From assembly GCA_029560805.1 (NCBI GenBank), contig JAKQKE010000261.1, forward strand, positions 1 to 46,746: a stretch of DNA of 46,746 nt, in the 5' to 3' direction. How positions within the stretch are numbered: position 1 is the stretch's first letter; the number at the start of each line of letters is the position of its first letter. The stretch comes from Spirochaetota bacterium (GTDB lineage Bacteria; Spirochaetota; Spirochaetia; Treponematales; UBA12059). The position numbers and the translations under genes are program-made. The notes beneath the pieces are model-generated. The model ran no database searches and was not told where the DNA came from. It saw only the letters and a program-made list of their open reading frames with translations. Shown one piece after another: positions 1 to 46,746 of this stretch.

Positions 1-2
1 TC

Positions 3-195
3 GCACTGCCGCTGGATGAACACGTTCATCGTCTCATCGCCGGATATTACCGGGATTTTTATCATACCGAGCATCCTTCCGATGGCCGGACGGCGATCAG
101 TGAAGCCGCCGTCCCCGTCTTGAGCATCGGCCCGAAACCCTCCGCAATTGACTTTTTTCTTCAATTATGGATAATTGACGCTCGCGTTACCTCGC
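3..195 (+). other. Left-edge sequence, possible remnant of a coding region
   Basis: Frame 3 is open from the window edge into the tRNA, with a protein-like composition (begins ALPLDEHVHRLIAGYY). It runs through the probable tRNA promoter and into the tRNA itself, so it cannot be an intact gene end as it stands. Another frame closes at 121-123. Nothing recognisable; it may be a decayed gene 3' end or non-coding. Confidence 0.2.
148..175 (+). promoter_or_regulatory. Sigma-70-type promoter of tRNA-Ile2
   Basis: TTGACT (148-153) and GATAAT (170-175) are separated by 16 bases, about 20 bases upstream of the tRNA 5' end. The AT-rich stretch stands out against the GC-rich surroundings. Confidence 0.55.
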
Positions 196-269
196 GGGCC
201 TATAGCTCAGTTGGTTAGAGCTGCGGACTCATAATCCGTCGGTCCCTGGTTCAAGTCCAGGTGGGCCCA
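196..269 (+). tRNA. tRNA-Ile2 (CAU anticodon, read as AUA after lysidine modification)
   Basis: A full cloverleaf can be drawn: acceptor GGGCCTA/TGGGCCC, D stem GCTC/GAGC, anticodon stem GCGGA/TCCGT with loop CTCATAA, and T stem CCTGG/CCAGG with loop TTCAAGT. The discriminator is A and CCA is not encoded. A CAT anticodon could be Met, but the D-arm, anticodon-arm and T-arm sequences match the known tRNA-Ile2 pattern (E. coli ileX, Bacillus Ile2) better than elongator Met. TilS would convert the wobble C to lysidine so that it reads AUA. That fits the heavy AUA usage in nearby genes. Amino-acid identity is an inference. Confidence 0.85.
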
Positions 270-335
270 AAAAAGCTCGCTTCGCCCCTTAGGGCGGAGC
301 GAGCTTTTTTATAGGGGCCCACCTGGACTTGAACC
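248..335. repeat. Long palindrome: tRNA T-arm, terminator and inverted T-arm copy
   Basis: Bases 315-335 are an exact 21-base reverse complement of 248-268 (T-arm and 3' acceptor strand of the tRNA). With the symmetric terminator between them the whole 88 bases form an almost complete palindrome. A read-through transcript could pair the tRNA 3' half with its inverted copy instead of folding as tRNA. Confidence 0.8.
269..311 (+). terminator. Bidirectional Rho-independent terminator after tRNA-Ile2
   Basis: A perfect stem AAAAAAGCTCGC / GCGAGCTTTTTT is extended by a GC-rich upper stem (CGCC/GGCG) around a short loop. The A-run and T-run make it able to work on both strands. Confidence 0.8.
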
Positions 336-436
336 GGAGGCGCGTCGCGAGCTAGCGAGCGCGAGGCGCAAGGATGCGCCGAGAGCGCCGAAGGCGGCCC
401 GGAGCGAAGCCGCCAGGATGGCGGCGAGCGCAGGGC

Positions 437-590
437 AAGTCCAGGAGCCCCGCGTCAGCGGGGCTCTGTATAGGGCCCACCTGGACCTGTGCCGCAGTTC
501 GCCGAAGGCGAACACTACAACAACATTCCACTCGGCGCCGCCCGAAGGGCGGTACCGAGAAGCTCGCCGAGCGAAGCGAGGAAGAGCGCC
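437..590. repeat. 154-bp hairpin-rich repeat, copy 1
   Basis: Nearly identical to 660-813. The unit holds an outer stem GTCCAGG/CCTGGAC, an inner stem AGCCCCGC/GCGGGGCT, then GTTCGCC-GAA-GGCGAAC and GCCGCCC-GAA-GGGCGGT hairpins. Its left end repeats the tRNA CAAGTCCAGG segment and its middle contains GGGCCCACCTGGAC, the inverted tRNA 3' end. Short ORFs crossing it are frame artefacts of the repeat. Confidence 0.8.
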
Positions 591-659
591 CAGGGATGGG
601 CGCGAAAGGGCTTCGAGGCGGGCTGGAGGGCGAGGGCAGGAAGCCCGAGCCCGGAAGCC

Positions 660-813
660 AAGTCCAGGAGCCCCGCGTGAGCGGGGCTCTGTATAGGGCC
701 CACCTGGACTTGTGCCGCGGTTCGCCGAAGGCGAACACTACAACAACATTCCACTCGGCGCCGCCCGTAGGGCGGTACCGAGAAGCCGCCGAGCGAATGC
801 GAGGAAGAGCGCC
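660..813. repeat. 154-bp hairpin-rich repeat, copy 2
   Basis: Second copy of the unit at 437-590, with a few substitutions and one compensated indel. Here the outer stem is longer (CAAGTCCAGG / CCTGGACTTG). The 69 bases between the copies also contain a GCGCCCA/TGGGCGC hairpin at 586-603. No gene is supported anywhere in 336-991. The remaining 814-991 shows only a GCTATTC...GAATAGC inverted pair around 844-881. Confidence 0.8.
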
Positions 814-991
814 TATGGACGACAGCGCGGCTCCGGGCCGGGCTATTCGCTTCGACCAAGCCGCGTTATATAGAATAGCTTTTCTACGCCTAAGCGCGCG
901 TATAAAGCTATCCAAGCGGAACGTACCGAACGATTTAACCCGATACGGCGTCGACTCTTCTACTATATCTTCGATTACGAAGCGCTTCTCT

Positions 992-2077
992 CTATTCCTG
1001 CTCTCTTTTGAACGCCTTCACATAATCCAGCACCCCGAGCTTCTGTAAATACGCTCTGACTTCTTTATCCTCGGCTTCCTTCGTCCGCCATCGCTCCTGC
1101 GGTAGTGTGATGGCCGTTACGCAGGTATCGCTATACTTCTCTCCCTTGTACACTTCAAGCACCGTGATCTTCACGGCCTTGGTGGCCATTGGCATCTTGA
1201 TCGTGTGGTACGCCACATAATCCTCGAAGGTGTACTCCATCGAAAAGGCTGGTTCTATCGATTCCACCTTGATGCGCTTCAATCGGTTATTCCGCTTATA
1301 CGCCTGCATGTTCCCAAAATCGATATACCCGTTTAGGATCATCATTTCGTCGGAATCACGAGAAAAATCAACCTTCAGCCACTCCCCTATCCCGTCTCCT
1401 GCCACGCCCTCTGCCCAGCAGCGCATGAAGTTATCGAACTCGGGCTCGAATTCCCAACCGTCGGCCGTCTTGCATATCCGGTTCATCATATACTCAGGTC
1501 GGTAATCCACAATTCTACTTCCAACAGTTTCCGTTAGATAGGACGAGGCAGTAACGCCAGATATACCCGATTCGAGGTACCTGTATTGAAGGGGCCTGTC
1601 GTACAAGGTTCCTCGGCGCTGTTTCTTGCCATCTTCCATTGAAGCTGTAGCGGTGAAGTCGGTAACGCAGCCACTAAAGTTCAGCTGGCCAAATACATTG
1701 TATGAATGATATGCTAGAAGAAATATATCACCTCCGGAAAGGACATATGTTCGAAATGGTTTGTTACTAGAAAAATTCTTCGCATCATTCATAAAAAAAC
1801 GATATCCGGTTGACATGTCAGTTTGCATAATAGCCAAGCTTGTAAGCCCCTGTATGTGCTTGGTCAGAGAGTTTCTTGTAACAATTCCACCAAGGTATAC
1901 ATAGACGCCATCGACCAACACATATTCGATATCCTCGTAAGCGACAAAGCTCAGCGTGCTTTTTTTTCTACCATCTATATCGATCCACGTACTATCATGC
2001 GGAAAGTATAGGAGATCCTGCGCTTCCACTACGCAGGATGAAAGTATAACCATCAGTAGCAGCAAGAGCTTCTTCAT
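992..2077 (-). CDS. Lipoprotein with NADase-type glycan-binding domain; candidate partner of the upstream module
   Basis: The 361-residue product starts with a lipoprotein signal: a Lys-Lys followed by Leu-rich segment and the lipobox LSSC (Cys15), so it should be membrane-anchored. Around residues 225-275 it has the pattern of the NADase-type glycan-binding (discoidin-like) domain: W-x-EG-x-GxGIGEWLKVDF, then NGY and later NNRLKRIKV. This fold is common in spirochaete and other surface proteins. AGGAGG precedes the ATG at 2077. The start overlaps the stop of the upstream gene (ATGA), so the two are translationally coupled. Base composition is lower in GC than the chromosome around it, like the C-terminal tip of its upstream neighbour. 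By position it could be an immunity or anchoring partner, which is an inference. Confidence 0.75.
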   Translation of the reverse strand: MKKLLLLLMVILSSCVVEAQDLLYFPHDSTWIDIDGRKKSTLSFVAYEDIEYVLVDGVYVYLGGIVTRNSLTKHIQGLTSLAIMQTDMSTGYRFFMNDAKNFSSNKPFRTYVLSGGDIFLLAYHSYNVFGQLNFSGCVTDFTATASMEDGKKQRRGTLYDRPLQYRYLESGISGVTASSYLTETVGSRIVDYRPEYMMNRICKTADGWEFEPEFDNFMRCWAEGVAGDGIGEWLKVDFSRDSDEMMILNGYIDFGNMQAYKRNNRLKRIKVESIEPAFSMEYTFEDYVAYHTIKMPMATKAVKITVLEVYKGEKYSDTCVTAITLPQERWRTKEAEDKEVRAYLQKLGVLDYVKAFKREQE

Positions 2078-3708
2078 CGCGGCCTCCTCTGTCCGAGCAT
2101 ATGCACCGAGAACTCAAAACCCTCGTATATGCCCCAGACGCTGAACTGATTCAACATCTGCTGGAAGTTATAGGCACCTTGGCCAACAGTACCGGCATTG
2201 TTCCAACCTGGAAGGCCTTCATTCGTCATAGGTCCAATACAGCCATTAGAGGTACCGTTTGTTCCGAACGGATGCATCAGCCATCGAGCTTCACGCGGAA
2301 GGCCGGATCGCCAACCTCCCTTGTTAAGCATATTACCCGATAGTATCTGTGCGTCCGTGTACACGCCCACCGTCGATACGCCATAGTCTCCTACATATCC
2401 CGTTAGATGCATCTTAAACCATTCTGACACTATCGTGTTACCTTCATACGTATGACCTCCCACAGTCATTGGATTGCCAGGAGTTTTATCGATAGAAGCC
2501 CATGCATAATCAGGATGAAATATTTCTGTCACGCCAGTATCAAGATCGCGTTTATAGAACGACACATCCGCACTATCAATAACGTCGTAGGACCCGCTCG
2601 CTACGCCGTCACGATAGACCGAATAAGCGTCGGCATCCCGAGTTATCGTCATGCCAGCCGTGAACTTCTCCCATACACCGTCCACCAGCCTGATACCTAT
2701 AGATTCGTTTTGTTGTAGTCCCGCTACTTTCATGCCGGTACCAACCCATTGTCCTTCCTCATCAGAATACGTATAGCCATGCTTCGTGAGCAGTTGTTCG
2801 ATTTTAAGCTTTTGCTGTAGCTGCGGACTCAAGTCAGATATCGACACACCATCCTTTATCGCAAGTCGTAGGGTCATGTCGTCCCAACCGAGTACATCCT
2901 TCACAACAGTGGGGTTAAAACTGTCTATAGTTTCGCAATGGCTTCCACGCATATCGTCAACCATATTATCTTCTAGGAAATTATACAGCGCTAACCCTCG
3001 AGAACCTTCGTATTCAGACCCCTCCACTTTCTCACGCCGTACATTCCCATCAGCGTCTATATATTCGCGATAAAAAGCCCGATCGATAGTATCCTCTATT
3101 GTCCCATCCAGCTTTACAAGCCAATAATCCCCGCTCGAGTCGTAGGACCCAAGAATGCCCGCTATAGCCGAACTATCCCCCCTATACGCCGCCTGGAGCG
3201 CGCGCACCTCGTCGAGCTGGGCGCCGTTCAGGGCTCCCAGCCCATAGGTAGCCCCGAGCGCTCCGGCCGCCTGTATGTGGCCTAGCACAGCGCTCCGCGT
3301 CTCGTTGGCCTGGCCCTCGGCTCCGTCGTCGACGCCGTTCCGGTACGCTTCGTGCGCGAGGAGTATGTTCATGCCGAAGCGCGAGCCGTCGGACAGCGCG
3401 TCGCGGCCTAGCGTGATCGTATGCGTCCCGGTGCCCGAGTCGTAGGTCGTCTGCGCGCCGAAATCGCCCGTACCGTCCTCGGCGATGTTCGTCTGACCCG
3501 CGAGTATTCGCTCGAACAGGTTCCTCTCGTCGCTCGCCGCGCCTCCCGAGGAGTACAGGGTCCGTAGCGCGCTCGCGTACTTCTTCGCCTCGTCCTGGCC
3601 CGAGAGCAGCATCTTAGCGTTCACGCCCCAGGCCTCGAAGCCAGCTATCGACTGCGCTATCGCCCCTATGCTCGCGTCCATGCCGCCCGTGCCCAGGTTC
3701 ATGGACAC
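2074..3708 (-). CDS. Orphan exoprotein C-terminal module with L,D-transpeptidase-like tip
   Basis: The 544-residue ORF opens at a GTG inside a conserved junction (NLGTGGMDASIGAIA, residues 4-18) that also occurs at residues 183-197 of the product of 4845-6896. The frame upstream is closed by TAA a few codons before the junction, so the N-terminal part of the parent protein is missing. Residues 119-125 read HEAYRNG, a degenerate HExxH-like site. DYWLVKLDG (about 194-202) matches DHWIVRLDG in the sister module. The unique tip ends with H479...S487-N-G-C490-I, resembling the His/Ser-x-Gly-Cys active site of YkuD L,D-transpeptidases, though the usual Arg after the motif is replaced. No ribosome site or promoter is obvious, so it may be a silent cassette. 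GC content falls sharply past the WLVKLDG motif. Confidence 0.6.
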   Translation of the reverse strand: MSMNLGTGGMDASIGAIAQSIAGFEAWGVNAKMLLSGQDEAKKYASALRTLYSSGGAASDERNLFERILAGQTNIAEDGTGDFGAQTTYDSGTGTHTITLGRDALSDGSRFGMNILLAHEAYRNGVDDGAEGQANETRSAVLGHIQAAGALGATYGLGALNGAQLDEVRALQAAYRGDSSAIAGILGSYDSSGDYWLVKLDGTIEDTIDRAFYREYIDADGNVRREKVEGSEYEGSRGLALYNFLEDNMVDDMRGSHCETIDSFNPTVVKDVLGWDDMTLRLAIKDGVSISDLSPQLQQKLKIEQLLTKHGYTYSDEEGQWVGTGMKVAGLQQNESIGIRLVDGVWEKFTAGMTITRDADAYSVYRDGVASGSYDVIDSADVSFYKRDLDTGVTEIFHPDYAWASIDKTPGNPMTVGGHTYEGNTIVSEWFKMHLTGYVGDYGVSTVGVYTDAQILSGNMLNKGGWRSGLPREARWLMHPFGTNGTSNGCIGPMTNEGLPGWNNAGTVGQGAYNFQQMLNQFSVWGIYEGFEFSVHMLGQRRPR

Positions 3709-3714
3709 GCCGTT
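3656..3714. repeat. 59-bp junction repeat, copy A
   Basis: These 59 bases match 6307-6365 with one mismatch (C3708 versus T6359). They encode the NG(V/M)SMNLGTGG...IGAIA junction, and the homology of the orphan module ends at this point. It is a plausible recombination site for cassette exchange. Confidence 0.85.
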
Positions 3715-3860
3715 AGTAAGTTAAGCTGTCGAGGGTCATCAATATTACCATATTCGCCGACTTCCCTAAGCGCCCCTCTCTGAATCTTTCGTATTCAACG
3801 ATCGCGAGAGCGTCTGTTCTCAAGAGCGAACAGGTAGTGCTGATGTACAATACAGCTGAC

Positions 3861-4829
3861 CTATAATATATCCTGCGCTAATCGAATGCATATAAACTCT
3901 CCCGGAGAGTCTTCTTTATGAGTGGTTAGCCTGTTGAATAGTCTCTTGTCTATAAAGTACCTATTCACTTTCCTGTTACCATCAGATGACAGCCCGCTCT
4001 GCCCCGTAGGATCGACGAGCGGGTCCGGGCCATACACCATGAACTCGTCCCAGGTCCATTCCCTTATCCCGAAATTCGGATATGCAAGAACGCCAGAACT
4101 GGTTCGTTGACCTGTAAAGACAGAAGGCACCTTACGTTGTTGCTTCGTATTGAAGGCGTTTTCATACAACGTATAAAGGTCTTCTCTTTTTGTATCCTTC
4201 TCTAGAATTACATATTCCCATTCCGCTTCAGTAATAAGCCGATACCCATTCACGCCTCGCATCCATTCAACATCGATGCCGCCGCGAATAACAGGATCCA
4301 ATTCGCCGTCGATTCTATACGCAGGCTGTAATCCCAGGCGATTGCTCAGCCAATTACAAAACACGACCGCCTCGCTCCATGTAAGGAAGATCGCCGGGCT
4401 ATCATCTCCCTGGCTATTCTCCGCAAGGCTTCCATAATACTCATGCGCAAAAGGATACCCAGTATACCCACAGTCCTCAATGAACAAGTTCCATAATCTT
4501 TGGGTAACCAAGGTTTCAGCCATTGCAAAGGATCCGAGATCGACTTGATGCGCTGGAGAGGCCCTTTTCTCTGCATCATGTTCGACATCATCAGTTCCCA
4601 TCATAAACCTTCCGCCAGCGATAGCTACCATAGTCGGGAGAGCTTGCTTAATTTCATATAAAGCTACATCACGCAGTGGCTTCAATGAACTATCAGATAG
4701 GGCAGCCGTAGCGGGATCAGGCAGTACAACTGATTCTTGATCCTCATCAATAGGGATTGTTACAGCATTTTCTTTAGAGCAAGCCGTTGAAAGCGATATA
4801 ATTGCAAGGATAATCGGTATAGTCTTCAT
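3861..4829 (-). CDS. FGE-sulfatase (SUMF1-type) domain lipoprotein; candidate partner of the upstream module
   Basis: The 322-residue product has a lipoprotein signal ending in LSTAC (Cys17). From about residue 68 it has the formylglycine-generating-enzyme fold pattern: AGGRFMMGTDD, then HQVDLGSFAMAETLVTQ, PAIFLTWSEAVVFCNWLS, GYRLITEAEWEY and IREWTWDEF. Most bacterial members of this fold are not sulfatase activators but carbohydrate- or peptide-binding variants, so the family name should not be read as an enzymatic claim. The gene follows the exoprotein module at 4845-6896 with a 15-base gap, same strand and the same lower GC. The position mirrors the 2074-3708 / 992-2077 pair, suggesting each module carries its own lipoprotein. 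An immunity role is inference. Confidence 0.75.
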   Translation of the reverse strand: MKTIPIILAIISLSTACSKENAVTIPIDEDQESVVLPDPATAALSDSSLKPLRDVALYEIKQALPTMVAIAGGRFMMGTDDVEHDAEKRASPAHQVDLGSFAMAETLVTQRLWNLFIEDCGYTGYPFAHEYYGSLAENSQGDDSPAIFLTWSEAVVFCNWLSNRLGLQPAYRIDGELDPVIRGGIDVEWMRGVNGYRLITEAEWEYVILEKDTKREDLYTLYENAFNTKQQRKVPSVFTGQRTSSGVLAYPNFGIREWTWDEFMVYGPDPLVDPTGQSGLSSDGNRKVNRYFIDKRLFNRLTTHKEDSPGEFICIRLAQDIL

Positions 4830-4844
4830 AACATGCCTTCCTTT

Positions 4845-6896
4845 TCAAGGAGTGGTGATCTTGATAGGCCGGATTTTATAGTCAAGGATTTCTTCCCATG
4901 TCGTAACGCCCCAAGTGCTAAATATGCCACCGCTACTCTTATTATAAGGATCTTGGAAATACCAACTGTCCCCTGCCTTATATACATACCCCCAGTGCTG
5001 GCTCTCTGGATCTACCCTATTGGGATTATCCATCCAGAGCATGCCCATTGTAGCGCCGCTTCCAACGAAAGCCGTCCAATCCATATCTTGCCTGGCGCTT
5101 CCGTACCACGAGGGTATCCCGGGAAGATTCATCTCTTTCTGCATAGCCTCCCAGAACACAGGTGAATCCTTAAGAAATCCCGCGGTACCAGTATCCAGCA
5201 TTCCCTTTGTATCTATCTTATCTATCGCCTTTATTATCTTGTCTTGAGAAGCGCCCATAAGCAAATAAGGCATACAATTGCTCGACAGGTAGCATGGGCC
5301 AACCTCCTGATATTTCAAGGCGCTAGCCAAATCCAACTGACTCAGGCCACCCTGACCGGTATAGGCCTTCGGATCTCCAGGCTTACCGCTCCCCATTATA
5401 ATTTCCTCCGGTACCGGCAAGTTGCTTTCTATGAGACTCGCTAAACGTGCTTCCAGCCTTTTCTTAGTATTGAAGTCTCTCTGTATTTTTTGCTCTTGCC
5501 TGGCATAGTCATAATCGCTTCGCTTCTCTCCGACAATCGCACGATACTGAGCTTCAGTTATTTTACCTTCACGATAGGCCTCGTCGATCTGACTTCTCGA
5601 AATAGAGGTGCCCTTCATACCAGACCACGTCGATATATCTTTCCCATCGTAGCCAGCCCCCTTCATGAGGCTAGTAAAGGCATTGAAGGTACTATCATCA
5701 CCCCTAAGCCATTCTTGAAGTACAGATTGCTTCCCAGTCCCCTTGATCGTTTCGCGACCGTCCTCGAAAACAACATCAGGGTTACCATCATCATAGAGGC
5801 TACCATCCAGCCGTACGATCCAATGATCCACCGTACCCGTGTTCGCCGTGTAGCTCCGCTCGTCCATGAGCGCGGCGACCATGCCTTGAGAGAACGCCTC
5901 GTCCCCATCGAGCCCGAACGAGGCTACGAGGCTCTGATAGGTACCCAGGCCCTGCGCATGCGCCAAGGCTTCGTACCGGTTGCCGGCGGCGTGCGTGCCT
6001 TCGTGCGCCATCACCGTAGCCAGTTTCGCGGCTTCCTCGGTCCCTCCGCCAAGTAGCCGATCGGACAAGAGGATGCTGTCGGGTGCTTCAGAATCGTAGC
6101 GTCCCCAATCGCTTCCCGTGTCGCCGTATCGCGCCCTGATCCGCCCCGACCAGATGCTCCGTCCCAGGTCCTCGTCGAACCCGTCGTTCGTGTAACCCAG
6201 CAGGTTTACGGCGTTCAACGTCGACAATCCTTCTTGCTGTCCGAAGATCGCGGCGATCTTCGATCTCCCAATCTTCGCGGTCTCCGACAATCCAGACAGG
6301 CTCGCCGCTATCGCCCCTATGCTCGCGTCCATGCCGCCCGTGCCCAGGTTCATGGACATGCCGTTCTTGCCAAGGTGCAGCTCGAGGAGCCCGCTCGAAA
6401 CGCGGTTGCCGTTCACGCCTTGCATTCCGAACATATCGAAGTTCGCGAGGTTGAAGGTCGTCTCCCCGGTCAGCGCGTAGTTCAGCCCCTGCCCCGCGAG
6501 GCCGCCCGCGAATTCGTTGAATCGTCCGATATCCTCGGTCGTGAAGATCTTCGAGCTCAGGCCAATACCGTTGCCGTCCTGGAGATTCCATTGCCCGAGG
6601 CTACCGGACGTTATAGAACTCGCCATACCCGTAGCGGCGCTCACGAAGCCGCCCTTGATTCCAGAGGCGAAGGCGTCGTCGTTGAAGTCGAGGCCGTTCT
6701 CGCCCCAGTACACGGCGTTGATCCCGCTCGACAGCGTGCTCGTCGTGAGCGTCTGCATGCCGCTCCATACGGAACGCGCCATCACGCCTCCGATTCCCGT
6801 CTTAGCCATGAGTCCAGTGGCCGCGATGTGCGTACCATCGGCGGCCGTGGACGCGGCCTGCCCCATCACGCCGCCGAACGCCTGTCCCGCGCCCAC
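4845..6896 (-). CDS. 5'-truncated large exoprotein module with metallopeptidase-like core and cysteine-peptidase-like tip
   Basis: The 683-residue ORF uses GTG at 6896 as first available start. The frame is open for about 45 codons further upstream (to an in-frame TGA near 7032) with coherent sequence (VVLFGNETDQDPAAYW) but no start codon, so this looks like the 3' part of a longer gene. Order: Gly/Ala-rich hydrophobic segments (1-100), a repeat-like GLNYALTGETTFN region, the junction NLGTGGMDASIGAIA (183-197), HEGTH at 298-302 (a true HExxH), DHWIVRLDG (357-365), and a unique tip. In the tip Cys535 (GPCYL), His634 (QHWGYV) and Asp649 (FQDPYN) are ordered as in papain-like peptidases. The sequence style resembles the very long spirochaete exoproteins (such as Leptospira TIGR04388), from memory only. 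GC drops at the start of the tip. Confidence 0.6.
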   Translation of the reverse strand: MGAGQAFGGVMGQAASTAADGTHIAATGLMAKTGIGGVMARSVWSGMQTLTTSTLSSGINAVYWGENGLDFNDDAFASGIKGGFVSAATGMASSITSGSLGQWNLQDGNGIGLSSKIFTTEDIGRFNEFAGGLAGQGLNYALTGETTFNLANFDMFGMQGVNGNRVSSGLLELHLGKNGMSMNLGTGGMDASIGAIAASLSGLSETAKIGRSKIAAIFGQQEGLSTLNAVNLLGYTNDGFDEDLGRSIWSGRIRARYGDTGSDWGRYDSEAPDSILLSDRLLGGGTEEAAKLATVMAHEGTHAAGNRYEALAHAQGLGTYQSLVASFGLDGDEAFSQGMVAALMDERSYTANTGTVDHWIVRLDGSLYDDGNPDVVFEDGRETIKGTGKQSVLQEWLRGDDSTFNAFTSLMKGAGYDGKDISTWSGMKGTSISRSQIDEAYREGKITEAQYRAIVGEKRSDYDYARQEQKIQRDFNTKKRLEARLASLIESNLPVPEEIIMGSGKPGDPKAYTGQGGLSQLDLASALKYQEVGPCYLSSNCMPYLLMGASQDKIIKAIDKIDTKGMLDTGTAGFLKDSPVFWEAMQKEMNLPGIPSWYGSARQDMDWTAFVGSGATMGMLWMDNPNRVDPESQHWGYVYKAGDSWYFQDPYNKSSGGIFSTWGVTTWEEILDYKIRPIKITTP
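6307..6365. repeat. 59-bp junction repeat, copy B
   Basis: Partner of 3656-3714 with a single mismatch. Here it lies inside a longer reading frame, so this copy shows the parental context of the junction. Confidence 0.85.
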
Positions 6897-7017
6897 GTTG
6901 ACGGCAGAGCTGAGCGCCTTCTTCCCGAAATCGAGCCCGGCCTCGAACCAACCCTTGCCTTCCTTGACCGACCAGTACGCGGCAGGATCCTGATCTGTTT
7001 CATTCCCGAATAGTACG

Positions 7018-7060
7018 ACGGGCTCCCGACGCCGTCAACGAAGGCTCGACGTAGCGCCGT
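7018..7060 (-). pseudogene. Probable frameshifted upstream continuation of the exoprotein module
   Basis: Leftward from about 7060 one frame reads RRAFVDGVGSP and a different frame continues as VVLFGNETDQ into the module. The two join smoothly if one base is gained or lost near 7018-7022. Beyond this the region is taken over by the rightward gene at 7114, so the rest of the parent gene is absent. Short stretch, low certainty. Confidence 0.3.
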
Positions 7061-7113
7061 ATAGGCGCCTCGGCGGTATGCAAGGGCTCTCCATTCAGGG
7101 TATCCTGAGCCGT

Positions 7114-7605
7114 ATGGCACACCTGAACGCGCGGCGGGGGCTCATGGTATGCATGACGCTCGCCTTCGCCCTTTCCGTGCCGGCCTTCGGGGCCGACGCG
7201 GCGAAGGCTCCGCCGCGCACCCCAATCTCGATAGGCTTCTCGTCGCCCGCCGCGGACTCGGAATTCGAGGACGTGTTCTACCTCTCGATCGCGATCATCC
7301 TGGCGGACAGGGGCTATCCGAGCGTCAAGGCGGCGCCGGCCGACGAGCCCGTGTTGCTCGTCGGGTACGAGGTCTCCGGCCGCTCGGCCATGGTCAGGCT
7401 CGAGCTGGCCGAAGGGCCGGGTCGACGAGCGGCCTCCGCGGAGGGCATGGTCCGCCTGACGCTCGAGCTCGACGCCGACCTGGAGCTTCTCGTCGACGAT
7501 CTACTCGGGCGAGCCGTCCCGCAAGCGCCATCGCCGGCCCTGGCCGGTTCGGACGAGGCTACGAAGACTAGCTCCGGCGTCGAGGCGGCGAAGCGGCTTC
7601 TGTGA
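7114..7605 (+). CDS. Secreted or periplasmic protein of unknown function
   Basis: The 163-residue product begins with a signal peptide: charged MAHLNARRG, a hydrophobic core MVCMTLAFALS, and VPAFGADA as a likely signal peptidase I site. An upstream ATG at 7078 or a downstream one at 7144 are alternatives; 7114 and 7144 both keep the signal. The mature part is Ala/Asp/Glu-rich with predicted alternating strands (MVRLELAEG, MVRLTLELDADLEL) and no motif I recognise. Its TGA overlaps the GTG of the next gene (GTGA), so both are probably made together as one envelope unit. Confidence 0.6.
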   Translation: MAHLNARRGLMVCMTLAFALSVPAFGADAAKAPPRTPISIGFSSPAADSEFEDVFYLSIAIILADRGYPSVKAAPADEPVLLVGYEVSGRSAMVRLELAEGPGRRAASAEGMVRLTLELDADLELLVDDLLGRAVPQAPSPALAGSDEATKTSSGVEAAKRLL

Positions 7606-8189
7606 ACGGCTCCGCGGCCGCTCCGGAAGCGGCGCCGCCGATCGCCATCGGCGGACTCTTCTCGTCCGAGCTCCTGCGCCTGGAGGACACCCTGCGAACG
7701 ACCGATACACGGCGCCTCGAAGCGCTCGCGCGCGCCGGCGTCACGTCCTTCGTCGGGGGCTTCGCCGACTACGCCCGCCTCGGGGCCACCGCCGCCCTCG
7801 ACGTGGCGGCCCTCAGGCTCGACCCGGCCTGGAGCCTGTCGGTCGGCGGCCGCGCGAGCGCCACCAGGGCGTTCATGAACCTTGGCGTGACGGGCGGCAC
7901 GATGTACCTGGCGACGATAGGCCCTGACCTACGCGCCGGGATCGGCGCGCGCCAGGCCCAGCGTCTGTCCGTCGGGCTGTCCGGCGGCGTCGCGATCCTG
8001 GCACTGGCCCTCGACGACGGCACGACCCTGGCGCGGGCGGAGCCCTTCGTCGACGCGGGCGTCCAGGCCGGCGTCCCGCTCGGGCGCGACTTCTTCCTGG
8101 GCCTAGACGCCCGATTCGTCGTCGTTTTCGACCCCGAGATGCTCATCATGGGCACCAGCCCCACCATCACGCTGTTCAAGGAATTCTAG
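7602..8189 (+). CDS. Putative small outer-membrane beta-barrel-like protein
   Basis: The 195-residue product starts at GTG 7602 within the preceding stop. It has no signal peptide of its own, which is odd for an envelope protein. After about residue 85 it shows amphipathic repeating strands (LRAGIGARQAQRLSVGLSGG, FVDAGVQAGVPLGRDFFLGLDARFVVVF) and ends in Phe, as many outer-membrane barrels do. One possibility is that 7114-7605 and this ORF were once a single secreted protein, now separated by a frame change. The other is translational coupling. No family recognised. Confidence 0.5.
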   Translation: MNGSAAAPEAAPPIAIGGLFSSELLRLEDTLRTTDTRRLEALARAGVTSFVGGFADYARLGATAALDVAALRLDPAWSLSVGGRASATRAFMNLGVTGGTMYLATIGPDLRAGIGARQAQRLSVGLSGGVAILALALDDGTTLARAEPFVDAGVQAGVPLGRDFFLGLDARFVVVFDPEMLIMGTSPTITLFKEF

Positions 8190-8193
8190 CCGT

Positions 8194-8864
8194 ATGAAGC
8201 GCACGCCCCCGAAACAGATCAATCCTCTGTCCCCGATCGCGCCGATCGCGCTCATGGCTCTCGCAATCTCCTCGCTGTCCGTCGCCTGTGACGAATTCTC
8301 GTTCGTGTCGCTCCTGTCCCTGCCCGACCAGGCCACGCCTGACGAGCTGTCGCTGACGGTCGCCCAGGACAGCGTGCCCGCCGGCAGCTCAGTCGCCCTC
8401 GAGGTGAGCGGCGGCGTACCTCCGTATACCTTCAAGCCGCTATCCGGCTCCGACCTGTACCAGCCGACCAGTAACCGTAGCCTCGGCACCATCTCGGACA
8501 GCGTCTTTACCGCCGGCCAGGCTATCGGGAAAATACTGATCACCGTGGAGGACGCAGTGGGGTATCTACGTTTTCGTCTATTGTCGTACTCCCGCCCACT
8601 CCGTTTTTTATGCAATCCTCTAAGCGAATAGGAGGAGGGACGACGGTACAACTTTACTGGTCCTATCCTGACGTCGCCATGATCAATGGTTATCGGCTCG
8701 AGCGGTCTATCGATGGCTCCGAATACTCGTTCCTAGCTTCGTACGATGCGGATAGCGTGTCCGCCACCTTCAACCAACAACCAGCGGCGGCGACGTTAGG
8801 GTTCAGGCTCTTCGCTCTCTCGGGCACATACGAGTCCATGCCCGTAACAATTATCTTCCAGTAG
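8194..8864 (+). pseudogene. Lipoprotein with Ig-like and fibronectin-III-like parts, split by a frameshift
   Basis: ORF 8194-8631 encodes a lipoprotein signal (SSLSVAC, Cys32) followed by an Ig/cadherin-like stretch (PAGSSVALEVSGGVPPYTF) up to ITVEDAVG. It then runs into non-homologous sequence. The +1 frame continues from 8560 as VSTFSSIVVLPPTPFF and on to the 8864 stop with a fibronectin-III-like pattern (VQLYWSYPDVAMINGYRLERS). One extra G in the GGGG run at 8559-8562 would restore a protein of about 223 residues. It could be a genuine mutation, an assembly error, or slippage at the G run. The gene follows the barrel-like ORF by four bases, so it belongs to the same envelope operon. Confidence 0.6.
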
Positions 8865-9870
8865 CCCCAAGCCGCTCCAGTATATCCTCGTAGGCGGCGG
8901 CGCGGCCGCGCTGGTGGGCATCCGCCTCGACGCGTTCCAGGTACGTATCGAGCGAGTCGAACAGCTCGGGGTACTCGGCTCGGATGGCCGGGTCGCGGAC
9001 GATGGCTCGCAGAAGCGCGCGCGTGCGCAGGTCGGACATGCCGATAAGCGGCTCGGCGTCGGACAGGCGCCTAAGCTCGGCTGCCACGTCAACCATCAGG
9101 TCGGACGCTAGCGTTCCGGACGAACCGGGAACCATCTCTCCCGGAGCGCCAGACGCGCCGGTTTCAGCAGCGCCGTCGGAAGCTAAGCCGTGATTGAAGG
9201 CTTCGAACGCCCGAGCCTCGGCCAGGGCCGAACGCAAGGCCAGTATCTCGCGCTCGGCGCTATCCGCCCGCGCCGCCTCGTCCGCCAGCGACGACTCCAG
9301 GTCCCGAATCCAGTTCAGGAGCAGTTCGGAGGGGCTCGCTACCGGACGAGGTTGACCTACGGGGGCGCGGCCGGCACTCGGCGCCATCTCGGCGTCGGCC
9401 GGCGAAGGCTTGGCCGACTCGACCGCGGCGACGGTTGCCAGGGCCGCCGCGACGGCCCGGCTAGACGAGGACCCTCCATTGCCTGCTACGACGCCGCCCG
9501 CTCCGTCGCGGCCTTCATAGGCGCTGACGCGCGCCGACAGGATGACCGCGCGGCCTTCCTCCGCCTCACGTATCGCCTCGTCGATGGACCGGAGCAGGCT
9601 GGCCGACGCGCCGGAGCGCTGGAGGGACTGGTAGCGCTCGCGCAGCTCCTCGATCTCGGCATCCTTGGCGGACAAGGCCCTGTCAGTCGACTCCTTGAGC
9701 TGCCGAAGCAGCCGCCACTCGGTTGTAAAATAGCTCGTCGAGCCGAGGGTTTCAGAACGCGCGTCGTTGGCGTAACGGGCCGCGGCGACCAACATGATGG
9801 CTACCGCTAGCGTGACGATGACGGCGTTGAGTACGAACAACGAATAATCGCCCCGCCTATGGCTAGTCAA
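8851..9870 (-). CDS. Membrane-anchored coiled-coil protein of unknown function
   Basis: The 339-residue product has one N-terminal transmembrane segment (about 11-31, LFVLNAVIVTLAVAIMLVA), then long charged helices likely to form coiled coils (50-100 and 190-230), an Ala/Ser/Pro-rich linker (120-180), and a helical C-terminal domain rich in Arg and Glu (265-339). No enzymatic motif is visible. Orientation suggests an inner-membrane anchor with a long periplasmic domain. It overlaps the 3' end of the split lipoprotein convergently by 14 bases and is divergent from the HD-GYP gene, sharing a 71-base intergenic region. Confidence 0.7.
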   Translation of the reverse strand: MTSHRRGDYSLFVLNAVIVTLAVAIMLVAAARYANDARSETLGSTSYFTTEWRLLRQLKESTDRALSAKDAEIEELRERYQSLQRSGASASLLRSIDEAIREAEEGRAVILSARVSAYEGRDGAGGVVAGNGGSSSSRAVAAALATVAAVESAKPSPADAEMAPSAGRAPVGQPRPVASPSELLLNWIRDLESSLADEAARADSAEREILALRSALAEARAFEAFNHGLASDGAAETGASGAPGEMVPGSSGTLASDLMVDVAAELRRLSDAEPLIGMSDLRTRALLRAIVRDPAIRAEYPELFDSLDTYLERVEADAHQRGRAAAYEDILERLGATGR

Positions 9871-9941
9871 AATACGCGTCGCTCCCCTCGTGATGATACC
9901 AATTGGTCAGAATTATGATAATACTATAGAATGCTAACGAC

Positions 9942-11330
9942 ATGAAGCGCCTACGACTCAAGACCTACCTCATCGTACTGCCTATCATCGCCGCCACCGT
10001 CGTCGTCAGCGGCTTCGTCGCCTATCAGGAGAGCCGATCCAGTCTAACCCGCCTCGCCAGCCGCCACCTGGCCTACAAGGCGGAGCAACTGCGCGACTTC
10101 ATCAACAGCGAATGGTCGGTGGTGGAGTCGCTCGGGCTCGGCGACGACCACGCGTACCGCAAGGCACAAGAAGCCTCGTTCCGCTCCTACGCGTACGCGC
10201 TCTTGCGTAGCGATAGCGAAGCGATAGCCGTCTACGGTGACGATGGCCGCGTGCGCTTCATTGTAAGCGGCTCCAGTTCCGAGGACGAGGGGGCCTTCCC
10301 TATGCCCGGAACGACGGCGGGATGGTTCTCCTCGTCGTCCCGTTCGGGGTCCCGCGTCGGCATAGCCTTCCCGTTCGAGCCGTTCGGCTGGACCGTCGCG
10401 CTCAGCGAGAGCGCCGATTATTTCTACGCCGACGAGCGGGATCTCCTCCGCGGCTTCGGCTGGATCCTTTCGATCGCTCTCAGCGCGGCCGTGCTCCTGA
10501 CCGCGGTCTACTTACGCCGGGTCACAGGGCCGCTCGAGCGCCTGAGCGACGCCGTCGCCCGGATAGCCGACACCGGAGACCTGGCGCGGCGCGTACCGGA
10601 GGAGTACGACGACGAGATAGGCGACCTGGCCGCCCGCTTCAACTCCACCCTCGCCGCGCTCGAGGCCCGGACATCTCAGCTCCAGGCCGCGGCCGAAGCG
10701 GAGCGTCAGGCCCACGCCACCACCGAGGAGCGCGAGCGCGAGACACTCTGGCTTCTCGCCCGTATCGCCGATTACCACGACGAGGAGACCGGCGCCCACG
10801 TCCAGCGCATCGGCGAGCTGTCGGCTTTCATGCTTCGCCTGCTCGGCCAGGGCGACGAGGAGCAGCAGCTCATACGCGCCGCCGCCCCGCTCCACGACAT
10901 CGGCAAGATAGGCGTCAGCGAGAGCCTGCTCAACAAGCCGGACCGGCTGACGGCGGATGAATTCGAGGTGATGAAGACGCACGCGGCGATAGGCCACGAG
11001 CTCCTTGGCACCTGCCACAGCCGCTACCTCGCCGAGGGCGCCGAGATAGCGTTGACGCACCACGAGAAATGGGACGGCTCGGGATACCCGCGAGGCTTGT
11101 CCGGAGAAGGCATCCCCCTCTCGGGCCGCGTCGTCGCCATCATGGACGTCTACGACGCGCTCGTATCGGACCGTTCCTACAAGAAAGTGTGGGCCGCCGC
11201 GGACGCGCGCGAATATATCGCCGGCCAGCGCGGCGCCCACTTCGACCCACGCCTCGTCGACCTGTTTCTCGAGCGCTTCGACGAGTTCGCGGCGCTCAGG
11301 GACGCCCTCGCGGACGGCCCCTCCAATTAG
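9942..11330 (+). CDS. Membrane sensor with HAMP and HD-GYP domains (putative c-di-GMP phosphodiesterase)
   Basis: The 462-residue product has two transmembrane segments (about 9-27 and 172-190) flanking a small extracytoplasmic sensor domain. A HAMP segment follows (about 190-245), then a coiled coil and a complete HD-GYP domain. The HD pair is His318-Asp319 (LHDIGKIG), with HHEKWDGSGYPRGLSGEGIPLSGR containing the GYP signature at 381-383 and MDVYDALVSDRSYK. HD-GYP proteins hydrolyse cyclic-di-GMP to pGpG or GMP. All metal-ligand motifs appear intact, so activity is likely. With the PilZ gene at 36286 it points to c-di-GMP control of motility or surface behaviour. Confidence 0.92.
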   Translation: MKRLRLKTYLIVLPIIAATVVVSGFVAYQESRSSLTRLASRHLAYKAEQLRDFINSEWSVVESLGLGDDHAYRKAQEASFRSYAYALLRSDSEAIAVYGDDGRVRFIVSGSSSEDEGAFPMPGTTAGWFSSSSRSGSRVGIAFPFEPFGWTVALSESADYFYADERDLLRGFGWILSIALSAAVLLTAVYLRRVTGPLERLSDAVARIADTGDLARRVPEEYDDEIGDLAARFNSTLAALEARTSQLQAAAEAERQAHATTEERERETLWLLARIADYHDEETGAHVQRIGELSAFMLRLLGQGDEEQQLIRAAAPLHDIGKIGVSESLLNKPDRLTADEFEVMKTHAAIGHELLGTCHSRYLAEGAEIALTHHEKWDGSGYPRGLSGEGIPLSGRVVAIMDVYDALVSDRSYKKVWAAADAREYIAGQRGAHFDPRLVDLFLERFDEFAALRDALADGPSN

Positions 11331-11354
11331 CCGGGGCTACGGCTCCAGCCCCGG
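11331..11354. terminator. Hairpin between convergent HD-GYP gene and carbohydrate operon
   Basis: CCGGGGCT / AGCCCCGG stem with an 8-base loop lies immediately after the HD-GYP stop and 16 bases from the end of the convergent mmsA gene. There is no T-run, so it may be a Rho-assisted or mRNA-stabilising hairpin. Confidence 0.45.
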
Positions 11355-11370
11355 TCCAGGAGCCGCCCCG

Positions 11371-12900
11371 TCACCTGGCCGTCGCGATCATGCCATCCCA
11401 GGAGTTGAGCACGGAGCCCTCTCTGGCCTCCTCCTCGGAGAACCAGTGGGAGGTGACGCTCTTGAGGTCGGTATAGAAGCGCACGCCGTCGGGCCCCATG
11501 GCGTGCAGGTCGCCGAAGAACGACGCCTTGCGGCCGGTGAACCCGAACAGGCCGAGCGGCACCGGAATACCGACGTTGACGCCGACCATGCCGCCATGCG
11601 TGCGTCGCGCGAACTCCCGGGCGTGGTAGCCCGAGCGAGTATAGATCACCGAGCCGTTCGCGAATTCACTGGCGTTCATCACGGCGAGGCCCTCGTCGAA
11701 GTCTCGCACACGCTTGACGCAGAGGACCGGCCCGAAAATCTCCCGCTCGCCGATCGACATGCCAGGGGCAACACGGTCGAAGAGAGTCGGGCCCAGGTAG
11801 AAACCGCCCTCGTAACCAGGCACGGAGACGCCGCGGCCGTCGAGGACCAGCTCGGCGCCCTCATCGACGCCCTTCCGGATCCAGGCCTCGACCGAGCGTC
11901 GGTGCTCCGCGTTGACGAGGGGCCCGAGCCTCGAGGCCTTGTCGTAGGCCGGCCCGATCCGTAGCCCTTCCATCCGGCGCCGCAATGATGCCACGAGCTC
12001 GTCGGCTATCGCCTCCTCGGCCACGACGACCGGAAGCGCCATGCAACGCTCGCCGGCGCAGCCGCAGGCCGAGTTGACGATGCCGGCGGCCGTCCGCTCG
12101 ACGGCCGCGTCGGATAGGACCAGGGCGTGGTTCTTGGCCTCGGTCAGGCACTGCACCCGTTTGCCCGCAGCGGCGGCCGTCTCATAAATATGGCGCCCGA
12201 CACTCGTCGAGCCGACGAAGCTGACGCCGACTATCGCCGGGTGCCGTAACAGTAGCTCCGCCTCGGCCCTCGAGCAGGTGACCAGATTGAGGACTCCCGG
12301 AGGCAAGCCGGCCTCTGCCCAGAGCTCCATGATACGCATCGCCGTCTGGGGCGTGTAGCTGGCCGCCTTGATGACCATCGTATTGCCCGTGGCCACGCAG
12401 AGGGGCGCCATCCAGCCCATCGGTATCATCGCCGGGAAATTCCACGGCACGATGCCGGCGAACACGCCGAGGCTCTCGCGGTACTGGGCGGTGTCGTAGC
12501 CGGGCGAACAGTCCATCAGCGCGGGCGCCTGCATCAGCGACGGCGCGCCGCACGCGTACTCGACCACCTCGATCGCCTTGAGCACGTCGCCCATCGCCTC
12601 GTCCCAGACCTTGCCGTGCTCGCGGGCCGTCAGCTCGGCGAGCTCGTCCAGGCGGGCGTCCATCAGGGTCTTGAGCCTGAACAGGACCTGGACGCGCTTC
12701 GTCACCGGGGTCGACGACCAGGCGGGATAGGCGGCCGCGGCGGCGGCGACGGCCTCCTCCACCTCCGCTGGCAGGCACTGCGGCGCCCTGGCTATGACCT
12801 CGCCCGTTGAAGGGTCGAAGCAGTCCATGTATGTCGTCGTCGCGGATATCTTTTGCCGACCACCCGCGTAGTATCCCAGGTTTCTAATTTCTGTAGTCAT
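11371..12900 (-). CDS. mmsA: CoA-acylating methylmalonate/malonate-semialdehyde dehydrogenase
   Basis: The 509-residue aldehyde dehydrogenase superfamily protein converts (methyl)malonate semialdehyde plus CoA and NAD to propionyl- or acetyl-CoA and CO2. It carries the subfamily signature around the catalytic cysteine (CAGERCMA, Cys286). Other typical pieces are GIVPWNFPAMIPMGWMAPL, FVGSTSVGRHI, TEAKNHALV and the C-terminal GGMVGVNVGIPVPLGLFGFTGRKASFFGD. In inositol catabolism this is IolA, which makes acetyl-CoA from malonate semialdehyde. That role is supported here by the IolD-like enzyme two genes upstream. It is the last gene of the leftward operon. A 74-base gap holding two direct copies of the REP motif separates it from the dehydrogenase gene. 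Confidence 0.9.
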   Translation of the reverse strand: MTTEIRNLGYYAGGRQKISATTTYMDCFDPSTGEVIARAPQCLPAEVEEAVAAAAAAYPAWSSTPVTKRVQVLFRLKTLMDARLDELAELTAREHGKVWDEAMGDVLKAIEVVEYACGAPSLMQAPALMDCSPGYDTAQYRESLGVFAGIVPWNFPAMIPMGWMAPLCVATGNTMVIKAASYTPQTAMRIMELWAEAGLPPGVLNLVTCSRAEAELLLRHPAIVGVSFVGSTSVGRHIYETAAAAGKRVQCLTEAKNHALVLSDAAVERTAAGIVNSACGCAGERCMALPVVVAEEAIADELVASLRRRMEGLRIGPAYDKASRLGPLVNAEHRRSVEAWIRKGVDEGAELVLDGRGVSVPGYEGGFYLGPTLFDRVAPGMSIGEREIFGPVLCVKRVRDFDEGLAVMNASEFANGSVIYTRSGYHAREFARRTHGGMVGVNVGIPVPLGLFGFTGRKASFFGDLHAMGPDGVRFYTDLKSVTSHWFSEEEAREGSVLNSWDGMIATAR

Positions 12901-12928
12901 ATCTTCTCCTTCCTTGTAATCGTTGAAG

Positions 12929-12963
12929 CGAAGCTCTGTCCCCGGAAGCGAAGCTCTGTCCCC
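12929..12963. repeat. Two tandem REP motifs in the gap upstream of mmsA
   Basis: The 15-mer CGAAGCTCTGTCCCC occurs twice in direct orientation (12929-12943 and 12949-12963) with GGAAG between. The same 15-mer occurs inverted at 23947-23961 and 35930-35944. The pair lies in the untranslated gap between two operon genes. Confidence 0.85.
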
Positions 12964-12974
12964 AGGAAGCGGCT

Positions 12975-14468
12975 TTATAAACCCAGCATGTCCCTGAGCC
13001 TCAGGGCCAGGGCAATCTCCCCGTCGACGCGCAGCTTGCCACGCAGGTAGGCCGTCTCGATGCGCGACCGCCCCTCGAGGATGGAGGCCCAGGTGGAGCT
13101 CGAGACCCGTAGGCAGAGGACGGCGGTATCGGGAACCGTAACGGGGACAGAGGTCTCGATAACGCTTATGGTTCTACCGGCGACCGTGAGCGAGAAGCCG
13201 CCCGCGCAATCGCTCAGGGCGAGGCCGACAGTGCCTTCAAACCCGCTTGCCGCCTCGGCCCTGAATCGGCCGGGCAGGGCCAGGGTCAGCTCGCGGGCCC
13301 GGTCGCCGTCGCCGCAGGCTACGTCGTCGCCACCACCGGCGAGGACCCTGAAGAACGCGGCCTTGGCCCTACGCTCGGAACGGCGGGCCAGCGCGGCGTA
13401 GAGCCTCGGCGCCGGCGAGTCGAGCTCTCCGAGCCATACGGTCCGGCGCTCGCGGTCGGACTTGGCCACGGCCAGGTCCATGGCCAGAAGGTGCCGGCCT
13501 TCCTCGGCCGACGGGCGAGGCGCCTCATCGCCGCGCATGGCCGCGATAAAGTTCTTGGTCGACAGCCTGAACCCGGTCGCCCAATCGGTCTCGGCCTCGT
13601 GCCAGGCCCAGGCGCCGCCCGAGTAGACGCCGACGACCGGCCCTTCCAGGATGCTGGCGGTGCAGCGCCGTATCACGAGCACGCCCCGGGAGCCCGAGAC
13701 GTCTATCCATTCATCGTTACCGTAGTAGCTCGAAGGCACCGCGAGCTCCTTGCCGTAATGGAACTCGCACTGGCCGTAGCGCCTGGGCCCTTCGTGGGCC
13801 CACATGACCACGGCGGGGGAGTCGACCACGCCGTTCTGCTCGTCCACCCAGGCGTTCACCTTACGGAAGGGGCCGAGCAAGGCCCAGGCCGTCGCCCACA
13901 TGTGGTGACCGTGGTCGAAGGTGTTCATGCCCCGGCCCGCCGCGAATTCACGCAGGCGCCAGGCCCAGGTCGAGTCCGAGACGGGCCAGCCGCCCGAGCC
14001 GCCCGACATCATCTTGATACGGACGGTCATCGGCTCGCCGATGGCCCCCTCGTCGATCAAGCGCCTAGCGAGGACAATCGGCGGGTACAGGGCATAGTTC
14101 TCGGCCACCTTCAGCACGCGGCCCGAAGCGCGGGCCGCGGCGAGCATGCGGTCGGCGCTACGCAAGCTCGTCGTCATGGGCTTCTGTACCGAGACGTGCT
14201 TGCCGGCGCGCAGGGCGGCCACGGCCAGCTCCTCGTGGAGGGGGTGGGGCACAAGCACCTCCACCGCGTCGACCTCGGGATCGGCCAGGACCTCGGCGTA
14301 CGAGGCATAGACCCGCGGCGCTCCCCACTCGGCGGCCCGACGCTCCGCGGCCGCCCGGTCGAGATCGTAGAGGCCGTGAAGAACGGCCCTCGGCTCGTCG
14401 CGATAACCGAGTACATGCAGGTCGGAGATACGGCCGCAGCCGGCGAAGACGACCCTCAACGCGTCCAT
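12975..14468 (-). CDS. Gfo/Idh/MocA-type dehydrogenase fused to an SCP2-like domain
   Basis: The 497-residue product begins with a Rossmann fold (VVFAGCGRISDLH) and has the family's Lys-Pro motif as VQKPMT (residues 95-97 QKP). A HHMW-containing substrate domain follows (GMNTFDHGHHMWATAWALLG), giving a typical 360-residue NAD(P)-dependent sugar or cyclitol dehydrogenase. The C-terminal ~110 residues are extra and resemble an SCP2 sterol-carrier domain: strands ending in a WASILEGRSRIETAYLRGKLRVDGEIALALRLRDMLG pattern (only short parts quoted as evidence: ILEG, GKLRVDGE). In this operon it probably oxidises the sugar or inositol substrate, like IolG. A REP motif at 13143 encodes Ser-Val-Pro in the extra domain. 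It follows the IolD-like gene by nine bases. Confidence 0.8.
   Translation of the reverse strand: MDALRVVFAGCGRISDLHVLGYRDEPRAVLHGLYDLDRAAAERRAAEWGAPRVYASYAEVLADPEVDAVEVLVPHPLHEELAVAALRAGKHVSVQKPMTTSLRSADRMLAAARASGRVLKVAENYALYPPIVLARRLIDEGAIGEPMTVRIKMMSGGSGGWPVSDSTWAWRLREFAAGRGMNTFDHGHHMWATAWALLGPFRKVNAWVDEQNGVVDSPAVVMWAHEGPRRYGQCEFHYGKELAVPSSYYGNDEWIDVSGSRGVLVIRRCTASILEGPVVGVYSGGAWAWHEAETDWATGFRLSTKNFIAAMRGDEAPRPSAEEGRHLLAMDLAVAKSDRERRTVWLGELDSPAPRLYAALARRSERRAKAAFFRVLAGGGDDVACGDGDRARELTLALPGRFRAEAASGFEGTVGLALSDCAGGFSLTVAGRTISVIETSVPVTVPDTAVLCLRVSSSTWASILEGRSRIETAYLRGKLRVDGEIALALRLRDMLGL
13143..13152 (-). repeat. REP motif inside the SCP2-like domain
   Basis: GGGGACAGAG on the plus strand. 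Read in the coding sense it gives Thr-Ser-Val-Pro-Val, on a predicted loop between two strands. Confidence 0.7.
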
Positions 14469-14477
14469 CCCATCCTC

Positions 14478-16397
14478 CTACCATCCGAGCCGATGCTTCT
14501 CGCGCTGCACTCGCTCGCACCAGGCGCCGACGTTCCAATCGCCGTAAGCGCCGAGGCCACCCTCGTCGTCGCTCCCGGCGTAGACGGGCACATGGACCAC
14601 CGACAGACCGGTATGCGCGTAGGCCGCTTCCAGGGCCGCCCTCAGCTCCAGAACCGAGTACCCGCCATGCACGCCCAGGACGCCCTCGACCGACGAGGCC
14701 ATCGCGGCGTAGTCGACGACAGCGCGGTCGTCGGTGCGATAGTCAACACAGTACTGCGCTCGCTGTAGCGAGCTGATCGCGGCCATCCTCCGATTGTCGA
14801 AGACGACGACCATGCCGCGTAGGCCGTACTCGACCGCGTCGATGATAACCTGATTGCCCATCATGAAGCTCCCGTCGCCCGTAAAGGCTATCGGATAGGA
14901 CGGCGAGTCCGCCAGGGCCGAGGCGAGGATGCCGGACGCGGCGAACCCCATGTACGAGGCGCCGGTCTCCGTAAAGGTCGCCCCCAACGTCTCGTCCTCG
15001 ACGAGCTGGAAGCCGTTGGCCTGAACATCGCCGGCATCGAAGTACTTGACCGCGCCCTTCTCCCGGGCGAACGCGGCTACCACCGCTATGGCGGCCGGCT
15101 GTGTCATCGCCTCACGACCCAATTTCGAGTCGTACAGCTTCTCGCGAGCTAGGCGCCCGGCGATGAGGGCGTCCCATTCGGCCCTACGCTCGCGGCACTC
15201 GCCGTACCATCGCGTGGGCGAGGAGCCTTTGTCGACGCCGGCGTCGCGGAGCGCCTGGACAAGCCGTTCGACCAGGACGGCGGCGTCGCCGACGAGGGGC
15301 AAGCTACGGTTGTAGTGCGCTGCGTCCTCGGGCCTTGCATTGATCGCGATGACCGACCTCGCCGAGGCCCAGGCCGTGCCCGACGAGTCCCACTGGCAGA
15401 CGGCCCTAGCCCCGACGACGATGGCCAGCTCCGCCCGGGCCATCGCCGCATTACCCGAGATCGAGCCCTTTGAGCCTCCGACGCCCATGTTACGCGGGTG
15501 GGAGCCGGGCAAGACGCCGACGGCCGACGGCCCGTGCACGTAAGCCGCGTCCGCCCGCCGTAGCAGTTCGTCGAGGAGACGGGGGTCGACTCCGCGGGCC
15601 CCGTTGCCCGCCTTGAGCGTCACACGCTCCGCCGCGGCTATCATGCGAGCAGCCTCGACGAAGGGAGCGTCGTCAGCCGGCGCGAGTCGCTGGAAGGACG
15701 GGCGCCGAGGGAGCTCCTCGAGGTTGAACGAAGGGAGGACGGCGGCCTGGGCGTTCATCGGTAGGAACAGGTAGAACGGCGCAGCGCGATCCGCGGCGAA
15801 GACCGTCGTCGCGCCGCGCTTGAGGGCGGAGGGCAGGGCCCAAGGGTCGAGGAGGCTGTACGCGGCGCCCATAGCCGAGGCGGCCTTGAGGAAGCAAACC
15901 TGTTCCTGGCGCGGGATCTGCTGCATGTTATAGCCCTCGTCCTGGCTCGTCTCGTCCCCGAACAGGTAGTAGAGCCCGAGCCCGTTCGAGGCCGGGGCTA
16001 TCGACGCCGCCAAAGCCTGCAGGGCGCCCGGGCCTATCGAAGTAAAGACCGCGGCGGTCTCGCCGTACTGCCACCTGAGCGCTGCGGCCACGTGCGACGC
16101 CTCGATCTCGCTACGGACGTTGAACGCCCGCACGAGGCCGGCAGCCTCGTAGATCCTGAGAGCCTCGCCTACGGCCGTCGAGCCGTGTCCGAAGACGCCG
16201 ACGTACTTATGTACGCCCTGGCGCAACAGCCCCAGCACGAGGGCCTCGGCCAGCGGCACGTCTTGGTCGCGTTGTAACGCCCCCGAGGCGAGCGCCTCGT
16301 CAAGCCCGCCGGCCCTCGCGATGGCGGCTGCCCTTGCGGCCGCGCCGGCGTAGCCTGGCATAGAGCGGCTCACGAGGCTCTTCACAGCGGGACTCAC
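14478..16397 (-). CDS. iolD: IolD-family ThDP-dependent enzyme (trihydroxycyclohexanedione hydrolase-like)
   Basis: The 639-residue product has the acetolactate-synthase-type three-domain layout and almost the length of Bacillus IolD (637). The N-terminal half shows VGVFGHGSTAVGEAL, SEIEASHVAAALRW (the Glu that activates the ThDP ring is in this stretch) and TSIGPGALQALAAS. The C-terminal ThDP/Mg site is GDGSFMMGNQ (507-516) with FDN ending near residue 535. IolD opens the ring of 3,5/4-trihydroxycyclohexane-1,2-dione to give 5-deoxyglucuronate. It starts with GTG overlapping the stop of the RpiB-like gene. No iolB, iolC, iolE or iolJ is present nearby, so the exact substrate may differ from the Bacillus pathway. 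Confidence 0.7.
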   Translation of the reverse strand: MSPAVKSLVSRSMPGYAGAAARAAAIARAGGLDEALASGALQRDQDVPLAEALVLGLLRQGVHKYVGVFGHGSTAVGEALRIYEAAGLVRAFNVRSEIEASHVAAALRWQYGETAAVFTSIGPGALQALAASIAPASNGLGLYYLFGDETSQDEGYNMQQIPRQEQVCFLKAASAMGAAYSLLDPWALPSALKRGATTVFAADRAAPFYLFLPMNAQAAVLPSFNLEELPRRPSFQRLAPADDAPFVEAARMIAAAERVTLKAGNGARGVDPRLLDELLRRADAAYVHGPSAVGVLPGSHPRNMGVGGSKGSISGNAAMARAELAIVVGARAVCQWDSSGTAWASARSVIAINARPEDAAHYNRSLPLVGDAAVLVERLVQALRDAGVDKGSSPTRWYGECRERRAEWDALIAGRLAREKLYDSKLGREAMTQPAAIAVVAAFAREKGAVKYFDAGDVQANGFQLVEDETLGATFTETGASYMGFAASGILASALADSPSYPIAFTGDGSFMMGNQVIIDAVEYGLRGMVVVFDNRRMAAISSLQRAQYCVDYRTDDRAVVDYAAMASSVEGVLGVHGGYSVLELRAALEAAYAHTGLSVVHVPVYAGSDDEGGLGAYGDWNVGAWCERVQREKHRLGW

Positions 16398-17026
16398 GCC
16401 TCGGCCCTCGCCGCCATCGCGGCGGCCAGGGCCTCATCCTTCGGCCGCCCGGTCAGCGCCGCTTCCAAGAAGCCCGGATAGCGTAGAGCGGGGAGGGCCA
16501 CCTCGTCGGGCAGGGCCGACACGAGCTCGGCCATCGGGCGATGAGTCAGGTTCGACAGCCGCCCGAGCAGCTCGCGCGAGGCGCGCTGGGGCATGCTACG
16601 GTGTTCCGGATAGCCCGCGCCGCGCTCCGGCGTGAACAGCTGCTCGAACACGAGGCGGAGATTGACGTCGCCGGCCCAGCCGTAGCCCTGGTTCAAGGCC
16701 AGGCTTACGCAGTTACCGCCGTTGATGCGGGCGAACAGCCACGCGTCAAGGGGACAGAGGACGTGGCCGCAGGACACGCCCGGGTAGAGGAGGGCCGCGT
16801 TCAGGAAGCCCTGGCCCGTGCCGCAGCCGCCGACGACGAAATCGACTCGGCCGAGGCCCAGGAGCAGGGCCGCCATCAGGCCCGTATGGAGGTAGGATAG
16901 CTCGGGCGCCTCGCCCGAGCGGCGCATGCCGCAGTTCAGGAGCTCATACCCGCGCGGCTCGAGGGCACGAAGAATATCAGCGTTCCGGTCGGCCGCGCTC
17001 GTCTCGCTCAGTATGGCTAGCCTCAT
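16394..17026 (-). CDS. RpiB/LacAB-family sugar-phosphate isomerase-like protein
   Basis: The 210-residue product has the RpiB pattern: an N-terminal Rossmann strand (MRLAILSETSAADRN), VDFVVGGCGTGQGFLNAAL (equivalent of the GTG-G phosphate loop with the catalytic Cys nearby) and NGGNCVSLAL. It would interconvert aldose and ketose phosphates. It is longer at the C terminus than RpiB (about 150 residues), with a helical extension after residue 150. ATGA overlaps at both ends couple it to the transketolase and IolD-like genes. A REP-motif match at 16750-16759 encodes Leu-Cys-Pro; it may be native. Confidence 0.75.
   Translation of the reverse strand: MRLAILSETSAADRNADILRALEPRGYELLNCGMRRSGEAPELSYLHTGLMAALLLGLGRVDFVVGGCGTGQGFLNAALLYPGVSCGHVLCPLDAWLFARINGGNCVSLALNQGYGWAGDVNLRLVFEQLFTPERGAGYPEHRSMPQRASRELLGRLSNLTHRPMAELVSALPDEVALPALRYPGFLEAALTGRPKDEALAAAMAARAEA
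16750..16759 (-). repeat. REP motif match inside the RpiB-like gene
   Basis: GGGGACAGAG on plus; coding sense reads Val-Leu-Cys-Pro-Leu. It could be chance conservation rather than an insertion. Confidence 0.4.
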
Positions 17027-17991
17027 GTCGCCCTCCTAATAGAGACGTCGGAACCGTTCCGGCGTAGCGCTTCCCTGGCGCCGGCCGCAATACCGGCCGG
17101 GTCGAGCCCGTACCGAGAGAAAATGCGCTCGTCATCGCCCGATTCCAAGAAACAGTCCGGGAAGCCCAGCCGGACGACGACGGCGGGGTCCGACTCCGCC
17201 GCCGCCTCGCAGACGGCGGAGCCGAGGCCGCCGATCCGCGAATGGTTCTCGACGCTGACGAGCGCCCCGCACTCGCGGGCGGCCTTCGCCACGGCCTCGG
17301 CGTCGAACGGCTTGATGGTACCGAAATGGAGCACCCTCGCGGCGATGCCGTCACGGCGCAGGATGGCCGCGGCCTCGAGGGCGCGCGCGCTCATCATCCC
17401 CTCCGATAGGATAGCCACATCGTCGCCCGGCGCCAGCTCCACCGCGCGACCTATATCGGGGCGCCAACCGACGCCGAACAGGTCGGGCAGCTCGCAACGC
17501 ATCGTCCGCAAGTAGACCGGGGCGGAGGTTTCCATCGCCAGCTCGACCATCGCTCCGGCCTCGGCCGCGTCGGCGGGCGTCAGCACGATCATGTTCGGCA
17601 TCGTCCGCATCACGGCTATATCCTCGACGGCCGAGTGAGTCGCCCCGCCCCGGCCCGAAGGAAGGCCGCCATACGCCCCGTTGAGCTTGACCGGCTGGCG
17701 GGCATGGGCGACCGAGACGCGGACCTGGTCCGCGGCCCTGGTCGCCAGGAAGACGGCGAAGGCGGAGACCCAGGGCACGAAGCCGCAGCTCGCCAGGCCG
17801 GCGGCGACGCAGACGGCGTTGGCCTCGGCTATGCCCATCGGATAGAAGCGGTCGGGATAGGCGGCGCGGAACAGCGAGGTCTGCGTCGAGGGACAGACGT
17901 CCGGATCGAGGACGACCATTTTCGGATACCGCTCCGCCAGCTCGACGAGGGCCCGTCCGAAGGCGGCCCGTTGCGCGACGCCGGCGCTCAT
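17023..17991 (-). CDS. Transketolase, C-terminal (pyrimidine-binding) subunit
   Basis: The 322-residue product is the second half of a split transketolase: the ThDP pyrimidine domain (RFYPMGIAEANAVCVAAGLA with the conserved Glu; GGATHSAVEDIAVMRTMPNM) and the transketolase C domain (VVSVENHSRIGGLGSAV-type strand). ATG at 17991 overlaps the stop of the N-terminal subunit (ATGA). A longer start at 18051 would add Arg-rich residues overlapping the neighbour and is unlikely. With its partner it transfers two-carbon ketol groups between sugar phosphates. Confidence 0.92.
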   Translation of the reverse strand: MSAGVAQRAAFGRALVELAERYPKMVVLDPDVCPSTQTSLFRAAYPDRFYPMGIAEANAVCVAAGLASCGFVPWVSAFAVFLATRAADQVRVSVAHARQPVKLNGAYGGLPSGRGGATHSAVEDIAVMRTMPNMIVLTPADAAEAGAMVELAMETSAPVYLRTMRCELPDLFGVGWRPDIGRAVELAPGDDVAILSEGMMSARALEAAAILRRDGIAARVLHFGTIKPFDAEAVAKAARECGALVSVENHSRIGGLGSAVCEAAAESDPAVVVRLGFPDCFLESGDDERIFSRYGLDPAGIAAGAREALRRNGSDVSIRRAT

Positions 17992-18842
17992 GACCCGAGC
18001 TCCGCCAGCGCGCGGGCAAGCTCGCCGTCGTCGGGCGCCTTGCCGTGCCATTCGCAGCGTCCTTCCATGAACGAGACGCCCTTGCCCTTTACGGTCGTAG
18101 CGACCAGGACGACGGGACCGCGCCCGGCTCGCTCGCGCGCCGACGCGATAGCCGGCATGAGGGCGGCCAGATCGTGGCCATCCACTCCCGAGGCGTCCCA
18201 GCCGAAGGCCCGAAAGCGAGCGGCGACGGCGTCGGGGGCCTGGAAGGGGCCGGTGGCCGTAGATAGCTGCACGGCGTTACAGTCGACGATGGCGACGATG
18301 CCGGGCAGGCGCAAGGCTCCGGCGTAGCCGGCGGCTTCCCAGACCTGGCCTTCCTGGAGCTCGCCGTCGCCCATCAGCACGAAGGTCCGGAAGGATCCAA
18401 GCGACGGGTCGGCCATCGCGGCCATCGCCATACCGATGCCACAGGAGAGGCCCTGGCCCAGGGAGCCGGAGGACATATCGACGCCGGGCAGCTTATGCAT
18501 ATCCGGGTGAGCCTGGAGCGGGGTACCCAGTTCATCGAAGGTCTCCAGGAGCTCCGGCGAGAAATAGCCGCGGAGCGCCAGCACCGAGTAATACCCGGGC
18601 GTGGCGTGCCCCTTGGACAGGATGAAGCGGTCCCGATCAGGCCTGTCAGGCCTTGAGGGATCGATGGAACGCATCCCGCCGAAGTACAGCGCCACGAGTA
18701 GCTCGACCTCGGACAGGGATCCACCAGTATGGCCCATGCCGGCTCGATGGGTCATCTCGAGTATCAAACGCCGCGCCCGTCCGGCGAGGACCGTTAAACC
18801 CTCGAGCGAAGCCTGCCCGTCCAGATAACATGACTCGTTCAT
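17988..18842 (-). CDS. Transketolase, N-terminal (ThDP diphosphate-binding) subunit
   Basis: The 284-residue product holds the Mg/ThDP site GDGELQEGQVWEA (158-170) and the conserved SKGHATPGYY and GSLGQGLSCGIGMA segments. Split transketolases of this type are typical of catabolic operons and of many anaerobes. It is the first gene of the leftward operon and starts eight bases after a strong promoter -10 element. Substrate control is probably by the divergent IclR regulator. Confidence 0.93.
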   Translation of the reverse strand: MNESCYLDGQASLEGLTVLAGRARRLILEMTHRAGMGHTGGSLSEVELLVALYFGGMRSIDPSRPDRPDRDRFILSKGHATPGYYSVLALRGYFSPELLETFDELGTPLQAHPDMHKLPGVDMSSGSLGQGLSCGIGMAMAAMADPSLGSFRTFVLMGDGELQEGQVWEAAGYAGALRLPGIVAIVDCNAVQLSTATGPFQAPDAVAARFRAFGWDASGVDGHDLAALMPAIASARERAGRGPVVLVATTVKGKGVSFMEGRCEWHGKAPDDGELARALAELGS

Positions 18843-18849
18843 ATTGTTT

Positions 18850-18878
18850 TATATACAACCCGGTTGCGTGCTTGTCAA
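18850..18878 (-). promoter_or_regulatory. Promoter of the carbohydrate operon with possible IclR operator
   Basis: On the minus strand TTGACA (18878-18873) and TATATA (18855-18850) have the ideal 17-base spacing. The spacer contains CAACCCGGTTG (18856-18866), a near-palindrome placed to block polymerase, hence a candidate operator for the divergent IclR protein. The -10 lies only seven bases from the ATG, so the transcript would be leaderless or nearly so. Confidence 0.6.
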
Positions 18879-18929
18879 TGTTTATTTATATCGCTTGTCA
18901 CTTCATGCGCTGACGACTATCATCGGCTC

Positions 18930-19745
18930 ATGCCCAAGACCGATGGCGCCATGATCCAGTCCGTGGAGCGGGCGCTCGCCCTTCTCGAGCGCATCGCGGA
19001 TCATCCCGAGGCTTCGTTCAGCTTAACGGATCTCACCGAGTACATGTCGCTCGACAAGAGCTCGGTGTTCAGGCTCCTATCCACCCTGGGCAAGTATGGG
19101 CTGGTCAGGCAGGAAGAGAGTCGCAAGGGCTACCTGCTCGGCTTCGGCATCTACGGCCTTGCGGCCTCGCTCAGGCAGCAGCTCAAGATCACCGAGCTCG
19201 CGTCGCCCGTACTCAAGCGCCTCGCCTTCGCAACGAAGGAGAACGCCCACCTGGCCGTGCGTTCGGGACGACTAGCAGTATTCATAGACCGAGAGCGCGC
19301 CGCCAAGACGATCGCGGCCAACACGGACATCGGCGAAACCGAGGAACTATACTGTACTGCCGTCGGCCGATGCCTCATCTGCCGTATGGACGCTAAAGAA
19401 CTCGGAGAGCTCTTCGCGGGGACAGAGCTGACACGCTACACCGAGGCCACGATCACCGACCTCGGCCTCTTGGCCGACGAGCTGGCCGCCGTCCGGAAGC
19501 GGGGTTACGCCCTGGACGACGGCGAGTACGAGCGCAACGTGGTCTGTATCGCCGCGCCCATCTACAACTTCGAGGGCGCGGTCGAGGCTTCGGTAGGCAT
19601 CTCCGGCCCCCGCGACCGCATGGACGCCCAGCTCCCGTCCTTCATCGAGGCGGTCCGCTCCGCGGGGACGGAGCTGTCGGAGTCGCTCGGCGGCGCCAGA
19701 CGAAGGCAACGGGGTTCGGTAGCAGGAGACCCCGATCAGAAATAG
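18930..19745 (+). CDS. IclR-family transcriptional regulator
   Basis: The 271-residue product has the N-terminal winged helix (MIQSVERALALLERIAD, FSLTDLTEYMSLDKSSVFRLLSTLGKYGLV) and the C-terminal effector-binding GAF-like domain, including the family's REY/GYALDDGEYERNVVCIAAPIYN motif and VEASVGISGP. The start at 18930 is chosen because the upstream extension contains odd hydrophobic residues. Divergence from the transketolase operon implies local control by a pathway intermediate. A REP motif at 19418-19427 encodes Gly-Thr-Glu-Leu. The 3' end overlaps the convergent hydrolase gene by 10 bases. Confidence 0.9.
   Translation: MPKTDGAMIQSVERALALLERIADHPEASFSLTDLTEYMSLDKSSVFRLLSTLGKYGLVRQEESRKGYLLGFGIYGLAASLRQQLKITELASPVLKRLAFATKENAHLAVRSGRLAVFIDRERAAKTIAANTDIGETEELYCTAVGRCLICRMDAKELGELFAGTELTRYTEATITDLGLLADELAAVRKRGYALDDGEYERNVVCIAAPIYNFEGAVEASVGISGPRDRMDAQLPSFIEAVRSAGTELSESLGGARRRQRGSVAGDPDQK
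19418..19427 (+). repeat. REP motif inside the IclR gene
   Basis: GGGGACAGAG read as Ala-Gly-Thr-Glu-Leu, at a loop in the effector domain. Confidence 0.55.
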
Positions 19746-21655
19746 GCCGCACCGCCGCAGGTGATCCAGGTCACCAGCGTCGCGACGACCAACGACCCGA
19801 GGTACACCCTGCCCGTCTTCCTGAAGAAATAGACGGCCAGGAAAAAGAGCACGAAGAACTGCGGGAAGATGAGTACCAGCGCGCTCATGAAGGGTCCGTC
19901 GAACAGGGACAGCCCCGTGAGCGCGAAGCCGGTCCCGAAGCCCAGGAAGAACGGCAGGTACTCGAAGAGAGCCACGACCACCAGCCCGCCGAGCATCACC
20001 AGCACGCTCTTGGCCCACCAGAGCCACTGCGTCCGTACGCTCGAAGACGCCTCGGGCAGGCGCATCTGCCCGAACAGTTTGACACCGCCGTTGATCAGGA
20101 AGAAGACGAAGAAGAACGGAAGGTACAGGAAGAATTGCCCGGCGCGAGCGGGAGTAAGCGGCCGCAGGAACGGCCAGATGAAGCGCAGGTCGGTATCGAA
20201 CACCCGATAGCAGGTGCTGACGACGGCCAGGAGGTAGCTGAACATCGCGAGGGCCATCAGCGCCGTCTTGCCGACGATACCCCAATCGATGACAGTCTTC
20301 TCCCGGTCGAACGACAGGCCCAGGTCGTACATCGTCACGCCGAGTCGCCGGCCCTCGCCATGCCTATACCAGGCGCGTAGTGAAAAGAACGCGATGACGG
20401 CCAAGGTATCCAGCCAGAGGATCAGGCCGCCGGCCATCAGAGTCTTGAAGAGGCCGTCCGGATAGGGGAACAGCCCATGGCCCAGCTGCGTCATGAACGG
20501 GTAGAGGGCCGCGCTCAGGGTGACGCTGATCGCGGCGGAGCGACGCCAGCTACGAGACGGCATCACGTAGCGCTCGGGCATCGGCTGGGCCACCGCGGCG
20601 AAGAACGGCGTGGCCAGGAGTAGCGAGCCCAGCGGCATCAGGGACAGCGCTCCGACGAGCAAGGCCAGGCCGACGAGCAGCTCCCGCGCCATGAAGACGA
20701 GGTCGTCGGGAGCTATGGTCGGTTCGACGCCGAGCGCCTCGGTGAACCAGGCCATCGCCGCGGAGATAGCACGCGAGCTATGGGTCACGCCCCGGTGCAC
20801 GGTCTCTATCATCTCCATGCGCCTGGCGCTACCATCGTCGAAGCGGCCGTAGGTAGTATTCCAGGCAATGGGCGAGTCCTGACCGGCGAAGACGCCGTAG
20901 CGTAGCGCTGCTTCGTTCAGCCTCCCCGTCGTCAGCTCGTAGTCCCTGAAGTAGTCGAATTCGTCGTAGCGGGCCTGGAGCATCAGGTAGTTCTTGAGCT
21001 CGACCGATCCGTCCGCCCCGTAGACCGGGCCGTACGGCTGGCCGCACTGGAGAACGATGGCCGCGTGCTCGGGGTTCTCCCTAGCGACCGTGACCGCGCT
21101 CCAGGTACCCATAGAGTGCCCGGTAACCCCGACTTTGTCACCGCGCACGTAGTCCCGGTCGCGTAACCAGCGGAAAGCCGCGGTGGCGCCCATCGACGAG
21201 TCGACGAGCCCGTCGACGCCGGCCCCGTTCAGCGCCGAGAAGCTCATGAACAGCTTGAAACGCGCCGGACCGCCCTTCGTCCGATCGTAGCCCCTATGCC
21301 TCAGGCCGAGCGGACTCTCGCCATGGCCATACTGGTCTATCGCGAGAGCCGCGATGCCGCGCCTGGCCAGCTCGAGCGCGAACGCGGCGGAGGTATCCTT
21401 ATCGTTCTGATAGCCGTGTAGCGCCAGCACGGCGGGTACAGGATTCGCCTCACTGGCTAACGCGGGAACGTAGAGCTTGCCCGGAATATAGGCGTCGAGC
21501 CCGTCGTTCGTCCGTACGGGGATGCGTACGCGCGACACGGCCACCGCGCCGAAGTCCCGTTCGATGAACGACGCCGTCGCGACGGCCCCGAAGACGATCA
21601 AGAGCAAGACGGCGAGAACCGCGGCTGACCGCGCCGCCTGGTTACGTGCTTCCAT
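19736..21655 (-). CDS. Alpha/beta hydrolase fused to a polytopic membrane domain
   Basis: The 639-residue product starts with a signal anchor (11-30). An alpha/beta hydrolase domain follows: VPAVLALHGYQND oxyanion region, and nucleophile elbow GHSMG with Ser181. An acid and His are expected further on, for example RGVTHSS near 290. The second half (about 318-639) has eight or more hydrophobic spans, with aromatic-rich segments such as FFLYLPFFFVFF. The hydrolase should face outside, tethered to the membrane. Substrate unknown; a lipid or cell-wall ester is possible. Convergent with the IclR gene, so probably unrelated to the sugar operon. Confidence 0.8.
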   Translation of the reverse strand: MEARNQAARSAAVLAVLLLIVFGAVATASFIERDFGAVAVSRVRIPVRTNDGLDAYIPGKLYVPALASEANPVPAVLALHGYQNDKDTSAAFALELARRGIAALAIDQYGHGESPLGLRHRGYDRTKGGPARFKLFMSFSALNGAGVDGLVDSSMGATAAFRWLRDRDYVRGDKVGVTGHSMGTWSAVTVARENPEHAAIVLQCGQPYGPVYGADGSVELKNYLMLQARYDEFDYFRDYELTTGRLNEAALRYGVFAGQDSPIAWNTTYGRFDDGSARRMEMIETVHRGVTHSSRAISAAMAWFTEALGVEPTIAPDDLVFMARELLVGLALLVGALSLMPLGSLLLATPFFAAVAQPMPERYVMPSRSWRRSAAISVTLSAALYPFMTQLGHGLFPYPDGLFKTLMAGGLILWLDTLAVIAFFSLRAWYRHGEGRRLGVTMYDLGLSFDREKTVIDWGIVGKTALMALAMFSYLLAVVSTCYRVFDTDLRFIWPFLRPLTPARAGQFFLYLPFFFVFFLINGGVKLFGQMRLPEASSSVRTQWLWWAKSVLVMLGGLVVVALFEYLPFFLGFGTGFALTGLSLFDGPFMSALVLIFPQFFVLFFLAVYFFRKTGRVYLGSLVVATLVTWITCGGAAYF

Positions 21656-21732
21656 GTCGACGTCCTTGTAAGCAGAAACGACATGCGATCAGTATCGCAC
21701 ACTCTACGCGGAAGACAAGCGCAGGCGGGCGG

Positions 21733-22434
21733 CTACGTAGCACGGTACGGCACCCCTCGCGCATCAATCGTCCTCGGATCCAGCTCCTCGAGTAGCGCGC
21801 CAAGGAAGGCGAGGAGCGCCGCGCCGGAGCCCCCCAGCTCTGTCCCCAGCAAGACTCGCAACCTCGAGTATTCGATCGCTATAGCCGCTCGCAATGGCGT
21901 CAGGCCACAGGCCTCGTAGTCGATCATATCCTCGAGCAGGGAACGAACGCGGTCGACGATAACGGTAGCTTCGTCGTTTCCACTGTCCCTGAGCGAGAAT
22001 AGCGCCGCCTCGAACGCGTCGAACGCCCCGAGAGGATCGGCGAGCGTCTCGGCGGCCAGCCTGGACAGAGAGGAACGCAGGTTGAGGCGAAGTCGCGAGT
22101 ATTTGCGCCGCTCCTGATCGTGGCGCGGCCGTTTGGGAAAGCCGGCCTTGATCAGGATCGCCAGGTCGGCGTAGAACAACCCACGGTCGAAACCGGCGCT
22201 CGCCGCGCTGCGCGACAGAGCTCCCCGCTGGCCTCCAGCCGGCCTAGCAAGATATCGTACAGCCGCCTCGTACTCCGTCCGGACGCGCATGAAATCGTTT
22301 CCGGCGGCCGATCCATCGTTTCCGCCCCCCAGGTCGGGATGCGTCGCGAGCGCCTGCGCCCTGAAGGCAGAGCGAAGCTCGCCCTCGGTCGTGATGTCAC
22401 CGTCGTCGATTCCGCGAATGAAACGATTAGCCAT
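21733..22434 (-). CDS. J-domain-like protein
   Basis: The 233-residue product has an N-terminal J-domain-like segment with the HPD tripeptide (ALATHPDLGGG, about residue 31) preceded by an FRAQAL helix and followed by a MRVRTEYEAAVRYLA helix, as in DnaJ. The rest is helical with no zinc fingers or substrate domain recognisable (KYSRLRLNLRSSLSRLA, YEACGLTPLRAAIAIEYSRL). It may recruit DnaK to a specific client. A REP motif at 21838-21847 encodes Gly-Thr-Glu-Leu. Confidence 0.65.
   Translation of the reverse strand: MANRFIRGIDDGDITTEGELRSAFRAQALATHPDLGGGNDGSAAGNDFMRVRTEYEAAVRYLARPAGGQRGALSRSAASAGFDRGLFYADLAILIKAGFPKRPRHDQERRKYSRLRLNLRSSLSRLAAETLADPLGAFDAFEAALFSLRDSGNDEATVIVDRVRSLLEDMIDYEACGLTPLRAAIAIEYSRLRVLLGTELGGSGAALLAFLGALLEELDPRTIDARGVPYRAT
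21838..21847 (-). repeat. REP motif inside the J-domain gene
   Basis: CTCTGTCCCC on plus; coding sense reads Leu-Gly-Thr-Glu-Leu near the C terminus. Confidence 0.6.
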
Positions 22435-22461
22435 GACGTCGAGCCGAATCCAATGACATTA

Positions 22462-23379
22462 TTATTTATTAACGGCCAAGTGCGAGGCCCGCTTCGAAAT
22501 GGCCGCGACGAGTCCGCCGCCGAGTATCAACGCGCCTCCGGCGAGATGCGCGAGCCCAAGGGTCTCGCCGAGCAACAGGAAACCGAACAGCGCGCCATAG
22601 AGCGGTAAGGTATTATAGAACACCATGGCGCCCCCGGCGCCAAGCAGCTTGACACCAGCGTTCCAGCACAAGAATCCGAGCGCCGCCGGCACAAGCCCGA
22701 CGTACACGACCAGCCCGATAAGGCGAGGCGTCCAGGCCACCGGCTGAAGCCCATGCTCGAGGACCGCGAAAACGAGCAGCACGGGCAAGCCGATGAACAT
22801 CGACAGGGCCGTGGCAGAAATCGGCGAACGGTCGCGAACCACGCGCCGCGTCGCTACCGAATAGAGCGCCCAGAACGTCACGGCCACTACGATCAGCAGG
22901 TCGCCGCGGTTGAGGGACAGAGCTTTGCTTGGACCCGAGGCCGAGCCGAACAACAGGACCACGACGCCGCCGAGCGCCAGGACCGACCCGAACAGCTGCC
23001 GTCCGGAAAATGGCTCTCGCAGCAACCAGGCCGCGAACGCCGCGGTCAAGAGCGGACCGATGCCGTTGATCAGGGTACCATTGATCGCCTGCGTATAGGA
23101 TAAGCCGAAATATAGGGTAGGGGCGAACAACACGACACCGGTCAGCGACATCGCCCCGAGCAGGAGCCAATCCTTTCCGAGACGCCGTTCCTGGATCGGT
23201 CTCGCGCGTAGGACAAACGCGAAGACGATAGAGGCGACGACATAGCGCGTAGCGGTCAGCGTCAGCGGGCCGATCTGATCTCGCACGAGCCGGCCGATCA
23301 TTATATTCGTCGCCCAGGCGCAGGTCGCGACGTTAACGAGCAGAATTCCCTTGAGTCGCCGCTTCCCATCGGTAGTCAC
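22462..23379 (-). CDS. EamA/DMT-family transporter (RhaT/YdcZ-like permease)
   Basis: The 305-residue product has about ten hydrophobic spans in two EamA repeats (GILLVNVATCAWATNIMIGRLVRD ... and LIVVAVTFWALYSVATRRVVRD). These are typical drug/metabolite exporters of the inner membrane; substrate unknown. GTG at 23379 is preferred over an ORF-extending upstream start because GAGGAGGAAT lies just upstream at 23384-23393. The upstream in-frame extension belongs to a decayed gene. A REP motif at 22914-22922 encodes Ala-Leu-Ser-Leu. Confidence 0.85.
   Translation of the reverse strand: MTTDGKRRLKGILLVNVATCAWATNIMIGRLVRDQIGPLTLTATRYVVASIVFAFVLRARPIQERRLGKDWLLLGAMSLTGVVLFAPTLYFGLSYTQAINGTLINGIGPLLTAAFAAWLLREPFSGRQLFGSVLALGGVVVLLFGSASGPSKALSLNRGDLLIVVAVTFWALYSVATRRVVRDRSPISATALSMFIGLPVLLVFAVLEHGLQPVAWTPRLIGLVVYVGLVPAALGFLCWNAGVKLLGAGGAMVFYNTLPLYGALFGFLLLGETLGLAHLAGGALILGGGLVAAISKRASHLAVNK
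22914..22922 (-). repeat. REP motif match inside the EamA gene
   Basis: GGGACAGAG followed by CTTTGC. Coding sense reads Lys-Ala-Leu-Ser-Leu in a cytoplasmic loop. Confidence 0.5.
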
Positions 23380-23404
23380 CGCTATTCCTCCTCGTCGCAC
23401 CGTA

Positions 23405-23898
23405 CTATGGCGAGTCGTAGTCGGTATAGCCCATCCTGGCGGATAGCTCAGAGAACCGAGCGCCGAATCCGAACTCGCTATCGCGTCGCCGTCGAACCCC
23501 TCGACCAGGGAGCCCGCCGCCGCGAGTATAGCGCTAAACACACTGAGCGCGTCGAGGACTATCGTCAGCTCGCCGATAGCGACGGGCTCAAGGCCGTTGG
23601 CCAGGCTTTAAAGCGCGAGCGTACACCCGTCCGTGCCGGAGAAGCGCCCATGCGACGTGCCAACGTCTCGTAATAGCATGTCTGTCGCAACGAATAACGG
23701 CACACCGAGAGTATACTTCCATAGCGGGAACGGCACGGTATAGCCATCCACGCAGAGACGAGCCCCGGGTGCGATCATTCCGAGCCGTATCGCGGCGTTC
23801 GCCATCGACCTATCCGTGTCGAACACGCCTCGTATCGAGCCCATCCGTTCACGCGCATCGAGCCGATACTGATTCCGATCCACATGCTCACAGCACAA
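23405..23898 (-). pseudogene. Decayed gene of unknown function (in-frame stop plus frameshift)
   Basis: A leftward reading frame from about 23898 (TTG) or 23844 (ATG) is coherent (VFDTDRSMANAAIRLG, VDGYTVPFPLWKYTLGVPLF) up to a TAA at about 23608. Beyond that stop the same frame continues as SLANGLEPVAIGELTIVLDAL to VEGFDGDA. Then a different frame carries on as DSEFGFGARFSELSARMGYTDYDSP with a natural stop at 23405. Read together they give a protein of about 160 residues broken by one nonsense codon and one frameshift. No family recognised. Recoding is conceivable but two lesions favour decay. Confidence 0.45.
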
Positions 23899-23904
23899 GT
23901 CTAG

Positions 23905-23920
23905 CGTTTCACGTGAAACA
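23905..23920. promoter_or_regulatory. parS centromere site 1
   Basis: CGTTTCACGTGAAACA matches the conserved ParB-binding palindrome TGTTTCACGTGAAACA at 15 of 16 positions. It should load ParB/Spo0J near the origin for chromosome segregation. Confidence 0.9.
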
Positions 23921-23928
23921 TCGCGAGA

Positions 23929-23961
23929 GGGACAGAGGCTCGTCTCGGGGACAGAGCTTCG
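23929..23961. repeat. Two REP motifs between the parS sites
   Basis: GGGACAGAG at 23929-23937 and GGGGACAGAGCTTCG at 23947-23961 in direct orientation, filling the 46-base gap between the two parS palindromes. Confidence 0.85.
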
Positions 23962-23966
23962 TCGCC

Positions 23967-23982
23967 TGTTTCACGTGAAACA
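23967..23982. promoter_or_regulatory. parS centromere site 2
   Basis: TGTTTCACGTGAAACA, an exact 16/16 match to the parS consensus, 62 bases from site 1 and just beyond the gyrA terminator. Confidence 0.95.
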
Positions 23983-23997
23983 TCCAGGGCTAGCCAT

Positions 23998-24032
23998 TTA
24001 AAAAGGCCGCGATCCCATATGGAATCGCGGCC
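23998..24032 (-). terminator. Rho-independent terminator of gyrB-gyrA
   Basis: On the minus strand GGCCGCGAT...ATCGCGGCC stem closed by a short loop and followed by TTTTT, 29 bases after the gyrA stop. Confidence 0.85.
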
Positions 24033-24060
24033 GTGTCAGGCAGAAGCTTTTCAGGAGCCT

Positions 24061-26634
24061 CTAATCGTCCAGTACCTCGCCGTCATCGGCGTCAGGGGGT
24101 AGCTCCTCGGGTTCATCGTCGTACGCTACCGTATCAACTGGCTCGTCCTCCGACTCGCGGTTCTTGGCGTCATCGTCATGAGCCTGCTTCGAGACCGCTA
24201 TCTCGGCCTCTTCGTTGATGATGCGGTCCATGCCGATCACGAAGTCGGGGCTGTCGATATTGACGATATGCACGCCGCGGGCGGTCTTGCCGCAGAGCCG
24301 TACGTCGGCGGCCCTGGTTTTGAGCGTCTTACCCAGGCTGGTCATCACGACGACGTCGTCGTTCTCCTTGACGGTGATGGCGCAGACGATCTCTCCGGAT
24401 TTCTCGTCCGGATCGTAGATCCTCTGTCCCCGCGTCGCCCTCCCGTGGGCGTTGAAGTTATCGTAGTCGGTGCGCTTTCCGTAACCGGTCTCGCTGATCA
24501 GGAGCATCTGTTCTTCGGGATTGACCCTGAGCATCGCGTTCAGTTCATCGGCGTCCGCCAGCTTGATGCCGCAGACACCTCGGCTACCCCGGCCCATCAC
24601 ACGCACATCGCGCTCGCTGATACGAAGCGCCTGCCCGAGACGGGTAATGAGCACGACCTCGTCGTTACCGCGCGTTCTGCAGGCGGATACAAGCCGGTCT
24701 CCCTCGTCGAGGTGAATGGCGATGATGCCCCTGGTCTTGGCGTTGACGAACTGGCTGGTCGCCACGCGCTTGACGACGCCGCGCAGCGTCCCGAGCATCA
24801 GGTAGGTATCGTCGGAGAAGCCCTTGAGATCGATGACGGTCGTAATCTCCTCGTTCGCCCCGATCGCGAGGAGGCTCTTGAGGTGGCCGCCGCGGGCCGC
24901 TCGCGAGGCCTCCGGAATCTCGTGAACCTTCTGCCAGTACGCCTTGCCGGCGCTCGAGATGTACATCAGGTAGTCGTGAGTATTCGCGACGAAGATCTGC
25001 TGCACGTAGTCGTCGTCGAGCAGCGAGGCCGAATTCGAGCCTTTGCCGCCGCGGCTCTGGCTCCGATAGGCGCTGACTGGCACGCGCTTCACGAAGCCCT
25101 TGTTCGACAGCATGATCACCATCTCTTCCTTGGTGATCAGGTCCTCGATATTGATAGCCTCGACCTCGTCGTGGACGATCTCCGTTCTGCGGTCGTCGCC
25201 GAATTTGTCGGAGATCACCTTGGTCTCGTCCTTGATCACGCCGAGTATTTTCTCGGGGTGGGCGAGCAGATCCTTGTAGTAGGCTATCTTGGCGCGGACC
25301 TCGGCCAACTCGGCCAGGAGCTTCTCGATCTCGAGGCTGGTCAGGCGACCGAGACGCATGTCAACGATGGCCTGTGTCTGGGCTTCCGACAGCTGGAAGC
25401 GCTCCATCAGCGCCACCTTGGCAGCGTCGACGTTCCTGGAAGCCTTGATGATGCGTACGACCTCGTCGATATTCTCGATCGCGATGACCAAGCCCTCGAG
25501 GATATGGGCGCGTTCCTCGGCCTTGCGCAGGTCGTAGCGAGTACGCTTGGTGACCACGTCGACGCGATGGTCGACGAAGCACTTGATCAGGTCCTTGAGG
25601 GACAGCGTCTTGGGCATGCCGCCGACCAGGGCCAGGTTGATCACGCCAAAGGTCGTCTGGAGCTGGGTATGGGCGAAGAGCCGGTTGAGGATCAGCTTCG
25701 CGACGGCGCCCTTCTTGAGCTCGATCACGACGCGCATGCCTTCACGGTCCGACTCGTCGCGTATGTCGCTGACGCCCTCGACGACCTTATCGCGTATCAG
25801 CTCGGCGATCTTCGCCACCAACGTCGCCTTATTGACGACGTAGGGGATCTCGGTAAAGACGATCTGTTCCTTGCCACCCTTGAGCGTCTCAATCGTAAAC
25901 TTGCCACGGACGGTAAGCTTGCCGCGCCCCGTCGTATAGGCCTCGCGGATACCGCGCTTTCCGAAGATGATGCCGCCCGTGGGGAAATCCGGCCCCCTCA
26001 CGTACTTCATGAGGCCGTCTATCGAGATCTCCGGATCGTCGATATAGGCCGCTATGGCCTCCGACACCTCGCGCAGGTTGTGCGGCGGCATATTCGTGGC
26101 CATACCTACGGCGATGCCCGAGGAGCCGTTGATCAGCAGGTTCGGCACGGCCGCCGGCAGGACCGAGGGCTCCTTGAGGCTCTCGTCGTAGTTGGGAACG
26201 AACTCGACCGTCTCCTTCTCGAGATCGGCCAGCAGCTCGTCGCCGACCTTCGACAGCTTGGCTTCGGTATAGCGGCTCGCGGCGGGCGGATCGCCGTCGA
26301 CCGAGCCGAAGTTTCCCTGCCCGGTAATAAGCGGGTAGCGCAAGCTGAAGGTCTGGGCCATGCGTACCAAGGCGTCGTACAGCGATAGGTCGCCGTGCGG
26401 GTGGTACTTTCCCATCGCGTCGCCGGTGATGCGGGCGCTCTTCTTGGTGGCGGCGGTCGGCTTGAGCCCGAGCTCGTCCATCGCGTAGAGGATGCGCCTA
26501 TGCACCGGCTTGAGGCCGTCTCGCGCGTCCGGTAAGGCGCGGCTGACGATGACGCTCATCGCATAGGTCAGGTAGGCGGTCCGGACCTCTTCCTCGACCG
26601 CTACGGGTATGATCTTTCCTGTTAGTTCTGCCAT
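24061..26634 (-). CDS. gyrA: DNA gyrase subunit A
   Basis: The 857-residue product is the breakage-reunion subunit of gyrase. The catalytic Tyr is at 122 ([11 protein letters not shown]), the same number as in E. coli. [14 protein letters not shown] and GKYHPHGD precede it. The C-terminal beta-pinwheel has repeated blades ([16 protein letters not shown] is the GyrA-box-like [33 protein letters not shown]). The tail is acidic, as usual. Residue 83 is Leu where quinolone-sensitive bacteria have Ser; Asp87 is kept. A REP-motif match at 24422 encodes Arg-Gly-Gln-Arg. The gene follows gyrB with a one-base gap (TAA C ATG). Confidence 0.98.
24422..24431 (-). repeat. REP motif match inside gyrA
   Basis: CTCTGTCCCC on plus; coding sense reads Thr-Arg-Gly-Gln-Arg-Ile between pinwheel strands. 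Confidence 0.55.
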
Positions 26635-26635
26635 G

Positions 26636-28989
<2,354 letters not shown>

Positions 28990-30375
28990 ATGAACAGCTG
29001 GGATTATCAAGTCTTCTGGAACGAGGCGATGAGCCAATTCTCCAACGAGTTGAGCGAACAGGAATTCTCGATGTGGTTCAATATCGAGTACGACTCTTCG
29101 ACCCAAGACTCGATCCTCGTGCGGGTACCGTCAGCTTTTTATAGGGATCAGCTGGCAAAGTCGTACCAGAAGGCCATCGAATCCAAGCTGTTCGAGCTTT
29201 CGGGTAAGCGCCTGACTATAGAATTTGTCGTGGTCAAGCCGGATTCATCGACCTCTGTCCCCAAGCCCGCTCCGGAGCGGCGGCAGGAAACGAAGCCGTC
29301 GAAGGCCCAGGCTGAACCCGAAAAGCCTCGGGAGAAACATCCACAGCTCAACCTGGCCCATACCTTCGAGAACTACATCATCGGCGAGAACAACTCGTTC
29401 GCGGCGAACGCAGCCATGGCCATCGCAGCCAACCCCGGCACGGCCTATAACCCCTTCCTGATCTACGGCGATGTAGGGCTCGGCAAGACGCACCTGATGC
29501 AGGCTATAGGCAATCGAGCCTGGTCGCTCAACCCCAAGCTCAAGATCATCTGCGTCTCGGCGGAGAATTTCACGAACGACTTCATCCACTCGATCCACGA
29601 GAAGGCCATGTCGTCGTTCAAGAACCGCTACCGCACCGTCGATATACTCCTGATCGACGATATACACTTCTTCGAGAACAAGGAGGGCTCCCAGGAGGAG
29701 CTGTTCCATACCTTCAACGCGCTGTACGACGGCAACAAGCAGATGGTCTTCACCTGCGACCGGCCGGCCTCCGAGCTCAAGAACCTGTCCGACAGGCTAC
29801 GCAGCCGGTTCGAGCGCGGCCTCAACGTCGACCTGCAGCCGCCTAACTACGAGACCCGCTACGCCATCCTCAAGAAGAAGGTCGAGACGAACAACCTGAA
29901 CATCCCGCCGGAGGTCTTCGACGTGATAGCCAGGAACATCTCGACGAACGTCCGCGACCTCGAGGCGGCCCTCGTCAAGCTCAACGCGTACGCAGACCTG
30001 GTGGGAAAGGAGATCACCCTCGAGGTGGCCCAGCAGCAGCTCAAGGACGTGTTCAGCCAGACCAGGCACGGCAACGTGACGATAGACCATATCATCCGCA
30101 CGGTATCGGAGGCCTACAAGGTCAGCGCCAACGACCTCAAGGGAAAGAAGCGCACGAGGAGCATCGTCGTCCCCAGGCAGATCGCCATGTACATAGCTAG
30201 GGAGATAACCGAGTATTCGACGACCGAGCTCGGACTCGAGTTCGGCGGTCGCGACCATACGACCGTCATGCACTCATGCCAGAAGATAGACGAGCAGCTC
30301 AAGCTCGACCCGATGCTCGACGCCAAGATCCAGAAGCTCATCCAGGCCGTCAGGCAGATGAGCGTAAAAAGCTAA
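28990..30375 (+). CDS. dnaA: Chromosomal replication initiator DnaA
   Basis: The 461-residue product has all four DnaA domains: N-terminal domain I (WNEAMSQFSNELSEQEFSMWF), a variable linker II (about 84-118), AAA+ domain III with Walker A GDVGLGKTH (160-168), Walker B LLIDDIHFFEN, and domain IV with the DnaA signature GGRDHTTVMHSCQKI. ATG 28990 is chosen over GTG 28948 because GGGAGA lies upstream and domain I starts there. Linker II contains the REP-derived Thr-Ser-Val-Pro at 29253. DnaA binds boxes flanking its own gene and opens the origin. Confidence 0.98.
   Translation: MNSWDYQVFWNEAMSQFSNELSEQEFSMWFNIEYDSSTQDSILVRVPSAFYRDQLAKSYQKAIESKLFELSGKRLTIEFVVVKPDSSTSVPKPAPERRQETKPSKAQAEPEKPREKHPQLNLAHTFENYIIGENNSFAANAAMAIAANPGTAYNPFLIYGDVGLGKTHLMQAIGNRAWSLNPKLKIICVSAENFTNDFIHSIHEKAMSSFKNRYRTVDILLIDDIHFFENKEGSQEELFHTFNALYDGNKQMVFTCDRPASELKNLSDRLRSRFERGLNVDLQPPNYETRYAILKKKVETNNLNIPPEVFDVIARNISTNVRDLEAALVKLNAYADLVGKEITLEVAQQQLKDVFSQTRHGNVTIDHIIRTVSEAYKVSANDLKGKKRTRSIVVPRQIAMYIAREITEYSTTELGLEFGGRDHTTVMHSCQKIDEQLKLDPMLDAKIQKLIQAVRQMSVKS
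29253..29262 (+). repeat. REP motif in dnaA linker
   Basis: CTCTGTCCCC read as Ser-Thr-Ser-Val-Pro-Lys in unstructured domain II, a tolerant position. Confidence 0.8.
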
Positions 30376-30676
30376 GTGGTTGATGGTCGGGGGCCTTCCT
30401 GTAGAAAAGGGAGGCGTCCCCGCTATCCTTCATGCGCGCCCGTGGACATGTGCAGATCCGCGCGCGCCTATAGCCATGGTTATCAACAGCCCAAGTCACG
30501 GCGGGGCATGAAACGAACGGGTTTTTCCACTTATACAGGCCCCTTACTATATCTATTACGAATTTATATAAATTCAAGTTCAATAAGGATGAGAACCCGA
30601 AGCCCTCATATCCTTTTATTGCGCGTCATCGCGCATCCGTGGTATTCTTAGCGGAAGACTCAGTACGAGGTTAGCC
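30376..30676. promoter_or_regulatory. dnaA-dnaN intergenic region, candidate origin part 2
   Basis: Gene-free 301 bases with box-like sites TTATCAACA (30480-30488, 8 of 9 to TTATCCACA) and TTTTCCACT (30523-30531, complement of a TGTGGAAAA-like box). An AT-rich stretch at 30543-30593 would suit duplex unwinding. An imperfect hairpin (GGGGGCCTTCC / GGGAGGCGTCCCC) at 30389-30421 may end the dnaA transcript. Confidence 0.55.
30619..30648 (+). promoter_or_regulatory. Possible dnaN promoter
   Basis: TTGCGC (30619-30624) and TATTCT (30643-30648) with an 18-base spacer, 28 bases upstream of the dnaN ATG. Confidence 0.4.
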
Positions 30677-31780
30677 ATGAAATTCGTCTGCGAAAAAAAC
30701 GCGCTGCAACGGGAGATAGCCTTCGCCCAGGAGATCATCTCCTCGAAGAGCGCCATGTCGGTCGTATCGAACGTGTATCTCGAGGCCCGCGAGGGTTCGC
30801 TCCTGATACGGGCTACCGATATAAAGATAGGCTTCGAGACCAGGATGCCCGTCGAGGTGCAGGAGGAAGGCAGCCTGACCGTCTTCTGCGACAAGCTGAC
30901 CGGCATACTCGCCAGCATCCCCGAGGGCACCATCGAGGTCGATCAGAAGGACGCGAAGGTCGTCATCAAGCCTAGCTTCAAGAAGGCCCAGTTCAGCCTC
31001 AAGACTATAGGCAGCGAGCAGTTCCCTCAGCTCCCCGATATCGACGACGACAAGTATTTTTCCATACCGATCGCCGATTTTAAGGACATGATAGGGCAGA
31101 CGATCTTCGCCGTCTCCGACGACGAGACCAGGTACTTCATGAACGGCGTCTACCTCGAGCGCGCCCAGGACGGGCTGGTCATGGTAGCGACCGACGGCCG
31201 CCGACTGGCGTACATCAAGCGCGGCATCGTCGAAGGCGTCCCGGAGTTCAAGGGCGTCATCATACCGCCGAAGCTCTTGTCGGTCGTGCTTCACCGCGCT
31301 GGCAACGAGGGACAGATAGACCTGGCCGTCAGCGACAAGAACCTCTTCGTGAAATTCGGCCAGTACCGCCTGAGCACCGTGCTCATCGAGGGGCAGTTCC
31401 CGAACTACCAGAAGGTCGTACCGGAAAGCCAGAAGTATACCGTATCGGTCAAGCGCCAGGACGTGATCGACGCGCTCAAGCGCGTCTCGATCTTCGTCGA
31501 GCAGAAGTCCAGGCGCACCTTCTTCGCCCTATCGGCCGACAAGCTGGTCATATCGTCGGAGGAGACCGAGATAGGCACCGCGCGCGAGGAAATTCTCTGC
31601 GCCTACGAGGGCCCTGAGGCGGTCATAGCGATGAACTACAAGTATATCGAGGATCCGCTCCGCGCCATCTCGACCGAGGACATCTCCATGCGCTTCACCG
31701 AGACCTCCAGGGCCGTCACCGTGGCGCCCGATCCGGAATCCGATTATTTCCACATCCTGATGCCGATGCAGGTAGACTAG
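30677..31780 (+). CDS. dnaN: DNA polymerase III beta subunit (sliding clamp)
   Basis: The 367-residue product has the standard clamp length and three-domain pattern, starting MKFVCEKNALQREIAFAQEII. It contains EVPEFKGVIIPPKLL-like domain 2 sequence and ends with the conserved pocket motif FHILMPMQ. The clamp tethers polymerase to DNA. GAGG precedes the ATG. The gene uses about 13 ATA, 18 ATC and one ATT isoleucine codons, unusual for a GC-rich genome. The first gene of a dnaN-recF-DUF721 unit. Confidence 0.98.
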   Translation: MKFVCEKNALQREIAFAQEIISSKSAMSVVSNVYLEAREGSLLIRATDIKIGFETRMPVEVQEEGSLTVFCDKLTGILASIPEGTIEVDQKDAKVVIKPSFKKAQFSLKTIGSEQFPQLPDIDDDKYFSIPIADFKDMIGQTIFAVSDDETRYFMNGVYLERAQDGLVMVATDGRRLAYIKRGIVEGVPEFKGVIIPPKLLSVVLHRAGNEGQIDLAVSDKNLFVKFGQYRLSTVLIEGQFPNYQKVVPESQKYTVSVKRQDVIDALKRVSIFVEQKSRRTFFALSADKLVISSEETEIGTAREEILCAYEGPEAVIAMNYKYIEDPLRAISTEDISMRFTETSRAVTVAPDPESDYFHILMPMQVD

Positions 31781-31798
31781 AGCGGCAGACGGGACTCC

Positions 31799-32869
31799 AT
31801 GCCGTTCAGCCGTATCGAGAGCGTATCCTTTCGCAACCTAGCGGACGGGGCCATCCAGACGGAGGCCCCGTCCGTTTTCGTCGTCGGCGAAAACGGGCAG
31901 GGCAAGAGCAACTTCCTCGATGCCGTGTACACGCTCTGCTACGGCTCGAGTTTCAGAGGCGGGCAGGACGCCGACGCCTGTAGGAACGGGGAGCGAGCCT
32001 GGTCGCTACGAGGGGTCAGCCCCGACGGTTCGAACTGCGTCATCGCCTGGGAAGCCGGAACCAAGGCTATCAAGGAGGACGGCAAGCCGGTACGAGACCG
32101 TAAGCGCCTCGTTGAGCGCAACCCGGCCATCGTGTTCTGCCACGAGGACATGGAGTTCTCGCGCGGCGAGCCTGAACGGAGGCGCTTTTTCTTCGATCAG
32201 ACCGCGAGCCTCGTCTCGGTAGGCTACATCGACCTTCTGCGGGCCTATCGCCGAACCCTCAAGGCCAGGAACCAGGCGCTCAAGGATCGGAGTCTGGACG
32301 TACTCGAGGTACTCGACCTCCAGCTAGCCAGCTATGGCCTTGGCCTGCGTGACGCGCGCGCCGCGATAGCCCGAGAATTCGATGGTCGTTTCGCGCCGCG
32401 CTTCGAGAGCGTCTCAAGGCTCGGCTATCGAGTCGGCGTATCGTATCGTCCATCCTGGAGGCTCGATGAAGGCCCCGACGAGGTCGTAGCCAGGCTGGCT
32501 GCCGCCAGAGATCGAGAGCTGGCCCTCGGCACGAGCCTATCGGGGCCGCACCGCGACCGTTTCGCCTTTACCGACGACTCCGGCGACTTCTCCGACCGGG
32601 CTTCCACGGGCCAGCTCAGGCTACTCAGCCTGACTTTGAGGATAGCCCAGGCCGAGCACTACGCCGGCGTCAGCGGACGCAAGCCCGTGCTGCTCCTCGA
32701 CGACGTGCTCCTCGAGCTCGACCCCGAGAAACGCCGTAGGTTCATGGAAGCGCTACCGGAAGCAGAGCAGTCGTTCTTTACCTTCTTACCCGGGGAGCCA
32801 TACCGGGATTACCTGCGCGATGGCACTATCGTATACTGGACGGACGATGGACGATTCTCGCGTACGTAA
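31799..32869 (+). CDS. recF: DNA replication and repair protein RecF
   Basis: The 356-residue SMC-like ATPase loads RecA at gaps. Walker A is GENGQGKSN (30-38), the signature region is STGQLRLLSLTLRIA, and Walker B is LLLDDVLLELD. The start MPFSRIESVSFRNL is the usual RecF opening. It is 18 bases after dnaN and its last 23 bases overlap the DUF721 gene. Confidence 0.97.
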   Translation: MPFSRIESVSFRNLADGAIQTEAPSVFVVGENGQGKSNFLDAVYTLCYGSSFRGGQDADACRNGERAWSLRGVSPDGSNCVIAWEAGTKAIKEDGKPVRDRKRLVERNPAIVFCHEDMEFSRGEPERRRFFFDQTASLVSVGYIDLLRAYRRTLKARNQALKDRSLDVLEVLDLQLASYGLGLRDARAAIAREFDGRFAPRFESVSRLGYRVGVSYRPSWRLDEGPDEVVARLAAARDRELALGTSLSGPHRDRFAFTDDSGDFSDRASTGQLRLLSLTLRIAQAEHYAGVSGRKPVLLLDDVLLELDPEKRRRFMEALPEAEQSFFTFLPGEPYRDYLRDGTIVYWTDDGRFSRT

Positions 32870-33344
32870 AGCCTCCGACCTGCTCGGCGCCCTCCTGTCC
32901 CCCGAGGCGGCGGCCAAAGCCGACACCTGGTCCAAGTTCTTCTCGTTCTGGAACCGCGCCGCAGGAGAGAACCTCGCCGCCCACTCGCGCCCGGTCGACC
33001 TCCGGAACGGCATCGTCTTCGTCGAGGCCACCCACCCGGGATGGATCCAGCTCCTCCAGATGAGGCAGACCCAGATCCTCGCGACGATACGCCGTAGCTT
33101 CCCGGACCTCGAGGTCTCCGGCATAGCCTTCAGGCTGGCCAAGGACCCGAGCCTGCCAGGCACCGCCAAGATGGCCAGGCCACCCGAGCCGATAGGCGCC
33201 GAGGGACAGAGGATCGACGCAGTCCCCGAGGCGGCGTCGGAGACGCCGAGTGTCAGCGAGACCATCGGTAAGGTCGAGGACGAGTCGTTCAGGAGCATAC
33301 TGTCGTCGCTCGCGGAGACGCTGGGCGGAGCCGGGGACGAATAG
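32847..33344 (+). CDS. DUF721 (DciA-like) protein
   Basis: The 165-residue product contains the DUF721 fold pattern: a DWSKFFSFWNRAAGENLAAHSRP-type helix-KH-like start and VDLRNGIVFVEATHPGWIQLLQMRQTQILATI. DciA relatives help load the replicative helicase in bacteria without DnaC/DnaI. The position after recF is the same in Treponema pallidum (dnaA-dnaN-recF-TP0004). ATG 32847 gives MDDSRVRKASDLLGALL; an earlier ATG at 32820 lies inside recF. The C-terminal tail is long and low-complexity and holds a REP motif at 33203 (Glu-Gly-Gln-Arg). Confidence 0.85.
   Translation: MDDSRVRKASDLLGALLSPEAAAKADTWSKFFSFWNRAAGENLAAHSRPVDLRNGIVFVEATHPGWIQLLQMRQTQILATIRRSFPDLEVSGIAFRLAKDPSLPGTAKMARPPEPIGAEGQRIDAVPEAASETPSVSETIGKVEDESFRSILSSLAETLGGAGDE
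33203..33211 (+). repeat. REP motif in the DUF721 gene tail
   Basis: GGGACAGAG read as Ala-Glu-Gly-Gln-Arg-Ile in the disordered C-terminal region. Confidence 0.6.
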
Positions 33345-33394
33345 CGCTTGATTTTTATAGGAGTTCCCCGTATCGTGACGATTCTACGAAGCCT

Positions 33395-33754
33395 ATGAAC
33401 CAAACACACGATATAGACGTATACGGCAAAGCGTCAGAGCTCATCTGCGCCGGTTGTTCTCACGGAAGCGAGGGCTCGGCCGATGGCGCGTGCTCCAGTT
33501 GCGCGCCGGGCGCGAAGAGGGCGACCCTCGCCCTGGTGGATGAATTCCGGAGCCTCCTCGAGGCGTCCGAGTTGGCCGATCGGTACAGGGTGAGCTTTTT
33601 CGAGTCGACGCCGGAGAACCTAGCGCGCAATGCCGACGTGCAGCGCCTCCTGTCCATGGCCAGCCTCGAGCCGGTCATCTGCATCGGCGGCAAGATAGCC
33701 TACCTCGGCGGCTTCAGTCCCGAAGGTCTGCTCGCTGAACTACGCAAGCGATAA
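33395..33754 (+). CDS. YuzD-like (DUF1462) thioredoxin-fold protein
   Basis: The 119-residue product has a thioredoxin-like outline: DIDVYGKASELICAGCSHG with CxxC (CAGC, about residues 18-21), a second CSSC in an inserted loop (about 33-36), a long helix, a strand (RYRVSFFES), and VICIGGKIAYLGGF with the cis-Pro region replaced. The pattern resembles Bacillus YuzD. The role is unknown; disulphide exchange or iron-sulphur binding by the four cysteines is possible. It lies 14 bases before tex, so they may be cotranscribed. Confidence 0.6.
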   Translation: MNQTHDIDVYGKASELICAGCSHGSEGSADGACSSCAPGAKRATLALVDEFRSLLEASELADRYRVSFFESTPENLARNADVQRLLSMASLEPVICIGGKIAYLGGFSPEGLLAELRKR

Positions 33755-33768
33755 GGTAAGGTACCAGC

Positions 33769-36192
33769 ATGGAACTGAACGACGAATTCATAGCCGGCCT
33801 CGAGGTCGGCAAGGCCGACCTGCTCAACAAGATAGCCTCCCAGCTCGGCATACGGGCCAGTCAGGCGGCCGCGGTCGTCGATCTGACCGCCGAGGGCTGT
33901 ACCGTGCCATTCATCAGCCGCTACCGCAAGGAGCGCACCGGCGAGCTCGACGAGGTGCAGGTCCGCGATGTGGTGCACCTGCACCAGAGCCTGACCAACC
34001 TGGAGACCAGGCGCATCGAGGTGATCCAGGCCATCCACGGCCAGGGCAAGCTGACCGAAGAACTCTACGGCAATATCCGCAAGTGCGCCACGCTGACCGA
34101 GATCGAGGACATCTACGCGCCGTACAAGCGCAAGAAGAAGACTCGCGGCATGATCGCGGTCGAGAAGGGCCTCGAACCGCTCGCCGAGCTGATGGTATCC
34201 AAGGACGCGGCCGCGGTAGAAGCCGCCGCGCCCGGTTTCGTCCGTGAGGACGCCGAGCATCCCGAGCTGGCTGTCGCGAGCGCCGAGGAGGCGATCAAGG
34301 GCGCGATGGATATCGTCGCGGAGCGCGTCTCGCAGGATCCCGAGAATCGCGCGGCCGTCAAGAAGCGCTACCTGCGCGACGGCTTCATGGTCGTCAAGGG
34401 CGTCGGCGACGACCAGAAGAAGGAATCCTCGACCTATCAGATGTACTGGGACTACCGCGAGTCGCTCGCCTCGCTCAAGCCGCACCGCGTGCTGGCGATC
34501 AACCGCGGCGAGCGCGAGGGCGAGCTGGACGTGAGCCTCGAAGTCGACGAGGACGACGCCTCGGCGCTGCTCAAGGGGCGCTACGCGATCGCGAATCCGT
34601 ACCATGCCGACGCGATCGAAGACGCGCTCAGGCGGCTCGTCTCCCCAGCCGTGTTACGCGAGATCCGCTCCGAGGCGATGGACGAGGCCGACGGGCACGG
34701 CATCTCGGTGTTCAGCGAGAACCTCAAGAACCTGCTCCTGTCCGCGCCGCTCAAGGGCACGCGCGTGCTCGGCGTCGACCCTGGCATACGCACCGGTACC
34801 AAGTGCGCAGCGATCGACGAGACGGGCAAGTACCTGGGCTACTTCGTCATCTACCAGGAGCAGAAACCCGACGAGGCGCGTAAGGCGCTCGCCAAAGCCA
34901 TCCGCGACTATAGGATAGAGCTCGTGGCCGTCGGCAACGGCACCGCGAGCCACGAGGTGCAGAAGCTCGTGGCCGACGCCCTCGGCGACCTGGGCGGCGA
35001 GGCCAAGTACGCGGTCGTCGATGAGGACGGCGCTTCGGTCTATTCCGCGAGCGACGTGGCTCGCGAGGAGTTCCCCGAGCTCGACCTGACCATACGTGGC
35101 GCCATATCGATAGGCCGCCGCATCCAGGACCCGCTCGCCGAGCTCGTCAAGATCGACCCCAAGAGCATCGGCGTCGGCCTCTACCAGCACGACGTCAACC
35201 AGAAGCGCCTTTCCGAGACCCTCGACGAGGTGGTCGAGTCCGTGGTCAACCGGGTCGGCGTTAACATCAATACCGCCAGCCATATGCTCCTCAAGTACGT
35301 GTCGGGCATCAACTCGTCCCTCGCCAAGAAGATAGTCAAGTACCGCGACGAAAACGGCACGATCACGAGCCGGGACCAGCTCAAGGGCGTCTCAGGCATG
35401 GGCGACAAGAGCTTTGAGCAGTGCGCCGGCTTCCTCAAGATCCCCGAGAGCCCGAACCCGCTCGACAATACCTGGGTGCACCCCGAGAACTACGCCCTCG
35501 CCTCCGAGCTGCTCGAGGGCGTGCGCGCGGGCAAGGACCCGGACAAGGCCCAGCGGGACGCGCTCAAGGCCAAGTACGGCGTCGGCGACACGACGATCGA
35601 CGATATCGTCGCCGAGCTCAAGAAACCGAATCGCGACCCGCGAGACGACTATCCGAAGCCGGTGCTCCAGCAGGGCGTCCTGGCCTTCGAAGACCTCCGC
35701 GAAGGCATGAAGGTGACCGGCAAGGTCAAGAACGTCGTCGACTTCGGCGCCTTCGTCGACATCGGCATCAAGGAAAGCGCCCTGATCCACGTATCGGAGC
35801 TGTCCGATCAGTTCGTCAAGGATCCTATGGACGTGCTCAAGGTCGGTGACGTCAAGGAATTCCGCATCATCAGCCTCGACGTCGCCCGCAAGCGCATCGG
35901 CCTGTCGCTCAAGAGCGAACGAGCCTCCGGGGGACAGAGCTTCGGAAACCAGCGGCCATCGGGTTACGGCGGCGCGCAGCCGGGCGCGGCGCAGAGCCCC
36001 GATTCCGGAACAAGGCGCGTCGTCGTCGCTAAGAAACCGGCCGGGGGACAGAGCTCGCCCGTCGGGGGACAGAGGTCGGAGAAAAACCCCTATTCCGTAG
36101 GCGGCAGACCCGGAGGTCGTCCGTCACAGGACCGGGACGACGACGGCACGAGCTACAATCCGTTCGCGGAGCTCCTGAAGAACAGGAAATAG
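33769..36192 (+). CDS. tex: Tex-family S1 RNA-binding transcription accessory protein
   Basis: The 807-residue product has the Tex order: an N-terminal helical domain (IASQLGIRASQAAAVVDLTAEGCTVPFISRYRKERTG), a YqgF/RuvX-like nuclease fold (VLGVDPGIRTGTKCAAID), a helix-hairpin-helix segment (VSGINSSLAKKIVKYRDENG; LKGVSGMGDKSFEQCAGFL), and an S1 domain (GMKVTGKVKNVVDFGAFVDIG ... RIGLSLKSE). The last ~90 residues are a low-complexity Gly/Gln/Ser/Pro tail with three REP motifs, longer than in typical Tex proteins. Tex acts with RNA polymerase on nascent RNA. Confidence 0.96.
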   Translation: MELNDEFIAGLEVGKADLLNKIASQLGIRASQAAAVVDLTAEGCTVPFISRYRKERTGELDEVQVRDVVHLHQSLTNLETRRIEVIQAIHGQGKLTEELYGNIRKCATLTEIEDIYAPYKRKKKTRGMIAVEKGLEPLAELMVSKDAAAVEAAAPGFVREDAEHPELAVASAEEAIKGAMDIVAERVSQDPENRAAVKKRYLRDGFMVVKGVGDDQKKESSTYQMYWDYRESLASLKPHRVLAINRGEREGELDVSLEVDEDDASALLKGRYAIANPYHADAIEDALRRLVSPAVLREIRSEAMDEADGHGISVFSENLKNLLLSAPLKGTRVLGVDPGIRTGTKCAAIDETGKYLGYFVIYQEQKPDEARKALAKAIRDYRIELVAVGNGTASHEVQKLVADALGDLGGEAKYAVVDEDGASVYSASDVAREEFPELDLTIRGAISIGRRIQDPLAELVKIDPKSIGVGLYQHDVNQKRLSETLDEVVESVVNRVGVNINTASHMLLKYVSGINSSLAKKIVKYRDENGTITSRDQLKGVSGMGDKSFEQCAGFLKIPESPNPLDNTWVHPENYALASELLEGVRAGKDPDKAQRDALKAKYGVGDTTIDDIVAELKKPNRDPRDDYPKPVLQQGVLAFEDLREGMKVTGKVKNVVDFGAFVDIGIKESALIHVSELSDQFVKDPMDVLKVGDVKEFRIISLDVARKRIGLSLKSERASGGQSFGNQRPSGYGGAQPGAAQSPDSGTRRVVVAKKPAGGQSSPVGGQRSEKNPYSVGGRPGGRPSQDRDDDGTSYNPFAELLKNRK
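35930..36074 (+). repeat. Three REP motifs in the tex C-terminal tail
   Basis: GGGGACAGAG at 35930-35939 (continuing CTTCG), 36044-36053 and 36065-36074, all in one frame giving Gly-Gly-Gln-Ser, Gly-Gly-Gln-Ser and Gly-Gly-Gln-Arg. The tail region between them has no homologous fold. Confidence 0.8.
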
Positions 36193-36285
36193 CTCCTCGA
36201 GGACGAGGGGTCAGTCGCGGAACGTGCCTCGGCCGGGCCCGTGTTTGTTATAGCGTTCGTCCGACAACGGTAGTATAGTTATGGC

Positions 36286-36669
36286 ATGGATGAAGAGCGA
36301 CGGAATGAAAAGCGCTTTCGCCTCTCACGGATGGTCGCCTACGATATGGAGCGGGAGCAGTATATCCGCGCCCACGGGTTCGAGATATCGAAGGGGGGTA
36401 TGGCCTTTCTGTCGACCGAGTACGTCGAGCCGGATTGCGTCGTATGGCTATCGTTCTCCATTCCCGAGGAGGACGGGTCATGGCGGCAGCTGGAGGCAGA
36501 AGGGCGCGTCCGCGAGGTTAGCAGCATCCCCAGCGGGACTCGTTTCGGCGTAGCCTTTACCAGAATGGCCGACGAGGATAGGGTCGCGCTCGACGCCTTC
36601 CTCGACCGGCTCGAACGAGAGGATGGCGAGCCGAGCGACGCGGGCGTTCCGGACGGCCCCTCGGCATGA
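36286..36669 (+). CDS. PilZ-domain protein (putative c-di-GMP receptor)
   Basis: The 127-residue product is a single PilZ domain. Its arginine-rich switch RRNEKRFRLSR (about residues 5-15) precedes the second motif FEISKGGMAF, the D/NxSxxG-like site; the first position is Glu rather than Asp or Asn, so binding could be weaker. It ends with FGVAFTRM as PilZ domains do. The TGA overlaps the ATG of corA (ATGA), so the two are coupled. Confidence 0.85.
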   Translation: MDEERRNEKRFRLSRMVAYDMEREQYIRAHGFEISKGGMAFLSTEYVEPDCVVWLSFSIPEEDGSWRQLEAEGRVREVSSIPSGTRFGVAFTRMADEDRVALDAFLDRLEREDGEPSDAGVPDGPSA

Positions 36670-37766
36670 GCGGCTCGAGACCGGCGCGCCGTCGGCGCAT
36701 TGAACCTCTATTCACGAGCCTCGCCGACGGTCGGGAAGGTTCCGTTCCAGGTAGTCCGGTCTACATCGGCGATAAGACGCCGACAGAGGCCGCGTTCTCG
36801 CTGATCCAGTACGACAAGGACGAGCTGTCGATCGTCACGCCTGAGAACATCGAGGAAGTGCTGGCCATGCTCGAGGAGGGCGCGGTCAACTGGATCAACA
36901 TCAACGGCCTCGGCGACCAGGACGCGATCAAGCGGCTCGGCGGCTACTTCAAGCTCGATCCCTTGACCGTCGAGGACATCCTGAACACCGAACACCGTCC
37001 GAAGCTCGAGGATTTCGGCCGCTACCTGTTCATTATCACCAAGATGATGAGCCGGCGTCCCGACGACAGCATCGAGTACGAGCAGATTTCCGTCGTCCTG
37101 ACCTCCAATACCGTGATCACGATACAGGAGAGCCCTGGCGACTGCTACGGGCCCGTACGCGAGCGCCTGCGGACCGGAGCAGGGCGGCTCCGGCGCATGG
37201 GCGCCAGCGTCCTGGCCTACGCCCTCCTCGACGTGACGGTGGATCACTATTTCTCTCTCCTCGAGTGGCTCGGCACGCGGCTCGAGGAATTCGAGGATAC
37301 CGCCGCGGTGGCGAGCGAGGCGACCGCTTTCATGAGCGGCCTGCAGGACGTCAAGGCGGACCTGAATCGGTTCAAGCGCATCCTATGGCCGATTCGCGAG
37401 ACCGTCGCCGAGCTCCGCCATTCCGAGTCGCCGCTCCTGGATGACAGCCTCGAGCCGTTCCTCCGCGACCTTCACGACAACTCCGTGCAGGTGATAGAGG
37501 CAATCGAGAGCTATCGGGAGACCGCGTCGGGCATCCAGGAGGTCTTCCTCTCGTCGGTATCGAACCGCATGAACGAGGTCATGAAGGTGTTGACGATCAT
37601 TTCGACGATCTTCATTCCCTTGACCTTCATCGCCGGTGTGTACGGCATGAATTTCCGGCATATGCCCGAACTCGATCAGCCGTGGGCGTATCCCGCGGCG
37701 TGGGGCCTCATGGTGGCGATAGCTATGGGAATGATCACATTCTTTAAAAAAAAGAAGTGGTTCTAA
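36666..37766 (+). CDS. corA: CorA-family magnesium/cobalt channel
   Basis: The 366-residue product has a large cytoplasmic N domain (GLGDQDAIKRLGGYFKLDPLTVEDILN) and two C-terminal transmembrane helices. The first ends with the signature VYGMNF, the GMN pore entrance. The C terminus is Lys-rich (KKKKWF). It mediates divalent cation uptake. The coupling to a PilZ gene suggests a possible link to c-di-GMP, an inference. Confidence 0.95.
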   Translation: MSGSRPARRRRIEPLFTSLADGREGSVPGSPVYIGDKTPTEAAFSLIQYDKDELSIVTPENIEEVLAMLEEGAVNWININGLGDQDAIKRLGGYFKLDPLTVEDILNTEHRPKLEDFGRYLFIITKMMSRRPDDSIEYEQISVVLTSNTVITIQESPGDCYGPVRERLRTGAGRLRRMGASVLAYALLDVTVDHYFSLLEWLGTRLEEFEDTAAVASEATAFMSGLQDVKADLNRFKRILWPIRETVAELRHSESPLLDDSLEPFLRDLHDNSVQVIEAIESYRETASGIQEVFLSSVSNRMNEVMKVLTIISTIFIPLTFIAGVYGMNFRHMPELDQPWAYPAAWGLMVAIAMGMITFFKKKKWF

Positions 37767-37818
37767 TCTCTTAAAGATTATCGTTAGTTTTCTATTTATA
37801 TACTGTAAAAAGCGATGC

Positions 37819-37847
37819 TTGACGGTATACGCCGCTCGCGCTACGAT
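37819..37847 (+). promoter_or_regulatory. Promoter of the rnf operon
   Basis: TTGACG (37819-37824) and TACGAT (37842-37847) with a 17-base spacer. The start would lie about 160 bases upstream of rnfC, leaving a long 5' leader without an obvious riboswitch. Confidence 0.6.
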
Positions 37848-38014
37848 AGGGCCCGTCCTGCTCGTACCCGCGGCTGAACCGTCTCAGCAGAGCTAGCCGA
37901 AGGCTCGCCCGCGGCGTATGCGAGCGCCATCACCGGACCCGTTCATAGCCCCAAAGTCAGCGTCGCGGAGCCTAGGCCCCGCGGTAGCAACGGAAGAAGG
38001 AGCCCCTCCTCGCC

Positions 38015-39361
38015 ATGGTGACGAAAACATTCAAAGGCGGAACGCATCCGCCAGAGCGCAAGGAACGAAGCGCATCTACGCCGATACAGACCTTGCGCAA
38101 CGTATCGCAGGTGGTCATCCCGGTCAATCAGCACTTCGGCGCGCCTATCCAGCCCCTCGTCAAGGTCGGGGACCAAGTAAAGCGCGGTCAGAAGATCGCG
38201 GACGCCGACGGGCGCATGACCGTCCCGCTCCACGCGTCGGTCTACGGCACCGTCAAGAAGATCGAGCCGAGGATGCAGGCCAACAATCTCGAGGGCCTGG
38301 CCATCGTCATCGAGCCCCTGCCCGGCGACGAAGCGGTGTTCATGCCGACGCTCGATCCCTTCAGCTGCACGAAGGAAGAAGCGCTCGCTCGCGTACGCGA
38401 AGCGGGTATCATCGGCGTCGGCGGCGCTGGGTTTCCGGCTCATGTCAAATTCGCTCCGCCGCCGAACAAGCCGATCGAGTACGTGATAGCGAACGCGGCC
38501 GAGTGCGAGCCCTACCTGACGATAGACGAGCGCGTGATGGAGGAGCATCCCGAGGACTTCATCGACGGCATCGCCATCGTCATGAAGATTGTCGGCGCGA
38601 CCAAGGGCATCGTCGGGCTCGAGGACAATAAGACCCACCTCGTGCCCGGGCTCGAGAAGGCCATCGCCGCCAAGCGCTCGGGCATGGACATCCGCGTCCA
38701 GCTCCTCAGGACCAAGTACCCTCAGGGCGGAGAGAAGATGCTCATTACGGCCATTACCGGCCGAGAGGTGCCGTCCGGCGGCCTGCCGATGGATGTCGGC
38801 TGCGTCGTCAGCAACGTCAACACGCTACTCGCCGTGTCCGAGGCTTTCCGCAAGGGCCAGCCAGTCATCGATACCGGCCTGACCGTAACCGGTGGCGCCT
38901 GCGAGACTCCGAAGAACCTATTCGTCCCCGTGGGCATGCTCGTCCAGGACTTGTTCCCCGACGTGGCCCGGTACGACGAGAAGAAGCTCAAGCGCATCGT
39001 GATGGGCGGCCCGATGATGGGGCCGGCCGTACCGTCGATGCTCGTGCCGATCCAGAAGAATACCTCCGGCGTGCTCCTGATGGACGAGACGGAGGCCAAG
39101 GCCTACGGGGAAGGCCCGTGCATCCGTTGCGGCCGGTGCATGCGCGCCTGCTCGTGCAGGCTGTCGCCGGCCCTCCTCAACGTGGCCCTCAAGGCGGGCG
39201 ACCTCGACGAGGCTGACAAGATAGGCGTCATGGACTGCATCGAGTGCGGTACCTGCAGCTTCGTCTGCCCGTCTCATATCCAGCTCGTCCAGCGCTTCCG
39301 CGTAGGCAAGCAGCTCGTCCGGGCCAAGAAGCAGAAGGAGGCTCAGCGTGCCGGCAAATAA
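38015..39361 (+). CDS. rnfC: Rnf complex subunit C
   Basis: The 448-residue product is the NADH/FMN and iron-sulphur subunit. It has GIIGVGGAGFPAHVK (glycine-rich nucleotide site), ANAAECEPYLTIDERVM, and two [4Fe-4S] motifs: CIRCGRCMRAC near residue 370 and CIECGTCSFVCP near 410. The complex couples reduced ferredoxin:NAD electron transfer to Na+ or H+ pumping across the membrane. First gene of an overlapping rnfCDGEAB operon, the usual anaerobe order. Confidence 0.97.
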   Translation: MVTKTFKGGTHPPERKERSASTPIQTLRNVSQVVIPVNQHFGAPIQPLVKVGDQVKRGQKIADADGRMTVPLHASVYGTVKKIEPRMQANNLEGLAIVIEPLPGDEAVFMPTLDPFSCTKEEALARVREAGIIGVGGAGFPAHVKFAPPPNKPIEYVIANAAECEPYLTIDERVMEEHPEDFIDGIAIVMKIVGATKGIVGLEDNKTHLVPGLEKAIAAKRSGMDIRVQLLRTKYPQGGEKMLITAITGREVPSGGLPMDVGCVVSNVNTLLAVSEAFRKGQPVIDTGLTVTGGACETPKNLFVPVGMLVQDLFPDVARYDEKKLKRIVMGGPMMGPAVPSMLVPIQKNTSGVLLMDETEAKAYGEGPCIRCGRCMRACSCRLSPALLNVALKAGDLDEADKIGVMDCIECGTCSFVCPSHIQLVQRFRVGKQLVRAKKQKEAQRAGK

Positions 39362-40364
39362 TATGCTCCTCTCCTCGAGCCCGCACGTATACACCGGAGT
39401 GACGCCGAGGAAGCTGATGCTGTCGGTGATCATAGCTCTGTCCCCGGTGTCGGTGTACGGCGTGGTGCTCTACGGGGTGCACGCGCTCCTCGTCATCGTC
39501 GTCTCGATCGCGACCGCCGTGCTGTCCGAAGCCGCATTCCGCGCGGTCACGAAGCAGGACGTCCGTATCGGCGACCTGTCGGCCGTCGTGACCGGTCTCC
39601 TCGTCGCGCTGATCAGCCCGCCGTCCGTCCCCCTGTGGATGGTGGCCCTCGGCTCGTTCGCCGCCATCGTACTGGCCAAGGAATTCTTCGGGGGGCTCGG
39701 CGCCAATCCCTTCAATCCGGCGCTTATCGGCCGCGCGATTCTTTTGATGAGCTTTCCCGCGGCCATGACCACCTGGCATGTACCGTTCAAGGGCCTTCTG
39801 GACGCTACAACCGGCGTGACGCCGCTCAACGTCGTCAAGATGGGTGGGACGATTGCCGACGTGGGCGCCGGGTTTGTCCAGAATTCTCTAAGCTCTGTCC
39901 CCGATTACAGCTCGACGCTGTGGACGTTGTTCGTGGGTAACCGTGCCGGCTGCATCGGCGAGAGCTCGATCCTCCTTATCCTGGTCGGTTTTATCTTCTT
40001 GCTCGCTCTCCGAGTGGTCTCCTTCATTACCCCGCTGGCGATGGTCGGAACCGCCTTTCTAGCCTCGTGGCTTCTAGGGATGGACCCGGTGTTCGGCATC
40101 CTATCGGGAGGACTTCTGTTCGGCGCGGTATTCATGGCTACCGACTACTCGTCGAGCCCGGTGACTCCGCTCGGCAAGGCGATATTCGGCGCCGGCGCGG
40201 GGCTGATAACCGTAATCATCCGCCGCTTCGGTGGCTATCCCGAAGGCGTGACCTACGCCATCCTGATTATGAACGCCGTGGCGCCGTTCATGGATAAGCT
40301 CCGGGTCAAGAAATACGGATTCGTGCCTCCGGCCAAGCCCGTCGCCAAGGAGGCCGCCAAATGA
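39348..40364 (+). CDS. rnfD: Rnf complex subunit D
   Basis: The 338-residue product is a membrane protein with about eight to ten helices. The covalent-FMN Thr site is LDATTGVTPLNVVK (residues about 160-173). Two REP motifs lie in it: 39436 (Ala-Leu-Ser-Pro) and 39893 (Leu-Ser-Ser-Val-Pro). The second is in the loop after the flavin site. Overlaps rnfC by 14 bases and rnfG by 4. Confidence 0.96.
   Translation: MPANNMLLSSSPHVYTGVTPRKLMLSVIIALSPVSVYGVVLYGVHALLVIVVSIATAVLSEAAFRAVTKQDVRIGDLSAVVTGLLVALISPPSVPLWMVALGSFAAIVLAKEFFGGLGANPFNPALIGRAILLMSFPAAMTTWHVPFKGLLDATTGVTPLNVVKMGGTIADVGAGFVQNSLSSVPDYSSTLWTLFVGNRAGCIGESSILLILVGFIFLLALRVVSFITPLAMVGTAFLASWLLGMDPVFGILSGGLLFGAVFMATDYSSSPVTPLGKAIFGAGAGLITVIIRRFGGYPEGVTYAILIMNAVAPFMDKLRVKKYGFVPPAKPVAKEAAK
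39436..39445 (+). repeat. REP motif in rnfD, first copy
   Basis: CTCTGTCCCC read as Ile-Ala-Leu-Ser-Pro-Val in the first membrane span. It may be partly native. Confidence 0.5.
39893..39902 (+). repeat. REP motif in rnfD, second copy
   Basis: CTCTGTCCCC read as Leu-Ser-Ser-Val-Pro-Asp in a loop. Confidence 0.7.
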
Positions 40365-40966
40365 AGAAGGACATTCTCAGGTTAGGCATCGCGTTGGCGC
40401 TCTTCGCCGCCGGCGCGTGCGCCGCCTTAGCCGTCGTCTATACCGTAACTGGACCGACCATCGCGGGCCACGAGCGCGAGCAGCTCCAGGCCTCGCTGAA
40501 GGACCTCTTTCCCGACGCGGATGGGTTCGTCGAGATCGATGGGTCGATTCGATCCTCTGTCCCCGACGTGACCGTCCTGGGCTCGTGGAAGGCCGCCCGG
40601 GGCGACGCGACGCTCGGCGTGGCCATCCGCGCTAGCGCCTCGAGCTACGGTGGTGACGCCGTGATGCTGGTCGGAGTCGCCACCGATCGTCGTATCGCCG
40701 GTGCGCGCGTGATGACCCTATCCGATACCCCTGGACTCGGCGCGAACGCGACGAATCCTTCGTATTTCGTCGACAAGGCGGCTAAGACCACCTTCCCGGG
40801 GCAGTTCTCCGGAAAGAGCGTCCTTGACGAGTTCGAGGTCAAGAAGGACGTCGTTGCCATCAGCGCGAGCACCATAACCAGTAAAGCCCTGACGAGCATC
40901 GTCAAGGAGGCGGGCGCCGTAGGATCCGCCTGGCTCGAGGCAAACGCCAGCGGAGGCAGCCGATGA
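40361..40966 (+). CDS. rnfG: Rnf complex subunit G
   Basis: The 201-residue product has one N-terminal transmembrane helix (about 7-28) and a periplasmic FMN-binding domain. The covalent FMN site is the SASTITSKAL segment (about 169-178), with the usual Ser/Thr-rich consensus. A REP motif at 40555 encodes Arg-Ser-Ser-Val-Pro-Asp in the loop before the flavin domain core. Confidence 0.95.
   Translation: MKKDILRLGIALALFAAGACAALAVVYTVTGPTIAGHEREQLQASLKDLFPDADGFVEIDGSIRSSVPDVTVLGSWKAARGDATLGVAIRASASSYGGDAVMLVGVATDRRIAGARVMTLSDTPGLGANATNPSYFVDKAAKTTFPGQFSGKSVLDEFEVKKDVVAISASTITSKALTSIVKEAGAVGSAWLEANASGGSR
40555..40564 (+). repeat. REP motif in rnfG
   Basis: CTCTGTCCCC read as Ile-Arg-Ser-Ser-Val-Pro-Asp, on a surface loop. 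Confidence 0.75.
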
Positions 40967-41586
40967 AGCGCATGTGGAAAATATTCGTGAAGGGGCTGGT
41001 CGTCGAGAACCCGCTCCTCATGCTGATGATCGGCCTCTGTTCGTCGGTCGCCGTCACCTCAAGCGTGTCGAACGGTATCGGCATGGGCCTCGCGATGACC
41101 TTCGTGATCGTCTTCGCGGAGCTAGTCATCTCCCTGTTCAGGAAGCTGATCCCGAACGACGCGCGGATTCCGATCTTCATCATCGTCATCGCCGCGTTCA
41201 CGACCATGGTCGACCTATCGATGCAGGCATACTTCCCGGCGCTTTCGAAGTCGATGGGCGTCTTCATACCGCTGATCGTTGTGAACTGCATCATTATGGG
41301 CCGGGTCGAGGCCTTCGCGAGCAAGGAGAAGCCGCTCGACGCCGTCGTCGACGCGCTCGGCATGGGCCTCGGCTATACGTGGGTACTCATCGGGATAGCC
41401 GCTCTCCGCGAGCTGCTCGGCAACGGTACGCTACTCGGCGCGCGAATCATGCCCGAGGCGTTCCAGCCCATCCTTTTCTTTACCCTGCCGCCAGGCGGCT
41501 TTATGGTGTTCGCCCTGTTCATCTCGCTTAATCTCTGGCTCAAGAAGAAGATAACGAACGGCACCGCCGTACGGGAGGCAGCATGA
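40963..41586 (+). CDS. rnfE: Rnf complex subunit E
   Basis: The 207-residue integral membrane protein has six spans and the conserved VENPLLMLMIGLCSSVAVTSS and VVNCIIMGRVEAFASKEKP segments. With RnfA it forms the inverted pair carrying the transmembrane [2Fe-2S] site. ATGA overlaps couple it to rnfG and rnfA. Confidence 0.97.
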   Translation: MKRMWKIFVKGLVVENPLLMLMIGLCSSVAVTSSVSNGIGMGLAMTFVIVFAELVISLFRKLIPNDARIPIFIIVIAAFTTMVDLSMQAYFPALSKSMGVFIPLIVVNCIIMGRVEAFASKEKPLDAVVDALGMGLGYTWVLIGIAALRELLGNGTLLGARIMPEAFQPILFFTLPPGGFMVFALFISLNLWLKKKITNGTAVREAA

Positions 41587-42158
41587 ACCTCGCGAAGATA
41601 TTCCTTTCAGCCTTGCTGATCGACAACATCGTGCTGATGCGTTTCCTCGCCCTCTGTCCCTTCATCGGCATGTCGATCGACGTCTCGAAGAGCGTCGGCA
41701 TGGGCCTCGCAGTCACGTTCGTGACGGTAATTGCGACCGTCGTAACCTGGCCGCTCTACAATTTCGTCCTGCTGCCGCTTAACCTGACGTTCCTCAAGAT
41801 ACTCGTGTTCATCCTGGTCATCGCATCGCTCGTACAGCTCGTGGAATTCTTCCTCAAGAAGAACGTACCGGGCCTCTACGCTTCCATGGGCATCTACCTG
41901 CCGCTGATCACGACGAACTGCGCTATCCTGGCCGTCACCTTCGACAACGTATCCAAGGGCTTCAACCTGATCGAGTCGGTCGTGTACGCCGTGGGCGTAG
42001 CGCTCGGGTTCATGCTGTCGCTCGTATTGCTGGCCGGGGTTCGGGATCGCCTTAAGACGGCTCCGATACCTAAGTTCCTGCAGGGTACGCCCATTCTATT
42101 CGCCTCGACGAGCCTGCTCGCCGTCGCGTTTATGGGCTTCTCCGGCCTGATCAAGTAA
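41583..42158 (+). CDS. rnfA: Rnf complex subunit A
   Basis: The 191-residue membrane protein is homologous to RnfE in inverted topology, with IDNIVLMRFLALCPFIGMS and ITTNCAILAVTFDN. The LCPF Cys is a conserved cluster ligand. The motif match at 41652 is therefore native sequence rather than an inserted element. Confidence 0.97.
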   Translation: MNLAKIFLSALLIDNIVLMRFLALCPFIGMSIDVSKSVGMGLAVTFVTVIATVVTWPLYNFVLLPLNLTFLKILVFILVIASLVQLVEFFLKKNVPGLYASMGIYLPLITTNCAILAVTFDNVSKGFNLIESVVYAVGVALGFMLSLVLLAGVRDRLKTAPIPKFLQGTPILFASTSLLAVAFMGFSGLIK

Positions 42159-42171
42159 GGAGTATCCGGAA

Positions 42172-42975
42172 ATGTATGTCGTATTGATAACGCTCGGATT
42201 CTCCGCGCTTCTCGCCTTCGTGCTTGGCGCCGCCCTCGGGTTCTTCAAGGAAAAGTTCAAGGTCGAGCGCGACCCCAAGATCGACCAGGTCCGAGCCGCC
42301 CTGCCGGGCGTCAACTGCGGCGGGTGCGGGTATCCGGGCTGCGACGGCTACGCAGAAGCGGTTGCCAAGGGCGACGCGCCTATTACTAAGTGCGCTCCTG
42401 GCGGAAAGGCCGTCGCCGATGCGCTCGGTACGCTCATGGGAGTCAGCGCCTCGGCCGAGGACGTCGTCGCGGTACTCCTGTGCCAAGGCAAGAAGGACGT
42501 CGCGCCGGTTAAAGGCGAATACGTCGGCGTGAAGACGTGCCGTGCGGCAAAACTATCTACGGGAAGCACCAAGCTCTGTCCCTACGGCTGCCTCGGCTTC
42601 GGCGACTGCGTCGCCGTCTGCCAGTTCAACGCCCTCCATATGGGCGACGACGGACTCCCGCACGTGGATTATGCAACGTGTACCGGCTGCGGGATGTGTG
42701 TTAAGGAGTGCCCCCAGCAAATTCTTAGCTCTGTCCCCAGGACCAGGAAAGGCTCAATCGTTCTTTGCTCGAATCGAACGACGTTGAAAGCCACGGTGCT
42801 GAAAAGCTGCAAGGTTGGGTGCATAAAGTGCGAGGCTTGCGTTAAAGCTTGCCCAGAGCAATGCATAACCATGGTTAACGGAATACCGGTCACCGACTAC
42901 TCAAAATGCACCTCGTGCGGCGTTTGCGTCGAGAAATGCCCGACGAAGTGCTATAAGCTACTTGCGTTTGAATAG
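42172..42975 (+). CDS. rnfB: Rnf complex subunit B (ferredoxin-interacting)
   Basis: The 267-residue product has one N-terminal membrane helix and the closed cluster motif NCGGCGYPGCDGYAEAV (about 43-60). Further CxxCxxCxxxC sites follow: CTGCGMCVKECP, CIKCEACVKACPEQC and CTSCGVCVEKCP. It takes electrons from ferredoxin. REP motifs at 42574 (Lys-Leu-Cys-Pro) and 42729 (Leu-Ser-Ser-Val-Pro). The second sits between two cluster domains. The 13-base gap to rnfA has GGAG. Confidence 0.96.
   Translation: MYVVLITLGFSALLAFVLGAALGFFKEKFKVERDPKIDQVRAALPGVNCGGCGYPGCDGYAEAVAKGDAPITKCAPGGKAVADALGTLMGVSASAEDVVAVLLCQGKKDVAPVKGEYVGVKTCRAAKLSTGSTKLCPYGCLGFGDCVAVCQFNALHMGDDGLPHVDYATCTGCGMCVKECPQQILSSVPRTRKGSIVLCSNRTTLKATVLKSCKVGCIKCEACVKACPEQCITMVNGIPVTDYSKCTSCGVCVEKCPTKCYKLLAFE
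42574..42582 (+). repeat. REP motif match in rnfB, first copy
   Basis: CTCTGTCCC read as Lys-Leu-Cys-Pro-Tyr-Gly, just before the conserved YGCLG. The Cys may be native. Confidence 0.4.
42729..42738 (+). repeat. REP motif in rnfB, second copy
   Basis: CTCTGTCCCC read as Ile-Leu-Ser-Ser-Val-Pro-Arg in the linker between cluster domains. Confidence 0.75.
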
Positions 42976-42985
42976 AACAATCGAA

Positions 42986-43027
42986 GGGGACAGAGCTTGA
43001 GGACAATTGCTTCTCGAGCTCTGTCCC
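42986..43027. repeat. Full REP hairpin next to the RAYT gene
   Basis: GGGACAGAGCTTGAG and CTCGAGCTCTGTCCC form a 15-bp stem with one G-T type mismatch around an 11-base loop (GACAATTGCTT). It sits 11 bases after rnfB and 52 bases before the RAYT start. It has the head-to-head REP pair structure (BIME-like) and carries the same motif found singly elsewhere. Confidence 0.9.
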
Positions 43028-43078
43028 TAAAATTTGTATAAACGCAAGCGTCGGTGCTTTGGGTGCCGTATTCCTGGT

Positions 43079-43588
43079 ATGCGAAGAAACAGGGTTCTTG
43101 TTGAAGGCGCGGCATATCACGTGTCGATCAGAGTTAATCGGCGAGAGTATCTAATCGACTCTCCGCTAGTCAAGGAAATGTACCTTGCGGTGATACGCGC
43201 GGCGAAGCAGCGATACGATTTTCTGCTAGAGAATTTCTGCATAATGGGTAACCATGTGCATCTCGTTATAAAACCATTACATAATGAATGCCTGTCAAGG
43301 ATCATGCAATGGATCAGTTCGGTGTTCGCGATTAGGTACAATAAGGCGAATGGGTTATCGGGTCATGTGTGGGGTGAGCGTTTCTTCTCGTCCGCATTAT
43401 GCCGTATCGCTGACTACCTTCGGGCGTTTGTCTATATCAACCTCAACCCAGTTCGCGCGACTTTATGTTCCGATCCGATGGATTGGCCTTATTGCGGAGC
43501 CTTCCATTATAAAGTGAAGCGCTATGATATTCTATCCGAGCCAAGCAAATTTCTTCAGAATGAGGTTCTTGTATTATTAGCCACATAG
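43079..43588 (+). CDS. REP-associated tyrosine transposase (RAYT, Y1/HUH family)
   Basis: The 169-residue product shows the Y1 transposase/RAYT layout: N-terminal MRRNRVLVEGAAYHVSIRVNRRE; HUH metal site GNHVHLV (His59, His61); then RIMQWISSVFAIRYNKANG with catalytic Tyr87; GHVWGERFFSS; and ADYLRAFVYINLNPVRA. Such single-strand nucleases mobilise REP hairpins. The chosen ATG starts at the conserved region; an upstream in-frame start at 43034 adds 15 residues. Its base composition is less GC-rich than neighbours, suggesting acquisition. The adjacent hairpin carries the dispersed motif. Confidence 0.92.
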   Translation: MRRNRVLVEGAAYHVSIRVNRREYLIDSPLVKEMYLAVIRAAKQRYDFLLENFCIMGNHVHLVIKPLHNECLSRIMQWISSVFAIRYNKANGLSGHVWGERFFSSALCRIADYLRAFVYINLNPVRATLCSDPMDWPYCGAFHYKVKRYDILSEPSKFLQNEVLVLLAT

Positions 43589-43618
43589 CTGGCTCATGTA
43601 GGACGCGAGACGCGATGG

Positions 43619-43647
43619 TTGACACCTTTGGGCAAAGTACCTATACT
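43619..43647 (+). promoter_or_regulatory. Strong promoter upstream of candidate small RNA and tRNA-Gly
   Basis: TTGACA (43619-43624) and TATACT (43642-43647) with exactly 17 bases between. It is among the best sigma-70 matches in the window. Transcription would start near 43654. Confidence 0.75.
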
Positions 43648-43653
43648 TAGTTT

Positions 43654-43804
43654 AAGCGATTAGAAAACGCTTTTCCGACATGGTAACATGTCGCCCTATT
43701 TCAGTCCGTCGCCTTGAACGCACTCGCGTTCAGAACGACGGGCCAAGCGCGAGGATGTCTCTGCGCTTCATTGCATGATTCGTCGCTTCGGCGACGTTTT
43801 TTTT
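43654..43804 (+). ncRNA. Candidate structured small RNA upstream of tRNA-Gly
   Basis: The ~150 bases between a strong promoter and a canonical terminator have no ORF. Predicted stems in order: CGACATG-GTAA-CATGTCG (43675-43692), TGAACGC-ACTC-GCGTTCA (43713-43730) inside an outer GTCG/CGAC, AAGCGC/GCGCTT (43745-43769), and the terminator stem. It does not match the 4.5S, 6S or tmRNA patterns I know. It could be a standalone RNA or the leader of tRNA-Gly. Confidence 0.5.
43781..43804 (+). terminator. Rho-independent terminator just before tRNA-Gly
   Basis: CGTCGC-TTCG-GCGACG stem and loop followed by eight T. It ends four bases upstream of the tRNA 5' end, so the tRNA must be reached by read-through. 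Confidence 0.75.
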
Positions 43805-43808
43805 GCTT

Positions 43809-43879
43809 GCGACCGTCGTATAACGGTATTACCCGAGCTTCCCAAGCTCGTGACGCGGGTTCGACTCCCGTCGGTCGCT
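43809..43879 (+). tRNA. tRNA-Gly (CCC anticodon)
   Basis: Acceptor GCGACCG/CGGTCGC, anticodon stem CGAGC/GCTCG with loop TTCCCAA (anticodon CCC), T stem GCGGG/CCCGT with TTCGACT loop. It reads GGG codons. CCA is not encoded. The acylphosphatase gene on the other strand ends at the next base. Confidence 0.92.
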
Positions 43880-44149
43880 CTATTCGATCATGAAGCTGGT
43901 ATACTTTCCGCCAGCGGTTCTTTCCGTAACATCGATAGACGTTACCCGCGCTCCCGGCGGCCCATGCTGTAGCCATTGTAAAAATTTACCTATAGCGACC
44001 TCTGTCCCCTCGGCGTAGGTTTCTACGCCGCCGTCCGATAGATTGGAGACCCAGCCGACGAGACCAAGGGAACGCGCGACCATACGCGTTTCATAGCGGA
44101 AGCCGACGCCCTGTACTTGGCCTCGAACGATGACGAGCGTCGCTTTCAT
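43880..44149 (-). CDS. acyP: Acylphosphatase
   Basis: The 89-residue product has the family signature VRGQVQGVGFRYETR (the GxVQGVGFR loop with the catalytic Arg) and WVSNLSDGGVETYAEGTEVAIGKF, where Asn is the second catalytic residue. It hydrolyses acyl-phosphates. ATG at 44149 is chosen because it fits the family length; an upstream start at 44176 would overlap the regulator gene more. A REP motif at 44000 encodes Glu-Gly-Thr-Glu-Val. Confidence 0.93.
   Translation of the reverse strand: MKATLVIVRGQVQGVGFRYETRMVARSLGLVGWVSNLSDGGVETYAEGTEVAIGKFLQWLQHGPPGARVTSIDVTERTAGGKYTSFMIE
44000..44009 (-). repeat. REP motif in the acylphosphatase gene
   Basis: CTCTGTCCCC on plus; coding sense reads Ala-Glu-Gly-Thr-Glu-Val. 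The family has a similar native sequence here (EGT-like), so insertion is uncertain. Confidence 0.45.
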
Positions 44150-44153
44150 CGAG

Positions 44154-44513
44154 TCATCGGTTACAGAGGATCTCACGGACTCGCTTCTCTAGGGCCGAGT
44201 AATCGAAGGGTTTGTATATGACCTCGTACGGTATTTCGAAGTCGGGGCGTAGGAAGCCCGAGGTTATGATAACCTTCAACTCTGGACAGTATTTCTTTAG
44301 AAACTTAATCCAATAATCGCCACCCAATAAATCCATGCGATAATCGGTAAGCATGAGGTCGACGTTCGAATCGAGCAGTATTTTAATCGCGCCCACGCCG
44401 TCGGACGCGACGAGGACATCGAAGCCCTTTTTTCGAAGGAAGTCCCGCAAGGTCAGCCTGATAGCGTCTTCGTCCTCGACGATCAAGATGGTCCCGTCTT
44501 CTGTGTCGCTCAT
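44154..44513 (-). CDS. Single-domain response regulator (CheY-like receiver)
   Basis: The 119-residue product is a receiver domain only. Acidic pair EDED near 13-16, phospho-acceptor Asp57 (LMLTDYRMD), Thr/Ser at IITSG, and Lys in VIYKPFDY. It is probably phosphorylated by an unlinked kinase. It lies two bases after the HTH-receiver gene and upstream of acylphosphatase on the same strand, so one transcript likely covers all three. Confidence 0.93.
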   Translation of the reverse strand: MSDTEDGTILIVEDEDAIRLTLRDFLRKKGFDVLVASDGVGAIKILLDSNVDLMLTDYRMDLLGGDYWIKFLKKYCPELKVIITSGFLRPDFEIPYEVIYKPFDYSALEKRVREILCNR

Positions 44514-44515
44514 CG

Positions 44516-45124
44516 TTACCGAACCTTTCCTGAAAAATCGATCATGATCGTCCTGAGGGCGTCAAAATCGAGCGGCTTAGAAAGAAATGCGTCGGCTCCG
44601 GCATCAAGGGCCATGGTTTTTATGCTTTGGGCGTCCAGGCCTGTTACGGTAATAACAAAGGGTTTTCCGAACGCGGGGTCGGATTTGATTTTGCGGCAAA
44701 TAGCGTTACCATCGAGGCCTGGTAGATCGATATCGAGGATGATGAACCCCGGTTTTCGCTCCGTGAGCAAGGCTCCAGCGGCGAATCCATCATACGCCTG
44801 GACGATGTTGAAGGAGAACCCTTCCTTTTCAAGGAATTTCTTGATGATCTCGTTGAGCTGCTCGTCATCGTCTATGATCGCGAGGCAATTCCAGTCTAGT
44901 TCAGGATTGTTCGCCACTGCTAGCTCCGCAGGGATCCTCATGTTGCGTTGCCTGAGAAAGGATACTAGATCCTCGAGATAGATGCGGTATTGTCCTCCTG
45001 GTGTCATGAACGCCTTGAGGTAACCGTTACGAATCCAGTTGATCGTGGTCTGGTTTACCACCCCGCAGAGGTTAGCGACCTCGAGCGCTGAAAATATCCG
45101 AATTTTTCGGGGTGTCTTTGCCAT
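44516..45124 (-). CDS. HTH (excisionase/MerR-type) and receiver domain regulator
   Basis: The 202-residue product has a small N-terminal DNA-binding domain resembling excisionase/MerR HTH_17 (FSALEVANLCGVVNQTTINWIRNGYLKAFMTPGGQYRIYLEDLVSFL pattern; key pieces TINWIRNG and TPGGQYRI). After a linker comes a receiver (acidic DDDE about 85-88, phospho-acceptor Asp131 in IILDIDLPGLDG, Lys in LSKPLDF). The domain order is the reverse of usual response regulators, with the effector first. It is likely a transcription factor controlled by phosphorylation. Confidence 0.85.
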   Translation of the reverse strand: MAKTPRKIRIFSALEVANLCGVVNQTTINWIRNGYLKAFMTPGGQYRIYLEDLVSFLRQRNMRIPAELAVANNPELDWNCLAIIDDDEQLNEIIKKFLEKEGFSFNIVQAYDGFAAGALLTERKPGFIILDIDLPGLDGNAICRKIKSDPAFGKPFVITVTGLDAQSIKTMALDAGADAFLSKPLDFDALRTIMIDFSGKVR

Positions 45125-45181
45125 GGCTCCGCCTTTTGTCGAAAAGAATCATTTCTGAGTACATTTTTCCATTGTTATAGT

Positions 45182-45209
45182 AGTGTAGCGAATATATCCA
45201 GAATGTCAA
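45182..45209 (-). promoter_or_regulatory. Promoter of the HTH-receiver operon
   Basis: On the minus strand TTGACA (45209-45204) and TACACT (45187-45182) with a 16-base spacer, 58 bases upstream of the ATG. The region is AT-rich. Confidence 0.6.
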
Positions 45210-45263
45210 TATTAATATCGAGGAAGGTCTAAGCACTTCGTATCCAGATTCGGGGACCGAATT

Positions 45264-45273
45264 GGGGACAGAG
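45264..45273 (+). repeat. REP motif in an intergenic region
   Basis: GGGGACAGAG upstream of the rpmH promoter. A partial copy GGGGACCGA precedes it at 45252-45260. Confidence 0.7.
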
Positions 45274-45320
45274 GATGACGAATGCTTTGGTGAATAGTCG
45301 GCCATTCACTCGCCGATACG

Positions 45321-45349
45321 TTGACCAAATGCCCTGTTCCGTCTATAAT
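45321..45349 (+). promoter_or_regulatory. Promoter of rpmH-rnpA
   Basis: TTGACC (45321-45326) and a perfect TATAAT (45344-45349) separated by 17 bases. The 5' leader to rpmH is about 70 bases. Confidence 0.8.
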
Positions 45350-45426
45350 CCGGCGGCTAAGGTTAGAAGAAACGCTCTCGGTCGGCGATGAGCCAGCCGT
45401 GGGATATATACCGAGGAGACACTGTC

Positions 45427-45582
45427 ATGAAGCGAACGTATCAGCCCAGTAGGACCCGCCGCGTGAGGAAATTCGGATTCAGGGCCCGCATGAAGACCAA
45501 GGGCGGCCGGCTCGTCCTGAAGAGGCGCCGCGCCAAGGGCCGCGCTAAGCTGTCCATTACTGACGAGAAGAAGAAGTACTGA
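45427..45582 (+). CDS. rpmH: 50S ribosomal protein L34
   Basis: The 51-residue product is the whole L34: [22 protein letters not shown] followed by [16 protein letters not shown], Arg/Lys-rich. ATG at 45427 follows GAGGAGA; a longer ORF start at 45388 is not L34-like. The rpmH-rnpA-yidD-yidC order is the usual bacterial one near the origin. Confidence 0.97.
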
Positions 45583-45587
45583 TCCCC

Positions 45588-45953
45588 GTGGCGGACGACG
45601 AACGGAGCGCGCGGACCTTCCGGTTCAGGAAATCCGAGCGCATCCGTACGCGACGCGACATCTCGAGGGTTTTTGACGAAGGCATTCGCTGGTCCGGTAA
45701 GGGCTTGCGGTTCAACGTCAGGCCAAACGGCGGCGCGGAGACCCGCGCCGTTTTCGTTACGGTACGTAAGTACGGCAACGCGGTCGCGCGCAACAGGGCC
45801 AGGCGGGTCGTTTCGGAGTGCTGGCGCCTCAGGAAACCTGAAATCGTCGGCGGTAAGGACGTCGTCGTCGTCGTGTTCCCGGACGAAGATACCTTCTCCG
45901 CCAGAAGCAAGCAACTCGATGCTCTCCTTCGTAGGGCTTCCTTGGTGGTATAG
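45588..45953 (+). CDS. rnpA: Ribonuclease P protein component
   Basis: The 121-residue product has the RNase P protein pattern: RFRKSERIRTRRDISRVFDEG at the start, and the RNR motif ARNRARRVVSECWRL in the middle, which contacts P RNA. It starts at GTG 45588, six bases after the rpmH stop. The role is tRNA 5' maturation with the RNA subunit, which is not in this window. Confidence 0.93.
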   Translation: MADDERSARTFRFRKSERIRTRRDISRVFDEGIRWSGKGLRFNVRPNGGAETRAVFVTVRKYGNAVARNRARRVVSECWRLRKPEIVGGKDVVVVVFPDEDTFSARSKQLDALLRRASLVV

Positions 45954-45956
45954 CCT

Positions 45957-46178
45957 ATGAAATCCGTCGCCTCCCTGGTTGTAACAGCCGCTTTCCGCTT
46001 CTATCGCCAAGCTCTGTCCCCGCTCAAGCCGCGTTCTTGCCGTTATTATCCTTCATGCTCAGCCTACGCGATCGACGCAGTCGAGCGCTACGGAGCCGTA
46101 AAGGGCGCCTATATGGCCGCTAAGAGGATTGTACGCTGTAATCCATTGCATCCGGGAGGTTTCGATCCGGTCCTATGA
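45957..46178 (+). CDS. yidD: YidD membrane-protein insertion factor
   Basis: The 73-residue product has the family motif FYRQALSPLKPRSCRYYPSCSAYA and the second CNPLHPGGFDPV. It assists YidC and Sec in membrane insertion. The motif match at 46012 lies in the conserved ALSPL segment and is native. Confidence 0.96.
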   Translation: MKSVASLVVTAAFRFYRQALSPLKPRSCRYYPSCSAYAIDAVERYGAVKGAYMAAKRIVRCNPLHPGGFDPVL

Positions 46179-46746
46179 GTATCAACGACGACGATAACAA
46201 CAAGGCGTTCGACGCCAGGACGATGATCGCCATAGTCTTGATGGTGGTCGTCATTACGGTCGGTATGGCCGTTCAGAACTACTTCTTCCCAAGGCAGCCT
46301 CTTCCCGTAGAGCCCGCCACGACAACCTCTGTCCCCACGGAGAGCGCACCTGCAGCCTCTGTCCCCGCGATGGGCGCCCCGGCATCGGCCGGCGTTACCC
46401 TCTCGATGCCCGAGGATCCGGCCGCGCCAGATCGCGAGATCACGTACGACGTGAGCACCGATCTATTCGACGTCGTGTTCTCGAACAAAGGCGGAGATAT
46501 CGTCTCCCTCAGGCTCAAGGAGCACAGCGAGGATGGCAAGCCCGTCGAGTTGCTACTAGGCGGCAACGGATCGCCGGAGGGCTTCGCCATCGGACTTGGT
46601 GGGGCAAGCTCTGTCCCCGTCGACGCCTACATGACGGTAAACAGGAATGACACCAAAGGCGCTAGCGTCATCGAGTTCTCGAGGTCGTTCTACGCTCCGA
46701 GCCAGAATGGCGAGCAGGTTCCGTTCACGCTTAAGAAGCGCTACGA
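46175..46746 (+). CDS. yidC: YidC/Oxa1 membrane insertase, N-terminal part (runs off window)
   Basis: 190 residues are visible. An N-terminal membrane helix (about 16-36, MIAIVLMVVVITVGMAVQNYFF) precedes a low-complexity linker and the start of the periplasmic domain (FDVVFSNKGGDIVSLRLKEH). The insertase core is beyond the window. Three REP motifs lie in it: 46327 and 46357 in the linker (Thr-Ser-Val-Pro, Ala-Ser-Val-Pro) and 46609 in the periplasmic domain (Ser-Ser-Val-Pro). The ATG overlaps the yidD stop. Confidence 0.95.
   Translation, partial: MSINDDDNNKAFDARTMIAIVLMVVVITVGMAVQNYFFPRQPLPVEPATTTSVPTESAPAASVPAMGAPASAGVTLSMPEDPAAPDREITYDVSTDLFDVVFSNKGGDIVSLRLKEHSEDGKPVELLLGGNGSPEGFAIGLGGASSVPVDAYMTVNRNDTKGASVIEFSRSFYAPSQNGEQVPFTLKKRY
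46327..46366 (+). repeat. Two REP motifs in the yidC linker
   Basis: CTCTGTCCCC at 46327-46336 and 46357-46366, in direct orientation, giving Ser-Val-Pro twice in a Thr/Ala/Pro-rich linker. Confidence 0.85.
46609..46618 (+). repeat. REP motif in the yidC periplasmic domain
   Basis: CTCTGTCCCC read as Ala-Ser-Ser-Val-Pro-Val, probably on a loop. Confidence 0.75.

Follow-up and report, generated by a model that had tools for sequence, protein, structure and literature searches.

Orphan cassettes of a candidate spirochaete polymorphic toxin system with exported partner proteins

Two truncated cassettes joined to a common junction

We analysed a stretch of 46,746 nucleotides from a Spirochaetota bacterium (contig JAKQKE010000261.1 of assembly GCA_029560805.1, positions 1 to 46,746; hereafter the window). 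At positions 992-6896 it carries four leftward genes, ORFs A to D, lying where the initial annotation had placed them. They form two orphan units, each composed of a core and tip followed by a partner (A+B and C+D), with the following features:

4845-6896, minus strand: ORF A, 683 aa from a GTG start (whole open frame, 729 aa)
5652-6896, minus strand: truncated 3' scaffold end, junction and HE core of cassette A (HEGTH near 5991-6005)
6306-6365, minus strand: junction DNA block in cassette A, encoding NGMSMNLGTGGMDASIGAIA
4845-5651, minus strand: tip A, candidate Cys-His (papain/C39-like) peptidase (GPCYL near 5290-5305, QHWGY near 4985-5000)
3861-4829, minus strand: ORF B, after a 15-bp gap from A; partner B, an exported lipoprotein of FGE-sulfatase fold and candidate immunity gene of tip A
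2074-3708, minus strand: ORF C, 544 aa from a GTG start
3655-3714, minus strand: junction DNA block of orphan cassette C, at its 5' edge
3088-3708, minus strand: junction and zincin-like HE core of cassette C (HEAYR near 3340-3354)
2074-3087, minus strand: tip C, L,D-transpeptidase/carboxypeptidase-like (HPFGTNGTSNGCIGP near 2231-2277)
992-2077, minus strand: ORF D, with a 4-bp overlap at the stop of C; partner D, an exported lipoprotein with an NADase-type discoidin-like glycan-binding domain and candidate immunity gene of tip C

The initial annotation had described NLGTGGMDASIGAIA, an HE-containing core and a W-(L/I)-V-(K/R)-LDG motif as common to both modules, and all three are present in A and C (HEGTH and HEAYR in the respective cores, W-I/L-V-R/K-LDG in both). 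What the two cassettes share goes beyond protein similarity, as the DNA block itself is common: positions 6306-6365 and 3655-3714 agree at 59 of 60 bp, with DNA identity at chance level on either side. Such a block with unrelated flanks excludes a chance motif match as the source of the likeness. Across the whole genome, the junction DNA was found at these two sites and no further one (E 4e-23). Past the junction, A and C remain related through the core at 36% protein identity, and homology is lost in the tips, in line with the complete divergence that had been proposed. In an alignment of 70 cores, HE is present in 67 proteins and HExxH in the A class alone. Residues 38-189 of the C model align to zincin metallopeptidases (VIA-align Z 5-6.8, a range that the tool calls common).

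An orphan cassette had been proposed, and C is one; the reading of A as an intact exoprotein gene did not hold. ORF A is likewise truncated at its 5' side: its open frame spans 729 aa without a signal peptide or an SD-like sequence ahead of the GTG, and the full-length gene lies on another contig. The scaffold and core of cassette A have full-length homologues of 2.7-3.9k aa in relatives. An SD-like sequence is also absent upstream of the GTG of ORF C, whereas GGAAGG precedes B and GGAGG precedes D; over all loci, SD-like sequences were found at 28 of 47 partners versus 3 of 17 orphan cassettes. Third-position GC content (GC3) changes within the cassettes, from 0.76 (core A) and 0.81 (core C) to 0.51 (tip A) and 0.48 (tip C). 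Tips and partners of the window together range from 0.44 to 0.56, compared with 0.85-0.87 in three other genes, values to which the cores come close, as expected if tip and partner came in jointly from outside.

Two 150-bp direct repeats (414-563 and 637-786, 91% identical) lie between a tRNA-Met gene (196-269) and the cassettes, and a segment of the second repeat matches the 3' end of the tRNA-Met in inverted orientation (74%). Elsewhere in the same genome, contig C150 (L167) carries at positions 1-730 a partial second D, matching window positions 1024-1753 and unaccompanied by any tip.

The units could be decaying remains of former full-length genes, with no present donor or immunity role. 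The start signal is absent and the scaffold truncated, A lacks a piece of scaffold immediately upstream of 6896 (by eye), and the D copy on C150 (82% DNA identity) is itself partial. We nonetheless consider decay unlikely, since both tips have kept intact frames with putative catalytic residues, and both partners retain signal peptides and good SD sequences.

Full-length genes and their distribution in Spirochaetota

Searching the same genome with A as query returned only A and C, but the scaffold of a relative retrieved a full-length frame of ~3.55-3.6k aa on contig C5. Its product combines a Sec signal peptide, a helical scaffold of ~2,500-3,000 aa without annotation, the junction, the zincin-like HE core and, at the C-terminus, a swappable tip, with the gene of an exported partner immediately downstream. 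On C5, the tip is LDT-like (SSDGCLVY) and a D-type partner overlaps the gene stop by 7 bp. The end of this contig and contig C227 have an overlap of 141 identical bases, and the joined order reads exoprotein, D-type partner, aminotransferase, miaB-like gene. Directly before the giant gene lie two RND genes, and ahead of those are TolC-, MFP- and SbsA-like lipoprotein genes (assigned by eye).

Comparable neighbourhoods recur in relatives. RND (ACR_tran) genes, mostly paired and often with overlapping ends, stand directly upstream of many full-length genes (L032, L038, L130-L132, L140-L144, L148 and L157), and by eye count they lie near ~16 of the 26 full-length genes whose upstream sequence was inspected. 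TolC-, MFP- and SbsA-like lipoprotein genes (again by eye) precede the RND genes, making this set a candidate dedicated exporter.

With A as query, matches were obtained in 43 of 149 relatives. A junction profile identified 45 of 393 sampled Spirochaetota genomes, mostly in frames of 2.7-3.9k aa; for the contig scan, a wide alignment was too diverse and a narrower one yielded 7 loci. Relatives that bear a name include HGW-Spirochaetae-3 and Treponema sp. MAGs. Several genomes hold arrays of 3-7 junction copies. In one of them (G031), a full-length gene is followed by six orphan cassettes, nearly each with a different exported gene behind it; these cassettes have 600-1850 bp in common with the full-length gene at 84-97% DNA identity, after which tip and partner differ. 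The initial annotation had proposed to search spirochaete genomes for the junction with varied tips and lipoproteins; across the phylum, junction loci with different tips and exported partners were found, including true orphan arrays in G031. No relatives were found on plasmids (core of A as query) or phages (C as query), and there is therefore no sign of spread via those elements. At L034:8491-9621, L036, L037, L042 and L046, cassettes have as neighbours genes of the Transposase_31/Rpn type or genes whose C-terminal helix-turn-helix is similar; these may help cassettes move.

Silent-looking arrays adjoining a large exported protein would also suit antigenic variation: the giant protein would then be a surface antigen, and the cassettes, like the vlsE/tprK stores, would serve as donors for altering its exposed end. 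What varies here, however, are unrelated enzyme-like domains with conserved Cys/His, not small changes within one fold. A second gene travels with each tip and the system is carried by environmental MAGs, which together make this explanation very improbable.

Tips and partners that change together

Genes next after junction ORFs encode a signal peptide in 47 of 50 cases, compared with 86 of 305 control ORFs (called with a simple hydropathy rule, on a control set that includes spurious ORFs). The initial annotation had each module directly followed by a different lipoprotein. This stands for B and D, which have lipobox-like signal sequences (LSTAC and LSSC, respectively, by eye), but the partner class is wider: a lipobox is missing from several partners, B's closest relative among them, so that "Sec-exported protein" describes them better. 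Full-length genes without an exported partner directly downstream also occur (L041, L044, L095, L097 and L103-L105).

Partners co-vary with tips, as had been predicted. Locus pairs with both similar tips and similar partners numbered 23 versus 3.5 expected (maximum of 16 in 20,000 shuffles), and 40 versus 6.2 with longer tips; these permutation tests ignore phylogeny, and the signal also holds for locus pairs with low core identity. A D-type partner stands behind 13 of 22 LDT-like tips and none of 51 other tips. Lone D-type genes were observed at L042:13753-14703, L101:4701-5657 and L118:4760-5812, as would be expected for orphan immunity genes.

Within the genus, the exchange can be followed at a single syntenic locus. 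There, a sister species (G007) carries tip A with partner B, while G002, G004 and the genome under study carry an LDT-like tip with a D-type partner on homologous scaffolds; G001 likewise has an LDT-like tip on a homologous scaffold. The tip at this locus is thus not constant. Between G007 and G002/G004, identity amounts to 42-73% in the four 100-aa bins around and before the junction and drops to 13-26% over the last 100 aa, and the partners, B versus D, are unrelated. The aminotransferase that flanks the locus shows 63-75% identity among G007, G004 and G001. The reverse mosaic is seen between the C5 gene and G002, whose tips are 49-62% identical and whose cores are 14-43% identical. The pairing has an exception at L050:8295-10136, where an LDT-like tip occupies the syntenic locus but the aminotransferase follows without an intervening partner gene.

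As for the nature of the tips and partners, A and C gave nothing significant in Pfam, NCBIfam or PHROGs, PADLOC had no match for A, B, C or D, and a PDB sequence search with the tips found no significant match. The L,D-transpeptidase-like assignment of tip C is backed by structure comparison. Its AlphaFold model (pLDDT 86) has LDT-fold enzymes among the top VIA-align rows (Pgp2 Z 7.2, Csd6 6.8, Bd1075 6.7 and Tlde1a 5.3; Z 5-7 is common according to the tool), and its relatives keep the His and, in most cases, SxGC, though not the H of SHGC. Pfam was negative for a YkuD fold in tip C. This similarity to L,D-carboxypeptidases and Tlde1a is support rather than proof, because with Foldseek alone the C model matched nothing significantly. 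Partner D matches NF047619 (3.8e-26) and PF25302 (3.4e-20).

For tip A, the cysteine-peptidase-like assignment is tentative. Q, C and H, the putative active-site residues, are invariant between tip A and six distant tips in a small alignment (n = 7), and on this pattern tip A could be papain/C39-like; Pfam gave no match, and the AlphaFold model of A is poor (pLDDT 57). G007 is the only relative spanning the whole length of A (50% identity over A residues 7-683), and there tip A adjoins a relative of B with 57% identity. Partner B matches PF03781 (3.8e-21), and all six B-type partners directly behind a core ORF follow tips with a Cys/His pair.

M23, M15/VanY and CHAP are peptidoglycan hydrolase families. 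In a Pfam search of 46 tips, they were assigned in six, two and one, respectively, so that ~9 of the 46 have an enzyme assignment by Pfam and the others are described by motif, by distant similarity or not at all. Partner domains comprise SH3_3 (11), NADase-discoidin (9), FGE (5) or repeat domains.

These assignments bear on a further alternative, in which the giant protein acts on its own cell as an envelope or cell-shape factor, with tips that trim the cell's own peptidoglycan and neighbouring lipoproteins that are regulators or wall anchors. Tip C has cell-shape L,D-carboxypeptidases as its closest structural neighbours, the frequent SH3_3 and discoidin-like partner domains could bind wall or glycan, and spirochaetes are helical. 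However, the swapping of unrelated enzymes at one locus between sister species would be unexpected for a shape factor, as would silent truncated cassettes and a partner that changes with the tip, and the giant protein is missing from most sampled genomes. We regard this alternative as distinctly improbable.

A candidate toxin system and its relation to known ones

We favour, with a probability of about 0.75, the reading that these loci constitute a polymorphic toxin system of spirochaetes, directed against peptidoglycan and equipped with exported or periplasmic immunity, the window being a silent donor store. The toxin/immunity-type layout proposed by the initial annotation finds its counterpart across Spirochaetota in varied tips, co-varying exported partners and orphan cassettes.

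Toxicity, immunity, tip release and export through the RND/TolC genes are steps that we infer from sequence, and we rank the proposed mechanism from its firmest part to its weakest. Recombination over the shared junction and core would carry tip and partner jointly into the expressed gene. The tips (L,D-carboxypeptidase, papain-like, M23, VanY and CHAP types) would then cut peptidoglycan in the periplasm of competing cells, which are probably related ones, and the periplasmic or lipid-anchored partner would neutralise its cognate tip. The HE core may clip the tip off. Finally, the adjoining TolC/RND genes might aid export of the giant protein.

A broader proposal, which we put forward tentatively and rate as possible rather than probable, is a phylum-specific weapon class: giant Sec-exported proteins, a dedicated TolC/MFP/double-RND exporter, swappable peptidoglycan enzymes released by the zincin, and exported glycan- or wall-binding immunity proteins (discoidin-like, SH3, FGE-like). 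Immunity in such a class would possibly act by shielding the wall rather than by blocking the enzyme.

Spirochaetes are little known as contestants in bacterial warfare, and the cassette system is testable, offering dozens of toxin/immunity candidates. It holds a scaffold outside the searched families, a possible new route of protein export and candidate exported immunity folds that are unfamiliar, and it may explain large unannotated spirochaete exoproteins and their adjoining lipoproteins. In the open-access literature, searched for spirochaete polymorphic toxins, FGE-type immunity and TIGR04388, we found no description of it.

Similar to CdiA/CdiI and Rhs systems, orphan C-terminal modules are joined via a short conserved junction, but TolC/MFP/RND genes (TolC/MFP by eye) stand in place of a CdiB-type partner. 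Two full-length proteins (P0001 and P0002) were without TPS, haemagglutinin-repeat or RHS families and without DUF1020 (PF06255). As these defining families are absent from both, we rejected membership in CDI, Rhs or MafB systems.

Pgp2, Csd6 and Bd1075, the structures to which tip C aligns best (VIA Z 6.7-7.2), are self-acting shape enzymes; unlike tip C, they are neither polymorphic nor joined to an exported scaffold. The T6SS effector Tlde1a is an LDT-fold toxin acting on peptidoglycan tetrapeptides, and its immunity protein Tldi1a has a Sec signal (PMC9638812). The C+D unit resembles this pair in its LDT-like tip (VIA Z 5.3) and in a partner gene with a Sec signal, but the spirochaete tip ends a giant protein with a Sec signal and its partner has a discoidin-like domain.

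In the portions of the survey by Zhang et al. (2012, PMC3482391) relevant here, L,D-peptidase is listed as a toxin fold of polymorphic toxin systems, and spirochaetes are named under other trafficking types only. As in the systems described in those portions, a conserved exported N-terminal part precedes unrelated, swappable C-terminal enzymes, a directly downstream partner co-varies with the C-terminal domain, and standalone cassettes carry the same junction as the full-length gene. By comparison with those portions, the spirochaete scaffold has no match among the families searched, the Pfam-assignable tips are cell-wall enzymes and the partners are Sec-exported. The MafB/MafI system of Neisseria with its mafB-CT cassettes (PMC4287609) differs in that the spirochaete scaffold is far larger (3-4k aa), has neither DUF1020 nor mafA and is paired with exported partners. 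In common with MafB, the spirochaete system has a signal peptide, a variable C-terminus and a following partner gene, as well as silent cassettes without start codons and near-identical tips paired with identical partners.
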